In this document: piece after piece, positions 1 to 64,000 of the stretch
Layout of the letters: each line of letters starts with the position of its first letter
How positions within the stretch are numbered: the first letter of the stretch is position 1
DNA from: Pseudanabaena sp. PCC 7367
GTDB lineage: Bacteria; Cyanobacteriota; Cyanobacteriia; Pseudanabaenales; Pseudanabaenaceae
DNA length: 64,000 nucleotides
Direction of reading: 5' to 3'
NCBI RefSeq assembly: GCF_000317065.1
Contig: NC_019701.1
Location: 1,240,001-1,304,000 of the forward strand
Program-made: the position numbers and the translations under genes
Notes under the pieces: generated by a model
What the model was told of the DNA's origin: nothing
The model's input: the letters and a program-made list of their open reading frames with translations, nothing else
Databases searched by the model: none

Positions 1-2369
1 ATTTCGCTCACCACCAGCGCAGTTGGATCAAGTTTTGGCCAGGATTGCAAATGCACCGATTGTTCATGCCCCAAACCATGCCACAATTCCTCGGCAATGT
101 GGGGCGCAAACGGAGCCATTAACAATAGCAGGGTTTCGATCCCCTCCGCATAGGTGGCCGACTTGGTGTTTTTACTATCCTGCAAAGCATTACTGAGCTT
201 CATCAACTCAGAGATCGCCGTATTGAGCTGATAATCGCCATCAAGATCCTCGCTCACCTCTTTGATCGCAATATGTATGGCGCGGCGTAAGTCTTTGTCT
301 GGTTTACCTGTGGCTTGATTTGCACCACCTGCGGCAGTGAAACCATTCACCAAGCGCCAGACCCGCCCCAGAAAGCGCGATTGCCCTTCCACGTCCGCCG
401 CATCCCACTCTAAGTCTTTCTCTGGTGGGGCTTTGAACAGGGTAAACATGCGCACCGTATCGCGGCCATATTTTTCGATTACCTCCACCGGAGATACCCC
501 ATTGTGCTTTGACTTCGACATAGTTTCATAGCCAGCGGTGAGCCGATCGCCCGTTTCTGGATCGACTAAATTTTCGGGATCAATCAGATTAGCAGGCACT
601 ACCTTGCCAGTCACTGCATTGCGGTAGGTCATCCCCTGCACCATGCCCTGGGTGAGCAAGCGTTGGAATGGCTCGTCGAATTTGAGCAAACCACGATCGC
701 GCAACACCTTGGTAAAAAAGCGGGAATAGAGCAAATGCAAGATCGCATGTTCCACCCCACCCACATATTGATCGACGGGCATCCAGTCGTTTACCTTGTC
801 CAAGTCAAAAATTGCTTTGTCATTTTTGGCATCGGTGAACCGCAGGAAATACCAGGATGAATCAATGAAAGTGTCCATCGTATCGGTTTCTCGCCGCGCC
901 GCCGCACCACAACTGGGGCATTTGACCTGGAGCCAATCCTCTAGCTGGGTTAAAGGCGAAGCACCACGACCACTAAGTTGCACGTTTTCCGGTAATTCAA
1001 CCGGGAGATCGGCCGCTGGCACTGGCACTACGCCGCAATCGGGACAATGAATGATCGGGATCGGGCAACCCCAATAGCGCTGCCGTGAAATCAACCAATC
1101 GCGCAGGCGGTATTGAATCCGCGCCTTACCCCAGCCCTGTGCCTCTGCTTTGGCAATAATCTTGGTTTTCGCGGCAGGGGAATCTAAGCCGTCAAATTCA
1201 GCAGAATTAACCATCACACCTGGATCGGTATATGCCTCTGCCAAATCTGTTTGAGCTTCTTGCTCTTGGGGCACAATCACGGTTTGGATTGACAAATTAT
1301 ATTGTTGCGCAAAGGCAAAATCGCGCACATCATGGGCAGGTACACCCATCACTGCGCCAGTGCCATATTCATACAGCACGTAGTCGGCGATCCAGATTGG
1401 GATTTCTTTGCCCGTAAAGGGATTGAGCGCCATTGCACCGATCGCCATGCCCCGTTTGGGTTTATCCTCGGCGGTGCGATCGATTTCGCTCTGGGCAGCT
1501 ACTTCGGCGATAAATTTTTCTACGGCTGCCTGATGCTTATTACTGGTCAAATCCTTAACCAGGGGGTGTTCTGGTGCAAGCACCACATAGGAAACGCCAT
1601 AGACCGTGTCGGGGCGAGTGGTAAATACGGTAATTGCTATATCTTGAGCTGCGCCCACCACAGGGAAAGTCAATTCCGCCCCCACTGACTTACCGATCCA
1701 ATTGGCCTGCATTGTTTTGACCCGATCGGGCCAGTCGGTTAATTTATCCAGGTCATTCAAGAGTTGCTCAGCATAGTCAGTGATTTTAAAAAACCATTGC
1801 CGCAATTTCTTTTTCTCCACGATCGCGCCCGATCGCCAGGATTTCCCATCACTATCAACCTGTTCATTGGCTAAAACCGTGTGATCGATCGGGTCCCAAT
1901 TTACGGTTGCCTCTTTTTGGTAGGCCAAGCCCGCATCCCAGAACTGCAAAAAGAGCCACTGCGTCCAGTGGTAATAATCCGGTGCGCAGGTGGCCAGCTC
2001 TCGCTCCCAGTCATAGGAAAGCCCCACTTGCTTGAGCAAAGCCCGCATTTGTTCAATGTTTTTATAAGTCCAGGCGGCAGGATGGGTACCCCGATCGATC
2101 GCGGCATTTTCCGCTGGCAAACCAAACGCATCCCAACCAATCGGGTGCAAAACCCGGTAACCCTGCATCCGCTTATATCTGGCGATCGCATCGGTGATCG
2201 TATAGTTGCGCACGTGTCCCATGTGCAGATTGCCCGATGGATAGGGAAACATTGACAGGGCATAGAATTTAGGGCGATCGTCTGTTTCTGGAGCCAGATC
2301 TAGCTGCTGCTCTGCCCAGCTTTGTTGCCACTTTGGTTCAATCTGTTGGGGTTCGTATTTCGCTTCCAT
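1..2369 (-). CDS. leuS: Leucyl-tRNA synthetase (3' end cut by window edge)
   Basis: Class I aminoacyl-tRNA synthetase that charges tRNA-Leu in the cytoplasm. The minus-strand reading frame is open from the ATG at 2367-2369 to the window edge, about 789 codons, so only the last part of the C-terminal domain is missing. The HIGH signature appears as HMGH at residues 49-52 in the context [16 protein letters not shown] long CP1 editing insertion follows. The KMSKS loop, near residue 615, reads [11 protein letters not shown], so the first Lys is Thr while the catalytic second Lys is kept. The family is unmistakable from the N-terminal motif and from the sequence [20 protein letters not shown]. The gene stands alone; the next gene on the same strand starts about 1.3 kb upstream. 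Confidence 0.97.
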
Positions 2370-2578
2370 CACTCAAAATTTGGGACTATCCATCCGGTCT
2401 ACTGGGGCAAAATGAGCAAGCAATCATCCTTGCTGAGGCAATTTAATTTAACTATATTAACTAGGGGTGGTTAAATAGTTTTCTGATCCGATCTCACCAA
2501 CCTCACCCACATTATCAGGCTCCATTAGGGCAGGCAATCGAGCTTATGGTAACGATTACGCAAATATAAGAAATATCA

Positions 2579-3685
2579 CTAAGCTGAAGCCACAGGCAGT
2601 TTAATATCCAGCGTATTTAGCAGTCGATCGAAATCAAACTGCTCCGCCATCATATCCTGGATACACTTGACCTTGACCCCTTCATGCAATCGCACCTGTC
2701 CCAGACAGCGCTCAATGATTTCCACCACACTGAGGGTGTCTTTAGTAACCGATAGAATCGGCACATATAGCTCAGCAGCCCTAATGGCGACATGCTCATC
2801 CAGGATCGGCGGACCAGTGAGAATCAGGCAATGGGTGGAAGTTTCCAGGGCGGCGAGTTGAATATCAAAGCGATTGCTACCGGTTACCACCGCCTTATGG
2901 TAGGACTTACGGAAGAAAATCTGCGCCGAGCTAACATCCATCGCGCCAATTTTGAGATCTTCCACCATCAGGTCATCCAAGCCCATATTACTAGGGCTAT
3001 ACAATACCTCGGCTTCAAGCTGGTTAATTAATTCAGACACGCTCACACTGCGCAGAATCCGGTTTTCCGGCATCATCGCAAATACGGCAATGCCCTTATG
3101 CTCCAGATAGGTGCGTAAGACCGCTAAGCCTTCTTCGTCCTGGTTTTCAGGAATATCATTAATCACAGCCCCAAGCAGGCGATCGCCAAGTCGTTTCTTG
3201 GCCAATAGCAAGCGATCGACCACCAGGAGATCGTCATAGCGAGCCACCAAGAGGATCGGTGCTTCCAGGCAATCGGCGATCTGCAACATTGACAACCCAA
3301 ACATCGCTCCCTCTTCGGGATTACCAGGGGCTTCCACCAACACCAGATCGCCAGCTTCATTTTCATGATATTGGTTTAAGGCCGCCAGATAATCGGTCGG
3401 GTCTTCTTCTAGCAGTCGCCGCTTGATCGTGTTTTTATCCAGGCTCACCAAAGTAGGGCGCAAGCTAGCTGGTGCTAAGTCCAAGGTTTGGGTTACAAAC
3501 TCCACATCACCTTCTTGCTTTTGGGCGGCTTCTGGCACTGATTTGGTCGCAAAAGTTCCCAATGGCTTACCATAGCCAATTTCCAGACCGCGCTTTTGGA
3601 GGTGAAACGCCAAACCCATAACTGTCGCTGACTTACCGCTCCATGCTCTGGTTGAACCAATCAGCAGATGCTTTGCCTTGGGCAC
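2579..3685 (-). CDS. P-loop (BioD/CobB-like) and DRTGG-domain protein, phosphotransacetylase-like family
   Basis: Protein of 368 residues. An N-terminal BioD/CobQ-type nucleotide-binding fold has a P-loop GSTRAWSGKSAT at residues 10-21. A DRTGG domain follows at roughly 215-335, with the ending TKDTLSVVEIIERCLG typical of that domain. The same pair of domains forms the N-terminal half of long bacterial phosphotransacetylases, but the acetyltransferase half is absent here. Related cyanobacterial proteins are annotated as phosphotransacetylase family; their function is not established and a regulatory or nucleotide-sensing role is inference. The start is GTG, supported by an AGGGGG motif a few bases upstream. 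It is oriented like leuS and guaB3 but separated from both by 200-280 bases. Confidence 0.85.
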   Translation of the reverse strand: MPKAKHLLIGSTRAWSGKSATVMGLAFHLQKRGLEIGYGKPLGTFATKSVPEAAQKQEGDVEFVTQTLDLAPASLRPTLVSLDKNTIKRRLLEEDPTDYLAALNQYHENEAGDLVLVEAPGNPEEGAMFGLSMLQIADCLEAPILLVARYDDLLVVDRLLLAKKRLGDRLLGAVINDIPENQDEEGLAVLRTYLEHKGIAVFAMMPENRILRSVSVSELINQLEAEVLYSPSNMGLDDLMVEDLKIGAMDVSSAQIFFRKSYHKAVVTGSNRFDIQLAALETSTHCLILTGPPILDEHVAIRAAELYVPILSVTKDTLSVVEIIERCLGQVRLHEGVKVKCIQDMMAEQFDFDRLLNTLDIKLPVASA

Positions 3686-3967
3686 TACAACCCCCTGTGA
3701 TGAACAGAAATTTACTCAAACAAATAACAATCAAGCAACCAACATGAAAGAATTAAAAGCTAGGGAGACTGTGCTTAGCTTGACTGCCTTAGCAAAATCC
3801 AGAGTTAGTGGCTGCTACGCTGGCTATTTTAGCTGATTATATGGGTATTTACCTAGCCTTTGGACAGCATTTGTGCAGCGATGTTTTGTGTCAGGCCAGC
3901 CGATCGCTGCCGTCACATTAAACATTCTCTGCATAGACAAAACATACCAACATACCTAAGAGGATTG

Positions 3968-5131
3968 TTACTTACCCATGCCAAGTTGCTGTGCTTTCTG
4001 ATACACCTTACCCTCAGTTAGCAAAGATGGCGCGATCACCACTTCCACCTGTTGCATCTCGCGGATATTTTTGGCTCCCAGGGTGCCCATACTGGTTTTG
4101 AGTGCGCCCAGCAGATTGTGAGTACCATCATCCAGGCCGGCCGGACCGCGCAAAATCTGCTCAATGCTACCAGTGGTGGCCACCTTAATTCTGGTGCCTC
4201 TGGGTAAAACTGGGCTAGGGGTTGCCATACCCCAGTGATAGCCACGACCGGGTGCTTCTTGGGCTCTGGCCAGAGGCGAACCAATCATTACGCCGTCCGC
4301 ACCACAGGCGATCGACTTGCAAATATCACCACCGGTAATCAGGCCACCATCGGCCAGAATCGGCACATAACGGTCACTTTCCTGGGCATAGGCATCCCGC
4401 GCCGCAGCACAATCAGCTACCGCAGTTGCTTGGGGAATGCCCACCCCCAGCACACCCCTGGAAGTACAGGCAGCACCAGGGCCGATCCCAACTAAAATTC
4501 CCGCTGCGCCAGCCTTGAGCAACTCCATCGTTACTTCATAGGTGACACAGTTGCCCAAAACCACGGGGAAGGGCATTTCGGCGCAGAATTTGGCTAAATC
4601 CAGGGAAGTAATTCCCTCTGGTGATAGGTGTGTAGTCGAAACTACGGTGGATTGGACAAAGAACAAATCACACCCAGCTTCGGCGGCCAATTGGCCATAC
4701 TTCCAGGCATTGGCAGGAACACTGCTAGCACAGGCGATCGCACCGCTGCTTTTAATTTCTTGAATCCGTTGTTTGACTAATTCTGGCTGGACTGGCTGGG
4801 CATAGAGCTGCTGCATCAGACCCACAAATTCTTCCTTGCCAACCGAGGCAATTTTATCGAGGATGGGGGCGGTGTCCGCATAGCGGGTTTGCAATCCATC
4901 CAGGTTAATAACTCCCAGAGCGCCTAAATTAGATAGATGGATCGCCATGCCCACATCCACCACACTGTCCATCGCACTGGCAATGATGGGGATCTCTCGC
5001 CTAATCCCACCAATTTCCCAATGGGTATCTGCCAGCACTGGATCGAGCGTACTGCGCCCTGGAACTAGGGCAATCTCATCAATTCCATATGCCCTTCGCG
5101 CCGATTTACCGCGCCCGATTTGAATTTCCAC
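3968..5131 (-). CDS. guaB3: GuaB3-family IMP dehydrogenase-related protein
   Basis: A 387-residue TIM-barrel protein of the IMP dehydrogenase/GMP reductase superfamily. It lacks the paired CBS domains of ordinary GuaB. The start matches the family consensus (IGRGKSARRAYGIDEIALVPG region). The catalytic loop has GIGPGAACTSRGVLG, with the active-site Cys around residue 243, and a phosphate-binding stretch ADGGLITGGD follows. The short GuaB3 type is characteristic of cyanobacteria and actinobacteria, and cyanobacterial members have been reported to act as IMP dehydrogenases, which would feed GMP synthesis. The GTG start is supported by AGGAG about ten bases upstream and by the conserved N-terminus. 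A probable hairpin region lies just upstream, between this gene and hpf. Confidence 0.93.
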   Translation of the reverse strand: MEIQIGRGKSARRAYGIDEIALVPGRSTLDPVLADTHWEIGGIRREIPIIASAMDSVVDVGMAIHLSNLGALGVINLDGLQTRYADTAPILDKIASVGKEEFVGLMQQLYAQPVQPELVKQRIQEIKSSGAIACASSVPANAWKYGQLAAEAGCDLFFVQSTVVSTTHLSPEGITSLDLAKFCAEMPFPVVLGNCVTYEVTMELLKAGAAGILVGIGPGAACTSRGVLGVGIPQATAVADCAAARDAYAQESDRYVPILADGGLITGGDICKSIACGADGVMIGSPLARAQEAPGRGYHWGMATPSPVLPRGTRIKVATTGSIEQILRGPAGLDDGTHNLLGALKTSMGTLGAKNIREMQQVEVVIAPSLLTEGKVYQKAQQLGMGK

Positions 5132-5223
5132 TTCCTGTTGCGCTCCTGCAATATTTCAACTCAGACCAAAACCCTAATGTAATGGTTAGACTAAATTAAG
5201 TAAGTTAAGTATAAAAGTTAACA

Positions 5224-5251
5224 TTTTTGTTTACCCTAGGGTAACAAAAAA
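5224..5251. repeat. Inverted repeat centred on CTAG upstream of guaB3
   Basis: The 14-base perfect palindrome TTACCCTAGGGTAA at 5231-5244 is flanked by a T-run on the left and an A-run on the right. With one bulged base the dyad extends to about 28 bases. It sits about 95 bases upstream of the guaB3 start codon, on the downstream side of hpf. It could be an operator for guaB3 or a structured RNA element. There is no U-run after the stem on the minus strand, so it is not a standard terminator for hpf. Confidence 0.4.
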
Positions 5252-5254
5252 AAC

Positions 5255-5310
5255 CTGCCTAAAAACAGAACTACACCCTCGCCATTGATTTACTAGCATA
5301 GAGTGTAGTT
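5255..5310 (-). terminator. Probable terminator of hpf
   Basis: Read on the minus strand, AACTACAC (5310-5301 side) pairs with GTGTAGTT (ending at 5269) across a loop of about 20 bases. It is followed within a few bases by a run of five T and then another of eight. It lies about 60 bases past the hpf stop codon. The loop is long, so the call is moderate. Confidence 0.5.
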
Positions 5311-5370
5311 GCGTTTATGGTGCGACTGATTAGATCAAGTTAGATCAAGTCAAGACCACTAGGTTAATCG

Positions 5371-5949
5371 CTATGACCGATGACCATTACCGTGGGGCTG
5401 GATTACGCCAAAACCGCCATGATTGCGCTCATAGACCACATTGATTTCATTGGATTCAAGATTGCGAAATACAAAGAAGTCATGATCGACTAGTTCGAGT
5501 TGTTCCAAGGCCTCATCCACGGACATCGGTGGCATGTTGAAGTATTTGTTGCGAACCACCTTTTCTGGCATGGTTGGTTGCCGATCGCCCTGGGGCACTG
5601 GTAAAGGTGCTTGCTCAACTACGGCGACGCTGGTTTTTACCGCATTACGGTTTTTTTTGCGCTCCTTGAACTTGCGCAGTTTGCGGGAAATTTTATCGGC
5701 AACAAGATCAATACTGGCATAAAGATTTTCACTTCTCTCTTCGGCTCTAATTACCGCCCCGTTGGCATAGATCGTGACCTCTGCGGCTTGATTGGCGGCA
5801 ATGCGGGGATTGCGGGCAACCGATAAATGCACGTCCACTTCGGTGGTCATATTTTGGAAGTGACTAACGGCCTTATCGATCTTCTGACTAACATAGTCAT
5901 GGATAGCGTCAGTGATTTCAATGTTTTTGCCTTGAATTACTAATTTCAT
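5371..5949 (-). CDS. hpf: Long-form ribosome hibernation promoting factor (LrtA/HPF)
   Basis: A 192-residue long-form hibernation factor. Residues 1-100 form the YfiA/HPF ribosome-binding domain ([20 protein letters not shown] start, then basic [15 protein letters not shown]). A linker leads to the C-terminal dimerisation domain at about 130-185, with [21 protein letters not shown] and DHDFFVFRN typical of the family. It binds the small ribosomal subunit and promotes 100S dimers in dark or starvation. In cyanobacteria the homologue is lrtA, whose transcript accumulates in the dark and has a long leader. Here the gene is preceded by about 700 bases without another minus-strand gene, which would leave room for such a leader. 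Confidence 0.95.
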
Positions 5950-6668
5950 AGTTTAGACCTCGCTGCGCGGCATTCCGATCGGCTCAAGCATTACTACTAA
6001 TGAGAATGACCTCCTACTTGCTCCTAATCAAGCTCCTAATTAAATTACTAGTCTTACTAGCTAGTTTGACTCTTAGTTAGATTGCGCTGAGACACCCTGA
6101 TGCGAACATCAGAAAGAACACCAGAAATTAAGAACACTAGGGTTCACAACTATTAGCTTTCGAGCCATAAGATCACAAAACCCCCAAAACCACACCGAAA
6201 TGCTAGAAAGGCTAGACACTTCAACCAGATGGCTTCTGGGGACAGCTATGTTGTTGGATTGTTCTATGGTGTCTGGAGTGTAAGAATGCCGAGACATAGT
6301 ACGCTCTATCGCTGATCGGCTTGATACCTTCAGATTAACACCATGACTAACCAATTAGACAAATGAACACCTGTTCTTAATATCTAATTAACATTGAGCA
6401 ATAAAACGTGCAATTTGTTAATCCAAAGCTGTAAAAATGCCTACAACGTTGACCTGGGTTAATTTCATACACATTGCAATGGCCTAATCCATGTTTTCTG
6501 TGAATATATTATGCAACCTGAAGATCAAGTATTTTAAATAGAAGATCAAGTATTTTAAATATCAGAGGTGTAGCGATCGCCCTGACTGGAATTAAATCTT
6601 ATGTATTGACCAGGCCATAAATTGTTAGTCTAAGCTATGGGAGAAAGCAATTTGAGGTCAAAAGGCTC
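5950..6668. other. Divergent spacer between hpf and pgi
   Basis: About 720 AT-rich bases hold the promoters of the divergent hpf and pgi genes and possibly the hpf leader. A minus-strand frame of 81 codons at 6109-6354 has no recognisable domain and an unnatural composition, so I do not call it. The clearest structure is the 21-base tandem repeat listed separately. Confidence 0.6.
6520..6561. repeat. 21-base tandem direct repeat, two copies
   Basis: GAAGATCAAGTATTTTAAATA occurs twice head to tail, at 6520-6540 and 6541-6561, with no mismatch. It lies about 110 bases upstream of the pgi start. It may duplicate a promoter element or simply be a replication slippage product. Confidence 0.9.
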
Positions 6669-8273
6669 ATGAATTCAGCCACTGAATTATGGCAACGCTA
6701 TCAGGATTGGCTTTATTATCACGAAGAGTTAAATTTTTATGTTGACATCAGCCGGATTCGTTTCACAGCGGATTTTGTGGCACAGATGCAACCCAAATTT
6801 GAAAAAGCCTTTGCTGACATGCAAGCACTAGAAGCAGGGGCGATCGCCAACCCCGATGAAGATCGGATGGTGGGGCATTATTGGCTGCGTGCGCCTGAAC
6901 TTGCCCCAAACGAATCATTAAAACATGACATTACCTCAACCCTCAGTAAAGTAGATACCTTTGCCAAAAAAGTAATTAAGGGTGAAATTCATCCACCCCA
7001 TGCGGCCAAGTTTACCGATATCCTGTCGATCGGCATTGGTGGCTCGGCCTTGGGACCCGAATTTGTGGCACAGGCCATGGCTGTTACTAATCCATTATTG
7101 AATATTAGCTTTATTGACAACACCGATCCCGATGGCATTGATCTAGTGCTAGGTCAACTGAGCGCCAGGTTAGCTACTACCTTGGTGGTGGTAATTTCCA
7201 AGTCCGGTGGCACCCCGGAAGCCGCCAATGGGATGAAGGAAGCCAAATATGCCTATGAACAAAAGGGCCTGGAATTTAATCGCTATGCCGTGGCGATCAC
7301 CGGCGAGGGCAGCAAGCTGGACAGGATCGCTAAGGAAGAGGGCTGGATTGATACCTTTGCGATGTATGACTGGATTGGTGGGCGCACCTCAGAGCTATCG
7401 GCGGTGGGCTTATTGCCGGCAGCACTCCAGGGAATCGATATTATGGCGATGCTGGAAGGCGCTAAGGTGATGGACGAAGCCACCCGGATCGCCAACCTCA
7501 AGCAAAACCCAGCGGCGTTGCTAGCATTGGCTTGGTATTCTGAAACCAATGGCAAAGGTGAAAAAGATATGGTGATCTTGCCCTATAAGGATCGCTTGCT
7601 GTTGTTCAGTCGCTATTTGCAACAGTTGGTGATGGAATCGCTGGGTAAGGAAAAAGACTTAGATGGTAATACGGTCTATCAGGGCATTGCGGTCTATGGC
7701 AATAAGGGCTCAACCGATCAACATGCCTATGTGCAACAACTGCGCGAAGGGGTGAATAATTTCTTTGCCACGTTCATTGAGGTGCTGAGCGATCGCGCCC
7801 CTGGCAACAAAGGCCCCGAACTCGAACCAGGTATTTTTGCTGGTGATTTTCTGTCTGGCTTCTGGCAGGGCACCCGCAAAGCTTTGTATGAAAATGGTCG
7901 TGGTTCAATTACAGTCAGCATTCCCGAAGTTTCACCACGCATGATCGGCGCTTTGATCGCGCTCTATGAACGGGCGGTTGGGCTATATGGTTTTTTGGTG
8001 AATGTCAATGCTTATCATCAACCTGGTGTGGAAGCGGGTAAGAAGGCAGCGGCAGTAATTCTGGATCTACAAAAGAAAGTGATGGCGGTTTTGGATGCGG
8101 AAACGGCTGGTTCTGCTTCTTTGTCGATCGCGGATCTTGCTCATAAAGTCGGCCAACCGGAGGCGATCGAAACGGTCTATTTGATCGTGCGCCATCTGGA
8201 TGCCAACTCACGCATTAATCTAGAAGGTAATACGGGCAATCCCAGTAGTTTGCGGGTGTCGTCTTTGCTTTAG
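6669..8273 (+). CDS. pgi: Glucose-6-phosphate isomerase
   Basis: A 534-residue enzyme that interconverts glucose-6-phosphate and fructose-6-phosphate at the junction of glycolysis, the oxidative pentose phosphate pathway, gluconeogenesis and glycogen metabolism. It carries the two sugar-isomerase (SIS) domains. Visible family features are [13 protein letters not shown] near residue 120, [10 protein letters not shown] near 175, the second PGI signature region around 350-370 ([15 protein letters not shown]) and the basic C-terminal half. Length and the [14 protein letters not shown] start match the cyanobacterial family. The gene is alone on the plus strand, with its own upstream spacer and no convincing downstream terminator. 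Confidence 0.97.
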
Positions 8274-8560
8274 AGTGGCTTGATTATGAGCAGCATCTTT
8301 TGACTGCATTTGACACATTTCAGCATTTGAATACACAGGAGTAATGCGCCATAACCGCATATTTGGGGTAGGCATGTTTGGTTAGCTAACCTACTACATA
8401 TTCATGATATTCATGTTCAGACATATTCAGATCGCTTAAACAATAACTTGGCGCGATATCTAGGGCTATATTCGGGGCGAGATCCAGGGCGAGATCCAGC
8501 ATTTTTGCCCTGGGCTGGCTAGTAAACTTTTAACAGCAGCAAGCAGAGCGGGAGAGAACA

Positions 8561-9541
8561 ATGGAAACACGATCGCTTGGTAAAACGAACATTCAAATCA
8601 CCCCAATCCTGATGGGCACATGGCAAGCGGGAAAGCGCCTGTGGGTAGGAATCGAGGACAGCGAGACCACCAAGGCAATCAGGGCAGCCTATGAAGCTGG
8701 GATCACCACGATCGATACGGCGGAGGTATATGGCGAAGGTCACTCCGAAAAGATTGTGGCGGCGGCGATCTCAGATGTGCGCGATCGGGTGGTGATTGCT
8801 AGCAAGGTATTTGCCAACCACCTCAAGCACGACCAGGTAATCGAAGCCTGCGATCGATCGCTGAAAAACCTTAATACCGACTACATTGATCTTTATCAAA
8901 TTCACTGGCCACCAGGAAGCTGGGGTAATGAATATGTGCCGCTAGCAGAAACAATGGGCGCATTGAACGAACTCAAGCAAGCGGGCAAAATCCGGGCGAT
9001 CGGCGTGTCTAATTTTTCGGTGGCACAGATCGAAGAGGCGGCAAAATATGGCGAGATTGAAAGCCTGCAACCGCCCTATTCGCTTTTCTGGCGACAACCG
9101 GAAGCGGCTGGCCTGGTGGATTATTGCGGCGAGCATCATATTTCAATCCTGTCCTATTCATCATTGGCGCAGGGCATCTTAACCGGGAAGTTTGGCCCCG
9201 ACCATAAATTTGCCGAGGGCGATCATCGCGCCAACAGTAAGCTATTTCAACCGGATACCTATGCCAAAGTACAAACCGCATTAGACCAGTTAAGGCCGAT
9301 CGCTACTAAATATAACGCTAGCCTTGGCAATTTGTGCCTGGCCTGGTTGATCGCCACCGATCGCACTAAGGCTAAGGCTCAAGTCAATGCGATCGTGGGT
9401 GCCCGTAATGCCGAACAAGCTAGCCAGAATGCTGCTGCCGCTGAAATCAAGCTGAGCGATGCCGATATTCAAAAAATCGATCAAATCTCTCGCCCCGTCA
9501 ACGACAGCGTTGAGTATGGCAACATGATGTGGAATTTTTAA
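8561..9541 (+). CDS. Aldo/keto reductase
   Basis: A 326-residue TIM-barrel NADPH-dependent oxidoreductase. The catalytic tetrad is visible: Asp and Tyr in TIDTAEVYGEGHSE (about residues 50-60), Lys in VIASKVF (about 83) and His in YQIHWPPG (about 115). The C-terminal coenzyme-binding region reads NAIVGARNAEQASQNAAAAEIKL. The start ATG is preceded by GGGAGAG at good spacing. The substrate cannot be predicted; the closest general type is the AKR group resembling the voltage-gated potassium channel beta subunit and plant or bacterial general-stress reductases. It converges with comB and lies 140 bases from it. Confidence 0.93.
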   Translation: METRSLGKTNIQITPILMGTWQAGKRLWVGIEDSETTKAIRAAYEAGITTIDTAEVYGEGHSEKIVAAAISDVRDRVVIASKVFANHLKHDQVIEACDRSLKNLNTDYIDLYQIHWPPGSWGNEYVPLAETMGALNELKQAGKIRAIGVSNFSVAQIEEAAKYGEIESLQPPYSLFWRQPEAAGLVDYCGEHHISILSYSSLAQGILTGKFGPDHKFAEGDHRANSKLFQPDTYAKVQTALDQLRPIATKYNASLGNLCLAWLIATDRTKAKAQVNAIVGARNAEQASQNAAAAEIKLSDADIQKIDQISRPVNDSVEYGNMMWNF

Positions 9542-9681
9542 GCAATTGGGCAACGATCAAATAGCAGTCAATTTAAGTTAATTAGCCGATCGTGTAGCAG
9601 TAAGCGTCTTTAGCACAGGCACTTCGCAATTATTACGATCACATAATCAAAATTCTTGACCTAGTACCAGTTGTGCCAACT

Positions 9682-10422
9682 TCAGTGATGCTGCGGCGCA
9701 ACCGCCAATACACCTGGGCTAGTCTGGATTGGTAAAACTTTGTGGGTGTCTATACTAGCGCAATAGGCAATATCGGCATGGCGATCGAGCTTCAATAGGC
9801 GTTGACCGTGGGTTGCCTCTTTAAATAATTCCTCCAATCGATCGCGCCACTGTTGATATAAACAAGCAGCCGCCAGCGATTCATCGTTGCCCCATTCACA
9901 TTTGTCACCCAGGGCAGTTTTAATTTCATGGGCGATCGCCCCAGCACAGGCAGTGTCTTCGAGAGAGTAGGTACCCTCCCAACCAGAGCCTACAATCCAC
10001 ACTTCGGCTGGGTTAGTTTCACTTAGATAATTAACCACTGCGGCCAGATTTAACATTGCCGCTGCGATCACCTGAGGGGCAGCCTGTACCCGCTGAAAAG
10101 CACGGGTGCCATTGGTGGTACTCATGAAAATGCGTTTCTGGCTGACTCGCTCTGCGGTATAGTCCAGCGGTGAATTGCCAAGATCAAATCCGGCAACGGG
10201 TGCGCCACCACGCTCAGCGGCTCGCAAACATAATTCCGGTGGATGTTCGGCACTGCGAGATTTTAATTTATCCAGATCGGCAAACACCTCAACTGCCTCG
10301 GCTCCCGCTGCCAGTGCAGTTACGATCGTGGTAGTGGCGCGGAGAATATCTACCACAATGGCACACTCAGGCAGTTGACCATCTGGTGTTAGTTCGGGAG
10401 TGTGATAGGTATATAGCTTCAT
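9682..10422 (-). CDS. comB: 2-phosphosulfolactate phosphatase family protein (ComB)
   Basis: A 246-residue ComB-family protein, which hydrolyses 2-phosphosulfolactate to sulfolactate and phosphate in a magnesium-dependent reaction. Recognisable family blocks are CAIVVDILRATTTIVTAL near the N-terminus, LCLRAAERGGAPVAGFDLGNSP, MSTTNGTRAF, and the later DTACAGAIAHEI. An in-frame ATG ten codons upstream (10452) exists, but homologues begin at MKLYTYHTPELTP, so I place the start at 10422. In methanogens ComB serves coenzyme M synthesis; many cyanobacteria carry it without that pathway, so the true substrate here is unknown. Confidence 0.9.
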   Translation of the reverse strand: MKLYTYHTPELTPDGQLPECAIVVDILRATTTIVTALAAGAEAVEVFADLDKLKSRSAEHPPELCLRAAERGGAPVAGFDLGNSPLDYTAERVSQKRIFMSTTNGTRAFQRVQAAPQVIAAAMLNLAAVVNYLSETNPAEVWIVGSGWEGTYSLEDTACAGAIAHEIKTALGDKCEWGNDESLAAACLYQQWRDRLEELFKEATHGQRLLKLDRHADIAYCASIDTHKVLPIQTSPGVLAVAPQHH

Positions 10423-10536
10423 AAAATCAAAAATTACCTGGGCGATCTGCAATCTCGCTTAAACGTTATTAAAAACATACTTTACGATCGGCAGGATTGC
10501 TCATCAAATAATACATAGGTATCTAAGAGATATACC

Positions 10537-10584
10537 TATGCACCTGTTTATGCACCTGTTTATGCACCTGTTTATGCACCTGTT
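10537..10584. repeat. 12-base tandem repeat, four perfect copies
   Basis: TATGCACCTGTT is repeated four times without mismatch at 10537-10548, 10549-10560, 10561-10572 and 10573-10584. It lies in the short spacer between two minus-strand genes, upstream of comB. Because the unit length is a multiple of three it reads through in all frames. A variable-number repeat is likely. Confidence 0.95.
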
Positions 10585-10635
10585 GTAAATATGTTGTATT
10601 TGTTTGCATCTGGATGTAATAGCACATTAACACCA

Positions 10636-11592
10636 TCAATCCCAATCTTGATCTAGTTCGGCGGCGGGGGGTGAGTTTTGCCCAGGATCAATTGCATCGA
10701 TCGGCTTGATTTGCTCTGGTTGCACAGTTTCAAACTGCGTATTTTGATTGAACCGTAACGAGTTTTGCAAATCCGGCCAATTAACCTGCTCACGGCGTTG
10801 GAGATTTGGCGATCGCCCTGCTTCGATCTGCACCACAAAATCCCCCCAATTGCTAATTAAATCAATCTGCTGGGTCACCATGATCACTGTGGTTGGTTTG
10901 GGCGATCGCAGTTGCTCTCCAGAATCAATCGCGTGGTTTGCAGTATTGGCTAACTCAAGCATTGAATTATCGGGTTGACTCGGCTGATTTGGTTGAATGG
11001 GAAAATTTACGCGATCGTGAGGCTCAGCCCTCAAATGACTCAGGATATCTAGCAATAATTCTGCTCGCCCCAAATCCAGATGAGTAGTTGGTTCATCTAG
11101 CAGTAAAACCGCTGGCTCAGTAACCAGGGCTCTAGCGATCGCCAACCATTGCTTTTGTCCAGTCGAAAGTTGCACCTCATGGCTTTGCAATAACTTAGAC
11201 TCTATTTGCAATAAATCTGTCCATTTTTCTAGCCGCTGGGCGATCGCCTCTTTGCTAAAATCCCGCAACCTCAAGGGATAGGCGATCGCATCCCGACCAC
11301 TCATCCCTAGTAAGCTGGTTTGTTGCGGCAGCAGCATGATTTGACCACGCAGATCGCTAACGGCAATTTTGGCTAAATCTTGCCCTTGATAATAAATTTT
11401 GCCGTTGGTGGGTTCGATCAAGCGGTTCAACAGTCTTAACAGCGTAGACTTGCCCACTCCCATGCAACCGACGATCGCGGTTTGGCTCCCGGCTGGGATG
11501 CTTAAATCAACATCCCTCAGAATAGCCTGCTGCCGCATCTGGTAACTAACCTGCCGCAGTTCAAGGGCAATGGGCTCACGATCGCTAATCAT
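10636..11592 (-). CDS. ABC transporter ATP-binding protein, orphan, with unusual H-loop
   Basis: A 318-residue ABC ATPase without an adjacent membrane subunit. Walker A is GCMGVGKST at residues 42-50, the Q-loop Gln lies in LPQQ near 90, the signature motif is LSTGQ at 142-146, Walker B is LLLDEP near 163-168, and the D-loop is HLD at 171-173. About 50 Pro/Asn-rich residues are inserted between the D-loop and the last beta strand. The H-loop reads VIMVTQQ, so the usual switch His is Gln at residue 241. A low-complexity tail of about 60 residues follows. The ATG at 11592 is preferred over an upstream GTG at 11607. The transported substrate is unknown; the fold most resembles ATPases of phosphate or metal import and YbbL-type systems. 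Confidence 0.85.
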   Translation of the reverse strand: MISDREPIALELRQVSYQMRQQAILRDVDLSIPAGSQTAIVGCMGVGKSTLLRLLNRLIEPTNGKIYYQGQDLAKIAVSDLRGQIMLLPQQTSLLGMSGRDAIAYPLRLRDFSKEAIAQRLEKWTDLLQIESKLLQSHEVQLSTGQKQWLAIARALVTEPAVLLLDEPTTHLDLGRAELLLDILSHLRAEPHDRVNFPIQPNQPSQPDNSMLELANTANHAIDSGEQLRSPKPTTVIMVTQQIDLISNWGDFVVQIEAGRSPNLQRREQVNWPDLQNSLRFNQNTQFETVQPEQIKPIDAIDPGQNSPPAAELDQDWD

Positions 11593-11699
11593 TAAATTTC
11601 TGATCACAATCCTTACTTCTTAGCACCTTTGAGCCATTAAGCCACTAATTAGAGCTTGACCGACTCTGCCTGAATCAAGCTGGAGTTGCGAGGCGATCA

Positions 11700-12206
11700 T
11701 TAACCACCTGGGCAAACCGCCTTTACAAATTCATGATTAACCACGCCAAAGGAAGGGCGTTGATCATTAAAGCTAAAACTATTTGCAGAGACAATTTCAC
11801 CGCTGTGGCTGTAGTTAATAATTTCATAGATTTTGACGATCCTCGCGCCACAATCCACCGCCGTATAGGCATTAGCCACGGCGATCCTTTTGCTGTCTGG
11901 TGGCAACACCACATAGGACCAGAACCGGACAAAGGGATTTTGGGTAATGATCGTACTGGGATCGATGTAAAACTCGTAGCCCTCTAGCTTGGTGACTAGT
12001 TGAAAATTAAGTACGGCCTGTTCTGCTTGTTGAATCGAAAGCGGTGCATCCGACTGGCTCGAATCGGGTTGCGGGACTTTACGAATTTGCCCCTCTAGTT
12101 TGCCCTGCTTGGGTTGGGGCGATCGCTGGGTTTGGGCAATTGCCGCTGCTGGTGCATTGAGGATGGCGATCGTACTAGCCAGCAACCAAAAGAGAATATA
12201 TTTCAT
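11700..12206 (-). CDS. Exported protein resembling surface-adhesin E family
   Basis: A 168-residue protein with a Sec signal peptide (MKYILFWLLASTIAILNAPAAAIA, cleavage around residue 24), so it is probably periplasmic. A Gln/Pro-rich linker of about 45 residues follows. The C-terminal domain begins at YEFYIDPSTI and contains the pattern RFWSYVVLP, VDCGARIVKIYEI and a final Cys, which resembles the small adhesin-E/CNP1-like exported domain. Two conserved Cys residues suggest a disulfide. Function is not known. The assignment rests on motif resemblance only. Confidence 0.7.
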   Translation of the reverse strand: MKYILFWLLASTIAILNAPAAAIAQTQRSPQPKQGKLEGQIRKVPQPDSSQSDAPLSIQQAEQAVLNFQLVTKLEGYEFYIDPSTIITQNPFVRFWSYVVLPPDSKRIAVANAYTAVDCGARIVKIYEIINYSHSGEIVSANSFSFNDQRPSFGVVNHEFVKAVCPGG

Positions 12207-12281
12207 CTTTTTTATTTAGTTTAACCTCGATCGCTGAACTGACAAATGGAGCAATTTGGCCAGCTTCAGCATCCCAACCAA

Positions 12282-12315
12282 TAAAAAAAATAAAAAGCCC
12301 AGAGGGATACTGGGC
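12282..12315 (-). terminator. Rho-independent terminator, minus strand
   Basis: On the minus strand GCCCAG pairs with CTGGGC across a seven-base loop (stem arms 12310-12315 and 12297-12302). It is followed directly by TTTTTATTTTTTTTATT. It lies 150 bases downstream of the small ORF at 12465-12605 and upstream of the adhesin-like gene. It therefore shows that something on the minus strand is transcribed up to here. Confidence 0.8.
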
Positions 12316-12425
12316 AGAAAAGTTTATCTAGCTCACCAAGGCAGGCTATTGCGCTTGACGATGGGCTAATTCTTCCACCAATGGCCAGATTACGCTACCA
12401 GAAAAAGTCGGTAGTTTGGGTCGGG

Positions 12426-12479
12426 CAATGCCCAGAAAATGGCCAGAAAATGCCTAGAGAATGCCTAGAAAATGTCAGA
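12426..12479. repeat. 11-base imperfect tandem repeat, about five copies
   Basis: Units of the form AAATGCCTAGA follow each other at 12426, 12437, 12448, 12459 and 12470 with one to three mismatches between units. The array overlaps the 3' end of the small minus-strand ORF, and the stop codon of that ORF lies within the fourth unit. Confidence 0.85.
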
Positions 12480-12605
12480 AAAGGTCGGGTTCGGCTTGGT
12501 GCTAGCTAGCCCATAAAGCCAACTAGAATTACCGATTATTGCCCAAATAATGGCGATCGCGGTTAATACCTTGCCCGCATCGGGCGCTTTGTTTGGTTTT
12601 TTCAT
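12465..12605 (-). CDS. Putative 46-residue single-pass membrane protein
   Basis: Minus-strand ORF too short for routine calling. It encodes MKKPNKAPDAG, a hydrophobic helix KVLTAIAIIWAIIGNSSWLYGL, and the polar tail ASTKPNPTFSDIF. The layout, a basic N-terminus followed by one transmembrane helix, is typical of the many small photosystem, NDH or stress membrane proteins of cyanobacteria, but I do not recognise the family. No clear ribosome binding site precedes the ATG. Support comes from the natural composition, the isolated position in a 900-base gap, and a strong terminator downstream on the same strand at 12282-12315. Confidence 0.5.
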   Translation of the reverse strand: MKKPNKAPDAGKVLTAIAIIWAIIGNSSWLYGLASTKPNPTFSDIF

Positions 12606-13110
12606 TTTTAAATGCCAAATTTAAATATCAGCTAAATTAATTGGAGCCAAGCTCTAAATATTTTTGATTACATCGTCACATTACATTATTGTTGTGAAAC
12701 CGCTATTTACTGCCATAGTTAAGCCGCTTTAAATTATTTAATAAAGCAGTAGGAAACCCTTTTGATCGGTATGGCGATCGCCTCAATCTGCATATTTGCC
12801 ATATATTAAAGTCTCTGAACCCGTTGATCGGTTGCTGCGTCTAAAAAAAATGCCCACTGAGCCAAAGGTTAGCCAATCCTAGATCCCAAAGATTCCAACC
12901 ATGGCAGGTATAGGCTAAATTGAGGTGACCTAGTATAATTATGGCTCGCACAGTGCGTTTTAATACTCAACATACTCAACCTGCATTATATTTTTTTGAT
13001 CGCATGGTTTAGAGTCAAACCAGCTTACTTAAAGCCAGATTGTATATTTAGCACTGTAATCACCAAAGCAATCTCGATCGAATCATCCAAGTAAATATCG
13101 TAAGTAAATA
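12606..13110. other. Spacer upstream of trigger factor
   Basis: About 505 AT-rich bases between the divergent small ORF and tig. They should hold both promoters. I see no gene or distinctive structure. Confidence 0.5.
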
Positions 13111-14538
13111 ATGAAAGTTCTGTCCCAAGAAAAAATACCAGAAAGCAGAGTTTGTTTTGAAATTGAGATCGAAGGCGAGAAGTCTCAAGCAGCTTACGAT
13201 CGCAACCTCAAAAGCTTAAGCAAATCTGTTCGCGTACCCGGTTTTAGACCAGGTAAAGCCCCTCAAAAAATGGTATTGCGTCATGTTGGGGCTGAGAACC
13301 TAAAAGCAACCATTTTGCAAGAGCTACTCGAAAAAGCCCTCACCGATGTATTAAAAGATAAAGAAGAGGAGCTTCAGGTAATCGGTAGTTTTGACTTGCT
13401 ATCCTCCGCTGATGAGCTATTGGATCAGCTTGAATATGGCGAACCGCTAGTTTTTAAGGCGGCGATCGATGTGCAGCCCGCCCCTGAACTAGATAAATAT
13501 TCGGGGTTTGAGCTAAAAGTCGAAAAAATTGAGCCAGATCTAAGCCAGGTTGATGAAACCCTGCATCAGTATCAATTGCGCCAATCGACCCTAGTACCGG
13601 TTGAAGATCGCGGCGCGGAACTTGGTGATGTAATCACGATCGACTTCACCGTAGCCGATGAAGACGGCAATGAGCTGCCTGAGATGGGAGCCGAAGACAT
13701 GCCGATGGAAATGGATGAAAGCGATTTTATCCCTGAACTGATTCAAAAGCTGGTGGGCATCAAGCTAGATGAAACCAGAGAAATTACCGTCACCGTCCCA
13801 GAAGGATATTTAGATGACGAGTACGAAGGTAAGCCAGCCACCTTTACAATTACGCTAAAAGACCTCAAAGCACGGGAATTGCCAGAACTAGACGACGATT
13901 TTGCCCAGGCGATCAGCGATCGGGAAACCATGGCCGAGTTACGCGAGTTTCTAGAACAGCGGATTATTGATGAGGCCGAAGAAACCACCAAGGCTAATCT
14001 AGAAGGTGCGATTCTCGAGCAGCTAGTTGAAAACCTGACGATCGAATTACCCCATAGCTTAGTTAGCCGAGAAGTTGACTATATGCTGCAACAGCAAGCA
14101 ATGTATATGCAGCGTAATGCCCAGGGTGATGATCAAATGCTTAAAAAAGTATTTGGCCAAAAAGAATTCGTGGCCGAAATGCGCCGCTTGAATGAGCCCG
14201 AAGCGATCAATCGCCTCCAGCGCACGATGGCATTGGCTGAAGTGGCCAGATTAGAAAAAATCACCGTGCCAGAAGAAGAACTCAAAACCAAAATCGATGA
14301 GCTACGGCAAAACCTTGGTGGTCAACAAGTTGATGATCAAACCCTGCGGGAAGTGATCGAAGATGAGATGGTAACCGAGCATGTGCTGGAATGGTTAAAA
14401 GAAAACTCCCAGATTGAATATGTACCTGAGGGCAGTCTGGAGCCAGATCCAGCCGCTCTAGATGCTGATCTAGATTCTGAGTCAGAAGAAGAAGCTCAAC
14501 CAGTTGAGGTGGAAGTGGTTGAAGCCGAGGCTGAATAG
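13111..14538 (+). CDS. tig: Trigger factor
   Basis: A 475-residue ribosome-associated chaperone and peptidyl-prolyl isomerase that shields nascent chains at the exit tunnel. The N-terminal ribosome-binding domain has the signature VRVPGFRPGKAPQKMV at about residues 40-55. The FKBP-like domain follows at roughly 160-250 (GDVITIDFTVADEDG), and a long helical C-terminal domain to about 430. The last 40 residues are strongly acidic, a common cyanobacterial feature. It precedes clpP and clpX, the classical gene order, but the 558-base gap to clpP suggests clpP has its own promoter. Confidence 0.97.
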   Translation: MKVLSQEKIPESRVCFEIEIEGEKSQAAYDRNLKSLSKSVRVPGFRPGKAPQKMVLRHVGAENLKATILQELLEKALTDVLKDKEEELQVIGSFDLLSSADELLDQLEYGEPLVFKAAIDVQPAPELDKYSGFELKVEKIEPDLSQVDETLHQYQLRQSTLVPVEDRGAELGDVITIDFTVADEDGNELPEMGAEDMPMEMDESDFIPELIQKLVGIKLDETREITVTVPEGYLDDEYEGKPATFTITLKDLKARELPELDDDFAQAISDRETMAELREFLEQRIIDEAEETTKANLEGAILEQLVENLTIELPHSLVSREVDYMLQQQAMYMQRNAQGDDQMLKKVFGQKEFVAEMRRLNEPEAINRLQRTMALAEVARLEKITVPEEELKTKIDELRQNLGGQQVDDQTLREVIEDEMVTEHVLEWLKENSQIEYVPEGSLEPDPAALDADLDSESEEEAQPVEVEVVEAEAE

Positions 14539-15096
14539 CGCCAAATAATGCCAAGTTGTGGTCGATCAAGTCGATCAATCAAATAGTGCTTTAGTAAGGC
14601 TGGATCACGATTAACCAAAACGATCGGCCAAGTTTTTGAGCAACGATTCAAATTACTGGCAATCATTGTCAGGCTTCGATTGCAGTAGTTAGTTATATTT
14701 ACTTTTTGTAACTTTGGCATATAACTACCTCAGTCAACTTAGCTTGTAGATCTTAAGCAGATATTAAGTTCAGCAACAGATAAATGCAACGCTAAACTAG
14801 CCCGAAGCTATGTATTGGCTAGATCAGGGTACTATAGGAATAGGGTGGTTAAAGTGCTGCGATCATGCTCAAAAATTGTTGTTCAGGGGGCTAAATTGAA
14901 GAATCTAGTCACCAACGATGGATAATTTAGGGCATAATAACTTTCAGCGCATCATAAACAGATCGACAAAATCGAGATCGGTCATCGTCAGAATAATCTA
15001 ATGCTGCGATCGCTGGATTGAACTAAATTTATAAAGCTCAGCCGTTGCCAGCCCCATCTAACTATTCAAACTGATCGCTTTGCCAATCACGACTTT
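14539..15096. other. Spacer between tig and clpP
   Basis: 558 bases without an ORF worth calling. No strong terminator for tig could be identified. The region presumably holds the clpP-clpX promoter. Confidence 0.5.
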
Positions 15097-15795
15097 ATGC
15101 AACTAGAATCCGGCTCATATCAATTGCAAAGTTTACATCACACCCAGCGACTCCAAAGCCTACATGGCTTGCAGGCTACCCAGGGCGAAATTGTGCCTAT
15201 GGTAGTTGAGCAATCGGGACGCGGCGAAAGAGCTTTTGATATCTACTCACGCCTTTTGCGCGAACGGATCGTGTTTTTGGGTACTCAGGTTGATGACAAT
15301 CTGGCCAGCCTAATCATGTCTCAGCTTCTATTTTTGGAAGCCGAAGATCCCGAAAAGGATATCTACCTTTACATCAACTCCCCCGGTGGTTCTGTAACTG
15401 CGGGGATGGCGATCTATGACACGCTCCAACATGTTCAGCCAGATGTGTCCACCATTTGTATGGGCTTGGCGGCTAGTATGGGTGCTTTTCTGCTATCCGC
15501 TGGAGCCAAAGGTAAGCGCATGGCACTACCCAATGCCCGGATTATGATCCATCAGCCTCTAGGTGGTGCAAGGGGGCAAGCCGTTGACATTGAAATTCAA
15601 GCCAAAGAAATTCTTTACCATAAAAACACCCTGAACCAACTTCTGGCAGAGCATACTGGACAATCACTCGATCGGATTGAAGCCGATACTGAGCGAGATT
15701 TCTTTATGTCGCCTGCCGAAGCAAAGGAATATGGTTTAATTGATACCGTTTTAGTCAAACCAGCTGCCCCAGCCAGGCAGCTTTCACCAGCGTAG
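15097..15795 (+). CDS. clpP: ATP-dependent Clp protease proteolytic subunit
   Basis: A 232-residue serine protease subunit that forms the proteolytic barrel used by ClpX. The catalytic Ser lies in [14 protein letters not shown] (about residue 129), the His in [10 protein letters not shown] (about 154) and the Asp in the region around 200. The segment [22 protein letters not shown] is the family hallmark. The N-terminal 34 residues before [14 protein letters not shown] are not conserved, so initiation at that internal ATG (15199) is possible. The gene stops 17 bases before clpX, so the two are cotranscribed; in cyanobacteria the clpP paralogue next to clpX is the usual ClpX partner. Confidence 0.96.
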
Positions 15796-15812
15796 CCTAT
15801 GAGATTCCTATT

Positions 15813-17147
15813 ATGCCTAGCAAATACGACTCCCATCTCAAATGTTCATTCTGCGGTAAGTCACAGGAGCAGGTACGCAAATTAATTGCTGGCCCTGGCG
15901 TATATATCTGTGATGAATGCGTGGATTTATGTAATGAGATTCTAGATGAGGAGCTGTTTAATGGCACCTCAGCCCAGGCAACTCAGCGCCGCGAAGCCCA
16001 ACCCGAAAAGCGTAAAGCTAAATCGATCAAGGGACGTAGCCTGAGCCAAATTCCTAAACCGCGTGATATCAAGCGTTATCTTGATGAGCATGTAATTGGC
16101 CAAGATGAAGCCAAAAAAGTGCTTTCAGTGGCTGTTTATAATCATTACAAGCGCCTGAGCGTCTTGGATGAGGAAGGCCAGACCCCAGAAGATGCGATCG
16201 AATTACAAAAGTCAAATATCCTGTTAATTGGTCCTACTGGCTGTGGTAAAACCCTGCTGGCTCAGACCCTAGCTGAGATTTTGGATGTGCCCTTTGCGGT
16301 TGCCGATGCCACTACCCTCACTGAAGCGGGTTATGTGGGCGAGGATGTGGAAAACATTCTGCTACGGCTGTTGCAGGTGGCCGATCTAGATGTGGAAGAA
16401 GCCCAACGCGGCATTATTTACATCGACGAAATTGATAAAATCGCCCGCAAGAGCGAGAATACCTCGATCACCCGTGATGTGTCCGGTGAAGGTGTACAGC
16501 AAGCGCTGTTAAAAATGCTGGAAGGCACCGTTGCCAATGTGCCACCCCAGGGTGGACGCAAGCACCCCTATCAAGACTGCATTCAGATCGATACCAAAAA
16601 TATTCTATTCATCTGCGGCGGTGCATTTGTCGGCTTGGACAAGGCAGTTGAGCAACGGGTGGGCAAAAAGTCGATGGGCTTTATCCAACAAATGGAAGCT
16701 ATGCCCAAGGAAAAACGCACTGCCAATATGCTCAAGCAGGTGCAGCCAGAAGATCTAGTTAAGTTTGGCATGATTCCAGAATTCATTGGCCGGGTGCCGA
16801 TTTTGGCAGGCGTAGAGCCACTGGATGAAAATACCCTGATTTCGATCCTGACCGAGCCACGTAATGCTCTGGTGAAGCAGTACCAAAAATTGTTGGGAAT
16901 GGATAATGTGGAGCTAGAATTTGCCAGTGATGCCATTACGGCGATCGCCAAGGAAGCCTATCGTCGCAAGACTGGCGCAAGATCGTTGCGGGGCATCGTT
17001 GAGCAATTGATGCTTGATTTGATGTATGAATTACCATCGCGTAAGGACGTACGCCGCTGTACGATTACGGGCGAAATGGTGGAGAAACTCTCCTCGGCGG
17101 AAGTTTTACTGCATCCCTCATCCTTACCAAAAACTGAAACTGCTTAA
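15813..17147 (+). CDS. clpX: ATP-dependent Clp protease ATP-binding subunit ClpX
   Basis: A 444-residue AAA+ unfoldase that feeds substrates to ClpP. The N-terminal zinc-binding domain has CSFCGKSQ and, 18 residues later, CDECVDLC. Walker A is GPTGCGKT at about residue 138, Walker B is IIYIDEIDK, and sensor and C-terminal sequences include [12 protein letters not shown] and [13 protein letters not shown]. Length is normal. Translation is probably coupled to clpP, which ends 17 bases upstream. Confidence 0.98.
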
Positions 17148-17246
17148 GCTAAATCGTGTAGATCTACTAACAGATTTGTGCATTAAGGTATAGTCACATG
17201 GATAAAATTAATGGCAAAATAATGCCATGTATCCTTGGCTACCACG

Positions 17247-17795
17247 ATGTCTAAATCTGCCCATCCGCCAGAGATGCTGGTGGATGCCTACAATGTAATC
17301 GGTGCCTGGTTATGGCTAAAGGAACTCAAAAACTCCGCTAGTCTCGATCGGGCTCGCCGTGAACTTATCGAGGCCATGACTAACTTTGCTCATTTTCATG
17401 GCTATAAGACCACGTTGGTATTTGATGCCTATAATCAAGCTACGCCTGCGGCAGTTGAAAAAATTACCAAAAATTTAAAACTCCACTACACCGATTATCG
17501 CCAGACCGCCGACACCTTTATTGAAAAAACCTGCGCCCGTTTGCATCGCCACCCGCTGCGGCATTTAAAACGGGTTATTGTAGTAACTTCCGATCGCGCC
17601 CAGCACACAGTTACCACTGGCTATGGTGCAGAATGGATGTCCGCTGAAGCCCTGGAACAAGAAGTATCAATTGCAAATCGCCGCATCCAACGCCACCAAC
17701 GTCCCAAAACTCGCGCTGGCGATCAAACCCTCCGCCACATGCTCGATCGCCACACCTTCGAAACCCTCGATCGGATGCGTAAGGGTTTACAGTAA
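17247..17795 (+). CDS. NYN-domain (YacP-like) ribonuclease family protein
   Basis: A 182-residue PIN-like NYN-domain protein of the YacP/Rae1 family (formerly DUF901), predicted RNA endonuclease. The N-terminal motif LVDAYNVIGAW carries the first acidic metal ligand, VFDAYNQ the second, and YTDYRQTADTFIEK plus VVTSDRAQ the remaining ones. Homologues act on mRNA or rRNA at the ribosome. The ATG at 17247 is preferred; a TTG four codons upstream is also in frame. It follows clpX by 99 bases and precedes a glutathione-transferase gene by 50 bases, so it may be part of a longer transcript. Confidence 0.88.
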   Translation: MSKSAHPPEMLVDAYNVIGAWLWLKELKNSASLDRARRELIEAMTNFAHFHGYKTTLVFDAYNQATPAAVEKITKNLKLHYTDYRQTADTFIEKTCARLHRHPLRHLKRVIVVTSDRAQHTVTTGYGAEWMSAEALEQEVSIANRRIQRHQRPKTRAGDQTLRHMLDRHTFETLDRMRKGLQ

Positions 17796-17845
17796 TCAAT
17801 TCAAAAGATATTTTTAGGTGACTAGAAAACTAAGGGAATAAATAA

Positions 17846-18808
17846 ATGGGGTTATTGGTTGAAGGAGTTTGGCGCGACCAGTGGTATGACACCAGCAAAA
17901 CCGGTGGTAAGTTTGTGCGGCAATCGAGTAGTTTCCGTAATCAGATTACTGCCGATGGCTCTGGTGGGTTCAAGGCGGAGGCCGATCGCTATCACTTGTA
18001 TGTGTCGCTGGCCTGTCCCTGGGCGCACCGCACTTTGATTTTCCGTAAGCTCAAGGGATTAACCGATCTAATTTCGGTGTCGGTGGTCAATCCCCTGATG
18101 CTGGAACATGGTTGGACATTTGACCCTGCCCCTGGTGTAATTGCTGACTCGGTTAATGGGGCTAGTTATTTGCATCAGGTCTATACCAAAGCCCAGCCTG
18201 ATTACACCGGGCGGGTGACGGTGCCGGTACTGTGGGACAAAGAAACCAGCACGATCGTGAATAATGAATCGGCGGAAATCATTCGCCTGTTCAATCGTGA
18301 ATTTGCCGCCTTTAGTAGCAATGACCTGGATTTTTGCCCCGATGATCTGGTAGCCGAGATTGACGAGATCAACGAATTTGTTTATGACAATATTAATAAC
18401 GGCGTGTATAAATGTGGATTTGCGACCACCCAAGCTGCCTATGCGGAAGCATTCGCCTCGCTATTTGATGCCCTGGACAAATTAGAAGCCAGATTGAGTA
18501 AGCAACGTTATCTGGTGGGCGATCGCCTGACCGAAGCCGATTGGCGTTTGTTTACCACCCTGGTCAGGTTTGATCCGGTTTATGTGGGGCATTTTAAATG
18601 TAATAAGCAGCGCATTGCCGACTATCCCAACCTGTCTAACTATCTGCGCGAGTTATATCAATATGGTGATGTGGCCGAAACCGTGAACCTGGATCACATC
18701 AAGCAGCATTATTATGCCAGCCATAAAACCATCAACCCCACCGGCATCATACCGATCGGCCCTGATTTGAACTATAGCCAGCCCCATAACCGCGATCGCA
18801 GCTATTAA
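17846..18808 (+). CDS. Glutathionyl-hydroquinone reductase (Xi-class glutathione transferase)
   Basis: A 320-residue Xi-class glutathione S-transferase (YqjG/ECM4 family). The thioredoxin-like N-terminal domain carries the catalytic Cys in SLACPWAHRTLI (about residue 55), typical of enzymes that reductively remove glutathione from glutathionyl-hydroquinones. The conserved NPLMLEHGWTF and NNESAEIIRLFN follow, and the helical C-terminal domain has RYLVGDRLTEADWRLFTTLVRFD. AAGGGAA lies at good distance before the ATG. It ends only six bases from the convergent C39-like gene. Confidence 0.93.
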   Translation: MGLLVEGVWRDQWYDTSKTGGKFVRQSSSFRNQITADGSGGFKAEADRYHLYVSLACPWAHRTLIFRKLKGLTDLISVSVVNPLMLEHGWTFDPAPGVIADSVNGASYLHQVYTKAQPDYTGRVTVPVLWDKETSTIVNNESAEIIRLFNREFAAFSSNDLDFCPDDLVAEIDEINEFVYDNINNGVYKCGFATTQAAYAEAFASLFDALDKLEARLSKQRYLVGDRLTEADWRLFTTLVRFDPVYVGHFKCNKQRIADYPNLSNYLRELYQYGDVAETVNLDHIKQHYYASHKTINPTGIIPIGPDLNYSQPHNRDRSY

Positions 18809-18814
18809 TTCTTG

Positions 18815-20656
18815 CTATTTCGGCACAATAAAATGCGCCCACACATCGCCATCGCGCCCACACATCTGACGCATGTAGTTATAGGAATAAATTAGCGATC
18901 GCCCCTCGGTTTTGGCATAGCCAGTGCGGGCATCGCCGTAGGGGTCATGCACCACAAATCCCCGTGGTTCATAGCCAATCACGGTAATAATATGTCCGCC
19001 AGCGGTGAAATAGCCACCCACGGTTAGGGGGCGATTGGCATCCAACTCAGCGGCAACCTGTGACCAGGTACGCGCCACATCAAACCCACCACCAAAGCCA
19101 TAGGCACGGTAGAGCTGCTGGAGGGCAAAATTATCGGTTCTGGCTCCTGCCCCATAGCGATCGATAATCCATTGATATAACTCGTCTTCTAATTGTTGGC
19201 CACTGCGTTTGGATCGCAAGCCATGATAGGCCAGAATCATGCCGATCGCGGTGACATTACAAGTGGTATAGGGATCACGAGGATTATCCCGTTGCGAGAA
19301 ATAGGGCACTCCCAATACGCGCCGATCGGGATCAATTTCTTCATTACCCTGCTTGAGGGTGGCATGGGACTGATAGACAAAGCCTGATGTACCCAGCGGA
19401 TCGATCGCTTCGGTTAGCTCTAGTTTGTAGTGATTGTCATCAATGCCATAGCTGCTCACGCCAAAAATCTCGCCCGCCTTTAGCTCTACTTTCTGGTTAC
19501 CACCCAAACCACCCGCTGCGATCGGTTGCTGTTTAAACAAAGTTCCCTGCTTGATCGTGATCGTCTTCATATCCGGGTTATAGGGGATCTCTTTGCCATC
19601 TTTGGTCATGCGTACATGCTGCCAATAAAAATAGCCCACCACCCCTTCAGCATATTTCTGGTTATAGAGCCGCACCTTGAAATGGCCATTACCACAGGCA
19701 TAACCCTTCACTCGGAAAGCAGAACCGGATTTAACCAAAAACTTATCCCCATCCCCTAGCTCCGTTGAATTGGCGGTAGTTTTCTTGAAATAGGTGTCAT
19801 GGGTGATAGTCAGGATTGTATTTTCGGTCGGCACCTCCCCACCACCATCGGGGGTATCGTCTTTACCTGGTTCCTCGATCCGCACATGGGGGGCATAGAA
19901 ATAGCCCTGGGCTCCCACCGGGGCGATCGCCATATCTAGCTGCACCCGGTAGTGATTACCTTCCTGGCGATATCCCTCCAGGGTAAAGCTATAGCCTGCT
20001 TCCAGCTCCGTTTTTTGATCGTCACTAAGCTCGCTGGCACTGGCCGCCGCAACCTTAAACAGGGTGTCATGCTCCACGGTCAGAATTGCTGGGGCATGGA
20101 GTTCAACGTGGGGACCATAGAAAAAACCAAACTTGCCAACTGGCTCAATGTCTTGCAGCAGTTTTACTTTTAAATGGCCATCCACAAACCCATATTGCTT
20201 CAGCACCAGCATTTTGCCCTCTTTGACCACCGCCTTTTCCTGGGGCAGCAACAAAGTCGAGTCGATCGTAGATTTTTTAAAAACCGTATCCTGCTTCACC
20301 GTCAGTGTCGCCAACAGGGGCAACACATTGATGCTAATGATTTCCTCGGTGAGTATATTACCCTGGCGATCGCTGCCCTTAATCCCCAACCAACGCGCCC
20401 CAGGATTCAAAAAGCCCTGGCTTAAGTTCACGCTCCATTTCCCCTGCACTGGGTCGATCTCCACTGGTAATGGAAAACGATCTTCTGCCTTTACGGTTAC
20501 TTCTGCCACCCGCGTAGTATCTAGCAAACCAGCAATGATCGTGGGCTGGTGTACCATCACCTCGGTGGGATATTGAGAGATGGATAGGGGCTTGGTTGCA
20601 TTGGGATCAGTAGTATTGGCCGGATCAGGATTGATTGCAGGGTCAGCAGTATTCAT
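18815..20656 (-). CDS. C39-like cysteine peptidase domain protein with four internal repeats
   Basis: A 613-residue protein. A Thr/Pro/Asn-rich N-terminus and a beta-rich Ig-like segment (to about residue 115) are followed by four homologous repeats of about 68 residues at roughly 118-186, 192-259, 281-349 and 365-434. Each repeat opens with LTxxxDTxFK and closes with GYFYxxHVR-like sequence. The C-terminal 165 residues form a C39_2/papain-like domain: Cys466 in the TTCNVTAIGMILAYHG motif, His in GGHIITVIGY and Asp in VVHDPYGDA. No signal peptide is visible, so export is uncertain. The ATG at 20656 with GTGAGG upstream is preferred over a GTG at 20671. Probably a cell-wall or surface peptidase. 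Confidence 0.85.
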   Translation of the reverse strand: MNTADPAINPDPANTTDPNATKPLSISQYPTEVMVHQPTIIAGLLDTTRVAEVTVKAEDRFPLPVEIDPVQGKWSVNLSQGFLNPGARWLGIKGSDRQGNILTEEIISINVLPLLATLTVKQDTVFKKSTIDSTLLLPQEKAVVKEGKMLVLKQYGFVDGHLKVKLLQDIEPVGKFGFFYGPHVELHAPAILTVEHDTLFKVAAASASELSDDQKTELEAGYSFTLEGYRQEGNHYRVQLDMAIAPVGAQGYFYAPHVRIEEPGKDDTPDGGGEVPTENTILTITHDTYFKKTTANSTELGDGDKFLVKSGSAFRVKGYACGNGHFKVRLYNQKYAEGVVGYFYWQHVRMTKDGKEIPYNPDMKTITIKQGTLFKQQPIAAGGLGGNQKVELKAGEIFGVSSYGIDDNHYKLELTEAIDPLGTSGFVYQSHATLKQGNEEIDPDRRVLGVPYFSQRDNPRDPYTTCNVTAIGMILAYHGLRSKRSGQQLEDELYQWIIDRYGAGARTDNFALQQLYRAYGFGGGFDVARTWSQVAAELDANRPLTVGGYFTAGGHIITVIGYEPRGFVVHDPYGDARTGYAKTEGRSLIYSYNYMRQMCGRDGDVWAHFIVPK

Positions 20657-20718
20657 GACAGATAGCCTCACGCCTTCGGGGATGCGGAATTTCTAGGGTG
20701 ATTGGAGCATCGAGATAT

Positions 20719-23124
20719 CTAGATTTTAGACCTGAGTGGGTGCTTGTCAAGCTTAACTTTGCCCAATCGCAACGCATTCGTCACCACCGACACCGAGCTA
20801 AACGCCATCGCTGCGCCCGCAATAATTGGATTCAGTAGCCAGTGAAACAGTGGGTAAAAAACTCCTGCCGCCACGGGGATGCCAATGATGTTATAGACAA
20901 AGGCAAAAAATAGATTCTGTTTAATATTACGCATCGTGGCCTGGCTTAGTTTGATCGCTGCCACGATCCCAAACAGGTCACCAGAAATCAGCGTAATATC
21001 ACTGGTGGCGATCGCCACATCTGTACCAGTACCGATCGCCATCCCCACATCCGCTTGCGCCAGAGCCGGAGCATCATTGATGCCATCGCCCACCATCGCC
21101 ACAATCTTGCCCTCTTGCTGAAGCTGAATAATTTTCTCGGCCTTTTGGTCGGGGCGCACCTGGGCAAAGATCCGATCGATGCCTACTTCATGGGCGATCG
21201 CCGCTGCCGTTTGTTGATGATCGCCAGTCAGCATCACCACTTCTAATTTCATCCTTTGCAAGGCTCTGACCGCCTCGGCAGTGGTGGGTTTGAGCGCATC
21301 ACCGATCGCAATCATGCCCTGGAGTTTGCCGTTGATGGCAATGGCGATCGCGGTTTTGCCCAGATCCTGCCAGGTTTGCGCAAATTTAGTGAATGGCGCG
21401 GTGTCGATCCCTAGATCCTCAAGCCAGCGCTGTTGGCCAATTTGGATTAATTGTTGATCATGCTGCGTGGATGCATTCTGTACTTCTAGCTCTAAATGAT
21501 CTAAATTATTTGAATTTAAGATCTTGGCCTGGACACCACGCCCTGCGATCGCCTCAAAGTCTTTAATCTCCAGCCGATCGATCCCATAGCCCCGATCCTC
21601 TCGCTCCTCAATAGTCTCTAACTCTTGCTTGGCATATTCCACCACCGCTGCTGCCAGGGGATGCTCAGAAAGTCGTTCGATCGCCGCTGCGAACTGGAGA
21701 ACCCTGAGCCGATCGCCATTGTCTATGGCCACAAATTCCGCCACCGTTGGTTTGCCCATCGTCAGCGTGCCAGTTTTATCCAGCACGATCGTATCGATTT
21801 TGTGGGCCAACTCCAAGCTATCCGCCGTTTTGATTAAAATGCCATTCTCTGCCCCCTTGCCAGTCCCCACCATAATCGAAGTGGGCGTTGCCAAACCCAA
21901 TGCACAGGGGCAAGCAATGATCAATACGCCGACCGTGGCGATCAATGCCCTGGTAAAATTCCCGGTCAAGCTGAACCAGGTAATAAAAGTGGCGATCGCA
22001 ATTAATAGCACCGCCGGCACAAACCAACCCGTCACCCGATCGGCCAATTTCTGGATTGGTGCTTTGGAAGCCTGCGCCGCTTCTACCAATTTCACGATCT
22101 GCGCCAGCACAGTATCTTTACCAACCTTGGTAGCCTTGAATTGAAAACTACCAGTTTTGTTGATCGTGCTGCCAATCACCTGATCACCAGTTTGCTTAAG
22201 CACGGGTAAGCTCTCGCCGGTCACCATTGCTTCATCTACGCTTGATGAACCCTTAATCAACTCACCATCCACGGGGATTTTTTCACCAGGTCGCACCAGC
22301 ACAATATCGCCAACCTGAACCTGCTCGATCGCCACGTCTATTTCCTGGCCATCCTTTAACAAGCGGGCAGTTTTGGCCTGGAGCCCAATTAGTTTGCGGA
22401 TCGCCGCTGAAGTTTTGCCCCTGGCACGATGTTCCAGCGATCGCCCCAATAAAATCAACGTAATTACCACCGCCGAAGTCTCGTAATAAACCGCAGCACT
22501 TAAGCCCTGCGCCGTGAAAAACTGCGGCATCAGGGTTGCAAATAAAGAATAGCCAAATGCTGCACTTGTGCCCAATGCCACCAAAGTATCCATCGTGGCG
22601 GACTTACGTTTTAAGGCTTTCCAGGCATTTTGATAGAATGGCGCACCGCACCAGAACTGCACTGGCAGGGTCAGCACCAATTGCAACCAGGAATTATGCG
22701 CCCACTGGGGAATAAACGGGATCGATAGACCAGTCATCATCGGCAATGATCCCACCACCAGAATGCTGCTGACGATCGCCCCCAGGATTAACTTACGCTG
22801 GAGGCTACGCGCCGCTTTTTTTTGCTTGGCCATAAACCTGGCCTCAGCATCACTTGGGTCTGATTGCGGTCGATTACTTCCCTTTACCGTCTCCGGCTCA
22901 CCACCAGAGTCATTAAGCACAAACGCCTCATATCCGGCATCGCTTACCGCCGCTTGAATGGCGATCGCATTGGTTTGCTGGGGGTCATACTCAACCTGCG
23001 ATCGCTCCATCGCAAAATTGACATGACCCTCGATCACACCGGGGGTATTGCGGATTGCCTTTTCGATTGTATTAGCGCAGGCAGCACAACTCATGCCACC
23101 AAGCTTGAGAGTGAGCTTAGACAT
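20719..23124 (-). CDS. copA: Copper-translocating P-type ATPase
   Basis: An 801-residue P1B-type ATPase of the CopA type. It has an N-terminal heavy-metal-associated domain with GMSCAAC (residues 9-15), and about eight membrane helices. The intramembrane metal site CPC lies in [13 protein letters not shown]. Other motifs are the phosphorylation motif DKTGTLT, the SEHPLAAA nucleotide-binding motif and the hinge [13 protein letters not shown]. It moves Cu(I) out of the cytoplasm or toward thylakoid or periplasmic cuproproteins; which direction cannot be read from sequence. It is 78 bases downstream of the copZ-like gene and is probably cotranscribed with it from the promoter at 23472-23503. Confidence 0.96.
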
Positions 23125-23202
23125 GGTATGTAATTGTAAGGTGAGAGATTTAGTAGCTAAGCAGAAACAGCACCGCGATCGCCCTGGTTAATGGCTAATT
23201 AC

Positions 23203-23397
23203 CTATTCAACCGTATATCCAGCAGAGATGATCGCTGTCCGAATATCAGCTTCAGGATGCTGAGTTTCGATGCTCACTTCCTTAGTAGTTAGATCAGCAG
23301 TAATCTGGGCACTAGAATCAATGGCCACAATTGCATTGGTAATTGTTTCAGCACAGGCTGAGCAAGCCATGTCGGGCACTTTGAGATTTAGATTCAT
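23203..23397 (-). CDS. Heavy-metal-associated (CopZ/Atx1-like) copper chaperone
   Basis: A 64-residue HMA-domain protein with the metal site MACSAC at residues 10-15 and the terminal SAGYTVE typical of these ferredoxin-like folds. It is a probable copper chaperone that hands Cu(I) to the CopA ATPase encoded immediately downstream. Most likely first gene of the copper operon. Unlike Synechocystis Atx1 it is directly linked to its ATPase. Confidence 0.92.
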   Translation of the reverse strand: MNLNLKVPDMACSACAETITNAIVAIDSSAQITADLTTKEVSIETQHPEADIRTAIISAGYTVE

Positions 23398-23471
23398 GAT
23401 GGATTTTTAATTGGTGCAAGTTATGCAATTAAATTAACCCTTTTTGGCCTCATTTAGGTTTAATTAGTTTG

Positions 23472-23503
23472 ATTCTAAACCCTCCATCATGCTGGAGAGT
23501 CAA
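23472..23503 (-). promoter_or_regulatory. MerR/CueR-type promoter and operator of the copper operon
   Basis: Read on the minus strand, a -35 box TTGACT (23503-23498) is followed by a 20-base spacer and a -10 box TAGAAT (23477-23472). The spacer contains the dyad CTCCA-N6-TGGAG. A long 19-20 base spacer with a GC-rich dyad between the boxes is the hallmark of MerR-family activators. The overall arrangement closely resembles CueR and related copper or zinc operators. It lies about 75 bases upstream of the copZ-like start codon. No MerR-family gene is in this window. Confidence 0.6.
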
Positions 23504-23718
23504 CCTGAATAGGTTTGAAAGTATCACGATTCATTCGATCGCTTAGCCGGAAGTCGAACCCAGGTTAGTTAGTAAGGCAAATATAATCACACTTTAGCCA
23601 GAGGACTGATCCCTGCAAAAAGAGAGATTAACCTGAGCGTGCCGCCTGGGATAATTGTGGCAATTAAATTATTAATTAGTCAGTTAATAAATCCCAATAG
23701 CAAAATTAAAGGAAAACA

Positions 23719-24147
23719 ATGGATAAGGCAGAACACTTGATCGTGATGGCAGAAGATGAGCTGACCGAATACAGCACTGAAGCTCGCAAAATTGAAAAAC
23801 TGCGCCGCAAGTATAGTTTTGCCGTGCCCTATCCCGAACAAAAAGCAATCCACGATCGCCTCGAAGCCGAGATCTCCGCCAACCCGATCGCCCAGATCAT
23901 TGAAGAAAACCGCCAGGCGATCGCCCTTCCCTTCTGGGGTGTGGGTGGCTTAGGTCTGCTATTGGGAATTTCCATGCGCCAACCGATCGACTTTGCAGCA
24001 ACCGTAGTCGGCTTTGCGCTGGCGGTGTTGATTCAGCGTTGGGGCTGGAAGTTGGAAGCGAAGCGATTGGCAATTAAAACCCTGGCAGACATTGAAGCGG
24101 GGGTTACATCAGTACAGTCAAAATCGGCATCTAAGTTATCTAAGTAA
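23719..24147 (+). CDS. Conserved cyanobacterial-type membrane protein of unknown function
   Basis: A 142-residue protein I cannot assign. Residues 1-75 are charged and probably helical, ending in QIIEENRQAIALP. Two adjacent hydrophobic segments at about 75-93 (FWGVGGLGLLLGIS) and 100-118 (FAATVVGFALAVLI) look like a helical hairpin. A charged tail with Ser/Lys-rich end follows. A good AAAGGA site precedes the ATG. It is divergent from the copper operon, but nothing links it to copper. Confidence 0.75.
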   Translation: MDKAEHLIVMAEDELTEYSTEARKIEKLRRKYSFAVPYPEQKAIHDRLEAEISANPIAQIIEENRQAIALPFWGVGGLGLLLGISMRQPIDFAATVVGFALAVLIQRWGWKLEAKRLAIKTLADIEAGVTSVQSKSASKLSK

Positions 24148-24364
24148 TTACGCAAGCTCCTCCGCGATTCTGATTGTGATTGTGATACCCCAGCAAGCAT
24201 CTTAATTATTAATTAGTTAGCAGTTTAGATTAAAAGCAAGATAGCCCAGAACTATAGACATAGTCCCAGGCGGCTCTGGTTTTTGAGTGATTATATAGAT
24301 TGCCAATCGAGCTAATTATATCAATCGGCTCTATATTAATTTAGTTATTAATTTAGTTCTGGAA

Positions 24365-24449
24365 CGGAGAGGGGGGGATTCGAACCCCCGATAGCTTTCA
24401 CTATAACGGTTTTCGAGACCGTCGCATTCAACCACTCTGCCACCTCTCC
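24365..24449 (-). tRNA. tRNA-Ser (anticodon CGA)
   Basis: Minus strand. The acceptor arm GGAGAGG pairs with CCTCTCC, the D arm is GCAGAGTGGTTGAATGC, the anticodon loop is CTCGAAA with anticodon CGA, and a long variable arm (TAGTGAAAGCTA) is typical of serine tRNAs. The T arm is GGGGG-TTCGAAT-CCCCC. A discriminator G follows and CCA is not encoded. It reads the UCG codon. Confidence 0.96.
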
Positions 24450-25151
24450 AGAATTAGTCTGCGCTAATAATATTCAGTTTTTGATTTAACCAGGATTACA
24501 TTATAGGCCAGTGGCTTACAAATCGCAGGGGCGATCGCCAGGAAAATTTCAATCTCGGATGTTTCAAGCTCCGAAACGATCGAAACGGCTCCATTTCCTT
24601 TACAGGGATGGGGCTATTTAGTAAATGCGTTACAAAAGGCGAACTCACGCATATCAAATTTAGTTTGATCTTAAAGATCTCTCTATGGGGCAATGAATAG
24701 TAAATATTGATTATAGTACCGATCGAAAACCCACCAAAACCCACCAAATCCACCTGATCCACCACCTTTTTATTAAGAGAATCAGCCTATGATTAAGCTC
24801 GATGGCTCAGCTAGCAAGCTTTACCCAACGTCTGTTAGCCCTGATACATTTTGGGCGAGTCACTAAGCTGAGAGCCAAAGTCAAAAGCCTTCTTAGTTAA
24901 CAAGTTTGTTAGGTATGTAAAGCTTTTGCAAGAAGATTGAGTCGCATGTTCACAATAAGCAGAAATTAGGGAAAGCTTAATTCAAGCGCAAGCAAATTTA
25001 ATCCTGTTTAACTGCTTAATAACAGGGAAACGTATTGTTACTAGTGGTTACTTGAAAATACTGCCCTAGTAAAATACTGAATTTAATCAAGACTAATCGA
25101 TTAGTCCAAACATATTTAGCCCATTAATTTAATTTTCGGGGGAATCCTTAA
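24450..25151. other. Spacer upstream of the Asp-Pro-repeat gene
   Basis: About 700 AT-rich bases. It contains a short direct repeat of AACCCACCAA near 24727-24746. It presumably holds the tRNA promoter on the minus strand and the promoter of the following plus-strand gene. GGGGGAA lies just ahead of the next ATG. No gene is seen. Confidence 0.5.
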
Positions 25152-27086
25152 ATGGCCATAGGTGATACCACCACTTTTCTGGTTGAAGAATTTACGGGTG
25201 CAAATACTGCTGCCGAGATTGTTCTTATGGAAGTTGATGGTGGCGTAGAAGTATTTGTTGATGTAGACGAGTCGATCGCCGCAGGTGACATCACTGCAGT
25301 TTATTTTGATGTTGCCAATGATGCCGTCACTGGGTTAAGCGTTTCCGGTAGCGAAGTTACTGGGGTAGTGCTCGATCCTAATAACGTGACTAGCGTCGGC
25401 GGTGGTACTAACCTGCTTGGTGAAGGCACTGCGCCATTTGACGGTGGCGTAGCGATCGGTACTACTGGTGCTGCTCAGGGTGATTTTTATGACGCCACTA
25501 CCTTCTTAATTGAAGGTGCAACCCTGGCTGACTTCTCAGAACAAAGATTTGGCTTGCGCTTGCAAAGCGTCGGTCCAGACATGGAAGACAGTAGCAAGCT
25601 ATCTGGGGGAGTCGGTGTAATAGATCCCGATCCAGATCCCGATCCAGACCCAGATCCCGATCCAGACCCAGATCCCGATCCAGACCCAGATCCCGATCCA
25701 GACCCAGATCCTGATCCAGACCCAGATCCTGATCCAGACCCAGATCCTGATCCAGACCCAGATCCTGATCCAGTGCCAGATCCTGATCTTGATGTCGAAA
25801 AGTTGGTTTCAGTTGATGGTGGCGTTACTTTTGAAGACGCTGATACAATCCAGGATGCGCCAAACATTCAAGATGGCATCGATCCACAATTCAAGTTTGT
25901 GATCACCAACAATGGGACTGTAGACATCGGCTTTATTACCCTGGATGATAACTTTTATGGTGAAATCGCCGAATTATTTGAAGATCAATTCGCTGATTTT
26001 AGTGAAGACTTTGGTCTGCTCCTAGCGCCAGGTGAAAGCAACGACGATTTTGTCTTTGTTGCTCCCTTTGAAAACGTTGTTCATCTTAATACCGCGATCG
26101 TTGCTGGGGACGAGATTATCATCATCGATCCAGACAACGGTGAATTTGATACTGGCGATAGCTTCTTTGATGAAGATCCAGCTTGGTATGTGCCGATCGG
26201 CTTTGATCCTCCCGATCCCGACCCAGATCCAGACCCCGTTGACGAGCTGCCAGTAATTGAGGTAACTAAGGTTGCTGATCAAACCAGCATTCGTGAAGAC
26301 ATCGGTGGTGATGTGGTTTATACGGTCACGATCGCTAATGAAAGTCCGGTTGATGGCGCAGACCTCGATACACTCACCATTACAGAATTGTCGGATGACC
26401 TTTGGATTGATGCCAACGGTAATGGCGTTGCCGAAGCTGGTGAAGTTGTCACCACCGATCTGCTTGCTGATACCGGCGACATTGTGCTCGCTCCCGGTGA
26501 GTCGTTCAGCTTTGACTACAATGTTTCCTATGCTCCTGGCAGCCTCAATCCTTGGGAAGACCCCACCAACACTGCTACCGCAACTGGTGCTGATGAGGAA
26601 GGCAATGTGGTTTCCGATTCTGATACTGCTGTAGTTGACGTAGTTCAAAAGAACCAACGCAGTATTGAAATCGATAATCTTACGGGGGTGGCTAGCGGCG
26701 ATCAGCTCACTGGTAACTTTGAAATTACCAATGCTAGTAGTGATGCCGAGTTCGTATTGTTAGATTCTTTCAATATGACCTTCCAAGAGAAGAATAAAGG
26801 TTGGAATCCAATCTCTCAAAGCACCTCTAGTGAATTCTGGGTAGATGTCAATCCCAATGGTGTCTTTGATGCTGGGCTTGAAACCTTGTTAGTCGATCTC
26901 GATCCTGCTACTGAAATTCTTGAAACTGCGGTTGTATTTGATACCAGCATTGTAATTGGTTATCAATCCACCTTTGAAACTGCGGTTCCTGATCCAGTTA
27001 AGGCAACAGTCCAAACTACGATCGATGGTCGCTTTGATCAATCCACTGGTGAAGTGCATGTATTTGGACACAGTGGCACTTTCTAG
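25152..27086 (+). CDS. Acidic repeat protein with (Asp-Pro)25 linker and DUF11-like domains
   Basis: A 644-residue, strongly acidic protein rich in Asp, Glu, Thr and Val and almost lacking Cys. Residues 1-157 form a beta-rich domain. Twenty-five consecutive Asp-Pro dipeptides follow (bases 25623-25772). Then come two regions resembling DUF11 conserved repeat domains: DLDVEKLVSVDGG...VITNNGTVDIG, and after a short DPDPDPDP second linker, IEVTKVADQTSIREDIGGDVVYTVTIANES. A C-terminal beta domain ends in HVFGHSGTF. There is no N-terminal signal, so if it is a surface protein, as the architecture suggests, it may leave by a C-terminal type I signal. Asp-rich repeats often bind calcium. A terminator follows at 27158-27195. 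Confidence 0.85.
   Translation: MAIGDTTTFLVEEFTGANTAAEIVLMEVDGGVEVFVDVDESIAAGDITAVYFDVANDAVTGLSVSGSEVTGVVLDPNNVTSVGGGTNLLGEGTAPFDGGVAIGTTGAAQGDFYDATTFLIEGATLADFSEQRFGLRLQSVGPDMEDSSKLSGGVGVIDPDPDPDPDPDPDPDPDPDPDPDPDPDPDPDPDPDPDPDPDPDPDPDPDPVPDPDLDVEKLVSVDGGVTFEDADTIQDAPNIQDGIDPQFKFVITNNGTVDIGFITLDDNFYGEIAELFEDQFADFSEDFGLLLAPGESNDDFVFVAPFENVVHLNTAIVAGDEIIIIDPDNGEFDTGDSFFDEDPAWYVPIGFDPPDPDPDPDPVDELPVIEVTKVADQTSIREDIGGDVVYTVTIANESPVDGADLDTLTITELSDDLWIDANGNGVAEAGEVVTTDLLADTGDIVLAPGESFSFDYNVSYAPGSLNPWEDPTNTATATGADEEGNVVSDSDTAVVDVVQKNQRSIEIDNLTGVASGDQLTGNFEITNASSDAEFVLLDSFNMTFQEKNKGWNPISQSTSSEFWVDVNPNGVFDAGLETLLVDLDPATEILETAVVFDTSIVIGYQSTFETAVPDPVKATVQTTIDGRFDQSTGEVHVFGHSGTF
25623..25772 (+). repeat. 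18-base coding repeat, (Asp-Pro)25
   Basis: A direct repeat of about 18 bases of the form GATCCYGATCCAGACCCA runs for 150 bases in frame and encodes 25 Asp-Pro dipeptides. Third-position changes (CCC to CCT) divide it into an older and a newer block. The antisense frame encodes Ser-Gly repeats and is a shadow. Confidence 0.95.
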
Positions 27087-27157
27087 ATTTTCTAACAGTT
27101 AGATTATAGAAATTGCCACATCGATTGTTAAATTGATTGATCGCAGTTTCTAATTAG

Positions 27158-27195
27158 AGCAGGGGAGTGTTTGATCGCATTCCTCTGCTTTTAGT
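27158..27195 (+). terminator. Rho-independent terminator after the Asp-Pro-repeat gene
   Basis: A 12-base-pair stem with two G-T wobbles (27158-27169 with 27178-27189) and an eight-base loop is followed by TTTTAGTTT. It lies about 70 bases past the stop codon and separates this gene from ilvH. Confidence 0.85.
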
Positions 27196-27338
27196 TTCAG
27201 TGCGATCGATCAATAAAATTCACATTATCCATATGATTTGGAATCAGTGCAATTAATCATGCGTTTAAGACTTAAGATTAATAAACACAAAAACATTGAA
27301 CTTGAAATCTCTAGCAATTACCTTTTCCAGCCGTGACC

Positions 27339-27845
27339 ATGAAACACACAATTTCTGTTGTCGTTGAAGATGAAGCAGGAGTTCTTACCCGCATTGCCAG
27401 TTTGTTTGCCCGTCGGGGCTTTAATATTGAGAGCTTGGCCGTTGGCAGCGCCGAGCAAAATGGCCTCTCGCGGATTACGATGGTTGTCCCCGGTGACGAT
27501 CGTGTAATCGAACAAATTGTCAAACAGCTCAATAAGCTGATCAATGTAATTACAGTGCGCGATCTGACCCAGATCCCCTGTGTCGAGCGCGAGTTGATGA
27601 TGATCAAGGTGAATGCGGGACCATCGACGCGATCGGAAATTATTGAAATTGCCCAGATTTTCAGGTCGCGGGTAGTGGATGTGTCGGATGATTCGCTCAC
27701 GATCGAGGTGGTCGGCGATCCCGGTAAGATCGTGGCGATCGGCAAGATGTTGCAAAAGTTTGGCATCCGCGAGGTGGCTCGCACTGGCAAGATTTCGCTT
27801 ACGCGCGAATCGGGCGTAAATACAGAGTTTCTAAAAGTTTCTTAG
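27339..27845 (+). CDS. ilvH: Acetolactate synthase small (regulatory) subunit
   Basis: A 168-residue regulatory subunit of acetohydroxyacid synthase, which makes the first common step of branched-chain amino acid synthesis valine-sensitive. The N-terminal ACT domain is clear ([20 protein letters not shown], then [12 protein letters not shown]). The C-terminal ALS_ss_C region follows with [19 protein letters not shown]. The ATG at 27339 is chosen over a GTG two codons upstream. The catalytic ilvB/ilvG gene is not in the window, as in many cyanobacteria. It converges on the next minus-strand gene with 17 bases between. Confidence 0.95.
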
Positions 27846-27862
27846 CCAGCCATACGCGTAAT

Positions 27863-28315
27863 TTAGCTATGATAGATTACACCACTAGCAAACAAGAGTG
27901 CAGCGATTGCAAAAAAAGTGATGGCGTAGTTTAGGCACCATTTCTTGAAATAAGCAGAATTATTCAAATCTCGAATGCCTTCTTTCAAGGTGCGAACTAC
28001 ACGAAGTCGGATCCGCTCGTCGGTGTCATAGTAAAAATTATCAAGCAAATCATCGATTGTATTAGCCTGGCCACTCTCATTGCCAGCAATACCCAATAGG
28101 GATGCTGCAATTGAGGCCAACGCTGTAAGACAAAGTAATAACTTAAGATTGGGATATTCCATTTCGATGCCAAATCGCATTAATAATACTGCAAACCCAA
28201 TCGATAAGCCCAGACGCGTATTCAGGCTATTTATATTATCCAGTGATAGCTTGAGCCTGGATTCTGTATATTCATAAATTAGCTCAATATTGTTATGTTC
28301 AGGAGCTTCTTCCAT
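27863..28315 (-). CDS. Unknown small membrane protein
   Basis: A 150-residue protein with no family I recognise. The N-terminus is acidic and polar (MEEAPEHNNIEL). Hydrophobic segments at roughly 40-50, 63-80 and a C-terminal helix at about 130-148 (YAITFFAIAALLFASGVIYHS) suggest three membrane passes, with a charged segment RIRLRVVRTLKEGIRD between. Base composition is more AT-rich than its neighbours. The ATG at 28315 is preferred over a TTG five codons upstream. Its start codon overlaps, head to head, the start codon of the plus-strand small ORF at 28314. Confidence 0.65.
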   Translation of the reverse strand: MEEAPEHNNIELIYEYTESRLKLSLDNINSLNTRLGLSIGFAVLLMRFGIEMEYPNLKLLLCLTALASIAASLLGIAGNESGQANTIDDLLDNFYYDTDERIRLRVVRTLKEGIRDLNNSAYFKKWCLNYAITFFAIAALLFASGVIYHS

Positions 28316-28460
28316 GACAAATGATAACAAAAAGCATCAAGAGAAACCTCAAGCAGTTAAGCAGCCTAAACCAGCGCCCAAGGATCCTCCAGCTGCATCA
28401 GGTAAATATGTTGAAGATGTAAAATTCGGTAAAAACAAAAATGTTCTTGCTGATTTCTAG
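28314..28460 (+). CDS. Putative 48-residue Lys/Pro-rich small protein
   Basis: A short plus-strand ORF with AGGAG at 28301-28305, eight bases before the ATG. It encodes a hydrophilic peptide: Lys/Gln/Pro-rich first half (PKPAPKDPPAASG) and a second half KYVEDVKFGKNKNVLADF. It ends 48 bases before a clean plus-strand terminator at 28508-28527. I do not recognise it. The ATG shares CATG with the opposite gene, so either the transcripts overlap in divergent sense or one of the two calls is wrong. The terminator and ribosome site favour this one being real. Confidence 0.5.
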   Translation: MTNDNKKHQEKPQAVKQPKPAPKDPPAASGKYVEDVKFGKNKNVLADF

Positions 28461-28507
28461 GGACTTAACTTTAGCTGTTTATACATAGATTATAGGTTAT
28501 ACCGTAG

Positions 28508-28527
28508 GCGCTAAATCTAGCGCTTTT
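28508..28527 (+). terminator. Rho-independent terminator, plus strand
   Basis: GCGCTA-AATC-TAGCGC forms a six-base-pair GC-rich stem with a four-base loop and is followed directly by TTTT. On the opposite strand there is no T-run, so it acts on plus. The only plus-strand gene that could use it is the small ORF ending at 28460. Confidence 0.75.
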
Positions 28528-28801
28528 CTGTAGGGTAATGCGATAAATCTAGCTATTTACTTCAGTTCTAAAAAGCGATCGCAACAACATAAATTAATCC
28601 TGCTACATTAGATCTCATTTATCAATCGACTAAGTTGAATCATAGATCAATAATTGGCGATCGGGTTCTCAGGCATTTCCCAGCAATGATTAAGTGAATC
28701 ACGATCGCAGCGCCGATTTGAGCACCTATGCCAGGAGCCTATTAGGGCAATAAAGTCTAGTGATTGCTTGTTATGCCGTTAGGGGTTAATCTTAGAAAAC
28801 C
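28528..28801. other. Spacer upstream of the HEAT-repeat gene
   Basis: The remaining part of the 340-base gap after the small ORF. It contains HIP1-like GATCGC sites and no visible gene; it probably holds the promoter of the HEAT-repeat gene. Confidence 0.4.
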
Positions 28802-29548
28802 ATGATTGACGACGAAGCGGCGCTATTAGATGACATAGACCAGAGTTTTAGTAGTCCTTTGGATCAGCCAGAAGAAGAGCTACCTCGGCCTGATCCAGAG
28901 GAAATGTTAGTGCTGCTTGATTCTAGTACAGTGCTAGAACGAATGCAGGCAGCCAGAGCTTTTTGTGAGATTGAAGATGATCGGGCGATCCCTAAATTAA
29001 TTAGCCTGCTCCAGGATGATTGCACCCTGGTACGCGTGAGTGCGGCCTATGCGCTGGGGCGAAATAGCTGTGCGGCGGCCGTGCCACATTTAATTAGCCT
29101 GTTCGACAGCGAGTGGAATGGCTATGTGCGAAAGGGCGTGGTTTGGGCGTTGGGCAATTGCCGCGATCGCCAAGCCCTGCAACCCTTAATTTCTGCGCTG
29201 AAATATGATATTCCGGCAGTGCGCCTTTGGGCGGCCAGTGCCCTGGGGCAATTAGATGATATTGCCGCGATCGAGCCTCTTACTGCGGCCCTGGAGAATG
29301 ACAAGCTAGCAGTAGTAAAAAGTAATTGTGCCTGGTCGCTGGGTAAATTGTTATTGCTGCATCGCAATGAAGTCGATGATGAGGTTTACCAAGAGGCGAT
29401 CGATGTGTTGATTAATGCCATGTTTGATGATGATTTGGGTGTGGCGGAGGATGCCAGAGTGGCGCTGCACAAGTTGGGTGATCCACGCGCGCTCAAGGTA
29501 ATTGAACGGATTGATAACGATCGCGGTTATTGTGATTTGGTTCCTTAG
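28802..29548 (+). CDS. HEAT-repeat protein (phycobilin lyase-like repeats)
   Basis: A 248-residue protein with an acidic N-terminus (about 50 residues) and then about five PBS-lyase-type HEAT repeats. Examples are DDRAIPKLISLLQDDCTLVRVSAAYALG, SEWNGYVRKGVVWALGN and YDIPAVRLWAASALGQ. Such repeats occur in CpcE/NblB-type phycobilisome lyases and in many scaffold proteins. The catalytic identity cannot be read, so a role in phycobilisome assembly or breakdown is only possible. Protein-protein interaction is the safe inference. The gene is followed by DUF3285 after about 340 bases. Confidence 0.85.
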   Translation: MIDDEAALLDDIDQSFSSPLDQPEEELPRPDPEEMLVLLDSSTVLERMQAARAFCEIEDDRAIPKLISLLQDDCTLVRVSAAYALGRNSCAAAVPHLISLFDSEWNGYVRKGVVWALGNCRDRQALQPLISALKYDIPAVRLWAASALGQLDDIAAIEPLTAALENDKLAVVKSNCAWSLGKLLLLHRNEVDDEVYQEAIDVLINAMFDDDLGVAEDARVALHKLGDPRALKVIERIDNDRGYCDLVP

Positions 29549-29890
29549 CCGAACTGGATTTTAAATTAGCGGCTAGCTAGTTGTGGTTGACTACCAGAAA
29601 TTTGGCTACTAAAGATTAGCTATTGAGCAAGTCCAGACAGGAATGGGTTTTGAGAAGTTTATGCTCGAAGTCTTTTAGATCGTCGATTTGTAAAAAAGTG
29701 TAAAGTTTGGTTAACATAAGAAATAACTACAAGCCTGGTATTGAAGTAGGCAAACTTGATTGCGTCAAAAAGTATACGCGCAAAAATTAATCTAATCAGA
29801 GTTTTTTTATTGATAACTTGCCATGAATTAATTAGTGGATTAATTAGCTAATCAAGGCTTTGCTTCAACCAGAATCATAATTAGATAACT
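29549..29890. other. Spacer between HEAT-repeat and DUF3285 genes
   Basis: 342 AT-rich bases. No gene or strong structure is visible. Confidence 0.4.
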
Positions 29891-30166
29891 ATGTCAGATC
29901 ATCAAAACTCAGTGCAATCACCTGCCAGTCATGTCGATCGCGGTGATAATGACACTGCCGTAAAATCGCCAGACTTAGATAATTCAAGTAACGCAGACAA
30001 ATCAAGCAGCTCTGCCAAATCGGCTAAATCAGCTAAATCAGATAGCTACGTCAAGTTGGCGATGCGCAACATGGTGAAGAAAGGCAGCACCTCTTTGTTT
30101 CATTTCTTCCTAACCACGGTGGGGGTAATTGGCGTGTTATTGGGATTGGCGATCGTTTTTCATTAG
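29891..30166 (+). CDS. DUF3285 family membrane protein
   Basis: A 91-residue protein. The first 50 residues are hydrophilic and Ser/Lys/Asp-rich. The C-terminal block SYVKLAMRNMVKKGSTSLFHFFLTTVGVIGVLLGLAIVFH, with one membrane helix, matches DUF3285, a family restricted to cyanobacteria and plastid-bearing organisms. Function is unknown. It typically lies close to ybeY, as here (gap 193 bases), so a link to rRNA maturation or the membrane is conceivable but unproven. Confidence 0.85.
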   Translation: MSDHQNSVQSPASHVDRGDNDTAVKSPDLDNSSNADKSSSSAKSAKSAKSDSYVKLAMRNMVKKGSTSLFHFFLTTVGVIGVLLGLAIVFH

Positions 30167-30359
30167 CGATCGATTGACTTAGCTTATTTTTGGGCAAACT
30201 AAAAAAAGAGCCATTTAGCTATCTGCGCTCAGGGGTCAATTGATTGAGCGGTTGACAGCTAATCGACTAGATGTATTAGTTTTGCCATGATTTAGCTCAT
30301 ATTTCAGATATTTAGAATATTTAGAATTTAGATTGCCAAGTTAGCGGGAGCCGATCGAT

Positions 30360-31082
30360 TTGCCCGATGTTGTCCTGTATCTAGAACAATCGCCCACGAT
30401 CGCTGATCTATTGCCGATCGAGCAGGCTCAGTGGCAAGAGTGGTTTCAAACCTGGTTGGAGTCTTGCGATCTGTCAACTTTGGCGATCGCCCTAAATCAA
30501 TCAAAGGTGGCGCTTGAATCAGCCGAGTTTGAAGTTAGTTTGCGGTTTACCGATGATGACGAGATCCAGCAGCTCAATGCTAACTATCGCCAAATCGATC
30601 GCCCTACCGATGTGCTGGCGTTTGCGGCCTTGGAAACCAAAATGCCAGAAATTGACCTAGCCAAATTTGAGCGATCGGTTGATAATGGGGCGAATAGTGA
30701 TTGGGTAGATCATTTAGATCCTAATCCTAACCAACAATTGTACCCTGACACTTTTAATAGCACTGTTGCCGCTGATGCTGAATATGCAAATCATGCGGAA
30801 TCCCCAGAATACATAGAATTCCCCACTAATAATGAGCCTGTCTATTTAGGCGACTTGATTATTTCGGTTCCCACTGCCATTGCCCAGGCTAGCGAATATG
30901 GCCGATCGCTACCTCAGGAATTAGCCTGGTTAGCTGCCCACGGCCTATTACACCTATTGGGTTGGGATCATCCCGATCAGCTTAGTTTAGACAGAATGCT
31001 AAAGGAACAAGCACGCTTAGTGGCGCTTGGCGATCGCTCTTTGAGAATAAAGAATAATCTAATTACCGAACAATTCCCATGA
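30360..31082 (+). CDS. ybeY: Endoribonuclease YbeY with a large internal insertion
   Basis: A 240-residue YbeY/UPF0054 metallo-endoribonuclease used in 16S rRNA 3' maturation and 70S quality control. The family start of the core is LRFTDDDEIQQLNANYRQIDRPTDVLAFA, and the zinc motif HGLLHLLGWDH is at residues 194-204. Between them, at about 92-159, lies an Asp/Asn/Pro-rich insertion of about 68 residues where most homologues have fewer than 15. The start is TTG at 30360 with GGGAG about eight bases before; there is no upstream in-frame ATG. It is followed by dgkA, a conserved order, although 546 bases apart here. Confidence 0.92.
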   Translation: MPDVVLYLEQSPTIADLLPIEQAQWQEWFQTWLESCDLSTLAIALNQSKVALESAEFEVSLRFTDDDEIQQLNANYRQIDRPTDVLAFAALETKMPEIDLAKFERSVDNGANSDWVDHLDPNPNQQLYPDTFNSTVAADAEYANHAESPEYIEFPTNNEPVYLGDLIISVPTAIAQASEYGRSLPQELAWLAAHGLLHLLGWDHPDQLSLDRMLKEQARLVALGDRSLRIKNNLITEQFP

Positions 31083-31628
31083 TTGAGTAGTCATGGCTCT
31101 AAGCCGTTAATCTAATCAAAATTCCCCTGGCCTGATTACTTAATTCACCTGTAAACCTTACATAACCAGACTACACCCCCAAGAAATGACTCAGATAATG
31201 ATGGCTAAGTTCAGCAATATACTACTTGACCACTTACTGAAATCTTGCCACTTACTAAAATTATCTTGAGCATTCGATAACATGCGATCGCTAATCATCT
31301 TGTGAATCTAGCTTGAATATTTCGATTGCACTTAACTACTTAATCATTAACCACAGTGAAGCGATCGCCCCTTGAACCGAAAGCAAACTGTCCTTAATCA
31401 GTCCCCAAATCAGCTCAAATCACTTTAGATTTAGTAAACAATTAGAGTATTTTGCTCCATTTAAGTTAAGTAGGCTACATCCGTTAGCTTGCTCACTGGC
31501 CAATAATTGGTTAGTCGCTCCTGGTCAAAAAACTTTACGCACCAGAAAGTCAAAATCTTTAACTCCACAACCGAATTTTGAGATCAGCAGTAAGAAGTTA
31601 GCTTTAACGACAGCAGAGGAATATACTG
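31083..31628. other. Spacer between ybeY and dgkA
   Basis: 546 AT-rich bases without a supported gene or hairpin. The distance suggests dgkA has its own promoter. Confidence 0.4.
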
Positions 31629-32132
31629 ATGAATGTTTCACCCAAAATTGTGTCTCGCCACGAGCGCTATCCTGTGGAATCTGATCAACAGAGAAATTTA
31701 CAACTAGATTTAAAATCCTGGCAACGTAGTCAGGCTTTCCAGGTTGCCCCCAATTTAATTGAGAGTTTCAGGTTTGCCGGGGCAGGCTTGGTTTATGCTT
31801 TTACGACTCAACGCAATTTTCGGATTCATACGGTAGTAAGTATTGTGGTGCTGAGCTTGAGCATCTATTTACAGCTCAGTATGGTGGAGGTGGCGATCAT
31901 CAGTTTGACCGCCGGCGCGGTGATGGTGATGGAACTAATAAATACAGCCCTGGAAGCGGTGGTTGATTTGTGTGTGGGGCAGTCATATCACCAATTGGCC
32001 AAGATCGCCAAAGATTGTGCGGCGGGGGCGGTGTTGATTGCAGCGATCGTTTCGGTGGTGGTTGGCTTTTGTTTGTTGGCTCCACCTTTGTGGCTAAAGC
32101 TTTTCCCTGGAGTCAATTTCCCGCTGCTTTAG
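31629..32132 (+). CDS. dgkA: Diacylglycerol/undecaprenol kinase family protein
   Basis: A 167-residue DgkA-type integral membrane kinase. About 45 polar N-terminal residues precede the core: ESFRFAGAGLVYAFTTQRNFRIH, a first helix, then the family signature VMVMELINTALEAVVDLC, and a third helix AGAVLIAAIVSVVVGFCLLA. In Gram-negative bacteria the substrate is diacylglycerol, in many others undecaprenol; the short form here does not decide. AGAGGAA precedes the ATG. The DUF3285-ybeY-dgkA group all read the same way. Confidence 0.9.
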   Translation: MNVSPKIVSRHERYPVESDQQRNLQLDLKSWQRSQAFQVAPNLIESFRFAGAGLVYAFTTQRNFRIHTVVSIVVLSLSIYLQLSMVEVAIISLTAGAVMVMELINTALEAVVDLCVGQSYHQLAKIAKDCAAGAVLIAAIVSVVVGFCLLAPPLWLKLFPGVNFPLL

Positions 32133-32301
32133 TTTTAGGAATACCAGGCAGTTTATTAAGGATTTAAGGCCAACTGTGTCATTGCAAAGGACTCACCATG
32201 ACACGGTCTGGTGATCGTTGTAATTGCTGTCGCTGCCATAGTCAAACCTCTCAGATCAAGGCCAACAAGCCCCAAATATTTCTGTTTTAGCATTTTGCGA
32301 G

Positions 32302-33066
32302 CTATGCAGTTTTAGCAGGCTTGATCGCCACGATCGCCGCATGGGCATCCGGCAGATGGAATTGGCCATAGCTGCGTTTGATTTTTACCTCGAAGCCAAT
32401 TTCCATCAGCAAATCTGCGATCTCCGCCGATTGATATAACTGCTGCACATGCACCTCATCACTACGGCGATATTGCTCACCCACCTGACGAAAAGTAATA
32501 ATTCTTCTGGTCAGGGTGTTCTGGCGTGGGTTTTCTGACTTTTCCACCAACACGAGCCAATCTTTACCTTCAACAAAAGATTGAGTTGCCTGATCACAGC
32601 TATCTAAACCAGGCTCGGCAATATCAAATATCAATAAACCATTTGGTTGCAATGCTTTGTAAATACGTTGAAAAAAGTTAGCTAAAGTGGGCAAATTATT
32701 TGCGCCATCAAACAAGTAATTTAAACATTCCCCCACACTCACCACCGCTGCACAGGGCGGGATATCTACCGTAAACATCGAGCCTAGAATAAACCTAGCC
32801 TGGGGCGCTCTAGCCTTGGCGATCGCAATCATCGCCGCCGAAATATCTACACCCAGAACCTGACAGCCAGATGTAGTTAATGCCTGGGTGAGGATGCCAC
32901 TACCGCAGCCTAGCTCAACAATTAGATTTTGATCGCTGGAATTAATTTCGTTTTGGCCTAAAATTTCTAAAATCCCCGGCGCAGCACTGAGGGCATAATC
33001 GCTGAAGCCCTGATCATGGACATAGGCGAGGTCTTCTTGATACCAATCTTGATAGGTATTAGTCAT
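32302..33066 (-). CDS. Class I SAM-dependent methyltransferase
   Basis: A 254-residue Rossmann-fold methyltransferase. Motif I is IVELGCGSGILTQAL at about residues 46-60, followed by VLGVDISAAMIAIAKARAP (motif II) and a later NGLLIFDIAEPG (post-motif II). Substrate is unknown. It stands alone with spacers on both sides. Confidence 0.88.
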   Translation of the reverse strand: MTNTYQDWYQEDLAYVHDQGFSDYALSAAPGILEILGQNEINSSDQNLIVELGCGSGILTQALTTSGCQVLGVDISAAMIAIAKARAPQARFILGSMFTVDIPPCAAVVSVGECLNYLFDGANNLPTLANFFQRIYKALQPNGLLIFDIAEPGLDSCDQATQSFVEGKDWLVLVEKSENPRQNTLTRRIITFRQVGEQYRRSDEVHVQQLYQSAEIADLLMEIGFEVKIKRSYGQFHLPDAHAAIVAIKPAKTA

Positions 33067-33802
33067 GATTTAGAAAAAATCTTGGCGGGGAATGAATCGA
33101 ACAGGGGCGATCGTTATTTTTATTGCCCACTTGCTCCAGGTTATTTAGTTACTTAAAGGTGATCTAATCCCTTTGGTTTAAGCCTAGCTTGAGATCGCCA
33201 CGCTGGCATCACCCCATTGTTTAACAGGCATAGCAGATCTACTCCCAAGCTGGGGTAGTCCTGACCATGAAATGAGAGGCGGTCATAGGATCTAAGATCG
33301 CGGCTGAATCAAGAGTCCTTGGCCAAGCATCCATATTTAATATCCCAATTTAATATCCCAACTGATATCCCAACCCATCATTGATCTAAGCGGCTTTGAG
33401 GCAATAATAGTAACCAGTCATTAATTGTTAAGTTTTTAAACTTTCAGGGCGATCGATCACCAATCGGGGTGCACAACCTGTTTGAATTAATTAAGGACAG
33501 CTTAAGTAAATCGTAGTGATCAATGCGATCGCGGCAATTGATTTATCGGGCTTGATTTTTATATTTAAGTTAAGTATTTAGATATTCCAAATCATCAATT
33601 TGAAATCCTACTTCTGTGTTTTGTTTGATATTTAATCGGGTATTTGATTTTTGGCCTAGGATTTAGATTGGCTTGAAAGTAGTTAATATTTAACTATTTA
33701 AGTCATCTGATTAAGTCATCTGAGGTGATCAATTAAATCCTCAATTAGATATTTGATTGGGCATTTGAGTATACATTTACGGGTTAAGGCAGAAGTCGTT
33801 AT
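33067..33802. other. Spacer with short direct repeats, upstream of hemC
   Basis: 736 bases between divergent genes. It contains the 13-base direct repeat TTTAATATCCCAA at 33336-33348 and 33349-33361 and another 13-base tandem repeat TTAAGTCATCTGA at 33698-33710 and 33711-33723. No gene is visible. The second pair lies about 90 bases upstream of hemC. Confidence 0.7.
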
Positions 33803-34756
33803 ATGCTTGTTACGCGCAATATTCGGATCGGTTCTCGCAAAAGCCAACTGGCACTAGTTCAAACCCATTGGGTACAACAGGAACTCCAAAAAGCCCACCA
33901 GGATCGCAAATTTGAGGTGCAAACCATGAGCACCCAGGGCGATAAGATTTTGGATGTGGCCTTGGCCAAGATTGGTGATAAGGGGTTATTCACCAAAGAG
34001 TTAGAGCTAGCTATGATCGAGCGCGAGGTGGACTTCGCCGTTCATAGCCTCAAGGATTTACCCACCAATTTACCGGAAGGTTTGATGCTGGGCGTAGTAA
34101 CGGAGCGGGAAGATCCGGCGGATGCACTGGTGGTGCATGAAAAGCATAAAGACAAAAAATTAGAAACTTTGCCAGAGGGTACGATCGTGGGCACCTCTTC
34201 GCTGCGTCGTCTGGCACAACTACGGCATCACTTCCCCCACCTTACTTTTAAAGATATTCGCGGTAATTTAAACACCCGCTTAGCCAAGCTAGATGCCGGT
34301 GAATATGATGCGATCATTCTGGCGGTGGCAGGCTTGAAGCGCCTGGATATGAGCGATCGGATCCATCAGGTCATCGATCCGGAAATTTCGCTCCATGCGG
34401 TGGGTCAGGGTGCTTTGGGGATCGAATGCCGCACTGGTGATGAAGAAGTGCTTGGTTTGCTCAGCACGATCGCCCATTACCCCACCACTCAGCGTTGTCT
34501 GGCGGAACGTTCCTTCCTGCGCGAACTAGAGGGTGGTTGCCAAGTGCCGATCGGCGTGAACAGCGAGATTGACGGCGATCGCTTAATCCTCAAGGGGATT
34601 GTCGCCACCTTGGATGGTGTAACTCTAGTTAAGGGCGAAGCAACTGGTGATATTACCGATCCTGATGCGATCGGCATTGACCTGGCCAATCAACTTAAAG
34701 CACAAGGAGCCCAGGAAATCTTGAATGAGATTATTGCCCAAAACCGCCAGCAATAA
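33803..34756 (+). CDS. hemC: Hydroxymethylbilane synthase (porphobilinogen deaminase)
   Basis: A 317-residue enzyme that polymerises four porphobilinogen units to hydroxymethylbilane in haem and chlorophyll biosynthesis. The start [17 protein letters not shown] and the motifs [32 protein letters not shown] and [12 protein letters not shown] are diagnostic. The Cys that holds the dipyrromethane cofactor is in [11 protein letters not shown], near residue 245. It converges with the glutaminase gene; an AT palindrome lies between their stops. Confidence 0.97.
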
Positions 34757-34841
34757 ACAGCACTAAAATGCTGAAGCAGGTTTGTTTAAATTTAAACTTT
34801 CACTCTCTCACTTTTGTTAACAATCCAAGTCAAGGGCAAGC

Positions 34842-35768
34842 TTAGCCAAAAATGCTGAGTTGTAGCGCTTGGCTTATTTGTTGGACTAAAAATACCCCAG
34901 CGATCGAATTGCCGATTTTGTCCAGCGGTGGGCTATAGCAGGCGATCGCCCCTTGCTGAGGAATCACAGCTAGCAGCACCCCGCTCACCCCCGACTTGGA
35001 CGGCAAACCCACCTGCACTGCAAAACTACCGGAAGCTTCGTACATGCCACAGGTGGTCATGATCGCGGTCACGGTTTGGCTATTTTGGCGATCGATTGCC
35101 GCATTAGCCCCTGCCAACACCAAGCCCAACCTAGCCACATCCTGGACTGTGCCAGCCAGACAACAAACCTGATTATAGGTATCCAGAGCTTTGCTAGCGG
35201 ATTCTAGATCGCCATATTGTTCTAACTGGTCAGCGATCAACCGGTTGCGTTGGTTTGGCCGCGATCGCACTGAAGCTAGCATCGCCTGATCAAGAAATAA
35301 TTTTGTCCCAGCAACCTGATTCAACCAATTGCACAAATTTTGATAACAAACAGCGCTATTTTCACCTGGAAGCATTCCCGCCAGGGCGATCGCACCGCTA
35401 TTCACCATTGGATTAGGTGGTTTCTGGACAGCTAAATTCGGCAAATCATTAAAGGGCTTTGCCGATGCCTCCATTCCCACTTGATTAAAAACCAACGCCG
35501 CGCCCACGGTTTCCAGTAAAAATAACAGCACCAGCGGCTTAATTACGCTCATCAACGGGAAAACCTGCTCGATCGCTCCTCTTGTGGTGGTTGAGCCATT
35601 GATATTGCTGATATTGCTCAGGGCGATCGCCAGGCATTCGGGCTGAGCCAGAGCTAGCTGGGGGATATATTGCGGTAATGTACCTTGCTTACTTAGCTCG
35701 ATCGCCTGTTCAATCCAGACATCAAGTTGCGAAGGAGTAACAGAATTAAAAATATTTGCGCTTGTCAA
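34842..35768 (-). CDS. glsA: Glutaminase
   Basis: A 308-residue member of the serine-dependent beta-lactamase-like glutaminase family, which hydrolyses glutamine to glutamate and ammonia. The catalytic Ser-x-x-Lys lies in LMSVIKPLVLLFLLE (about residues 73-76), followed by GMEASAKPFNDL, NPMVNSGAIAL and LPSKSGVSGVLLAVIP. The start is a TTG; no in-frame ATG lies upstream of the conserved region. It reads away from the Hpt gene and converges on hemC. Confidence 0.93.
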   Translation of the reverse strand: MTSANIFNSVTPSQLDVWIEQAIELSKQGTLPQYIPQLALAQPECLAIALSNISNINGSTTTRGAIEQVFPLMSVIKPLVLLFLLETVGAALVFNQVGMEASAKPFNDLPNLAVQKPPNPMVNSGAIALAGMLPGENSAVCYQNLCNWLNQVAGTKLFLDQAMLASVRSRPNQRNRLIADQLEQYGDLESASKALDTYNQVCCLAGTVQDVARLGLVLAGANAAIDRQNSQTVTAIMTTCGMYEASGSFAVQVGLPSKSGVSGVLLAVIPQQGAIACYSPPLDKIGNSIAGVFLVQQISQALQLSIFG

Positions 35769-35883
35769 TTTAGGTTATTTCGACCCGCTGCCCATCATTT
35801 GTTTCGATCTTCACAGGACACAGGCCATACCTTAAATTAAGCAATTAAGTTAAGCAATATTTAGAAATTAGGCAATGTCTAGC

Positions 35884-36231
35884 TTAAACCTGTTGCTGGG
35901 CATAGTTGCGGGTAAAGGCTTCAACTTCGGCCAGATTGGTTTCAATATCGGCTAACTTAGGAGCTACATCCTGCAAAGATTCTTGCTTGGCTTGTTGCTC
36001 GATCGCACTTGCCAACTCTTGCATCGTATGAGCACCCACATTGCCGCTAGCACCTTTCATATGGTGGGCTTCACGTTGGACTGTCATATAGTCACTGGCT
36101 GCGATCGCCACCTTTGCGGCATCAATATGAACTTTGGTATCTTCTATAAAAGTCTCCAGGAGTTCTAGCTCAAACTCAACATCCCCATCGGATATTAAGC
36201 GAATGAATTCCATATCTATCGGTGCGCTCAT
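35884..36231 (-). CDS. Hpt (histidine phosphotransfer) domain protein
   Basis: A 115-residue single-domain Hpt protein, a four-helix relay for phosphoryl groups in two-component signalling. The phosphorylated His lies in REAHHMKGASGNVGAHTM (about residue 54), the canonical HxxKG pattern. Single-domain Hpt proteins pass phosphate between hybrid kinases and response regulators; the partners are not nearby. The ATG at 36231 is preferred over a TTG twelve codons upstream. Confidence 0.9.
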   Translation of the reverse strand: MSAPIDMEFIRLISDGDVEFELELLETFIEDTKVHIDAAKVAIAASDYMTVQREAHHMKGASGNVGAHTMQELASAIEQQAKQESLQDVAPKLADIETNLAEVEAFTRNYAQQQV

Positions 36232-36550
36232 ATTGACTTGTATGATCCTATTGCTAACTTGCTCCAATGGCTAGACTGTAATTCAAGCAAGATATTCCCA
36301 TTTTTAATTATGATTATTATGCCATCAAAATTGTGCTTGGGACGCATATGATTAAAAAACTACCTCAGGCCAGAACATTATTGCTAATGTGAAAAACCTG
36401 GAATTACGACAAAAGAGCCCAAGGGGTTAGTATTGATTTACATTAAATCCTCAAGCTAGAACATGGTCACAATGCTTTACCAGGATTGTTGGCAGTGGCT
36501 TTTAGTTAATGCATTTAACCGGACTTGAGATGGGCAAATAACTAGCTGGT

Positions 36551-36580
36551 ATTGCACGCCATTGCACGCCATTGCACGCC
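36551..36580. repeat. 10-base tandem repeat, three copies
   Basis: ATTGCACGCC occurs three times head to tail without mismatch at 36551-36560, 36561-36570 and 36571-36580. Confidence 0.95.
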
Positions 36581-36583
36581 TCA

Positions 36584-36624
36584 GACAAGACAAGGCAAGA
36601 CAAGACAAGGCAAGACAAGACAAG
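36584..36624. repeat. 15-base tandem repeat, 2.7 copies
   Basis: GACAAGACAAGGCAA at 36584-36598 and 36599-36613, followed by a partial third copy to 36624. It directly follows the ATTGCACGCC array, so two unrelated repeat types sit side by side. Confidence 0.9.
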
Positions 36625-36733
36625 TAAGTAGGGTGAATATGAAATAAAATCAATCAATAAATTCAGAGCCAAACCCAACAATCAGTAGTTGGGCTTACTC
36701 ATCCATTGGCAATGCTGAAATTAAATCGATCGC

Positions 36734-37879
36734 CTAAACCAATTCAATTTGCGCGGCAATACTCTGATCACTGAGATTATTACCAATGAAAACCAACCTG
36801 GTCTGGCGCATTTCCTCAGCTTGCCAGGGGCGATCGTAGAAATAATCAAACCGATTGCCAACCCCTTGCAACACCAGGCGCATCGATTTATTGGGTACTG
36901 CCACAAACCCCTTGACCCGGTAAATATCTTTTTGCTGCACAAGCCGTTCTAGCTTGGCCACCAGTTCTTTGGGGTCAAACTCCTGCGTCAGAGACAGATT
37001 AACTGAATTGATGTCATCATCATGCTCATGCTCTTCTTCATGGTCATGGTGACTGGGGCGAGCCTCCAGGTTATCTTCCACTGCCGCATTGAAACCCAGC
37101 AAAATATCCGCATCGATCGCCCCTTGCTGGCAATTAATAATCTTGACATGATCAGGTAGCTCTTGCCGCAAGTGATTAATTACTCGATCCAGGGTTGAGC
37201 GATCGACCAGGTCGGTTTTGGTGAGCAGCACCAGATCAGCACAGGCCAATTGATCTTCAAATAACTCCTCGATCGGCGTTTCATGCTCCAGGTTGGGGTC
37301 TTCCTGGCGTTGGGCTGCCACCGCGTTTAAATCATGGGCAAATGTACCCTTGGCCACTGCTTCACAATCAACCACCGTAATTACCCCATCAACGGTGGCT
37401 CCAGAACGAATCCCTGGCCAGCGAAATGCGGTTACCAATGGTTTGGGCAATGCTAGCCCAGAAGTTTCGATCAAAATATGGTCAATCCGATCGCGCTTTT
37501 GCAGTAATTCCTGCATCGTGGGCAAAAATTCCTCTTGCACAGTACAGCAAAGACAACCATTGGTTAACTCGACAATATTGTCTGAATTATCTGAAAAATC
37601 ATTAACTACGGGATCTAAAGAGTTGGGGCGATCGGCAGAGTTGGAATTATCTAAAATGGCATCTGTGGCCTTGGCAACATTTGCTAGATCCTGATCTGCT
37701 GAGTCATCGGGACAGACCTGGCAGGAACGCAAAAGATCGCCATCGATCCCCACTTCACCAAATTCATTCACCAAAATAGCAATGCGACGACCGTGGTTAT
37801 GTTGCAAGAGGTGGCGAACCAGGGTGGTTTTACCAGCGCCAAGGAAGCCAGTTACGATCGTAACGGGAATTTTATGCAT
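36734..37879 (-). CDS. CobW-family (G3E) GTPase, cobalamin-regulated
   Basis: A 381-residue COG0523 GTPase. The P-loop is [11 protein letters not shown] near residue 10, the metal-binding motif is NGCLCC (CxCC), the Glu of the switch region lies in [10 protein letters not shown], and TKTD near 215 serves as the guanine-specificity motif. A His/Asp-rich stretch ([12 protein letters not shown]) precedes the CobW C-terminal domain. Such proteins act as zinc, cobalt or nitrile-hydratase metal chaperones. The cobalamin riboswitch upstream argues for cobalt or B12 in this case. The final ten residues are [10 protein letters not shown]-type. The start ATG lies about 200 bases after the riboswitch. 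Confidence 0.92.
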
Positions 37880-38084
37880 ATGACTAATAATCTGTACCGC
37901 GCAGATTTCCAGTAGTGTTTGTGATCAAGGCTCTGGAGATCGCAATTAATTACCTGCAAGCTGGTTAGATTTCCAATTGGATTAAAACCGAGCTGGACTC
38001 AATAATTAATAATTGCTGGCGGTGGGCATCCTGGCTGAGAGATAGGCAAGTATTTGGGAAGTTATGCATTAGATATTTTTGATA

Positions 38085-38265
38085 TCCAAGCAAACGTCTA
38101 TTGCCCTGGTGCTGAGAGTCGATCGCTGATCGGGTTAAACCGTTTAAATCAAAACCTACTCAAAGCAAATCTCTTTTACAGTTGCGGGACAGCGTTGGAC
38201 TTGCACCAAACTTTCCCCGTTTCCTTTGATGGCTGTTCCCCATCAAAACCGCTCCAGGTTGAAGA
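38085..38265 (-). promoter_or_regulatory. Cobalamin riboswitch upstream of cobW
   Basis: On the minus strand the conserved core appears in order: GGGGAA, GGTGCAAGTCC (38207-38197), then GCTGTCCCGCAACTGTAA (38193-38176), and finally AGCACCAGGGCAA (38113-38101), which corresponds to the B12 box region. These are the hallmarks of the cobalamin riboswitch. It lies about 200 bases upstream of the cobW start, leaving room for an expression platform, which I could not resolve. High cobalamin would be expected to switch cobW off. Confidence 0.92.
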
Positions 38266-38439
38266 TCATAGCATTGGCGATCGGCAATCGGTCTGTTTTG
38301 TTACTTTTCTTGGCGATCTAATCTAAATTGCCACAATTGCCGAATTAGGCATTACTATTTCTCAAAATAGAGCACCTCAGCGTTACAGCAATGAGCTTTA
38401 ATATAGATTGAAGTGCTCCAATTCGTTAAGGAAGCGGCG

Positions 38440-40782
38440 ATGAAGTTTGCACGTCGGCAGTTTTTGCAGAGCATTTTTGCTAGTTGGCTAGGCTGGCAAT
38501 TTGGGGCTCAATATGGTGATGGTCAATTCGATCATCTGGCTTGGGCAGCGGATCGCTATGCCCTGAATTTGGCACGGCCAACCAAACGTAAGCTAGCGCT
38601 CTTGATTGGGATTAATCAATACAACGCCAAAAATACCTGGTTGCCGTTGAATGGCTGCGTCACTGATGTGGATTTGCAGCGCGAATTATTAATTCATCGG
38701 TTTGGGTTTAATCCTGCGGATATTGTCACTTTAATTGATGGTGAGGCCACCGGAGCCGCGATCGCCGAAGCATTTGAAGCACACCTGATCGCCCAGGCTA
38801 AACGTGGTGATGTGGTGGTAGTTCACTTCAGTGGGCATGGCTCCCGTTTGGGCGGCCAAAATACAATCTTGCCAGTGAACAGCACCCTACCCAAATCGGA
38901 CAGTAGTGAAGCGGCGGACATCTCGATCGAGACCTTGTCCCTGTGGCTGCGCTCGATCGCCACCGAGAATGTAACGGTAATTATGGATGCGGGTTTCCAT
39001 AATCCCGGTAGCGCCACGGTGGGCAACTATCGGATTCGGGCACGCCCCAGCCCCACCCAATGGCAAGCAAATGGTCAGGATCAAAAACTGCAAGAACGAT
39101 TGCGGGATAAGTTACAGCAAGTGGCGATCGCGGCCATGATTACTGACCAGGCCGATCAGCTAGGTGAAAATAAAAGCAAAAATAAAAGTAAAAATAAAAA
39201 TCAAGACTTAAATCAACCTAGCCCCAAGGCAACCCAAAAGCTCAAACTACCGCCCATTCCGGGCATTGTGCTATATGCCGCCCAGCAGGATCAACTCTGT
39301 GCTGATGCACTCTGGCAGGGTTTTAGCAGTGGTATTTTCACCTATGCCCTCACCCAACAATTGTGGCAGATGACCCCAGCCACTTCGCTCAAAATTGTGT
39401 TGGCCAATGTGGTGAGTACCCTGGAGCAAAAAGCCTTCCAACCTGGGGAGATTGTGCTCGAAAAACAAATTGATACCCACCTGGAAGGTAAAAAGAGCTT
39501 ACAAAAGTCACTGCCTACCTATTTGGGGGGTAATAGCGATCTGCTCCGCCGTCCTAGCAATCAGGCTGGCAATAGTATGCAGGGCGCAGATGGCGTGGTT
39601 CGGAGCGTGGTTTCTAGCCATAAATCCGGTGAAATCTGGTTGGCAGGATTGCCGATCGCCGCGATCGGTAACTATGGCGTTGGCTCAGTTTTGGCCGCAA
39701 CCGCAATTCCCACTGCGAATCCGATTCAAATTATTGGCAAGGACAAACAGGCTGATCTGGTGCAGGTGAAATCCTTAAGTGGCTTGAGCGCCAGGGTAGA
39801 GCTACTTGATAGCAACAAAAAGCTCCAGGCGGGACAACTATTGCAAGAGGAAATCAGAGCGCTGCCCCGCAGCCAGAAACTAACAATTGCGATCGATGCG
39901 CAGCTAAATAAAATCGAGCGGATTGATGCCACCAGCGCGATCTCAGCCCTGCCCAACATGAGCAGTAGTCTGGCCACGGAACAGTTTGCCGATTGTTTAT
40001 TTGGGGCGCAGGCAGACAGCTATGGCCTCTTTACACCAGGGTTACAGCCGATTATGGGCACCTTTGGCACCGTAGATGAATCGGTGGGGGCGGCGATCCG
40101 ACGCTTGCAAGAGCATCTAGAAGGATTACTGGCGATCAAGCTATTACGAATGACTGCCAATCAGGGGTCGTCTTCATTGGGCTTGAAAATGACAATGCAG
40201 GCGATCAAGGGCAAAGATACAAAGCCAACCACGCTGGTTTCTCGCACACCTGGTCGCTACCAAAAGGGGAATTCCAGCTCGATCGATAGTATCAGTAAGC
40301 CCCTGGCGGTGGGCGATCGGTTGGCCTGTCATTTAAAAAATCTCACCGATGACACCCTCTATGTGCGGATCTTTTGTTTCGATCCCCGCGCCAAGGTACT
40401 GACCCATAGCTTTGTGAGTAGCCCCTACGCCAGTGATAGTGTTCTGGCGGCTGGCTCGACCCTGGTGATTCCACAGCCGCAAGCGCCGTTCAATTGGTTG
40501 GTTTCTGCGCCGAAGGGGTTGATGGATGTGATGGTTGTGGCAAGTCGATCGCCCCTGACTGAAACTACTGATCTATTGGAAAAATCCCTGCGCCAGGCCA
40601 CCTCACCCACAGGAATGCTGGCGATCCCTGCGCCTTTGGATGTGGCTCAGGCGGTGCTGAGGGATTTGCAAGTGGCTAGTTTGCCTGCGCTAGAGGCGGT
40701 GGGAATCAGTGAAAGCGATGATCTATGGCAGCTCTGTGTGCATGATTGGGTGACGCTGGGTTTTTCCTATCATGTGGCTTAG
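38440..40782 (+). CDS. Tat-exported caspase-fold protein (orthocaspase-like, catalytic Cys lost) with DUF4384
   Basis: A 780-residue protein. The twin-arginine motif ARRQFLQSIF near the start suggests Tat export. A caspase p20-like domain follows at about 50-220, beginning KLALLIGINQYNAKNTWLPLNGC. The catalytic His is present at residue 133 in FSGHGSR. The second catalytic motif, normally DxCHSG, reads IMDAGFHNPG at about 181-190, so the Cys is absent. The long middle region has no recognised domain; a C-terminal DUF4384-like beta domain begins around LACHLKNLTDDTLYVRIFCFD. Such cyanobacterial proteins are known as pseudo-orthocaspases and may be non-proteolytic scaffolds. The ATG at 38440 with AAGGA upstream is preferred to an earlier in-frame start. 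Confidence 0.88.
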   Translation: MKFARRQFLQSIFASWLGWQFGAQYGDGQFDHLAWAADRYALNLARPTKRKLALLIGINQYNAKNTWLPLNGCVTDVDLQRELLIHRFGFNPADIVTLIDGEATGAAIAEAFEAHLIAQAKRGDVVVVHFSGHGSRLGGQNTILPVNSTLPKSDSSEAADISIETLSLWLRSIATENVTVIMDAGFHNPGSATVGNYRIRARPSPTQWQANGQDQKLQERLRDKLQQVAIAAMITDQADQLGENKSKNKSKNKNQDLNQPSPKATQKLKLPPIPGIVLYAAQQDQLCADALWQGFSSGIFTYALTQQLWQMTPATSLKIVLANVVSTLEQKAFQPGEIVLEKQIDTHLEGKKSLQKSLPTYLGGNSDLLRRPSNQAGNSMQGADGVVRSVVSSHKSGEIWLAGLPIAAIGNYGVGSVLAATAIPTANPIQIIGKDKQADLVQVKSLSGLSARVELLDSNKKLQAGQLLQEEIRALPRSQKLTIAIDAQLNKIERIDATSAISALPNMSSSLATEQFADCLFGAQADSYGLFTPGLQPIMGTFGTVDESVGAAIRRLQEHLEGLLAIKLLRMTANQGSSSLGLKMTMQAIKGKDTKPTTLVSRTPGRYQKGNSSSIDSISKPLAVGDRLACHLKNLTDDTLYVRIFCFDPRAKVLTHSFVSSPYASDSVLAAGSTLVIPQPQAPFNWLVSAPKGLMDVMVVASRSPLTETTDLLEKSLRQATSPTGMLAIPAPLDVAQAVLRDLQVASLPALEAVGISESDDLWQLCVHDWVTLGFSYHVA

Positions 40783-40872
40783 GTTTGGTGGGGAAGATTT
40801 AGAGAAATGCGATCGTAGCTTAATTTAGGCTATATTTTAGCTAGCTGCTTTTAATCGCTAAATTCAAGAAAA

Positions 40873-41448
40873 ATGTCTGATAAGCCACTAACCAGAACGC
40901 TAACAATATTTTTTGGCATTTTACTAGCGCCACTTGTTGCAAACGTTCTATTTGGTTTTGCTCGATCTTACTGGCGGCATTCACGTATACCTGGTTCAGT
41001 GACAACCGAACTACCAAGCACCCTTAACCCCAATAGTTTTCTGAGTTGGTGCAACCATAGACAAGAATTGAGCAGCGAAGCTCAGATTACAATCAAGGTG
41101 ATCTTAGACGAAGCAGGAACTGATAATTGCTGGTCTGCAAGTCAAAAACTAGCTACGATGTCTGGACTAACAATAGCTAGCACCTCCAGTTGTCCTGAGT
41201 GGCTATCCGAATGCACCGGCCCATGTAATGAATATCGGATTTATGACCTCAGACCCTTGGCATCATTAACGCACTTCACTAGGCTGACATTAAGCAACCA
41301 GAATCTAGATGATATTTCGCCCCTAGCAAAAATGACTAATCTAGAAAAGCTAACCATATGGGTGAGGGATACAGATACGGATGTCTCTGCTTTAGAATCC
41401 CTGGAGAATCTAGAACAGGTAGCCGTTTATCATCAGCGTAAAGCATAA
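40873..41448 (+). CDS. Membrane-anchored leucine-rich-repeat protein
   Basis: A 191-residue protein. An uncleaved signal-anchor helix lies at about residues 7-29 (LTIFFGILLAPLVANVLFG). Four Cys residues (in WCNHRQ, DNCW, SSCPEWLSEC and GPCNE) suggest disulfides in an extracytoplasmic segment. The C-terminal 65 residues carry internalin-like leucine-rich repeats (LASLTHFTRLTLSNQNLDDI, LAKMTNLEKLTIWV). Function unknown. It follows the caspase-fold gene by 90 bases in the same direction and could be cotranscribed. Confidence 0.75.
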   Translation: MSDKPLTRTLTIFFGILLAPLVANVLFGFARSYWRHSRIPGSVTTELPSTLNPNSFLSWCNHRQELSSEAQITIKVILDEAGTDNCWSASQKLATMSGLTIASTSSCPEWLSECTGPCNEYRIYDLRPLASLTHFTRLTLSNQNLDDISPLAKMTNLEKLTIWVRDTDTDVSALESLENLEQVAVYHQRKA

Positions 41449-41480
41449 GGCATGATGATGCATGATCGAGTTTTGAAGTA

Positions 41481-41735
41481 ATGGCAAAAAAACAAAAATA
41501 CCCTCACCTAGTTGGCTCCAAATGGACAGCCAAACAAAAAACCTTCGGTTGGCGGCATTTTGTGGTCACCAATCGCCAGAATTTGGGTCAGCTTGTTTTT
41601 GCGGAACTGCGGGCAGCCTGCGATGATTCGGTACGATTCTGGGTCAATGCCAAAGGCTTGAAGCGTCGATCGCTGTGGCAACCGGGCTGGCAGACCCTTC
41701 AGGAACAACAAGGCCAGATCGATCTTTCGCCTTAA
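41481..41735 (+). CDS. TIGR02450-family tryptophan-rich small protein
   Basis: An 84-residue basic protein of the TIGR02450 family: KYPHLVGSKWTAKQKTFGWRHF, then RFWVNAKGLKRRSLWQPGWQTL. The family is small, Trp-rich and without known function. Coding density and family match make it a real gene. It follows the LRR gene after 32 bases. Confidence 0.85.
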   Translation: MAKKQKYPHLVGSKWTAKQKTFGWRHFVVTNRQNLGQLVFAELRAACDDSVRFWVNAKGLKRRSLWQPGWQTLQEQQGQIDLSP

Positions 41736-42166
41736 AATAAAAAATACGCCTCTGTATCAAGATTAAGGCGATCGGATTTTATGGACTTTATGCCACTCCT
41801 GTCATCGATCGATAACTTGAAAATCATACTTTGACCCTAGCGATATAATGTTTAACTAAGTTTGCGTTTGAGCAGAACTCAAGCAAAAGCGATCGCAGCT
41901 TCTCCCAGTTTTTGCCCCGCACACCAAGCAGGCAGACAGCTATGGGAACAAATTCCGATTAGTGCCTATCCTTATTAAAGGATCAGCATTTAAGTTTAAG
42001 CTACTTAAACCAAGCGTTTGATCGTGGGAGCGATATGAATATTGGCGATCGAGCTAGTTTGATCAATTAGTTGCTGATTGCTAAAAGATAAAAAAGTAAT
42101 CGTTAGCAAACCCTGTTTCATCCAATTCAAGGCTACTCTAACTAGAGTTTTTAGCATTTTTTGCCC
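41736..42166. other. Spacer upstream of the FHA-PBP1 gene
   Basis: 431 bases without a recognisable gene. A minus-strand ORF here overlaps the FHA-PBP1 start and is a shadow. Confidence 0.4.
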
Positions 42167-44467
42167 ATGCCCGACCCCAGCAAATCCAAGCTGTTTAAAC
42201 AAATCAGCACCAAGGTAGGCACCCAGGTAAGCAAGGTATCGCAGCAGGCAACCAGGGTAGTGATGAATCTGCCGTTGGTGAGTCGGCTTGGCAAAATCAG
42301 TCAAACCTTAGCACTCAAACCAAAAGCCAGAGTGCCAAAATTGCTGATCCAAACTGCCGATGATCCCAAGCCGCACAGCTATAACCTGGTGGGCGATCGC
42401 TACATCATTGGCCGCAGCAGCAGCAGATCAGACATTGTGGTCAAAACGCCGCTGGTCAGCCAGGTACATGCCAAACTGGTACGTGATAGCAGCCAGAAAA
42501 AAGCCAAATTTGTAATCAAAGACCAGGGCTCCACCAATGGCATCTATCGCAAACGCCAACGGTTGAAATCAGCACCGCTCAAGCATAATACCGTGGTTTC
42601 ATTGGGGCCACCGGAACTCAAAGCCGCCGTCACAGTACGCTACATCGATCCGCCACCCTGGTATATGCGGGCATTGCTTTATAGCGGTTATGGTGTGGCT
42701 GGCATGATCGGTTTGGTGGTGGCAGCCATGGCGATCGAATTACAGCAAGTACCTGCACTCAAACCCCTGCCTGTCTCTCAACAAGGCCCCGTGGAAGTGC
42801 TAGCAGGCGACAATACTACTACCCTTGGCCCTGCCCAAACAATCCGGCATACCGAGCTAAGGGAATTAGAAGACTTTGGCGAGTTCGTGCCCCAGGCGAT
42901 CATTGCCTCAGAAGACAGCTCCTTTTATCTCAACCCTGGCATTGACCCGGTGGGGATTGCTCGCGCCGTAGTAACTAATGTGCAATCGGGAGAACTGCGC
43001 GAGGGGGGCAGCACGATCACCCAGCAGTTAGCCCGTAATCTACTGGGGCGCACCTATGTGGGGCGGGATGATTCCTTGGGTCGGAAATGGCGGGAGGCGG
43101 CGGCGGCGATCAAGCTGACCTTTACCTATCCCAAAGATGAAATTCTGACTATTTACCTCAATCGCATCTATATGGGCAATGGTGCCTATGGATTGCAAGA
43201 TGCGGCACTATTGTATTTTGGTAAACCTGCTAAGGATTTGACCCTTTCTGAAGCAGCTACCCTGGCTGGATTGGTGCCTGCACCGGAAGCAATTAATCCT
43301 TTCTATGATAAGGATCTTTCGCTGGCATACCGCGATCGCGTCCTCAGTCGGATGGTGGAACTGGGCATGATCGAAGCAGAAGAGGCAGAGCGAGCCAGGC
43401 GATCGATTCTACGCCTCAATGAAGCGGCCAGGCAAGATATCCAAAGTGCGATCGCGCCCTATTACTACAGCTACGTATTTGAGGAAATGGAGGAAATTCT
43501 GGGCGATGATTTTGCCTTTGAGGGCAATTTAATTGTGGAAACCAGCCTGGATTTAAACATGCAAAGGCAGGCGATCGCCGCACTTCAACGGTCAGTTAAT
43601 GGTAACGGGGCATCGTTTGGCTATTCCCAGGGGGCGATCGTCACCACTGACACCGGCGATGGTTCGATCCTGGCGCTGGTGGGTGGGGTTGATTATGAAC
43701 AAAGCCAGTTTAATCGAGTCTCTCAATCGCTACGTCAGCCTGGTTCTACGTTCAAGCTGTTTAGTTATGCGGCGGCGATCGATCGCGGCATCAACCCATC
43801 CCGCACTTTTTCCTGTAATCCTGGTTTTGGTCTGGGTGGGTGCAGTAATGGTGGCAGTGGCAACATTAATATGTATGATGGCTTCGCCTTTTCTGAGAAC
43901 GTGGTAGCGGTGCGGGTAGCTGAGGCAGCGGGTTTTAATAATGTAATCCGGACAGCACGCAATCTGGGAATTGAATCGGCGGAGCTAGAACCAAATACTA
44001 ATGTGGTTTTGGGCGGATTTGAGGTGAATATGCTGGAGATGGCCGCAGCCTATGGGGCGATCGCCAATCGCGGCCAGTATATTAAACCCCACGCAATCAG
44101 ACGCATTCTGGATGGCAAGGACTGCGAAGATTATCAAAACTACACCACCTGTCGGGTCATTTTTGATGCGGCGATCGACTTGGAACCCCGGCAGGCGATC
44201 GATCCAGGCGTAGCAGACACCATGGCTAGTATGATGCGCGGCGTGGTGCAATATGGCACGGGGCGATCGGCAGCAATCCCTCAAGCAGGGGTGATCGGCA
44301 AGACGGGCACCACCGACAGTAGCCGCGATCTCTGGTTCATTGGCATTGCACCGCAACGGCAAACCCTGACGGCGGTTTGGCTAGGCAATGACGAGGGAGT
44401 AACCAATGGGTCTAGTTCGTTGGCGGCGAGTTTATGGGGTGATTATATGGCGCAAGCTTTACCGTAA
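42167..44467 (+). CDS. FHA-domain class A penicillin-binding protein (PBP1)
   Basis: A 766-residue bifunctional peptidoglycan synthase. The N-terminal 180 residues are cytoplasmic and carry an FHA phospho-threonine-binding domain at about 60-145 (YIIGRSSSRSDIVVKTPLVSQVHAKL, KDQGSTNGIY). A membrane helix follows at about 170-190 (ALLYSGYGVAGMIGLVVAAMAI). The transglycosylase domain has EDSSFYLNPGIDPVGIARA and GGSTITQQLARN; the transpeptidase domain has the active-site QPGSTFKLFSYA, SEN in FAFSENVVAV, and KTGTTDSSRD. The ATG at 42167 is preferred over TTG at 42161. The FHA domain suggests control by a Ser/Thr kinase. Confidence 0.95.
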   Translation: MPDPSKSKLFKQISTKVGTQVSKVSQQATRVVMNLPLVSRLGKISQTLALKPKARVPKLLIQTADDPKPHSYNLVGDRYIIGRSSSRSDIVVKTPLVSQVHAKLVRDSSQKKAKFVIKDQGSTNGIYRKRQRLKSAPLKHNTVVSLGPPELKAAVTVRYIDPPPWYMRALLYSGYGVAGMIGLVVAAMAIELQQVPALKPLPVSQQGPVEVLAGDNTTTLGPAQTIRHTELRELEDFGEFVPQAIIASEDSSFYLNPGIDPVGIARAVVTNVQSGELREGGSTITQQLARNLLGRTYVGRDDSLGRKWREAAAAIKLTFTYPKDEILTIYLNRIYMGNGAYGLQDAALLYFGKPAKDLTLSEAATLAGLVPAPEAINPFYDKDLSLAYRDRVLSRMVELGMIEAEEAERARRSILRLNEAARQDIQSAIAPYYYSYVFEEMEEILGDDFAFEGNLIVETSLDLNMQRQAIAALQRSVNGNGASFGYSQGAIVTTDTGDGSILALVGGVDYEQSQFNRVSQSLRQPGSTFKLFSYAAAIDRGINPSRTFSCNPGFGLGGCSNGGSGNINMYDGFAFSENVVAVRVAEAAGFNNVIRTARNLGIESAELEPNTNVVLGGFEVNMLEMAAAYGAIANRGQYIKPHAIRRILDGKDCEDYQNYTTCRVIFDAAIDLEPRQAIDPGVADTMASMMRGVVQYGTGRSAAIPQAGVIGKTGTTDSSRDLWFIGIAPQRQTLTAVWLGNDEGVTNGSSSLAASLWGDYMAQALP

Positions 44468-44490
44468 TTGATTTTAATATTGAGACCTTG

Positions 44491-45654
44491 CTAGATTTTA
44501 TCTTTGCCGGAAGGTATGGCACCCTGCGTAGGACGATAAAACGACTTATTATAATACAGTAAATTTGCCCCATTTTTCTCTAAATTTTCTAGAGAATCAA
44601 TGTATTGCTTAGTAGATACAATAGAATTATCAATCCTTGTTGAAAATTCAGCTAGTTCCACTCCAACTGCATGTAGCTCACCAGCCTTGAATTTATTGGA
44701 CTCATTAAAGTAGGATATATTCTTCAAATCATTCCATATGTTTTCTGCTTTCTGTAGCTCTGTCTTTAAATCCTTGGATTGGCGAGAAAGATTTTTTTTC
44801 GTATATGTAAGCAAGGAAAGATCAAACATATATCCTAGCTGAATTTCTAGTGCAATCCCTAGGCAATAGCACTGCCAAGAGGCAACTGCACGATTAGTAT
44901 GCCGTCTTGTCTCCTCAATACTATCAGCAACCTTGCCAACGTTGTCCCTTATCTTCTTTTTGCTTTTAACAAAATCAATTGATTGCGTTATGTCACTAAG
45001 TTCATTCTGTATGTTGTATGTCCAAAGCTTTAAGCTTGCTAAAGATTCGGTATTAACCTTTTGGAGGTTAGTTAGCGTCGCAATACGCATCTCTGAATTT
45101 TCGCGCAATGCCCTGAAGTTATCACTGACATAACGTAGAAATTCAATTCTTGCACGTAAATCGCTTTCTTCACGGGCTACTAAAAAAAATAAAATTTTCT
45201 GTAGCTGTTCAAATATGGCACGAGTGTTTCTTTCAATATGGGAGAGAAAAAACTGTCCGGTTAAGAATGCCAAAATTGTCCAGACAACTAATGGCGCAAC
45301 AAAACCAGTCATGCTTGCTAAGCCTGCGGTTGCAACAATTCCCCCGCTAGAGCCAACAACAGATGTTGTTAGTAAACCACTCATAGCAGGGTCTTTTACC
45401 AGATGCATAAGATTACCAAGAACTCCGGCAGGCATAATGATTCTGAAACTTTGGCTTAAAGCAAATGCTGAGGCAACTGAAGGTATTGTGCCAAGAATTC
45501 GATTCAAACTATCATCTGAAGGTATTTTTTCCATATTAAGACGGCTTATGAGACCGTCAGGATCAGCTTCAGGAGTGAGCTTCATCAAAACCTTATCGCC
45601 TTTCGGATTTTTCAGCTCAATTGGTAGTTGGATAGAATCGTTATTTTCTTCCAC
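44491..45654 (-). CDS. Unknown AT-rich membrane protein with coiled-coil
   Basis: A 387-residue protein with no recognisable domain. Residues 1-60 are polar (a few ELKNPKGD/LTPEADPDG motifs). A hydrophobic block at about 98-140 (GLLTTSVVGSSGG, VAPLVVWTILAFLTGQFFL) spans one or two membrane helices. The rest is charged and helical, with likely coiled-coils (LYN-, QKVNTESLASLKLW, LSRQSKDLKTELQKAENIWNDLKN). It starts at GTG and is clearly more AT-rich than the flanking genes, with more AAA/AGA codons, which suggests foreign origin. It lies convergent to PBP1 and upstream of nothing on its strand. Function unknown. Confidence 0.7.
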   Translation of the reverse strand: MEENNDSIQLPIELKNPKGDKVLMKLTPEADPDGLISRLNMEKIPSDDSLNRILGTIPSVASAFALSQSFRIIMPAGVLGNLMHLVKDPAMSGLLTTSVVGSSGGIVATAGLASMTGFVAPLVVWTILAFLTGQFFLSHIERNTRAIFEQLQKILFFLVAREESDLRARIEFLRYVSDNFRALRENSEMRIATLTNLQKVNTESLASLKLWTYNIQNELSDITQSIDFVKSKKKIRDNVGKVADSIEETRRHTNRAVASWQCYCLGIALEIQLGYMFDLSLLTYTKKNLSRQSKDLKTELQKAENIWNDLKNISYFNESNKFKAGELHAVGVELAEFSTRIDNSIVSTKQYIDSLENLEKNGANLLYYNKSFYRPTQGAIPSGKDKI

Positions 45655-45685
45655 TTCATTTCCCAGTTTGATATAGTCGAGACAA

Positions 45686-45715
45686 ATAAACCTGCAATTA
45701 ATTTTACAGGTTTAT
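45686..45715. repeat. Perfect 9-base-pair inverted repeat between two minus-strand genes
   Basis: ATAAACCTG at 45686-45694 and its exact complement CAGGTTTAT at 45707-45715 flank a 12-base loop. The hairpin lies in the 127-base gap between metH, which ends at 45782 on the minus strand, and the unknown gene. On minus it is followed by TTTG, so it may be a weak terminator of metH. Confidence 0.6.
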
Positions 45716-45781
45716 GGCTAAGAAAGAGTAAAATTCAGTATTTTTAACTGCTTAGATATTGGCAAGGGAAAACCAATATGG

Positions 45782-48700
45782 TTAGGTATTGAAATATTTA
45801 GCAGTCGGATGATAAGTAATAATCGCCGTGGTCGATTGCTCTGGATCGAGCTGTTCACTCTCATCCATCGTCAAGCCAATTCGATCGGTGCCTAGCAGTT
45901 CAATCTGCTTGTATTGATCGGCAATCTTTGGGCAAGCCGGATAACCAAAACTATACCGAGAGCCACGATAGCGCTGCTGCAACATATCCCGGATGTTATT
46001 GGGATCTTCGTCACCAAAGCCCAACTCCCGCCGCACCCTGGCATGGGTCCATTCCGCCAATGCTTCCGCCATCTGCACTGCGATGCCGTGGAAATAGAGA
46101 TAGTCAGTATAGCGATCGCCCTGGAAAAGCTCCTGCGCGTAGTCGGTGGCAATCTGCCCCATCGTGACTGCCTGCATCGGGAACACATCCACAACGCCGG
46201 AATCCTTAGGCGCAAAAAAGTCAGCAATACAAAGGCGGCGCTTGGTTTTCTGGCGCGGGAAATTAAACTGGTTGATTACTTCGGTTACTTTGCCTTCGGC
46301 AGCGGGATCATAGACATAAACATCATTGCCCTCTGCCTGCACCGGGAAATAACCATAGACTACCTGGGGATGGAGTAGCTTCTCGGCCTTAATCTTGGCT
46401 TTCCACTCCTCCAGGATCGGATAGACTTTTTCCGCCAAAAAGGCATCATATTCCTCGCGGGTTTGCTCCCTGGGCTTGCGGAACTGCCATTGGCCAGCGA
46501 TCAGCGCTTGCAAGTCCAAATACCAGAACACCTCATCAAAGGGAATATCATCCCCAGTTAATATTTGAGTACCCCAGAATGGCGGTTGGGGGCGGGGAAT
46601 ATCGATCGCCACGATCTCCGATCGGCGGGTATCAATTTCGATCGGTTCTGCTTCTTTTGGTGCTGCTGCCGCATTAGAATCAGGCGCTTGGCCATTTTCG
46701 CTCTGGGCTGGCTCGGTTAAGGTGGGATCGCTGCCATTACTACCATGTCCATTCAAGAAGCCCTTGAGGTTATCCCACTCGCCCGATTGCTTGGCTGGCA
46801 TATAGGCATCCATAAAATTCAGGTCAGAGAAGGCATCCTTGCCATAGACCACCCGCCCCTGGTAGGCATTCTGGCAATCTTGTTCTACAAACTTTTTGGT
46901 CAAGGCAGCGCCACCAAGAATCACGGGCACATCAATGCCGCGTCGATTGAATTCTTCCAGATTGTCTTTCATGAAGGCAGTGGATTTGACCAGCAAGCCA
47001 CTCATGGCAATACAATCGGCCTTGTGTTCTTCGTAGGCGGCAATAATATTATCAACTGGCTGCTTGATCCCCAGGTTGACTACCTTGTAACCATTATTAG
47101 ACAGGATAATATCGACCAGGTTTTTACCAATGTCATGGACATCGCCCTTGACCGTGGCGATCACAAAGACACCCTTATTGCTACCTTCAATTTTCTCCAT
47201 GTGCGGCTCCAGGTAAGCCACTGCTGATTTCATCGTTTCTGCCGATTGCAACACAAAAGGCAATTGCATCTGACCAGAGCCAAACAACTCACCCACCACC
47301 TTCATGCCATCGAGCAGGAAATTATTAATAATATCCAGGGGCGGATATTTTTCCATGGCCTTAGCCAGGACTTCATCAAAGCCAACCCGATCGCCATCGA
47401 TCACCCTTTGCTTAAGTTGTTCTTCGATCGGTAAGTTCTTGGTGTCACTCTTGAGCCGTTTGGTGGTTGCGCCGGCAAACATTTCCGTAAATGTGGTAAG
47501 CGGATCATAGACACAAATATCATTTTCAAATTTACGCTCGTCAAAGATAATCTGCCGTGCCACTTTCTGTTCTTCTGCTTTAATCCGATTGAGGGGCAGA
47601 ATTTTGCTGGCATGGACGATCGCCGAATCCAGACCCACCTTACGGGCTAGATCGAGAAACACCGAATTAAGCACAATCCGCGAGGCTGAATTGAGGCCAA
47701 ATGACACATTAGAAACCCCCAGCACAATATGACAGCCGGGTAGCTCATTGGTGATCCGTTCGATCGCTTCGAGGGTGGCAGCACCATTGCGGCGATCTTC
47801 TTCGATCCCAGTCGAAACAGGCAGCGCCAGGGGATCGAAAAATAATTCATAGGGCGGCAGACCAAATTCTTTGGTGCATTGATCGTAGGCACGCTTGGCA
47901 ATTTCAAATTTTTTCTCGGCCGTCCGTGCCATCCCATCTTCATCGATCGTGCCAATTACCACCCCAGCGCCATAGGCTTTGGCCAATTCGATCACCTGAG
48001 CAAATCTTGGCTCGCCGTCTTCATAGTTGGTGGAATTAAGGATGCACTTACCCCCGGCCACCTTCAGCCCCGCCTCCATCTTGGATGCCTCAGTCGAGTC
48101 GAGCATCAGCGGCAGCGTCACATTGGTCACCAACCGCGACACCAGTTCATGCATATCCCGATCGCCATCTCTACCCACATAATCAACGTTGACATCTAGG
48201 ATATGGGCACCTTCTTTGACCTGCGATCGCGCCAGTGCCACCAATCCATCCCATTCTTCAGCGTTAAGCATTTCGCGGCATTTTTTCGAGCCACTGGCAT
48301 TGAGCCGTTCACCCACAATCAAGAACGAATTATCTTGGTCATAGGGTTGAGAGCCATAGATCGAGGCGGCGGCTGGCACTGGTTGGGGCGCACTGCCATT
48401 TTCACCTCGGCTAGCGGGATGTAATTCCTGAGCGATCGCTGCTAATTGGGCAATGTGTTCGGGGCGAGTGCCACAACAACCGCCGATCACCTGGACACCT
48501 AAATCCTTCACAAAGATACTGAGATGCTCTTTTAATTCCGGCGGCGTGAGTTTGTAGAATGCCTGTCCACCCACATTTTCCGGCAAGCCCGCATTGGGAA
48601 TACAGGAAATTACGAAGGGTGAATTTTCTGATAAATAGCGAATATGTTCGACCATTTTGTCAGGGCCGGTGGCGCAGTTGAGCCCCAACACGTCAATTTT

Positions 48701-49357
48701 GTAGGGGGCCAGGATCGTAACCACCGCCGAAATATCTGTGCCCACCAGCATCGTGCCAGTGGTTTCCATTGTCACCGACACAATCACGGGCAGCCGATTG
48801 CCCTTACGCTGAAACGCCTCTTCGATCGCATTGAGAGCTACCTTGATCTGCAAGACATCCTGGCAGGTCTCAACGATCAGCAAATCTACACCACCATCAT
48901 ATAGACCTTCTACCTGCTCGATGTAGGACTGCTTCATCGCATCAAAGTCAATGTGCAGCAGGGTGGGCAGTTTGGTGGTTGGCCCCAATGATCCGGCCAC
49001 AAACCTTGGTTTTTCAGGGGTAGAGAATTCTGCGGCTACGGATTTGGCCAACTCCGCTGCCTTTTTATTCAACTCATAGGCCATTTCGGCAATGTCGTAT
49101 TCAGCCAGCACCAGTGCATTTGCCCCAAATGTATCGGTTTCGATTACATCCGCACCCGCCGCCAGAAAATCCCGATGTACCTTGGCCACCGCTTCCGGCT
49201 TAGAAATCAATAAATACTCATTACAACCTTCATATTCGGCACCGCCAAAATCAGCCGCAGTCAGGTTTTGGACTTGCAAATTGGTTCCCATTGCCCCATC
49301 AAAAACAATCACGGGGCGATCGCTACTGTGCAGACGTTCCAGGAAGAGACTTGCCAT
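45782..49357 (-). CDS. metH: Cobalamin-dependent methionine synthase
   Basis: A 1191-residue four-module enzyme that moves a methyl group from methyltetrahydrofolate to homocysteine. The homocysteine-binding module (about 1-310) holds the zinc ligands, including [11 protein letters not shown]. The pterin-binding module follows (about 345-620, [17 protein letters not shown]). The B12 module has the [11 protein letters not shown] motif around residue 740, whose His ligates cobalt. The AdoMet-dependent reactivation domain is about 960-1190 and contains [11 protein letters not shown] Ser/Pro/Glu-rich linker precedes that last domain. Because a B12 riboswitch controls the CobW gene about 9 kb away, both genes point to use of cobalamin in this organism. 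Confidence 0.97.
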
Positions 49358-50204
49358 GGGTTTTACTTACTTATTGATTGATGTTTTGTACGCCTAGTAG
49401 TCAACCACAAAAATTATGATGATTGCTGCTTTGATCGAGTAGTTACTCTGTCTAGATTGCGATCCCTCATATTTAAATTGGTCGGGTACTAGTTAGCTTT
49501 AATCAGCCTTAGGTGCAGATGTTCACTACGGTTGTAAAGTTTAACCTTACGATGCGATGCGATGCGATGCGATTGGAGCCTAGTTAATCGATCGCAATTT
49601 GCTTGAGTTGTAATGCTGAATATTGGTTAATTAATAATCAGCAATTGCCCCCGTAATCCAATTTGCGTGATTAATTATGCATTATGCCAAAGCCAATCGT
49701 TTTATCGATATCGCTTCATTGATTAGGAGCTAATTATTGAAAATTGCTACTATTTGCATCTTAGTCTAATTTTGTCTGATTTTGGCCTAGCTAGAGTAAT
49801 AGAGCAGGGCTGACTTGTAACGTTACAGCAATCGGATTTATCACGTTTAGTACAATAGCCTAAACCCAACCACAATTAGAGTCTAAGCAAGTGTTTCTAG
49901 CTTTAGTTATTAATTAGCATCACGGCAAGTGGTTAATTGAATCGATCCTTAAATACTCATTCAATCCACTCTTAATTCAGCAACCGCTGACATAGGCAGA
50001 GGGACATAGGCAGAGGCAATTAAGCCTTGGTTAAGCATAGGTTAAGATAAAATCAATATTGTTGCCCAATAAATTAGATCAAGCTGCTCTGAGAGTCTGA
50101 TTCGGCTTAATGGGGAGGCAATAAATTGGGCTTGGTAAACAAATAGTTGCCAAAAAATTTGTTCTTAATCTATTGCTTAAATTTAAGGTTTATCAGACTC
50201 CGCC
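49358..50204. other. 847-base spacer with short tandem repeats
   Basis: Divergent spacer between metH and the fasciclin gene. It holds the tandem array GATGC (four copies, 49551-49570), a 12-base palindrome TGTAACGTTACA at 49816-49827 and two copies of GACATAGGCAGAGG at 49989-50002 and 50003-50016. No gene is supported. Confidence 0.7.
49551..49570. repeat. 5-base tandem repeat GATGC, four copies
   Basis: GATGC four times, followed by GAT. It lies about 195 bases upstream of metH. Confidence 0.9.
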
Positions 50205-50867
50205 ATGTTCCTAAGAACTTTTACTAACCTACGACCTACAGGTAGGTTTTCTGTTTCAATCCGCATCGTATCGATCGCCCTGGTGGTGAGCGCACTTGGT
50301 CTCCAGGCCTGTTCTACCAATGGTTCAACCGCTACAACTGAAGCTGCTCCGGATACTGCAACCACGACGGTGGTAGAAACCGCTACTACTACAAATGACC
50401 AGAATAATAATGAACCGGCTGCCCCGATCGCGGCCGAGCCAGAACCACCAAGCCTGACGATCGCGGCGATCGCTAAGAATGAACCAACCTTCAGCATTTT
50501 TAGCGATGCCCTAGCCACCACAGATTTAATGGCCAAGCTGGATCAAGATGGTTCATATACAGTATTTGCACCCGCAGACGAAGCCTTTGCTGATTTGCCA
50601 GCCGGAACCCTTGAGCAACTGCTCAAACCAGAGAACAAAGCACAACTGGAAAAGGTGCTGTCCTATCACATTGTGCCGGAGCAATTGCTAGCAGAAGAGA
50701 TGGAACCAGGGGAATTAAACACCTTAGCCGGAACTGCGTTGACGATCGAGATTGATGCGCAAAGGGATCGGGTGCTAGTTAATCAGGCCAGCGTGATTAT
50801 CCCTGATGTGAAGGCGAGTAATGGCAATATTCAAATTATCGATCGGGTAATTTTGCCACCTAGCTAG
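50205..50867 (+). CDS. Fasciclin-domain lipoprotein
   Basis: A 220-residue exported protein. A hydrophobic signal segment ends with a lipobox LQAC (Cys near residue 36), so it is probably a lipoprotein anchored in a membrane. A Thr/Ala/Pro-rich linker of about 45 residues follows, then one fasciclin (FAS1) domain: FSIFSDALATTDLMAKLDQDGSYTVFAPADEAF, LLKPENKAQLEKVLSYHIVP, and the ending NGNIQIIDRVILPP. FAS1 domains mediate adhesion. The start ATG has a modest upstream site. Confidence 0.9.
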   Translation: MFLRTFTNLRPTGRFSVSIRIVSIALVVSALGLQACSTNGSTATTEAAPDTATTTVVETATTTNDQNNNEPAAPIAAEPEPPSLTIAAIAKNEPTFSIFSDALATTDLMAKLDQDGSYTVFAPADEAFADLPAGTLEQLLKPENKAQLEKVLSYHIVPEQLLAEEMEPGELNTLAGTALTIEIDAQRDRVLVNQASVIIPDVKASNGNIQIIDRVILPPS

Positions 50868-51010
50868 GCTCTAATTGCTAAATTCACTGAATCGCAACAA
50901 GTTTATTATGGCTGTAGTTCTTTGCGCTTTATAACAAAAACAGTCATAAAAAGCCTGGTGGAGCGATTGCATAAGATAATCTAATTGCCATTTTTTGAAG
51001 TTGGGATCTT

Positions 51011-51712
51011 ATGTTTAAAGGTAACTTGATTAAAGAGTTTTGCGAGTTGATCGGCACAGCGGTGCTGGTGTTCATGGCGATCGGCATCAATGCTTTTAGT
51101 GGTGGCGGCGTTGCGCCTGCGGAGGCAAGTGTGGCCACTGGTGCGGTTTTGATGTTGATTATTTATGGTGTGGGGACTATTTCTGGAGCCCATGTCAATC
51201 CGGCAGTGACGCTTGGGTTTTTGACCAGTGGTCGATTTCCCCAGGGACAATTTTTTCGATATGTGGCGGCTCAGGTGCTCGGTGCGATCGTGGCGATGAT
51301 TTTGCTATTCATTACTGTACCTGGATTTGATTGGGTGGCGGCGGCTCCGGTGATGGGTTCCCCGGTTTCATTTGGCCTGGAAGTTTTTACTACCGGTTTT
51401 TTGGTGTTTACTATTTTTAGTGTGGCGACGGGAGATTGTCGGATTTGCCCTGATGCCAGACCGTTGGCAGGTGTAATTATCGGTGCGGCGATCGCCATGT
51501 TGTCATTTTTTGCTGGATCTGCTCAGGCGGGCATTTTGAATCCGGTGGTGCCATTTATTTTTGCGATCGCGGCGGGTACTTGGTTGGAATTGGTTAAGTA
51601 TCTAGCAGCTATGGCGATCGGTGCAGTATTAGCCACGTTTGTCTATCAGTTCACCCGTTATCAACCCAAACTAGAGGTGGAAGTGCCGACCGAGGAGGAA
51701 CAACAGGCTTAA
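51011..51712 (+). CDS. Aquaporin-family (MIP) channel with degenerate second NPA motif
   Basis: A 233-residue six-helix MIP protein. The first NPA motif is intact at residues 63-65 (SGAHVNPAVTLGF). The second half reads ILNPVVPF: the NPA Ala is Val at 179 and the position of the selectivity-filter Arg is Val at 180. The rest of the fold is normal in length and hydrophobicity, and the N-terminal KEFCELIGTAVLVFMAIG is typical. The permeated solute cannot be predicted; a canonical water-only filter is unlikely. No transporter partner is nearby. Confidence 0.85.
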   Translation: MFKGNLIKEFCELIGTAVLVFMAIGINAFSGGGVAPAEASVATGAVLMLIIYGVGTISGAHVNPAVTLGFLTSGRFPQGQFFRYVAAQVLGAIVAMILLFITVPGFDWVAAAPVMGSPVSFGLEVFTTGFLVFTIFSVATGDCRICPDARPLAGVIIGAAIAMLSFFAGSAQAGILNPVVPFIFAIAAGTWLELVKYLAAMAIGAVLATFVYQFTRYQPKLEVEVPTEEEQQA

Positions 51713-51972
51713 TTTACAAGATGACAAGATCTTGGTAACTCCCAATCTTTTATCTGATTATCTGATTATCTGAGGCGATCAACTGAAAAACATAATCCTG
51801 AGCCTGACTTAGCGATTATTTGGGATTGCACTGATTTTAATCAGGTTTGATCTAGTGCTCTGTCAATGTAGTTGGGATGGGTAAATGTATTTTAGAATGC
51901 TTGTGTAGAAAGCGATCTGCTAAATACCTGCTCATCAATCCAAATCTGACAAGGTACTAGTTAACTTAATAA

Positions 51973-52341
51973 TTAGTTAAGTTGATCGATCGGCGTAATT
52001 CTCTCTAACACTTGTTCGGCGGTTAGTAATCTGGTGATCCGGACTTGATGGATTGGGGCAGATAATTGTTGATCAGGGTTGTTGCTAGTGGGATTAGGCT
52101 GATTACTCTGATTACGCTGATTATTGCTCTGGCCAGTTGAATCCTGTGGTGATGGCATTACCTCAATCATGCCCACGGCATCCTCCACCTTGAATAGCAA
52201 CATTTCCTCAGTGCGATCGATCATATATTTACCCATAGCTTCAATGTAGGGTTTACGCCGCCAGGCAATTTCATTCCAAAGTTGGCCTGCCTCCCACACC
52301 CGTTTGATTTGCCAACCCTCAGCTAAGAAAAAATACTTCAT
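51973..52341 (-). CDS. Unknown small soluble protein
   Basis: A 122-residue protein that I do not recognise. The first 70 residues are ordered-looking and aromatic (MKYFFLAEGWQIKRVWEAGQ, YMIDRTEEMLLFKVEDAVGMIEVMPSP). They are followed by a low-complexity Gln/Asn/Ser/Pro linker and a short ending HQVRITRLLTAEQVLERITP. It is isolated on the minus strand, 178 bases from psbM on its divergent side. Confidence 0.7.
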   Translation of the reverse strand: MKYFFLAEGWQIKRVWEAGQLWNEIAWRRKPYIEAMGKYMIDRTEEMLLFKVEDAVGMIEVMPSPQDSTGQSNNQRNQSNQPNPTSNNPDQQLSAPIHQVRITRLLTAEQVLERITPIDQLN

Positions 52342-52520
52342 TGGCGATCGCCCTCCCGAATTAGACCAAAAACTAGACCGAAAATCTAATCATCCTCACC
52401 AAGCCTAACCAAACGTTTAGCAATCATTTACCAATCCGAGTTAGATTTATAATTAAATATGTCATCAAAAAATAGTTCATTAATTAATTACAACGATTAG
52501 ATTAGGAGATAAGAAAATCA

Positions 52521-52643
52521 ATGGAATCGATGGAAATTAGCCTGATTGGCTTAATCGGTACTGCTTTAGTGGTAATTATTCCTACCGCTTTTTTGCTCAT
52601 TCTCTATATCCAAACCGCTAGCCGCCAGGAAGCAGAAGAATAA
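52521..52643 (+). CDS. psbM: Photosystem II protein M
   Basis: A 40-residue single-pass subunit at the dimer interface of photosystem II. The hydrophobic helix [27 protein letters not shown] matches the PsbM consensus (the Q-T-A-S-R end is diagnostic), and a short acidic tail QEAEE follows. AGGAG at 52504-52508 precedes the first ATG at 52521; a second ATG three codons later is less well placed. It is alone on the plus strand. This gene is direct evidence for an oxygenic phototroph. Confidence 0.93.
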
Positions 52644-53011
52644 ATTAAGTTAGCCCAGCTACCATAACTACCATGGGCGAGTCTGAGCATAAAGCGATCG
52701 ACCTAGCCCCGATCTAGACTGGCTAGATTTGTTTGACGCAGATTTATTTAGATTTATTTAGATTTACTTAGATTTACACAGAATTAAACTTCTGCATCCT
52801 TCTGCATCAATGTTGATATCGCAACCGAGATCACGATTCTCCCGTTGCTATGCTTGATCATTGTAAAGGCTCTATGATCTGGGCTGAGCTAATATTATTT
52901 AGCTAATATTATTTATAGATCACTAATTGGGCGTATCCCTTGGCTCTATGTATATGGGCTATATGGGTGCGTCTTGTTTTTTGCTGAAAGTTCGATCATC
53001 CCCCGTGTATT
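52644..53011. other. Spacer after psbM with a short periodic repeat
   Basis: 368 bases. It holds the tandem GATTTATTTA array at 52741-52780 (four copies, the last two diverged). No supported gene. Confidence 0.6.
52741..52780. repeat. 10-base tandem repeat, four copies
   Basis: GATTTATTTA twice exactly, then GATTTACTTA and GATTTACACA. Probably slippage-derived. Confidence 0.85.
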
Positions 53012-53176
53012 TTGTTTCTCTATGGCTCCTTGCGCGATCGGGTCATTGATGTGATCGAGGAGCTATATAAATTCACGCTATTATTGCGCGACAAGGTTGA
53101 TTACCTCACCGATCGCCACAGTGAGCGTAAAGCGGCTGCCGCCAAGCAAGCTCAAGCAGTTACATCCAGGGACTAA
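53012..53176 (+). CDS. Possible 54-residue helical small protein
   Basis: A short ORF in frame from a TTG at 53012; a GTG at 53051 is an alternative. The peptide reads [17 protein letters not shown], then [21 protein letters not shown] and an Ala/Gln-rich end. Its heptad-like spacing and balanced charge look like a real amphipathic helical protein. There is no ATG and no clear ribosome binding site, so I give it low weight. I do not recognise a family. Confidence 0.3.
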
Positions 53177-53253
53177 AACTACGAGTAATGCCTGATCATA
53201 ATTAGATTCAGATTGATATATGATTGGCGTAGCAACACGGGAACGGCAAGCCA

Positions 53254-54051
53254 ATGGCGAGATTTTTAACCCTCTTGAGTGATTTTGGCTCAAAGGATGC
53301 ATATGTGGGGGCAATGAAGGGGGCGATCGCCATGATTAGCCCTGATTTAAACGTAATTGATCTGACCCATGACATTCTGCCCCAGAATATTGCCGCCGCC
53401 AGTTATAACTTGCGATCCACCTATGCCTATTTCCCCTCTGGCACTGTGCATGTGGCGGTGGTTGATCCCGGCGTGGGTAGCGATCGACGGGGCGTAGCGA
53501 TCGCCTTTCATAACCACGCGATCGAGGGCTTTCTGGTCGGGCCAGACAATGGCATCTTTACGGGCATCCTGGCGGAAACGGAAATCATTGTAGCGATGGA
53601 ACTAACCAATCAAGATTACTGGCGATCGCCCCAGGCCAGCAATACCTTTCATGGCCGCGATATTTTTGCTCCAGTTGGCGCGCATTTGGCCAGTGGCCTA
53701 TCGATCGGATCATTGGGCAAAGAGGTTAACCCCGCCAGTTTGGTCAAGCTGAAGCTGCCGGATCTGTGGCAAGAGGATGGCAAGATCACCGGATGTATTC
53801 AATATATCGACGGGTTTGGCAATCTAATTACTAATATTCCCGCGAAATTGATCGATGGCCAGGATTGGGCAGTTATTTTAGGTGGCCAGGAAATTAAAGG
53901 TGGACACACCTATGCCAGTGCCAAAATGGGCGAGTTGGTGGCGCTGGTGGGTAGTAATGGTTGGGTGGAGCTGGCGGTGAATTGTGGTAGTGCCAGATCC
54001 CGATTGCGGCTAGATTATGGCGATCCAATCCAGTTGGTCATCGATCCCTAG
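53254..54051 (+). CDS. SAM hydroxide adenosyltransferase
   Basis: A 265-residue protein of the DUF62/SAM hydroxide adenosyltransferase family, which splits S-adenosylmethionine with hydroxide into adenosine and methionine. Diagnostic stretches are LLSDFGSKDAYVGAMKG, DLTHDILPQNIAAASY, VVDPGVGS and FLVGPDNGIFT, then FHGRDIFAPVGAHLA. Length and fold are normal. The physiological role of these hydrolases is unclear. It is alone on plus. Confidence 0.93.
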   Translation: MARFLTLLSDFGSKDAYVGAMKGAIAMISPDLNVIDLTHDILPQNIAAASYNLRSTYAYFPSGTVHVAVVDPGVGSDRRGVAIAFHNHAIEGFLVGPDNGIFTGILAETEIIVAMELTNQDYWRSPQASNTFHGRDIFAPVGAHLASGLSIGSLGKEVNPASLVKLKLPDLWQEDGKITGCIQYIDGFGNLITNIPAKLIDGQDWAVILGGQEIKGGHTYASAKMGELVALVGSNGWVELAVNCGSARSRLRLDYGDPIQLVIDP

Positions 54052-54346
54052 TGCTTTTTGAAACAGGCATTTTACATTGGCGGGACGATTGAACTATTTA
54101 ACGATCGGCCAAACTACGATCAAGCCTATACTTTGATATTTGGAATACCGATATTTCATCCCTCGCTTAGGCAATAGCTTCAAGCAAATTATGGTGCAAG
54201 ATCGCTATAGCTAGAAGTAATTGCATCCAAAGCGATCGCAATTCTTACTAAACAGGTCTCTAGCAGTTGCACTGGTCTATGATTGATCTTGATACGATTA
54301 AACCCTTGCTCTATTTCACTCATTATTATCCTGGTCGATCGCCATT

Positions 54347-55264
54347 GTGAATATTAACCCTTCTAACCCAGCAGCTAGATTAGATCCTGGCTCAAGTTCT
54401 AATCAGGATTCAGGTTTAAACAGTTTGGATGTTTATACTGATCACGATTCAAACCTAGCCCTAGACAATCATGGCCATCTGCTCAGCCAATCGGCACAGC
54501 GATCGCAGGATTTACTCGCGTTCTATCGCTGGGTCACGCGCCAAACCTTTACGGTGGTTGATGTGGAAACAACCGGCACCACCGCTGGCCGCAATCGCAT
54601 GATCGAGGTATCAATCCTGCAAGCCAGTCTGGCGGATGGGGTGCAAACTCAAAAGACCCACTTGCTCAATCCCGGCGTAGTGGTGCCACCCAGGATCGTT
54701 AATTTCACCGGCATTACTCAGGAAATGGTAGATGGGGCAGAGCCGATCGCAGCAATATTGCCAGATTGCCTGGATTTCCTCAATAGTGGCGTATTCACAG
54801 CCCATAACCTCAAGTTTGACTATGGCTTCTTGCAAGCGGAATTTCGGCGGTTGGGGATTCCCTTCTCGCGGCCACTCAATGCCCAACTCTGTACGGTTAA
54901 GCTGGCTAGATTGTTACTGGCCGATCTTCCCTCGCGCAGTTTGCCCTATCTGGTCAAGCATTATGGATTTGAGGTAGGGCGATCGCATCGTGCCGAGGCA
55001 GATACGCTGGCCTGTTGGTTGTTGGCAGAAAAACTACTGCGCCAAGTTGAACAAGAAGATGATCAAACCCTCCTGGCCAGGTTTAATCAACAATGGATTA
55101 ACCTGGGGCAAGCGGCGCAACTGCTCAATTGCTTACCAATGCAGGCGGAGGCAATTTTGGCAGAATCGACCGTGCGATCGCGTTATTCCAAATCTCGCAA
55201 AATGACGCTTTATCGCTGTGGCGATGTGGAGTTGCTGGCAAAGCAGAATGTTGAGGATAGTTAA
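54347..55264 (+). CDS. DnaQ-like 3'-5' exonuclease
   Basis: A 305-residue protein with an N-terminal Asn/Ser/Asp-rich stretch of about 55 residues, then a DEDD-type exonuclease domain. Exo I is VVDVETTGTT (about 67-72), Exo II lies in FTAHNLKFDYGFLQ, and Exo III is HRAEADTLACW. This matches the proofreading DnaQ or RNase T-like superfamily. A C-terminal segment of about 60 residues is unassigned. The start is GTG at 54347. It resembles a stand-alone epsilon-like nuclease, but its role could be DNA or RNA trimming. Confidence 0.9.
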   Translation: MNINPSNPAARLDPGSSSNQDSGLNSLDVYTDHDSNLALDNHGHLLSQSAQRSQDLLAFYRWVTRQTFTVVDVETTGTTAGRNRMIEVSILQASLADGVQTQKTHLLNPGVVVPPRIVNFTGITQEMVDGAEPIAAILPDCLDFLNSGVFTAHNLKFDYGFLQAEFRRLGIPFSRPLNAQLCTVKLARLLLADLPSRSLPYLVKHYGFEVGRSHRAEADTLACWLLAEKLLRQVEQEDDQTLLARFNQQWINLGQAAQLLNCLPMQAEAILAESTVRSRYSKSRKMTLYRCGDVELLAKQNVEDS

Positions 55265-55646
55265 TTATTTTTTAAACCAAATATTGCGCAAGCTTAATTT
55301 GAACAGTCCCTAGGCGATCGCTGCTTTTGATCACCGGGTTGATGACATCCGCATTAGGAGTCATATCGAGTCCGGTTAGATAATTAGATAATTAGATAAT
55401 TAGATAAACTTAATAAAAACGATTACAATCTTTGTCCCAATTGCATTGTATCTATGGGGAAACAATAGGATTTGATGTCAGGAAAGGGATTGCGTAATTT
55501 GCGTTTGGTTAAGAGTTTGTTAAATTAGTATTTCTGGCACTTGAGATCGCCAGCTACTACAGCCAGATTTAGCCACAGACTACACATCCGCAGCCAGGTT
55601 CAGGCCTAGATACTAGATAATTGATTAACCTACTCAAGCTATAGCC
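55265..55646. other. Spacer before the GH15 gene with 8-base repeats
   Basis: 382 bases. It holds four TTAGATAA units at 55376-55407. No gene. Confidence 0.6.
55376..55407. repeat. 8-base tandem repeat TTAGATAA, four copies
   Basis: Four exact head-to-tail copies of TTAGATAA (55376-55383, 55384-55391, 55392-55399, 55400-55407). Confidence 0.95.
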
Positions 55647-58600
55647 ATGATCGATCGAAATGCACGGCGACGCGATCGCCTGGAATATCACTATCAGGAA
55701 ATCAAAGCGATCGTACTATCACGCCAGAGTGCAATTACCGGGCTGATGCCGGCCAGCACCGCGATTACCGAGCATGGCAACTACACCGATGCCTGGGTGC
55801 GGGACAATGTCTATAGCATTCTATGTGTGTGGGGATTGGCGTTGGCCTATCGCAAGCTGGATGAAAACCAGGGTCGCGCCTACGAGCTAGAATGCAGTGT
55901 TATTAAGCTGATGCGGGGCCTATTGATGGCAATGATGCGTCAGGCTCATAAGTTAGAAGACTTTAAGCACAACCAGGCTCTCCTCGATTCACTCCATGCC
56001 AAATATGACACCCACACTGGCGATGTGGTGGTGGGTGATGCGGAATGGGGGCATTTACAACTGGATGCCACTTCGCTCTATTTGCTGATGCTGGCGCAGA
56101 TGACCAGTTCTGGCTTAGCGATTATTTACACCCTCGATGAGGTTAACTTTGTTCAAAATCTGGTCTATTACATTGGCCGCACCTATCGCACGCCGGACTA
56201 TGGCATCTGGGAGCGGGGCAATAAAATCAATCGCGGCAATCCTGAACTAAACTGTAGCTCGATCGGCATGGCCAAGGCTGCCCTGGAAGCGATCAATGGT
56301 TTGGATTTATTTGGCGTACGCGGTAGCCAGGCTTCGGTAATTCATGTATTACCCGATGAAATTGCCCGATCGCAGATTACGCTCGAATCGCTCTTGCCGC
56401 GTGAATCCAATTCCAAGGAGATCGATGCGGCACTTTTGAGCATCATTAGCTTCCCCGCCTTTGCGATCGAAAATCGCCAACTGGTCAATCTCACCCGCTA
56501 TGAAGTGATTACCAAGTTGCAGGGCAAATATGGCTGTAAACGATTCCTGCGCGATGGCCATCAAACTATTCTGGAAGATACTTCGCGGTTGCATTACGAA
56601 CCCCAGGAGTTATTGAAATTCCAGCACATTGAAAGTGAATGGCCGCTGTTTTTTACTTATCTATTCCTGGATGGATTATTTCGGGGCGATGATGCGCAAG
56701 TTAAAACCTACAAAGAGCTATTACAAACCACTACCGTAGAGCAAGATGGGTGGCATCTGTTGCCAGAGATTTACTATGTGCCAGCGGACAAGATTGAAGC
56801 TGAAAAAGCGATGCCCGGTAGCCAGAAGCGATCGCCCAACCCCAATGTGCCCCTGGTCTGGGCGCAGAGTTTATATATTTTAGGGCAACTGGTCGAAGAG
56901 GGGTTAATCAACGTTGCTGATATTGATCCACTCAATCGACGACTTCGCATCGGCTCCCACCGTGAACCAGTGGTGCAAGTGGCACTGATCGCTGAAGATC
57001 AAGAATTACAACAGTCGCTAGAGAACTTTAATATTATTACCCAAACCCCCCAGCAAGTCGCGCCGATTCAAGTGCGTAATGCCAGGGAACTAGCACAGGC
57101 CTATGCGCAAATTGGCCGGAATGACAAATTAGGATTGAGTGGCAGGCCAATCAGACGATTGCGTAGCCTGACTACTGCCCATGTGTTTCAAATTCGCAAT
57201 GAGCCAGTGATATTTCTGCCTTCCTTTCTCGATCAAGAAGAATTCTATCTCACCCTTGACTATCATTTCCTAATCGATCAACTCAAAGGAGAGCTGAACT
57301 ATATTCGTAATCACTGGCATGCCCCTGGTCGCCCTACTCTGGCAATCTTAATCACCCACACCATGCTTAAAAGTGGTAGGGATGCGTTGCTGGCGCTGAT
57401 CCAGGAATTAAAAAATGGTGAATGTGCTGGTGTACAGGTACGATTGGGGCCGATGGCACAACTGGCTCTGACCGCTGGACGGGAGCGGATTGATTTTTTG
57501 CATGAATTTGAATTTGATGCAGCTCCCTTGCAGAACGCGATCGCACCGCGCTATTTCCTCAAATTTGATGTTGATAAAAGCTATCCGATTAGCCATACTG
57601 AGGAATTCACCCTGGAGTATGAAACTGATATTCAAGCCCTGCTACACAACATTCGGCAATCGGATAATCTCTATGAGCAGATTGAGTTATTACAAACCCT
57701 ACATCGATTGCAGGGGCTAGAATACAACACCTATTGGGAAGGGGTGCATCAATTGGTTTCGGTGGCAGATTTGCTCGATGAGGTATACCAAAAAGCAGGA
57801 ACCTATCGGTTTTGGGCGGTGGTACGTCGGGCGGCCGGTTTGCTCAACAAAACCTATATTGGCCTATCCGATGCGGTGACCGACATTCTGGTGCGCCAAA
57901 AGCAAATTTCGGTCGGGAAATCCTATTCAGAGGCTTCGCTCTTGGTGCGGCCAATGCGTGCCCAGGAGATTATTAGCAAGATTGACGAATTCTGTGGTGA
58001 AGATATCCGCGATCGGGTTTTGACCCAGGAGATTCTCATTTATTCCAGCATGTTGCTCAAGTCCGATGCGGATTTGTTTGCAGGCATGTTAACCCTGCGG
58101 ACTGGTTATTTAATTTTGTTATTAATTAGTGACCTGGCCCGGGAATTGCAGATCGAGCAGGATGAAGCCCACGATCGCCTAATGCAACTTAGTCCCTTTG
58201 AGATTAAGGATCGGCTTTATCGAATTCTGGCGAACTATGCCCAACAGCAACAGTTGGTGTTCCAACAAGAATCCCTCCAACTGGGAGCCAAGCGCGGTGA
58301 TATTAGCTGGGACATTGCGATCGAAACTAATGACGAAGCGGAACTACCTACCGGCACCTGGCATGAAAAACGCCGCAACAGCATCGTAACAATGGTGCCC
58401 AGTAACTTCTATCCCGATATTTGGCAATTATTGCAACACTGCAAGGGGCTGGTGATTGGGGACAAGTTGGAACGTCGCAATCGCCTTGAAAGTGAGCTAA
58501 TTCTTTCAGAAATGACCCCCGGCGAAAAGAATTTTGCGATGCGAATTGATCATTTGCTCAATAAGATCCAGGCACCGCAATACCGCCAATTAACGATCGA

Positions 58601-59006
58601 AGCACTGCTGGCAATGGTGGCGCTAGTGAAACGCAATCCCGATTTAATGATCGAAGATTACATTGTGCTGGACGTGGTAACTGGTCATGCGGTGCGATTG
58701 GCCTGGCTGGATCAGCATGTGAAGCGGGCTAGGGCTGGTAATGGCACTGAAGCACTCACCCCAACAGGCAGCGTTCCTCAATCCACTCAAACTAGTCCCT
58801 TAGCAAAAGGGCAAGCATCACGATCGCCCAGATCGACCAAATCACCTGTTCAATTGACGATTAGCAAGGGTGATTATGATAAGCACAAAGCGGAAGCATG
58901 GCAATCCTTTTATGATCAGCCACCGGATGTTTGCGCTCAGTATATTGTCAGGGCATTGCAGTTCCTGGTAGAAATGGCTCAGCCCGCCCCCCTTCAACCT
59001 GAATAA
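55647..59006 (+). CDS. GH15-family protein resembling phosphorylase kinase alpha/beta
   Basis: A 1119-residue protein. The N-terminal half holds a GH15/glucoamylase-like (alpha/alpha)6 barrel: TAITEHGNYTDAWVRDNVYSI, DTHTGDVVVGDAEWGHLQLDATS, NLVYYIGRTYRTPDYGIWERGN, and PNVPLVWAQSLYILGQL. This order is shared with the alpha and beta subunits of eukaryotic phosphorylase kinase, and the C-terminal half is helical, as in those proteins. Several cyanobacteria carry such a gene. Whether it hydrolyses alpha-glucans or is regulatory is not known. It converges with glycogen phosphorylase 172 bases away, which supports a glycogen role. An unstructured Ser/Thr-rich linker precedes the end. Confidence 0.88.
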   Translation: MIDRNARRRDRLEYHYQEIKAIVLSRQSAITGLMPASTAITEHGNYTDAWVRDNVYSILCVWGLALAYRKLDENQGRAYELECSVIKLMRGLLMAMMRQAHKLEDFKHNQALLDSLHAKYDTHTGDVVVGDAEWGHLQLDATSLYLLMLAQMTSSGLAIIYTLDEVNFVQNLVYYIGRTYRTPDYGIWERGNKINRGNPELNCSSIGMAKAALEAINGLDLFGVRGSQASVIHVLPDEIARSQITLESLLPRESNSKEIDAALLSIISFPAFAIENRQLVNLTRYEVITKLQGKYGCKRFLRDGHQTILEDTSRLHYEPQELLKFQHIESEWPLFFTYLFLDGLFRGDDAQVKTYKELLQTTTVEQDGWHLLPEIYYVPADKIEAEKAMPGSQKRSPNPNVPLVWAQSLYILGQLVEEGLINVADIDPLNRRLRIGSHREPVVQVALIAEDQELQQSLENFNIITQTPQQVAPIQVRNARELAQAYAQIGRNDKLGLSGRPIRRLRSLTTAHVFQIRNEPVIFLPSFLDQEEFYLTLDYHFLIDQLKGELNYIRNHWHAPGRPTLAILITHTMLKSGRDALLALIQELKNGECAGVQVRLGPMAQLALTAGRERIDFLHEFEFDAAPLQNAIAPRYFLKFDVDKSYPISHTEEFTLEYETDIQALLHNIRQSDNLYEQIELLQTLHRLQGLEYNTYWEGVHQLVSVADLLDEVYQKAGTYRFWAVVRRAAGLLNKTYIGLSDAVTDILVRQKQISVGKSYSEASLLVRPMRAQEIISKIDEFCGEDIRDRVLTQEILIYSSMLLKSDADLFAGMLTLRTGYLILLLISDLARELQIEQDEAHDRLMQLSPFEIKDRLYRILANYAQQQQLVFQQESLQLGAKRGDISWDIAIETNDEAELPTGTWHEKRRNSIVTMVPSNFYPDIWQLLQHCKGLVIGDKLERRNRLESELILSEMTPGEKNFAMRIDHLLNKIQAPQYRQLTIEALLAMVALVKRNPDLMIEDYIVLDVVTGHAVRLAWLDQHVKRARAGNGTEALTPTGSVPQSTQTSPLAKGQASRSPRSTKSPVQLTISKGDYDKHKAEAWQSFYDQPPDVCAQYIVRALQFLVEMAQPAPLQPE

Positions 59007-59178
59007 CCAAGATACCAATCTGAGGCCGAGAGAGGTATTAGGCGTATTAGGCTTAGACATCTTCGATCGGCTGGTGGGCAACTCAGTGCAACCAAAAAGG
59101 ATCGCCGATGCCAAGCTGAAATTTGCAAGCAACTCTTAAACCCGCCAGGCAAACATAAACATTAATAGCTAGAGCTAG

Positions 59179-61968
59179 CTAGGCTTTAGAACCATTTGGT
59201 TGTCTGACCCGCAGCACTGCATTAGCCTGGACATATTCCTGTAACTCGATCGGTACTGGCTCAACCTGCCAGATTTCCTGACAATATTCCCGAATGGCAC
59301 GATCGGAAGAGAACTTGCCGGATCTGGCCGTATTCAGAATCGACATTTTAGTCCAGGCATCTTTATGCTTAAAGGCATCACCAACTCGATCCTGGCAATC
59401 GATATAATCCTGGTAATCTGCGAATAGCATATACTTATCGTCGTATAGCAGTGAATCAAGCAAGGGCTTAAACAACTGCTGATCGCCATGACTAAAGAAG
59501 CCACAGCTAATCATATCGATCGCTTTTTTGAGGCCAGGATTAGCATTATAAACATCCCAAGAATTGTAGCCATTGGCTTTTTGCTCTTTTACCTCTGGGG
59601 TAGTCAGGCCAAATAGGAAGAAATTCTCAGCACCAACTTCCTCGCGAATTTCCACATTCGCCCCATCCAATGTACCGATCGTTAGAGCCCCATTCAGCGA
59701 AAACTTCATATTGCCAGTACCAGAGGCTTCTTTGCCAGCAGTTGAGATCTGCTCAGACAGGTCAGCGGCAGGGTAAACTCGCTGGCTGTTGGTGACATTA
59801 TAATCCGGCAAAAATACCACCTTCAGCCGATCGCGTACATCGGGATCATTGTTTACTACCTCACCGACAGAGGTAATGAGCTTGATCATCAACTTCGCCA
59901 TGAAATACCCCGGTGCCGCCTTGCCTCCAAAGATAAAGGTACGCGGTTGCAGATCAAGATCAGGGTTTTCCTTCAGGCGATTGTAGAGGGTAATAATGTG
60001 CAGAGCATTGAGGTGTTGGCGCTTATATTCATGAATCCGCTTGACTTGAATATCAAACATGGAGGTGGGATCGACCACTACACCAGTACGTTCTTTAATT
60101 TGCTTAGTCAGTTGATGCTTGCAATTTTGCTTGACCTGTTGCCACTGGGCTTGAAATTGGGGATCATCGGCAAACTGCTCTAATTTCCGCAATTCGTCCA
60201 GGTGAGTAATCCAGCGATCGCCAATTTTGCGGGAAATCAATTTGCTCAGGCCAGGATTATTCTGCACTACCCAGCGGCGGGGCGTGACCCCATTGGTTTT
60301 ATTGCTAAATTTTTCTGGCCAGAGTGCATAGAAATCATGCAACACATCTTTTTTGAGCAATTCGGTGTGTAACTGAGCTACTCCATTGATTGCATAGCTA
60401 CCTACACAAGCCAAATGCGCCATTCTTACTGATTTCTTACCCAATTCATCAATCAATGAAAGGCTAGCCAGCTTTGCGTCATTATCTGGATATCTAATCC
60501 GCACCATATCCAGAAAACGGCGATTGATTTCGTAAATAATTTCCAAATGTCTGGGCAATACCCGACCAAATAATTGTACCGACCATTTCTCCAAAGCTTC
60601 CGGCAACAGGGTGTGATTGGTGTAGGCGAAGGTATGGGTCGTAATTTGCCAGGCTTGCTCCCAGGCCATGTGGTGCTCATCCACCAGCAAGCGCATTAAT
60701 TCCGGCACGCCGATCGAAGGATGGGTGTCATTAAGCTGCACCGCAAAGGTTTCGTGGAAATTATCCAAATTGGGGTTTTCTAGCAAATACAAGCGAATCA
60801 TATCTTGCAAAGAACAGGACACAAAGAAATATTGCTGTTCTAGCCGCAATCGCTTGCCCTGCACTTGCTCATCATTGGGATAGAGCACTTTGGTAATATT
60901 CTCGGATGAGATTTTGGCATCGACAGCACCATAGTAGTCGCCCACATTAAAGGCCTGGAAGTCAAAGGATTCAGGGGCTTCCGCTTTCCACAATCGCAAA
61001 GTGTTGGCCGTATTAACGCGATAGCCAAGAATCGGCGTGTCATAGGGAACACCATGCACTTCTCGATCGGGAATCCAATGGGTGCGATAGTTACCCGCAT
61101 CATCAACATAGTGATCGACGTAGCCGCCCAGCTTTACTTCTACTGCGATCTCCGGCCGTGCAATTTCCCAGGGATTGCCATAGCGCAACCATTTATCGGT
61201 AATTTCCACCTGCCAGCCGTCCTGGATTTCCTGGTCAAAAATACCAAACTCATAGCGAATGCCATAGCCGATCGCCGGAATTTCCAAAGAGGCCAATGAG
61301 TCAATGTAGCAGGCGGCAAGGCGACCCAAACCACCGTTCCCCAACCCTGGTTCTTCTTCCTGGGCAATTAGTTCCTGCAAATCTAAACCAGACTCGGTGA
61401 TCGCTTGCTCAATCCGATCGTAAATGCCCAGGTTAATTAAATTGTTACCCAGATGGGGCCCGAGCAAGAACTCGGCCGACAAGTAGCAAACCACCTTCAC
61501 ATCCCCACGTAAGTAGGTTTGGGCACTGTTCAACCATCGTTGCAATAGGCGATCGCGCACCGTATAGGCCAGCGCCATATAGTAATCATTGGGCGTAGCC
61601 ATTGAACCGAGTTTGCCTTGGATGTAGAACAAATTATCAGCAAAGGCTCGCTTCAGGGTTTCAATATCCAGGCCGGTGCGATCGTCTTCTACTCTAATTT
61701 CCGGCACACAGACAAAACCCTGGGGTTCTTCGTTTAGCTGCTCGGTTTGGATCTTTACTTCTGCCACTGGTTCTGCCACACCTACATTGGTTGAACTAGA
61801 GTTATCAGGAGCAGGAGGAACTGATGGACTTAATGATTGCTCCTCGCCATTCTGCTTTTCTTGGGTCTTTTCTGGGGGCGGGACAGTTGAGGCTGAAGGG
61901 GTTGAGTCAGTTGCCTCTGTTGACACCAAGTCCGCTTCATCCTTTTTCTTAAATGGGTTCCAGACCAT
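59179..61968 (-). CDS. glgP: Glycogen phosphorylase
   Basis: A 929-residue GT35 enzyme that releases glucose-1-phosphate from glycogen with pyridoxal phosphate. The PLP Lys is in SGTGNMKFSLNGALTIGTLDGANVEI (residue around 760). Other blocks are EEPGLGNGGLGRLAACYIDSLA and NDTHPSIGVPELMRL. The first 95 residues are a low-complexity Thr/Ser/Pro/Glu-rich extension that typical homologues of about 840 residues lack. It faces the GH15/phosphorylase-kinase-like gene tail to tail. The start ATG is at 61968. Likely active in mobilising glycogen at night. Confidence 0.96.
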   Translation of the reverse strand: MVWNPFKKKDEADLVSTEATDSTPSASTVPPPEKTQEKQNGEEQSLSPSVPPAPDNSSSTNVGVAEPVAEVKIQTEQLNEEPQGFVCVPEIRVEDDRTGLDIETLKRAFADNLFYIQGKLGSMATPNDYYMALAYTVRDRLLQRWLNSAQTYLRGDVKVVCYLSAEFLLGPHLGNNLINLGIYDRIEQAITESGLDLQELIAQEEEPGLGNGGLGRLAACYIDSLASLEIPAIGYGIRYEFGIFDQEIQDGWQVEITDKWLRYGNPWEIARPEIAVEVKLGGYVDHYVDDAGNYRTHWIPDREVHGVPYDTPILGYRVNTANTLRLWKAEAPESFDFQAFNVGDYYGAVDAKISSENITKVLYPNDEQVQGKRLRLEQQYFFVSCSLQDMIRLYLLENPNLDNFHETFAVQLNDTHPSIGVPELMRLLVDEHHMAWEQAWQITTHTFAYTNHTLLPEALEKWSVQLFGRVLPRHLEIIYEINRRFLDMVRIRYPDNDAKLASLSLIDELGKKSVRMAHLACVGSYAINGVAQLHTELLKKDVLHDFYALWPEKFSNKTNGVTPRRWVVQNNPGLSKLISRKIGDRWITHLDELRKLEQFADDPQFQAQWQQVKQNCKHQLTKQIKERTGVVVDPTSMFDIQVKRIHEYKRQHLNALHIITLYNRLKENPDLDLQPRTFIFGGKAAPGYFMAKLMIKLITSVGEVVNNDPDVRDRLKVVFLPDYNVTNSQRVYPAADLSEQISTAGKEASGTGNMKFSLNGALTIGTLDGANVEIREEVGAENFFLFGLTTPEVKEQKANGYNSWDVYNANPGLKKAIDMISCGFFSHGDQQLFKPLLDSLLYDDKYMLFADYQDYIDCQDRVGDAFKHKDAWTKMSILNTARSGKFSSDRAIREYCQEIWQVEPVPIELQEYVQANAVLRVRQPNGSKA

Positions 61969-62223
61969 GAGTTCTTAACGCTCCAGCGATCGCTACTTGA
62001 CTTCTAATATTGCAACATTCAAAATCAGCTAGTTTGTGTTTTGAACATCACATTTCAACCAAAGATTTGTTTAAGATTGGAAATCACCAATTCCTATCTT
62101 ATAGTTTTCAGGTTGTGGTGACTGAGAGTGCAATTACTCATTCAACCTGTCATCTAGCACCATAAACCACTACGATTGAGCAGGTGCAGAATTATGCTAA
62201 TGATTTAAGACTTGAGGAGGCTT

Positions 62224-63060
62224 ATGCCCACACCACTGGACTACCTACGCCATCAACCTTTCTTTGTAAAGTATATTCAACCGCGATTAGACATCACCTT
62301 TGCGGCCAAGATGCAGGATATTGATTGGCGGGTTTATGTGCGATTGGTGCGGAATATTACCTGGGTCTATAAATCTGGTAATGTTGCCCCGACCCTCAAA
62401 GCATTGTTTTTGGCGATCGATCAGACCTTTCAACCCAAGGTGTTTTGGGATGTGGGCGCGAATATTGGCTATTTTAGTTGGCTCTTGCTCAGCCACAGCA
62501 AAGAGCTAGAAGCAGTGCTGTTTGAGCCGGATCTCGATAACATCAATCTGTTGCGAAAAACCATTGCTCAAGCAGATTTTCTGCAATCAAGGGTGCAATT
62601 AATTACCAGTGCGGTCAGCGATCGACAGGGCAAGGCTAGCTTTGCGATCGATGCAATTACCGGCGCAACCGGTTCGATCGATGATTCGCGGCCAACTTTT
62701 GTGCAAATGTATTATGACGCAGACCCCAGCTTCACTACCGTTGATACGGTTTCTTTGGATCAACTCTGGCAACAACAACGGGCTGGTACACCGGATCTAA
62801 TTAAGATTGATATTGAAGGCAGTGAGGATAAGGCGATCGCTGGAGCCTGGGAATTGATCGAGGCTTGTCAGCCGATCCTGGTGATTGAATGTATGCACCG
62901 GGAGATCATCGAACAACTGGCACAGCGAGGTTATCACATTCTGGATGCTGGCAATCCTCAGCGATCGATTAAACCAGGGATTGACCTCCTGGCAATTCCC
63001 GATCGGCATGTGGACGCGATCGATAATCTGTGTACCAATTGGCAGGAGATTCTAACCTGA
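62224..63060 (+). CDS. FkbM-family SAM-dependent methyltransferase
   Basis: A 278-residue FkbM methyltransferase. The SAM motif is FWDVGANIGYFSWLLL; VLFEPDLDNINLLRKTI and TVDTVSLDQLW, LIKIDIEGSEDKAIAGA are family blocks. Such enzymes O-methylate sugars, polyketides or other hydroxyl groups. The ATG at 62224 with GAGGAGG four bases before is clearly better than the TTG at 62212. It is divergent from glgP and not in a visible cluster. Confidence 0.9.
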   Translation: MPTPLDYLRHQPFFVKYIQPRLDITFAAKMQDIDWRVYVRLVRNITWVYKSGNVAPTLKALFLAIDQTFQPKVFWDVGANIGYFSWLLLSHSKELEAVLFEPDLDNINLLRKTIAQADFLQSRVQLITSAVSDRQGKASFAIDAITGATGSIDDSRPTFVQMYYDADPSFTTVDTVSLDQLWQQQRAGTPDLIKIDIEGSEDKAIAGAWELIEACQPILVIECMHREIIEQLAQRGYHILDAGNPQRSIKPGIDLLAIPDRHVDAIDNLCTNWQEILT

Positions 63061-63448
63061 CTGTGCATAAAGGAGCCCAACATATCAGTTACTTAACTGC
63101 GGGATTCATAGCATTATTTGATATTTTTTAATTTTGCCCTGCTGACATTGCATATTTATGTTTTTATAACCTAATACCCCTAGATGAGCACTAGATATCA
63201 AGAAATAGAGAAACGCAACACTAACTTAGCCACTATATGTAGCTTTATCTAGCCTTGAAATTATTTCACAAATGAAAATCCAAAATAGTTTGTACTAAAA
63301 GAAACCTACTCAAGATATCTACCGATTCTCAGGAAGCCGCAAGTTTATTCAGCTTTTGCGACTGGCTACTTATTATTTCCGCAAAAAATTACTTATTTGG
63401 GCAGTCAGTTATCGGAAAGAGGGGTAATGAATAAATAAAAATCAGCAA
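63061..63448. other. Spacer between FkbM gene and the DUF3800 gene
   Basis: 388 AT-rich bases. No gene or clear hairpin. Confidence 0.4.
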
Positions 63449-64000
63449 ATGGCACGTGAACACATAATTTATTGTGATGAATCGATCAGTAATGGCAAAT
63501 ATTTCTCCAATTTTTACGGTGGAGTGCTAGTTCGTTCTTGTGATCTAGCGATAGTTAAAAACTCAATAGAAAACAAGAAAAAGGATTTGAATATAGCAGG
63601 GGAAGTGAAATGGTCTAAAACTTCATCCGGATCTTATCTAGATAAATATATAGAACTTATGGATACCTTCTTCGACTTAGTCGAGAAGAATCTAGTTAAG
63701 GTTAGGATAATGTTTACTCACAACATTCATATCCCAACTAAACTAACAGTAGAACAACAGCAAGAGGAGTATTTTCTGCTCTACTATCAGTTTTTAAAAC
63801 ATGCGTTTGGAATTCAGCACTCAAATCCCACCCAGAATATGGTGAAAATCAGGATTTACTTAGATGTACTACCTGTTAAAAAATCTGACTTCATTGAATA
63901 CTTACACAATATCAATAACTCGTTAGAGCTTTATAAGTACAATATAGAAATTGATAAAAATCAGATAGATGAAGTTGATTCCAAAAAGCACTCAATACTT
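63449..64000 (+). CDS. DUF3800-domain protein (3' end cut by window edge)
   Basis: The first 184 codons of an open frame that runs off the right edge. It starts REHIIYCDESISNG, the D-E-S acidic motif typical of DUF3800, and continues with FYGGVLVRS, a basic segment, and EVKWSKTSSGSYLDKYIELMDTFFDLV, another family block (the E-x-K-W pattern). DUF3800 proteins are predicted RNase-H-like nucleases that often occur in mobile or defence loci. The composition is AT-richer than neighbouring genes, consistent with accessory DNA. Confidence 0.8.
   Translation, partial: MAREHIIYCDESISNGKYFSNFYGGVLVRSCDLAIVKNSIENKKKDLNIAGEVKWSKTSSGSYLDKYIELMDTFFDLVEKNLVKVRIMFTHNIHIPTKLTVEQQQEEYFLLYYQFLKHAFGIQHSNPTQNMVKIRIYLDVLPVKKSDFIEYLHNINNSLELYKYNIEIDKNQIDEVDSKKHSIL

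Follow-up and report, generated by a model that had tools for sequence, protein, structure and literature searches.

Among the MerR-family metal sensors, the best point of comparison for a copper-responsive promoter is CueR of Escherichia coli, whose Cue regulon comprises copA and cueO. CueR binds Cu(I) via C112 and C120 (PMC6899792); every MerR protein that senses monovalent ions is said to have Ser77 (PMC11591864). Its dyad, ACCTTCCC-(5)-TGGAAGGT, spans 21 bp within a 19-bp spacer (PMC1526738, PMC5045206). To the HMRTR subfamily a 22-bp operator centred 8 bp from the -35 box is assigned; the set of MerR proteins described in the same work includes 22 from cyanobacteria, and a cyanobacterial HMRTR group with contacts of its own was noted (PMC5045206). 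Because of this precedent, the class of motif considered here is not wholly new. Cyanobacteria are not mentioned in the comparison of CueR and ZntR operators (PMC1526738). A survey of marine bacteria and their copper signalling reported Cyanobacteriota to be without one-component copper regulators and CueR homologues to occur only in Pseudomonadota (PMC10141476). In the literature searched, made up mostly of papers readable without subscription, no description of a MerR-type copper regulon in cyanobacteria was found.

The promoter upstream of copZ-copA

The window, that is the whole stretch of 64,000 nucleotides of Pseudanabaena sp. PCC 7367 DNA that was analysed, contains a copper operon preceded by a promoter with an unusually long spacer (Table 1). 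The sequence of CopA reads a CAAC metal-binding domain, CPC, YN and further motifs, a set which we take to be that of the Cu(I)-type P1B-1 ATPases. The chaperone has CopZ_AFE_1862 as its best NCBIfam model, with a score under the cut-off. Nearby, the window also carries a tRNA gene (24365-24449, minus; Rfam RF00005) and, at 25152-27086 on the plus strand, a gene whose product, of 644 aa, has a long tract of DP(DP)n repeats.

Table 1. Features of the copper operon, of the regulator gene and of the matching sites in the genome. Positions without prefix are those of the window; mismatches are counted against the genome-wide pattern.
Feature	Position	Strand	Basis
MerR-type activated promoter before copZ-copA, TTGACT-(20)-TAGAAT	23472..23503	minus	sequence; sole window match; conserved consensus; 0 mismatches
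-35 hexamer TTGACT	23498..23503	minus	sequence; each base 81-90% conserved relative to dyad
Spacer, 20 bases	23478..23497	minus	sequence
-10 hexamer TAGAAT	23472..23477	minus	sequence; cyanobacterial consensus TAARAT exactly 20 bp from -35
Operator dyad, 22 bp, ACTCTCCAGCA/TGATGGAGGGT	23479..23500	minus	sequence; cyanobacterial consensus ACTCTCCAGTTAACTGGAGAGT
Putative 5' leader, promoter to copZ start codon	23398..23471	minus	sequence
copZ/atx1-like copper chaperone, 64 aa, CSAC motif	23203..23397	minus	Pfam HMA 8.8e-10
copA P1B-type copper ATPase, 801 aa	20719..23124	minus	TIGR01511 650 bits, cut-off 397
merR gene, 146 aa	C2:1222578-1223018	minus	two Pfam models
Site in merR divergent region	C2:1223033		1 mismatch
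Site before oxidase operon	C2:2191607-2191638	minus	0 mismatches
Second tandem site before oxidase operon	C2:2191528-2191559	minus	3 mismatches
Weak site without recognisable metal gene downstream	C2:3250072		3 mismatches

The arrangement reported in the first-pass annotation, with TTGACT and TAGAAT separated by 20 bases on the minus strand and the dyad CTCCA-N6-TGGAG between them, can be read directly in the sequence. The dyad core extends further, to ACTCTCCA-N6-TGGAGGGT, thereby forming 8-bp arms with one mismatch, and the promoter lies 74 bp upstream of copZ on the minus strand. Within the window, the composite pattern matches once at up to three mismatches, against 0.04 matches expected from dinucleotide shuffles, and for the dyad by itself the count is one and the expectation 0.14. 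As in MerR-type promoters, where the spacer measures 19-20 bp, the dyad is centred between -35 and -10 boxes of the sigma-70 type. With a dyad of 22 bp, centred 8 bp from the -35 box, in a spacer of 20 bp, the site departs from the CueR operator (21 bp, centre at 7 bp, 19-bp spacer); the first two values are those that define the HMRTR operators (PMC5045206).

The candidate regulator and the sites in the genome

The complete genome (4.89 Mb) encodes exactly one MerR-family protein; the Pfam models MerR_1 (1.7e-14) and MerR (6.4e-13) both retrieve its gene. A genome search for such a regulator was what the first-pass annotation had called for, an empty result being taken as refutation. Some 40 kb separate the gene from the site; it lies roughly 17 kb ahead of the first base of the window, in agreement with the earlier statement that the window has no merR-like gene. 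Compared with the curated NCBIfam models, the protein scores best with CueR (TIGR02044) at 98 bits, under the cut-off of 147.4, and it is also under the curated ZntR cut-off; among its relatives of known structure are CueR, CadR and further regulators of the MerR family. At the position of CueR Ser77 the regulator has a cysteine, and its tail contains a single cysteine, in a CPII motif aligned to C120, with no C112 partner. Thus, the residues of CueR (C112, C120 and Ser77) are not all found. In the CueR reference sequence used for this alignment, the Ser77 region is confirmed by the 4wls alignment.

Sites were searched throughout the genome with the pattern TTGACNCTCC-N8-GGAGNGTNTANNNT, a degenerate element, allowing up to three mismatches, and the expectation was taken from the reversed pattern and not from shuffles. 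Five matches were obtained, against none with the reversed pattern. The match at C2:3250072 was set aside as probably due to chance, as it precedes no recognisable metal gene. The four convincing sites lie before the copper chaperone and exporter genes, before a copper-oxidase operon (two sites) and at the regulator locus. The pattern was built from the site in the window and is biased towards it, so that the independent result lies in the remaining three sites, which also answer the earlier suggestion that further copies of the dyad be looked for. The operon with the tandem sites encodes a multicopper oxidase (Cu-oxidase_2/3, with an N terminus of the exported type), a CopB-like ATPase of the CPH type and a DUF411 protein. 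Hence the predicted targets include a P1B ATPase of the Cu(I) type as well as a multicopper oxidase, and they do so in relatives too.

Some further observations concern the surroundings of these sites. At the oxidase locus (L010:6057-7514) the two MerR-type promoters are 79 bp apart, the downstream copy being the weaker. A heavy-metal-type RND efflux pump is encoded near this operon (L010:340-2823, plus); no site was seen before it in the stretch examined, which cuts the start of the pump gene. The gene divergent from merR, with a MerR-type site upstream, encodes a 156-aa protein rich in Asp, Glu and His, secreted or membrane-bound and without Pfam match (L004:9081-9551, plus). It is followed by a gene for a short PepSY_TM-like protein (L004:9732-9995, plus), and a closely similar short PepSY-like open reading frame adjoins the RND pump (L010:2908-3105). 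The 156-aa protein and the PepSY_TM-like protein may form a copper-handling pair.

Conservation of the element among cyanobacteria

Allowing up to two mismatches, the pattern is found in 213 of 388 cyanobacterial genomes, compared with about 27 for the reversed pattern. To examine individual genes, the 350 bp upstream of each were searched with a dyad-only anchor, CTCC-N8-GGAG with one mismatch, chosen because a search with the promoter boxes would be circular. This anchor is present upstream of copZ in 40 of 43 homologues, of copA in 50 of 64 and of merR in 61 of 94, the corresponding reversed controls giving 0, 8 and 5. Many of the genomes surveyed are related, so that these counts are not independent of one another. 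From 133 unique flanked dyads the consensus TTGACT-CTCCAGTTAACTGGAGAGTT-TAARAT emerges, with a spacer of exactly 20 bp. Gap lengths other than N8 within the dyad give far fewer matches, except for a gap of 10, which is taken to be the same dyad one base further out.

In the Pseudanabaenaceae, sites stand directly before copA, copZ and merR, and copA commonly adjoins merR. This layout recurs in Nostoc, Calothrix, Scytonema, Fischerella, Chlorogloeopsis, Aphanothece and others, merR-copA neighbourhoods being present in the Nostocales as well. In the Pseudanabaenaceae relatives, the gene that regularly follows copA encodes a small protein (about 160-190 aa) that looks secreted and is an unnamed exporter partner (L102:5702-6229, L103:5682-6242, L109:3231-3749 and others). 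In genome G065 (3.7 Mb), a gene coding for a protein with a glutaredoxin-like N terminus is divergent from a related merR, which has the motif PPC...VCPLI, and the sites there face both ways (L231:1345-1376, minus; 1423-1454, plus).

The regulator of Pseudanabaena sp. PCC 7367 branches with two solitary relatives that have neither copA nor another copper gene beside them (support 100/95). This branch is the only part of the tree that was used, the tree having few columns and unsettled support. As nearest relatives without copper neighbours could mean a different function, nine genomes with solitary regulators were searched for the element. At least one site was found in each; sites precede copA in eight genomes (one of them at three mismatches, another 334 bp upstream) and the DUF411-oxidase operon in three. 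One of the eight also has a site before copZ. This outcome matches the regulon predicted for Pseudanabaena sp. PCC 7367. A lack of conservation of the dyad and the long spacer had been named beforehand as an outcome that would refute the reading; both are kept in relatives, before copper genes. Judged from sequence, the element at 23472-23503 is a genuine, widely conserved on-switch of cyanobacterial copper-export genes.

Proposed mechanism and relation to known systems

Very probably, the element serves as operator and promoter for a regulon of copper efflux that the genome's single MerR-family protein controls. By analogy with the MerR family, a dimer of the regulator would sit on the dyad within the over-long 20-bp spacer. 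Without metal, as for CueR and ZntR, the two boxes would be too far apart and wrongly phased for the polymerase, and the promoter would be kept off. Binding of Cu(I) would kink and untwist the DNA, making the -35 and -10 boxes readable on one face, and copZ-copA, the operon of the multicopper oxidase and CopB-type ATPase, and the gene divergent from merR would be switched on. The sequence itself reveals the promoter, the candidate regulator and the target genes, whereas copper as the inducer, binding to the operator and activation are all points that we infer from the MerR family. The metal site is likely formed by the cysteine at the Ser77 position and the tail cysteine (ICPI), perhaps contributed by two different subunits. 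Among homologues, 89 of 110 have this pair (ICPI or ICPN in the tail) and are without C112; a linear two-cysteine site shared between subunits would be the simplest reading of this ligand set. That a phylum-wide cyanobacterial clade of MerR proteins senses Cu(I) in this way, with one cysteine per subunit, is put forward tentatively, the chances being judged somewhat below even.

Since there is a cysteine at the Ser77 position and the second loop cysteine of CueR is missing, Zn, Cd or Hg could be among the inducers. Operator and regulator would then be the same, but the physiological inducer would be divalent (Zn, Cd, Hg, Pb) or a wide range of metals would act, and the copper genes would be part of a general soft-metal response. 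A cysteine at this position is the residue of the divalent sensors, and mixed or divalent specificity is conceivable because CueR S77C gains a response to divalent ions (PMC11591864); the 22-bp operator and 20-bp spacer resemble those of ZntR (PMC1526738), and the cyanobacterial regulator Slr0701 responds to Hg (PMC6741143). However, all four convincing sites are at copper-specific genes or at merR, the sites of the nearest relatives are also at copper genes, and divalent MerR sensors normally have three cysteines (C79, C114 and C123 in CadR; PMC11591864) whereas the clade has one in its tail. On balance a divalent or broad inducer appears unlikely. Binding of the dyad by another kind of regulator (CopY/BlaI, CsoR, ArsR or a response regulator of the CopRS type) is considered very improbable. 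The genome does encode one clear BlaI/CopY-type protein, and in Synechocystis other copper genes are under CopRS control (PMC4182526), but no CsoR-family protein is encoded in the genome, no CopY-type box (TACANNTGTA) occurs anywhere within the window, the fixed place of the dyad in the 20-bp spacer fits activation by MerR, and throughout the phylum the element goes together with merR genes.

The two remaining explanations are given hardly any weight. An RNA hairpin, acting as attenuator, terminator or riboswitch, would agree with the folding of the region, which is stronger than that of shuffled sequences (z -2.97), but the dyad lies between the -35 and -10 boxes, upstream of the expected transcript, and both hexamers stand at fixed, conserved distances from it. 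At the site itself Rfam gives no match, only a nearby tRNA and sub-threshold matches over the site being returned. The RNA reading was rejected on these grounds, the folding score being the trace expected of a DNA dyad. As for chance resemblance, the suspicion that attaches to a single short site read by eye is met by the low expectation in the window, and the phylum-wide conservation at the same genes refutes it.

The MerR-family, copper-responsive reading of the element would have several consequences. For copper export by CopA and CopZ, many genera would now have a named candidate regulator, and the unusual ligand set makes the rule for mono- versus divalent selectivity of MerR sensors directly testable. 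A shared two-cysteine site, if real, would go against the rule by which Ser77 and two loop cysteines are required of monovalent sensors, and cyanobacteria would have a cytosolic one-component copper switch that is reportedly missing there; at the sequence level, the present results contradict the survey of marine bacteria (PMC10141476). What is new is a variant sensor together with a predicted phylum-wide copper regulon, the copper response being deduced by analogy, while the type of switch is itself familiar from other bacteria. The first-pass annotation had proposed a CueR/MerR-type promoter. Its MerR-family part stands, on the geometry, the single MerR protein and the conserved sites at copper genes, whereas the CueR label does not, given the operator geometry and the sub-threshold CueR score. 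The element is better classed under a predicted copper activator of the MerR family, cyanobacterial and HMRTR-like in kind, CueR-like in action but not a member of the CueR group.

Like the Cue regulon of E. coli, the system has a MerR-family protein, an over-long spacer that holds the dyad, and a multicopper oxidase and a copper ATPase as its predicted targets; in both, the regulator gene may lie apart and the regulator tail ends in a CPII-type motif. It differs from CueR itself not only in the operator but also in the cysteine at position 77, the missing C112 and the lack of the CCHH tail (PMC6899792). The 22-bp palindrome, the 20-bp spacer and the centre 8 bp from the -35 box are common to ZntR and the HMRTR group (PMC5045206), and the ZntR operator, ACTCTGGAGTCGACTCCAGAGT, has the same outer ACTCT/AGAGT (PMC1526738); in contrast to ZntR, the targets here are copper genes and not zntA, and the protein falls short of the ZntR model. 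Within cyanobacteria, Slr0701 (SynMerR) of Synechocystis 6803 is likewise a MerR protein controlling a distant target via a conserved inverted repeat, but that target is merA (PMC6741143). The comparison with Slr0701 draws on its published description; its published primers gave no match in the loci of likely Synechocystis relatives. Finally, the CopRS-CopMRS-CopBAC system of Synechocystis also provides copper-induced efflux; unlike the switch proposed here, it is a two-component system that senses periplasmic copper, and it does not control ctaA, pacS or atx1 (PMC4182526). The MerR-type switch is a putative addition to CopRS, not demonstrably a replacement of it.
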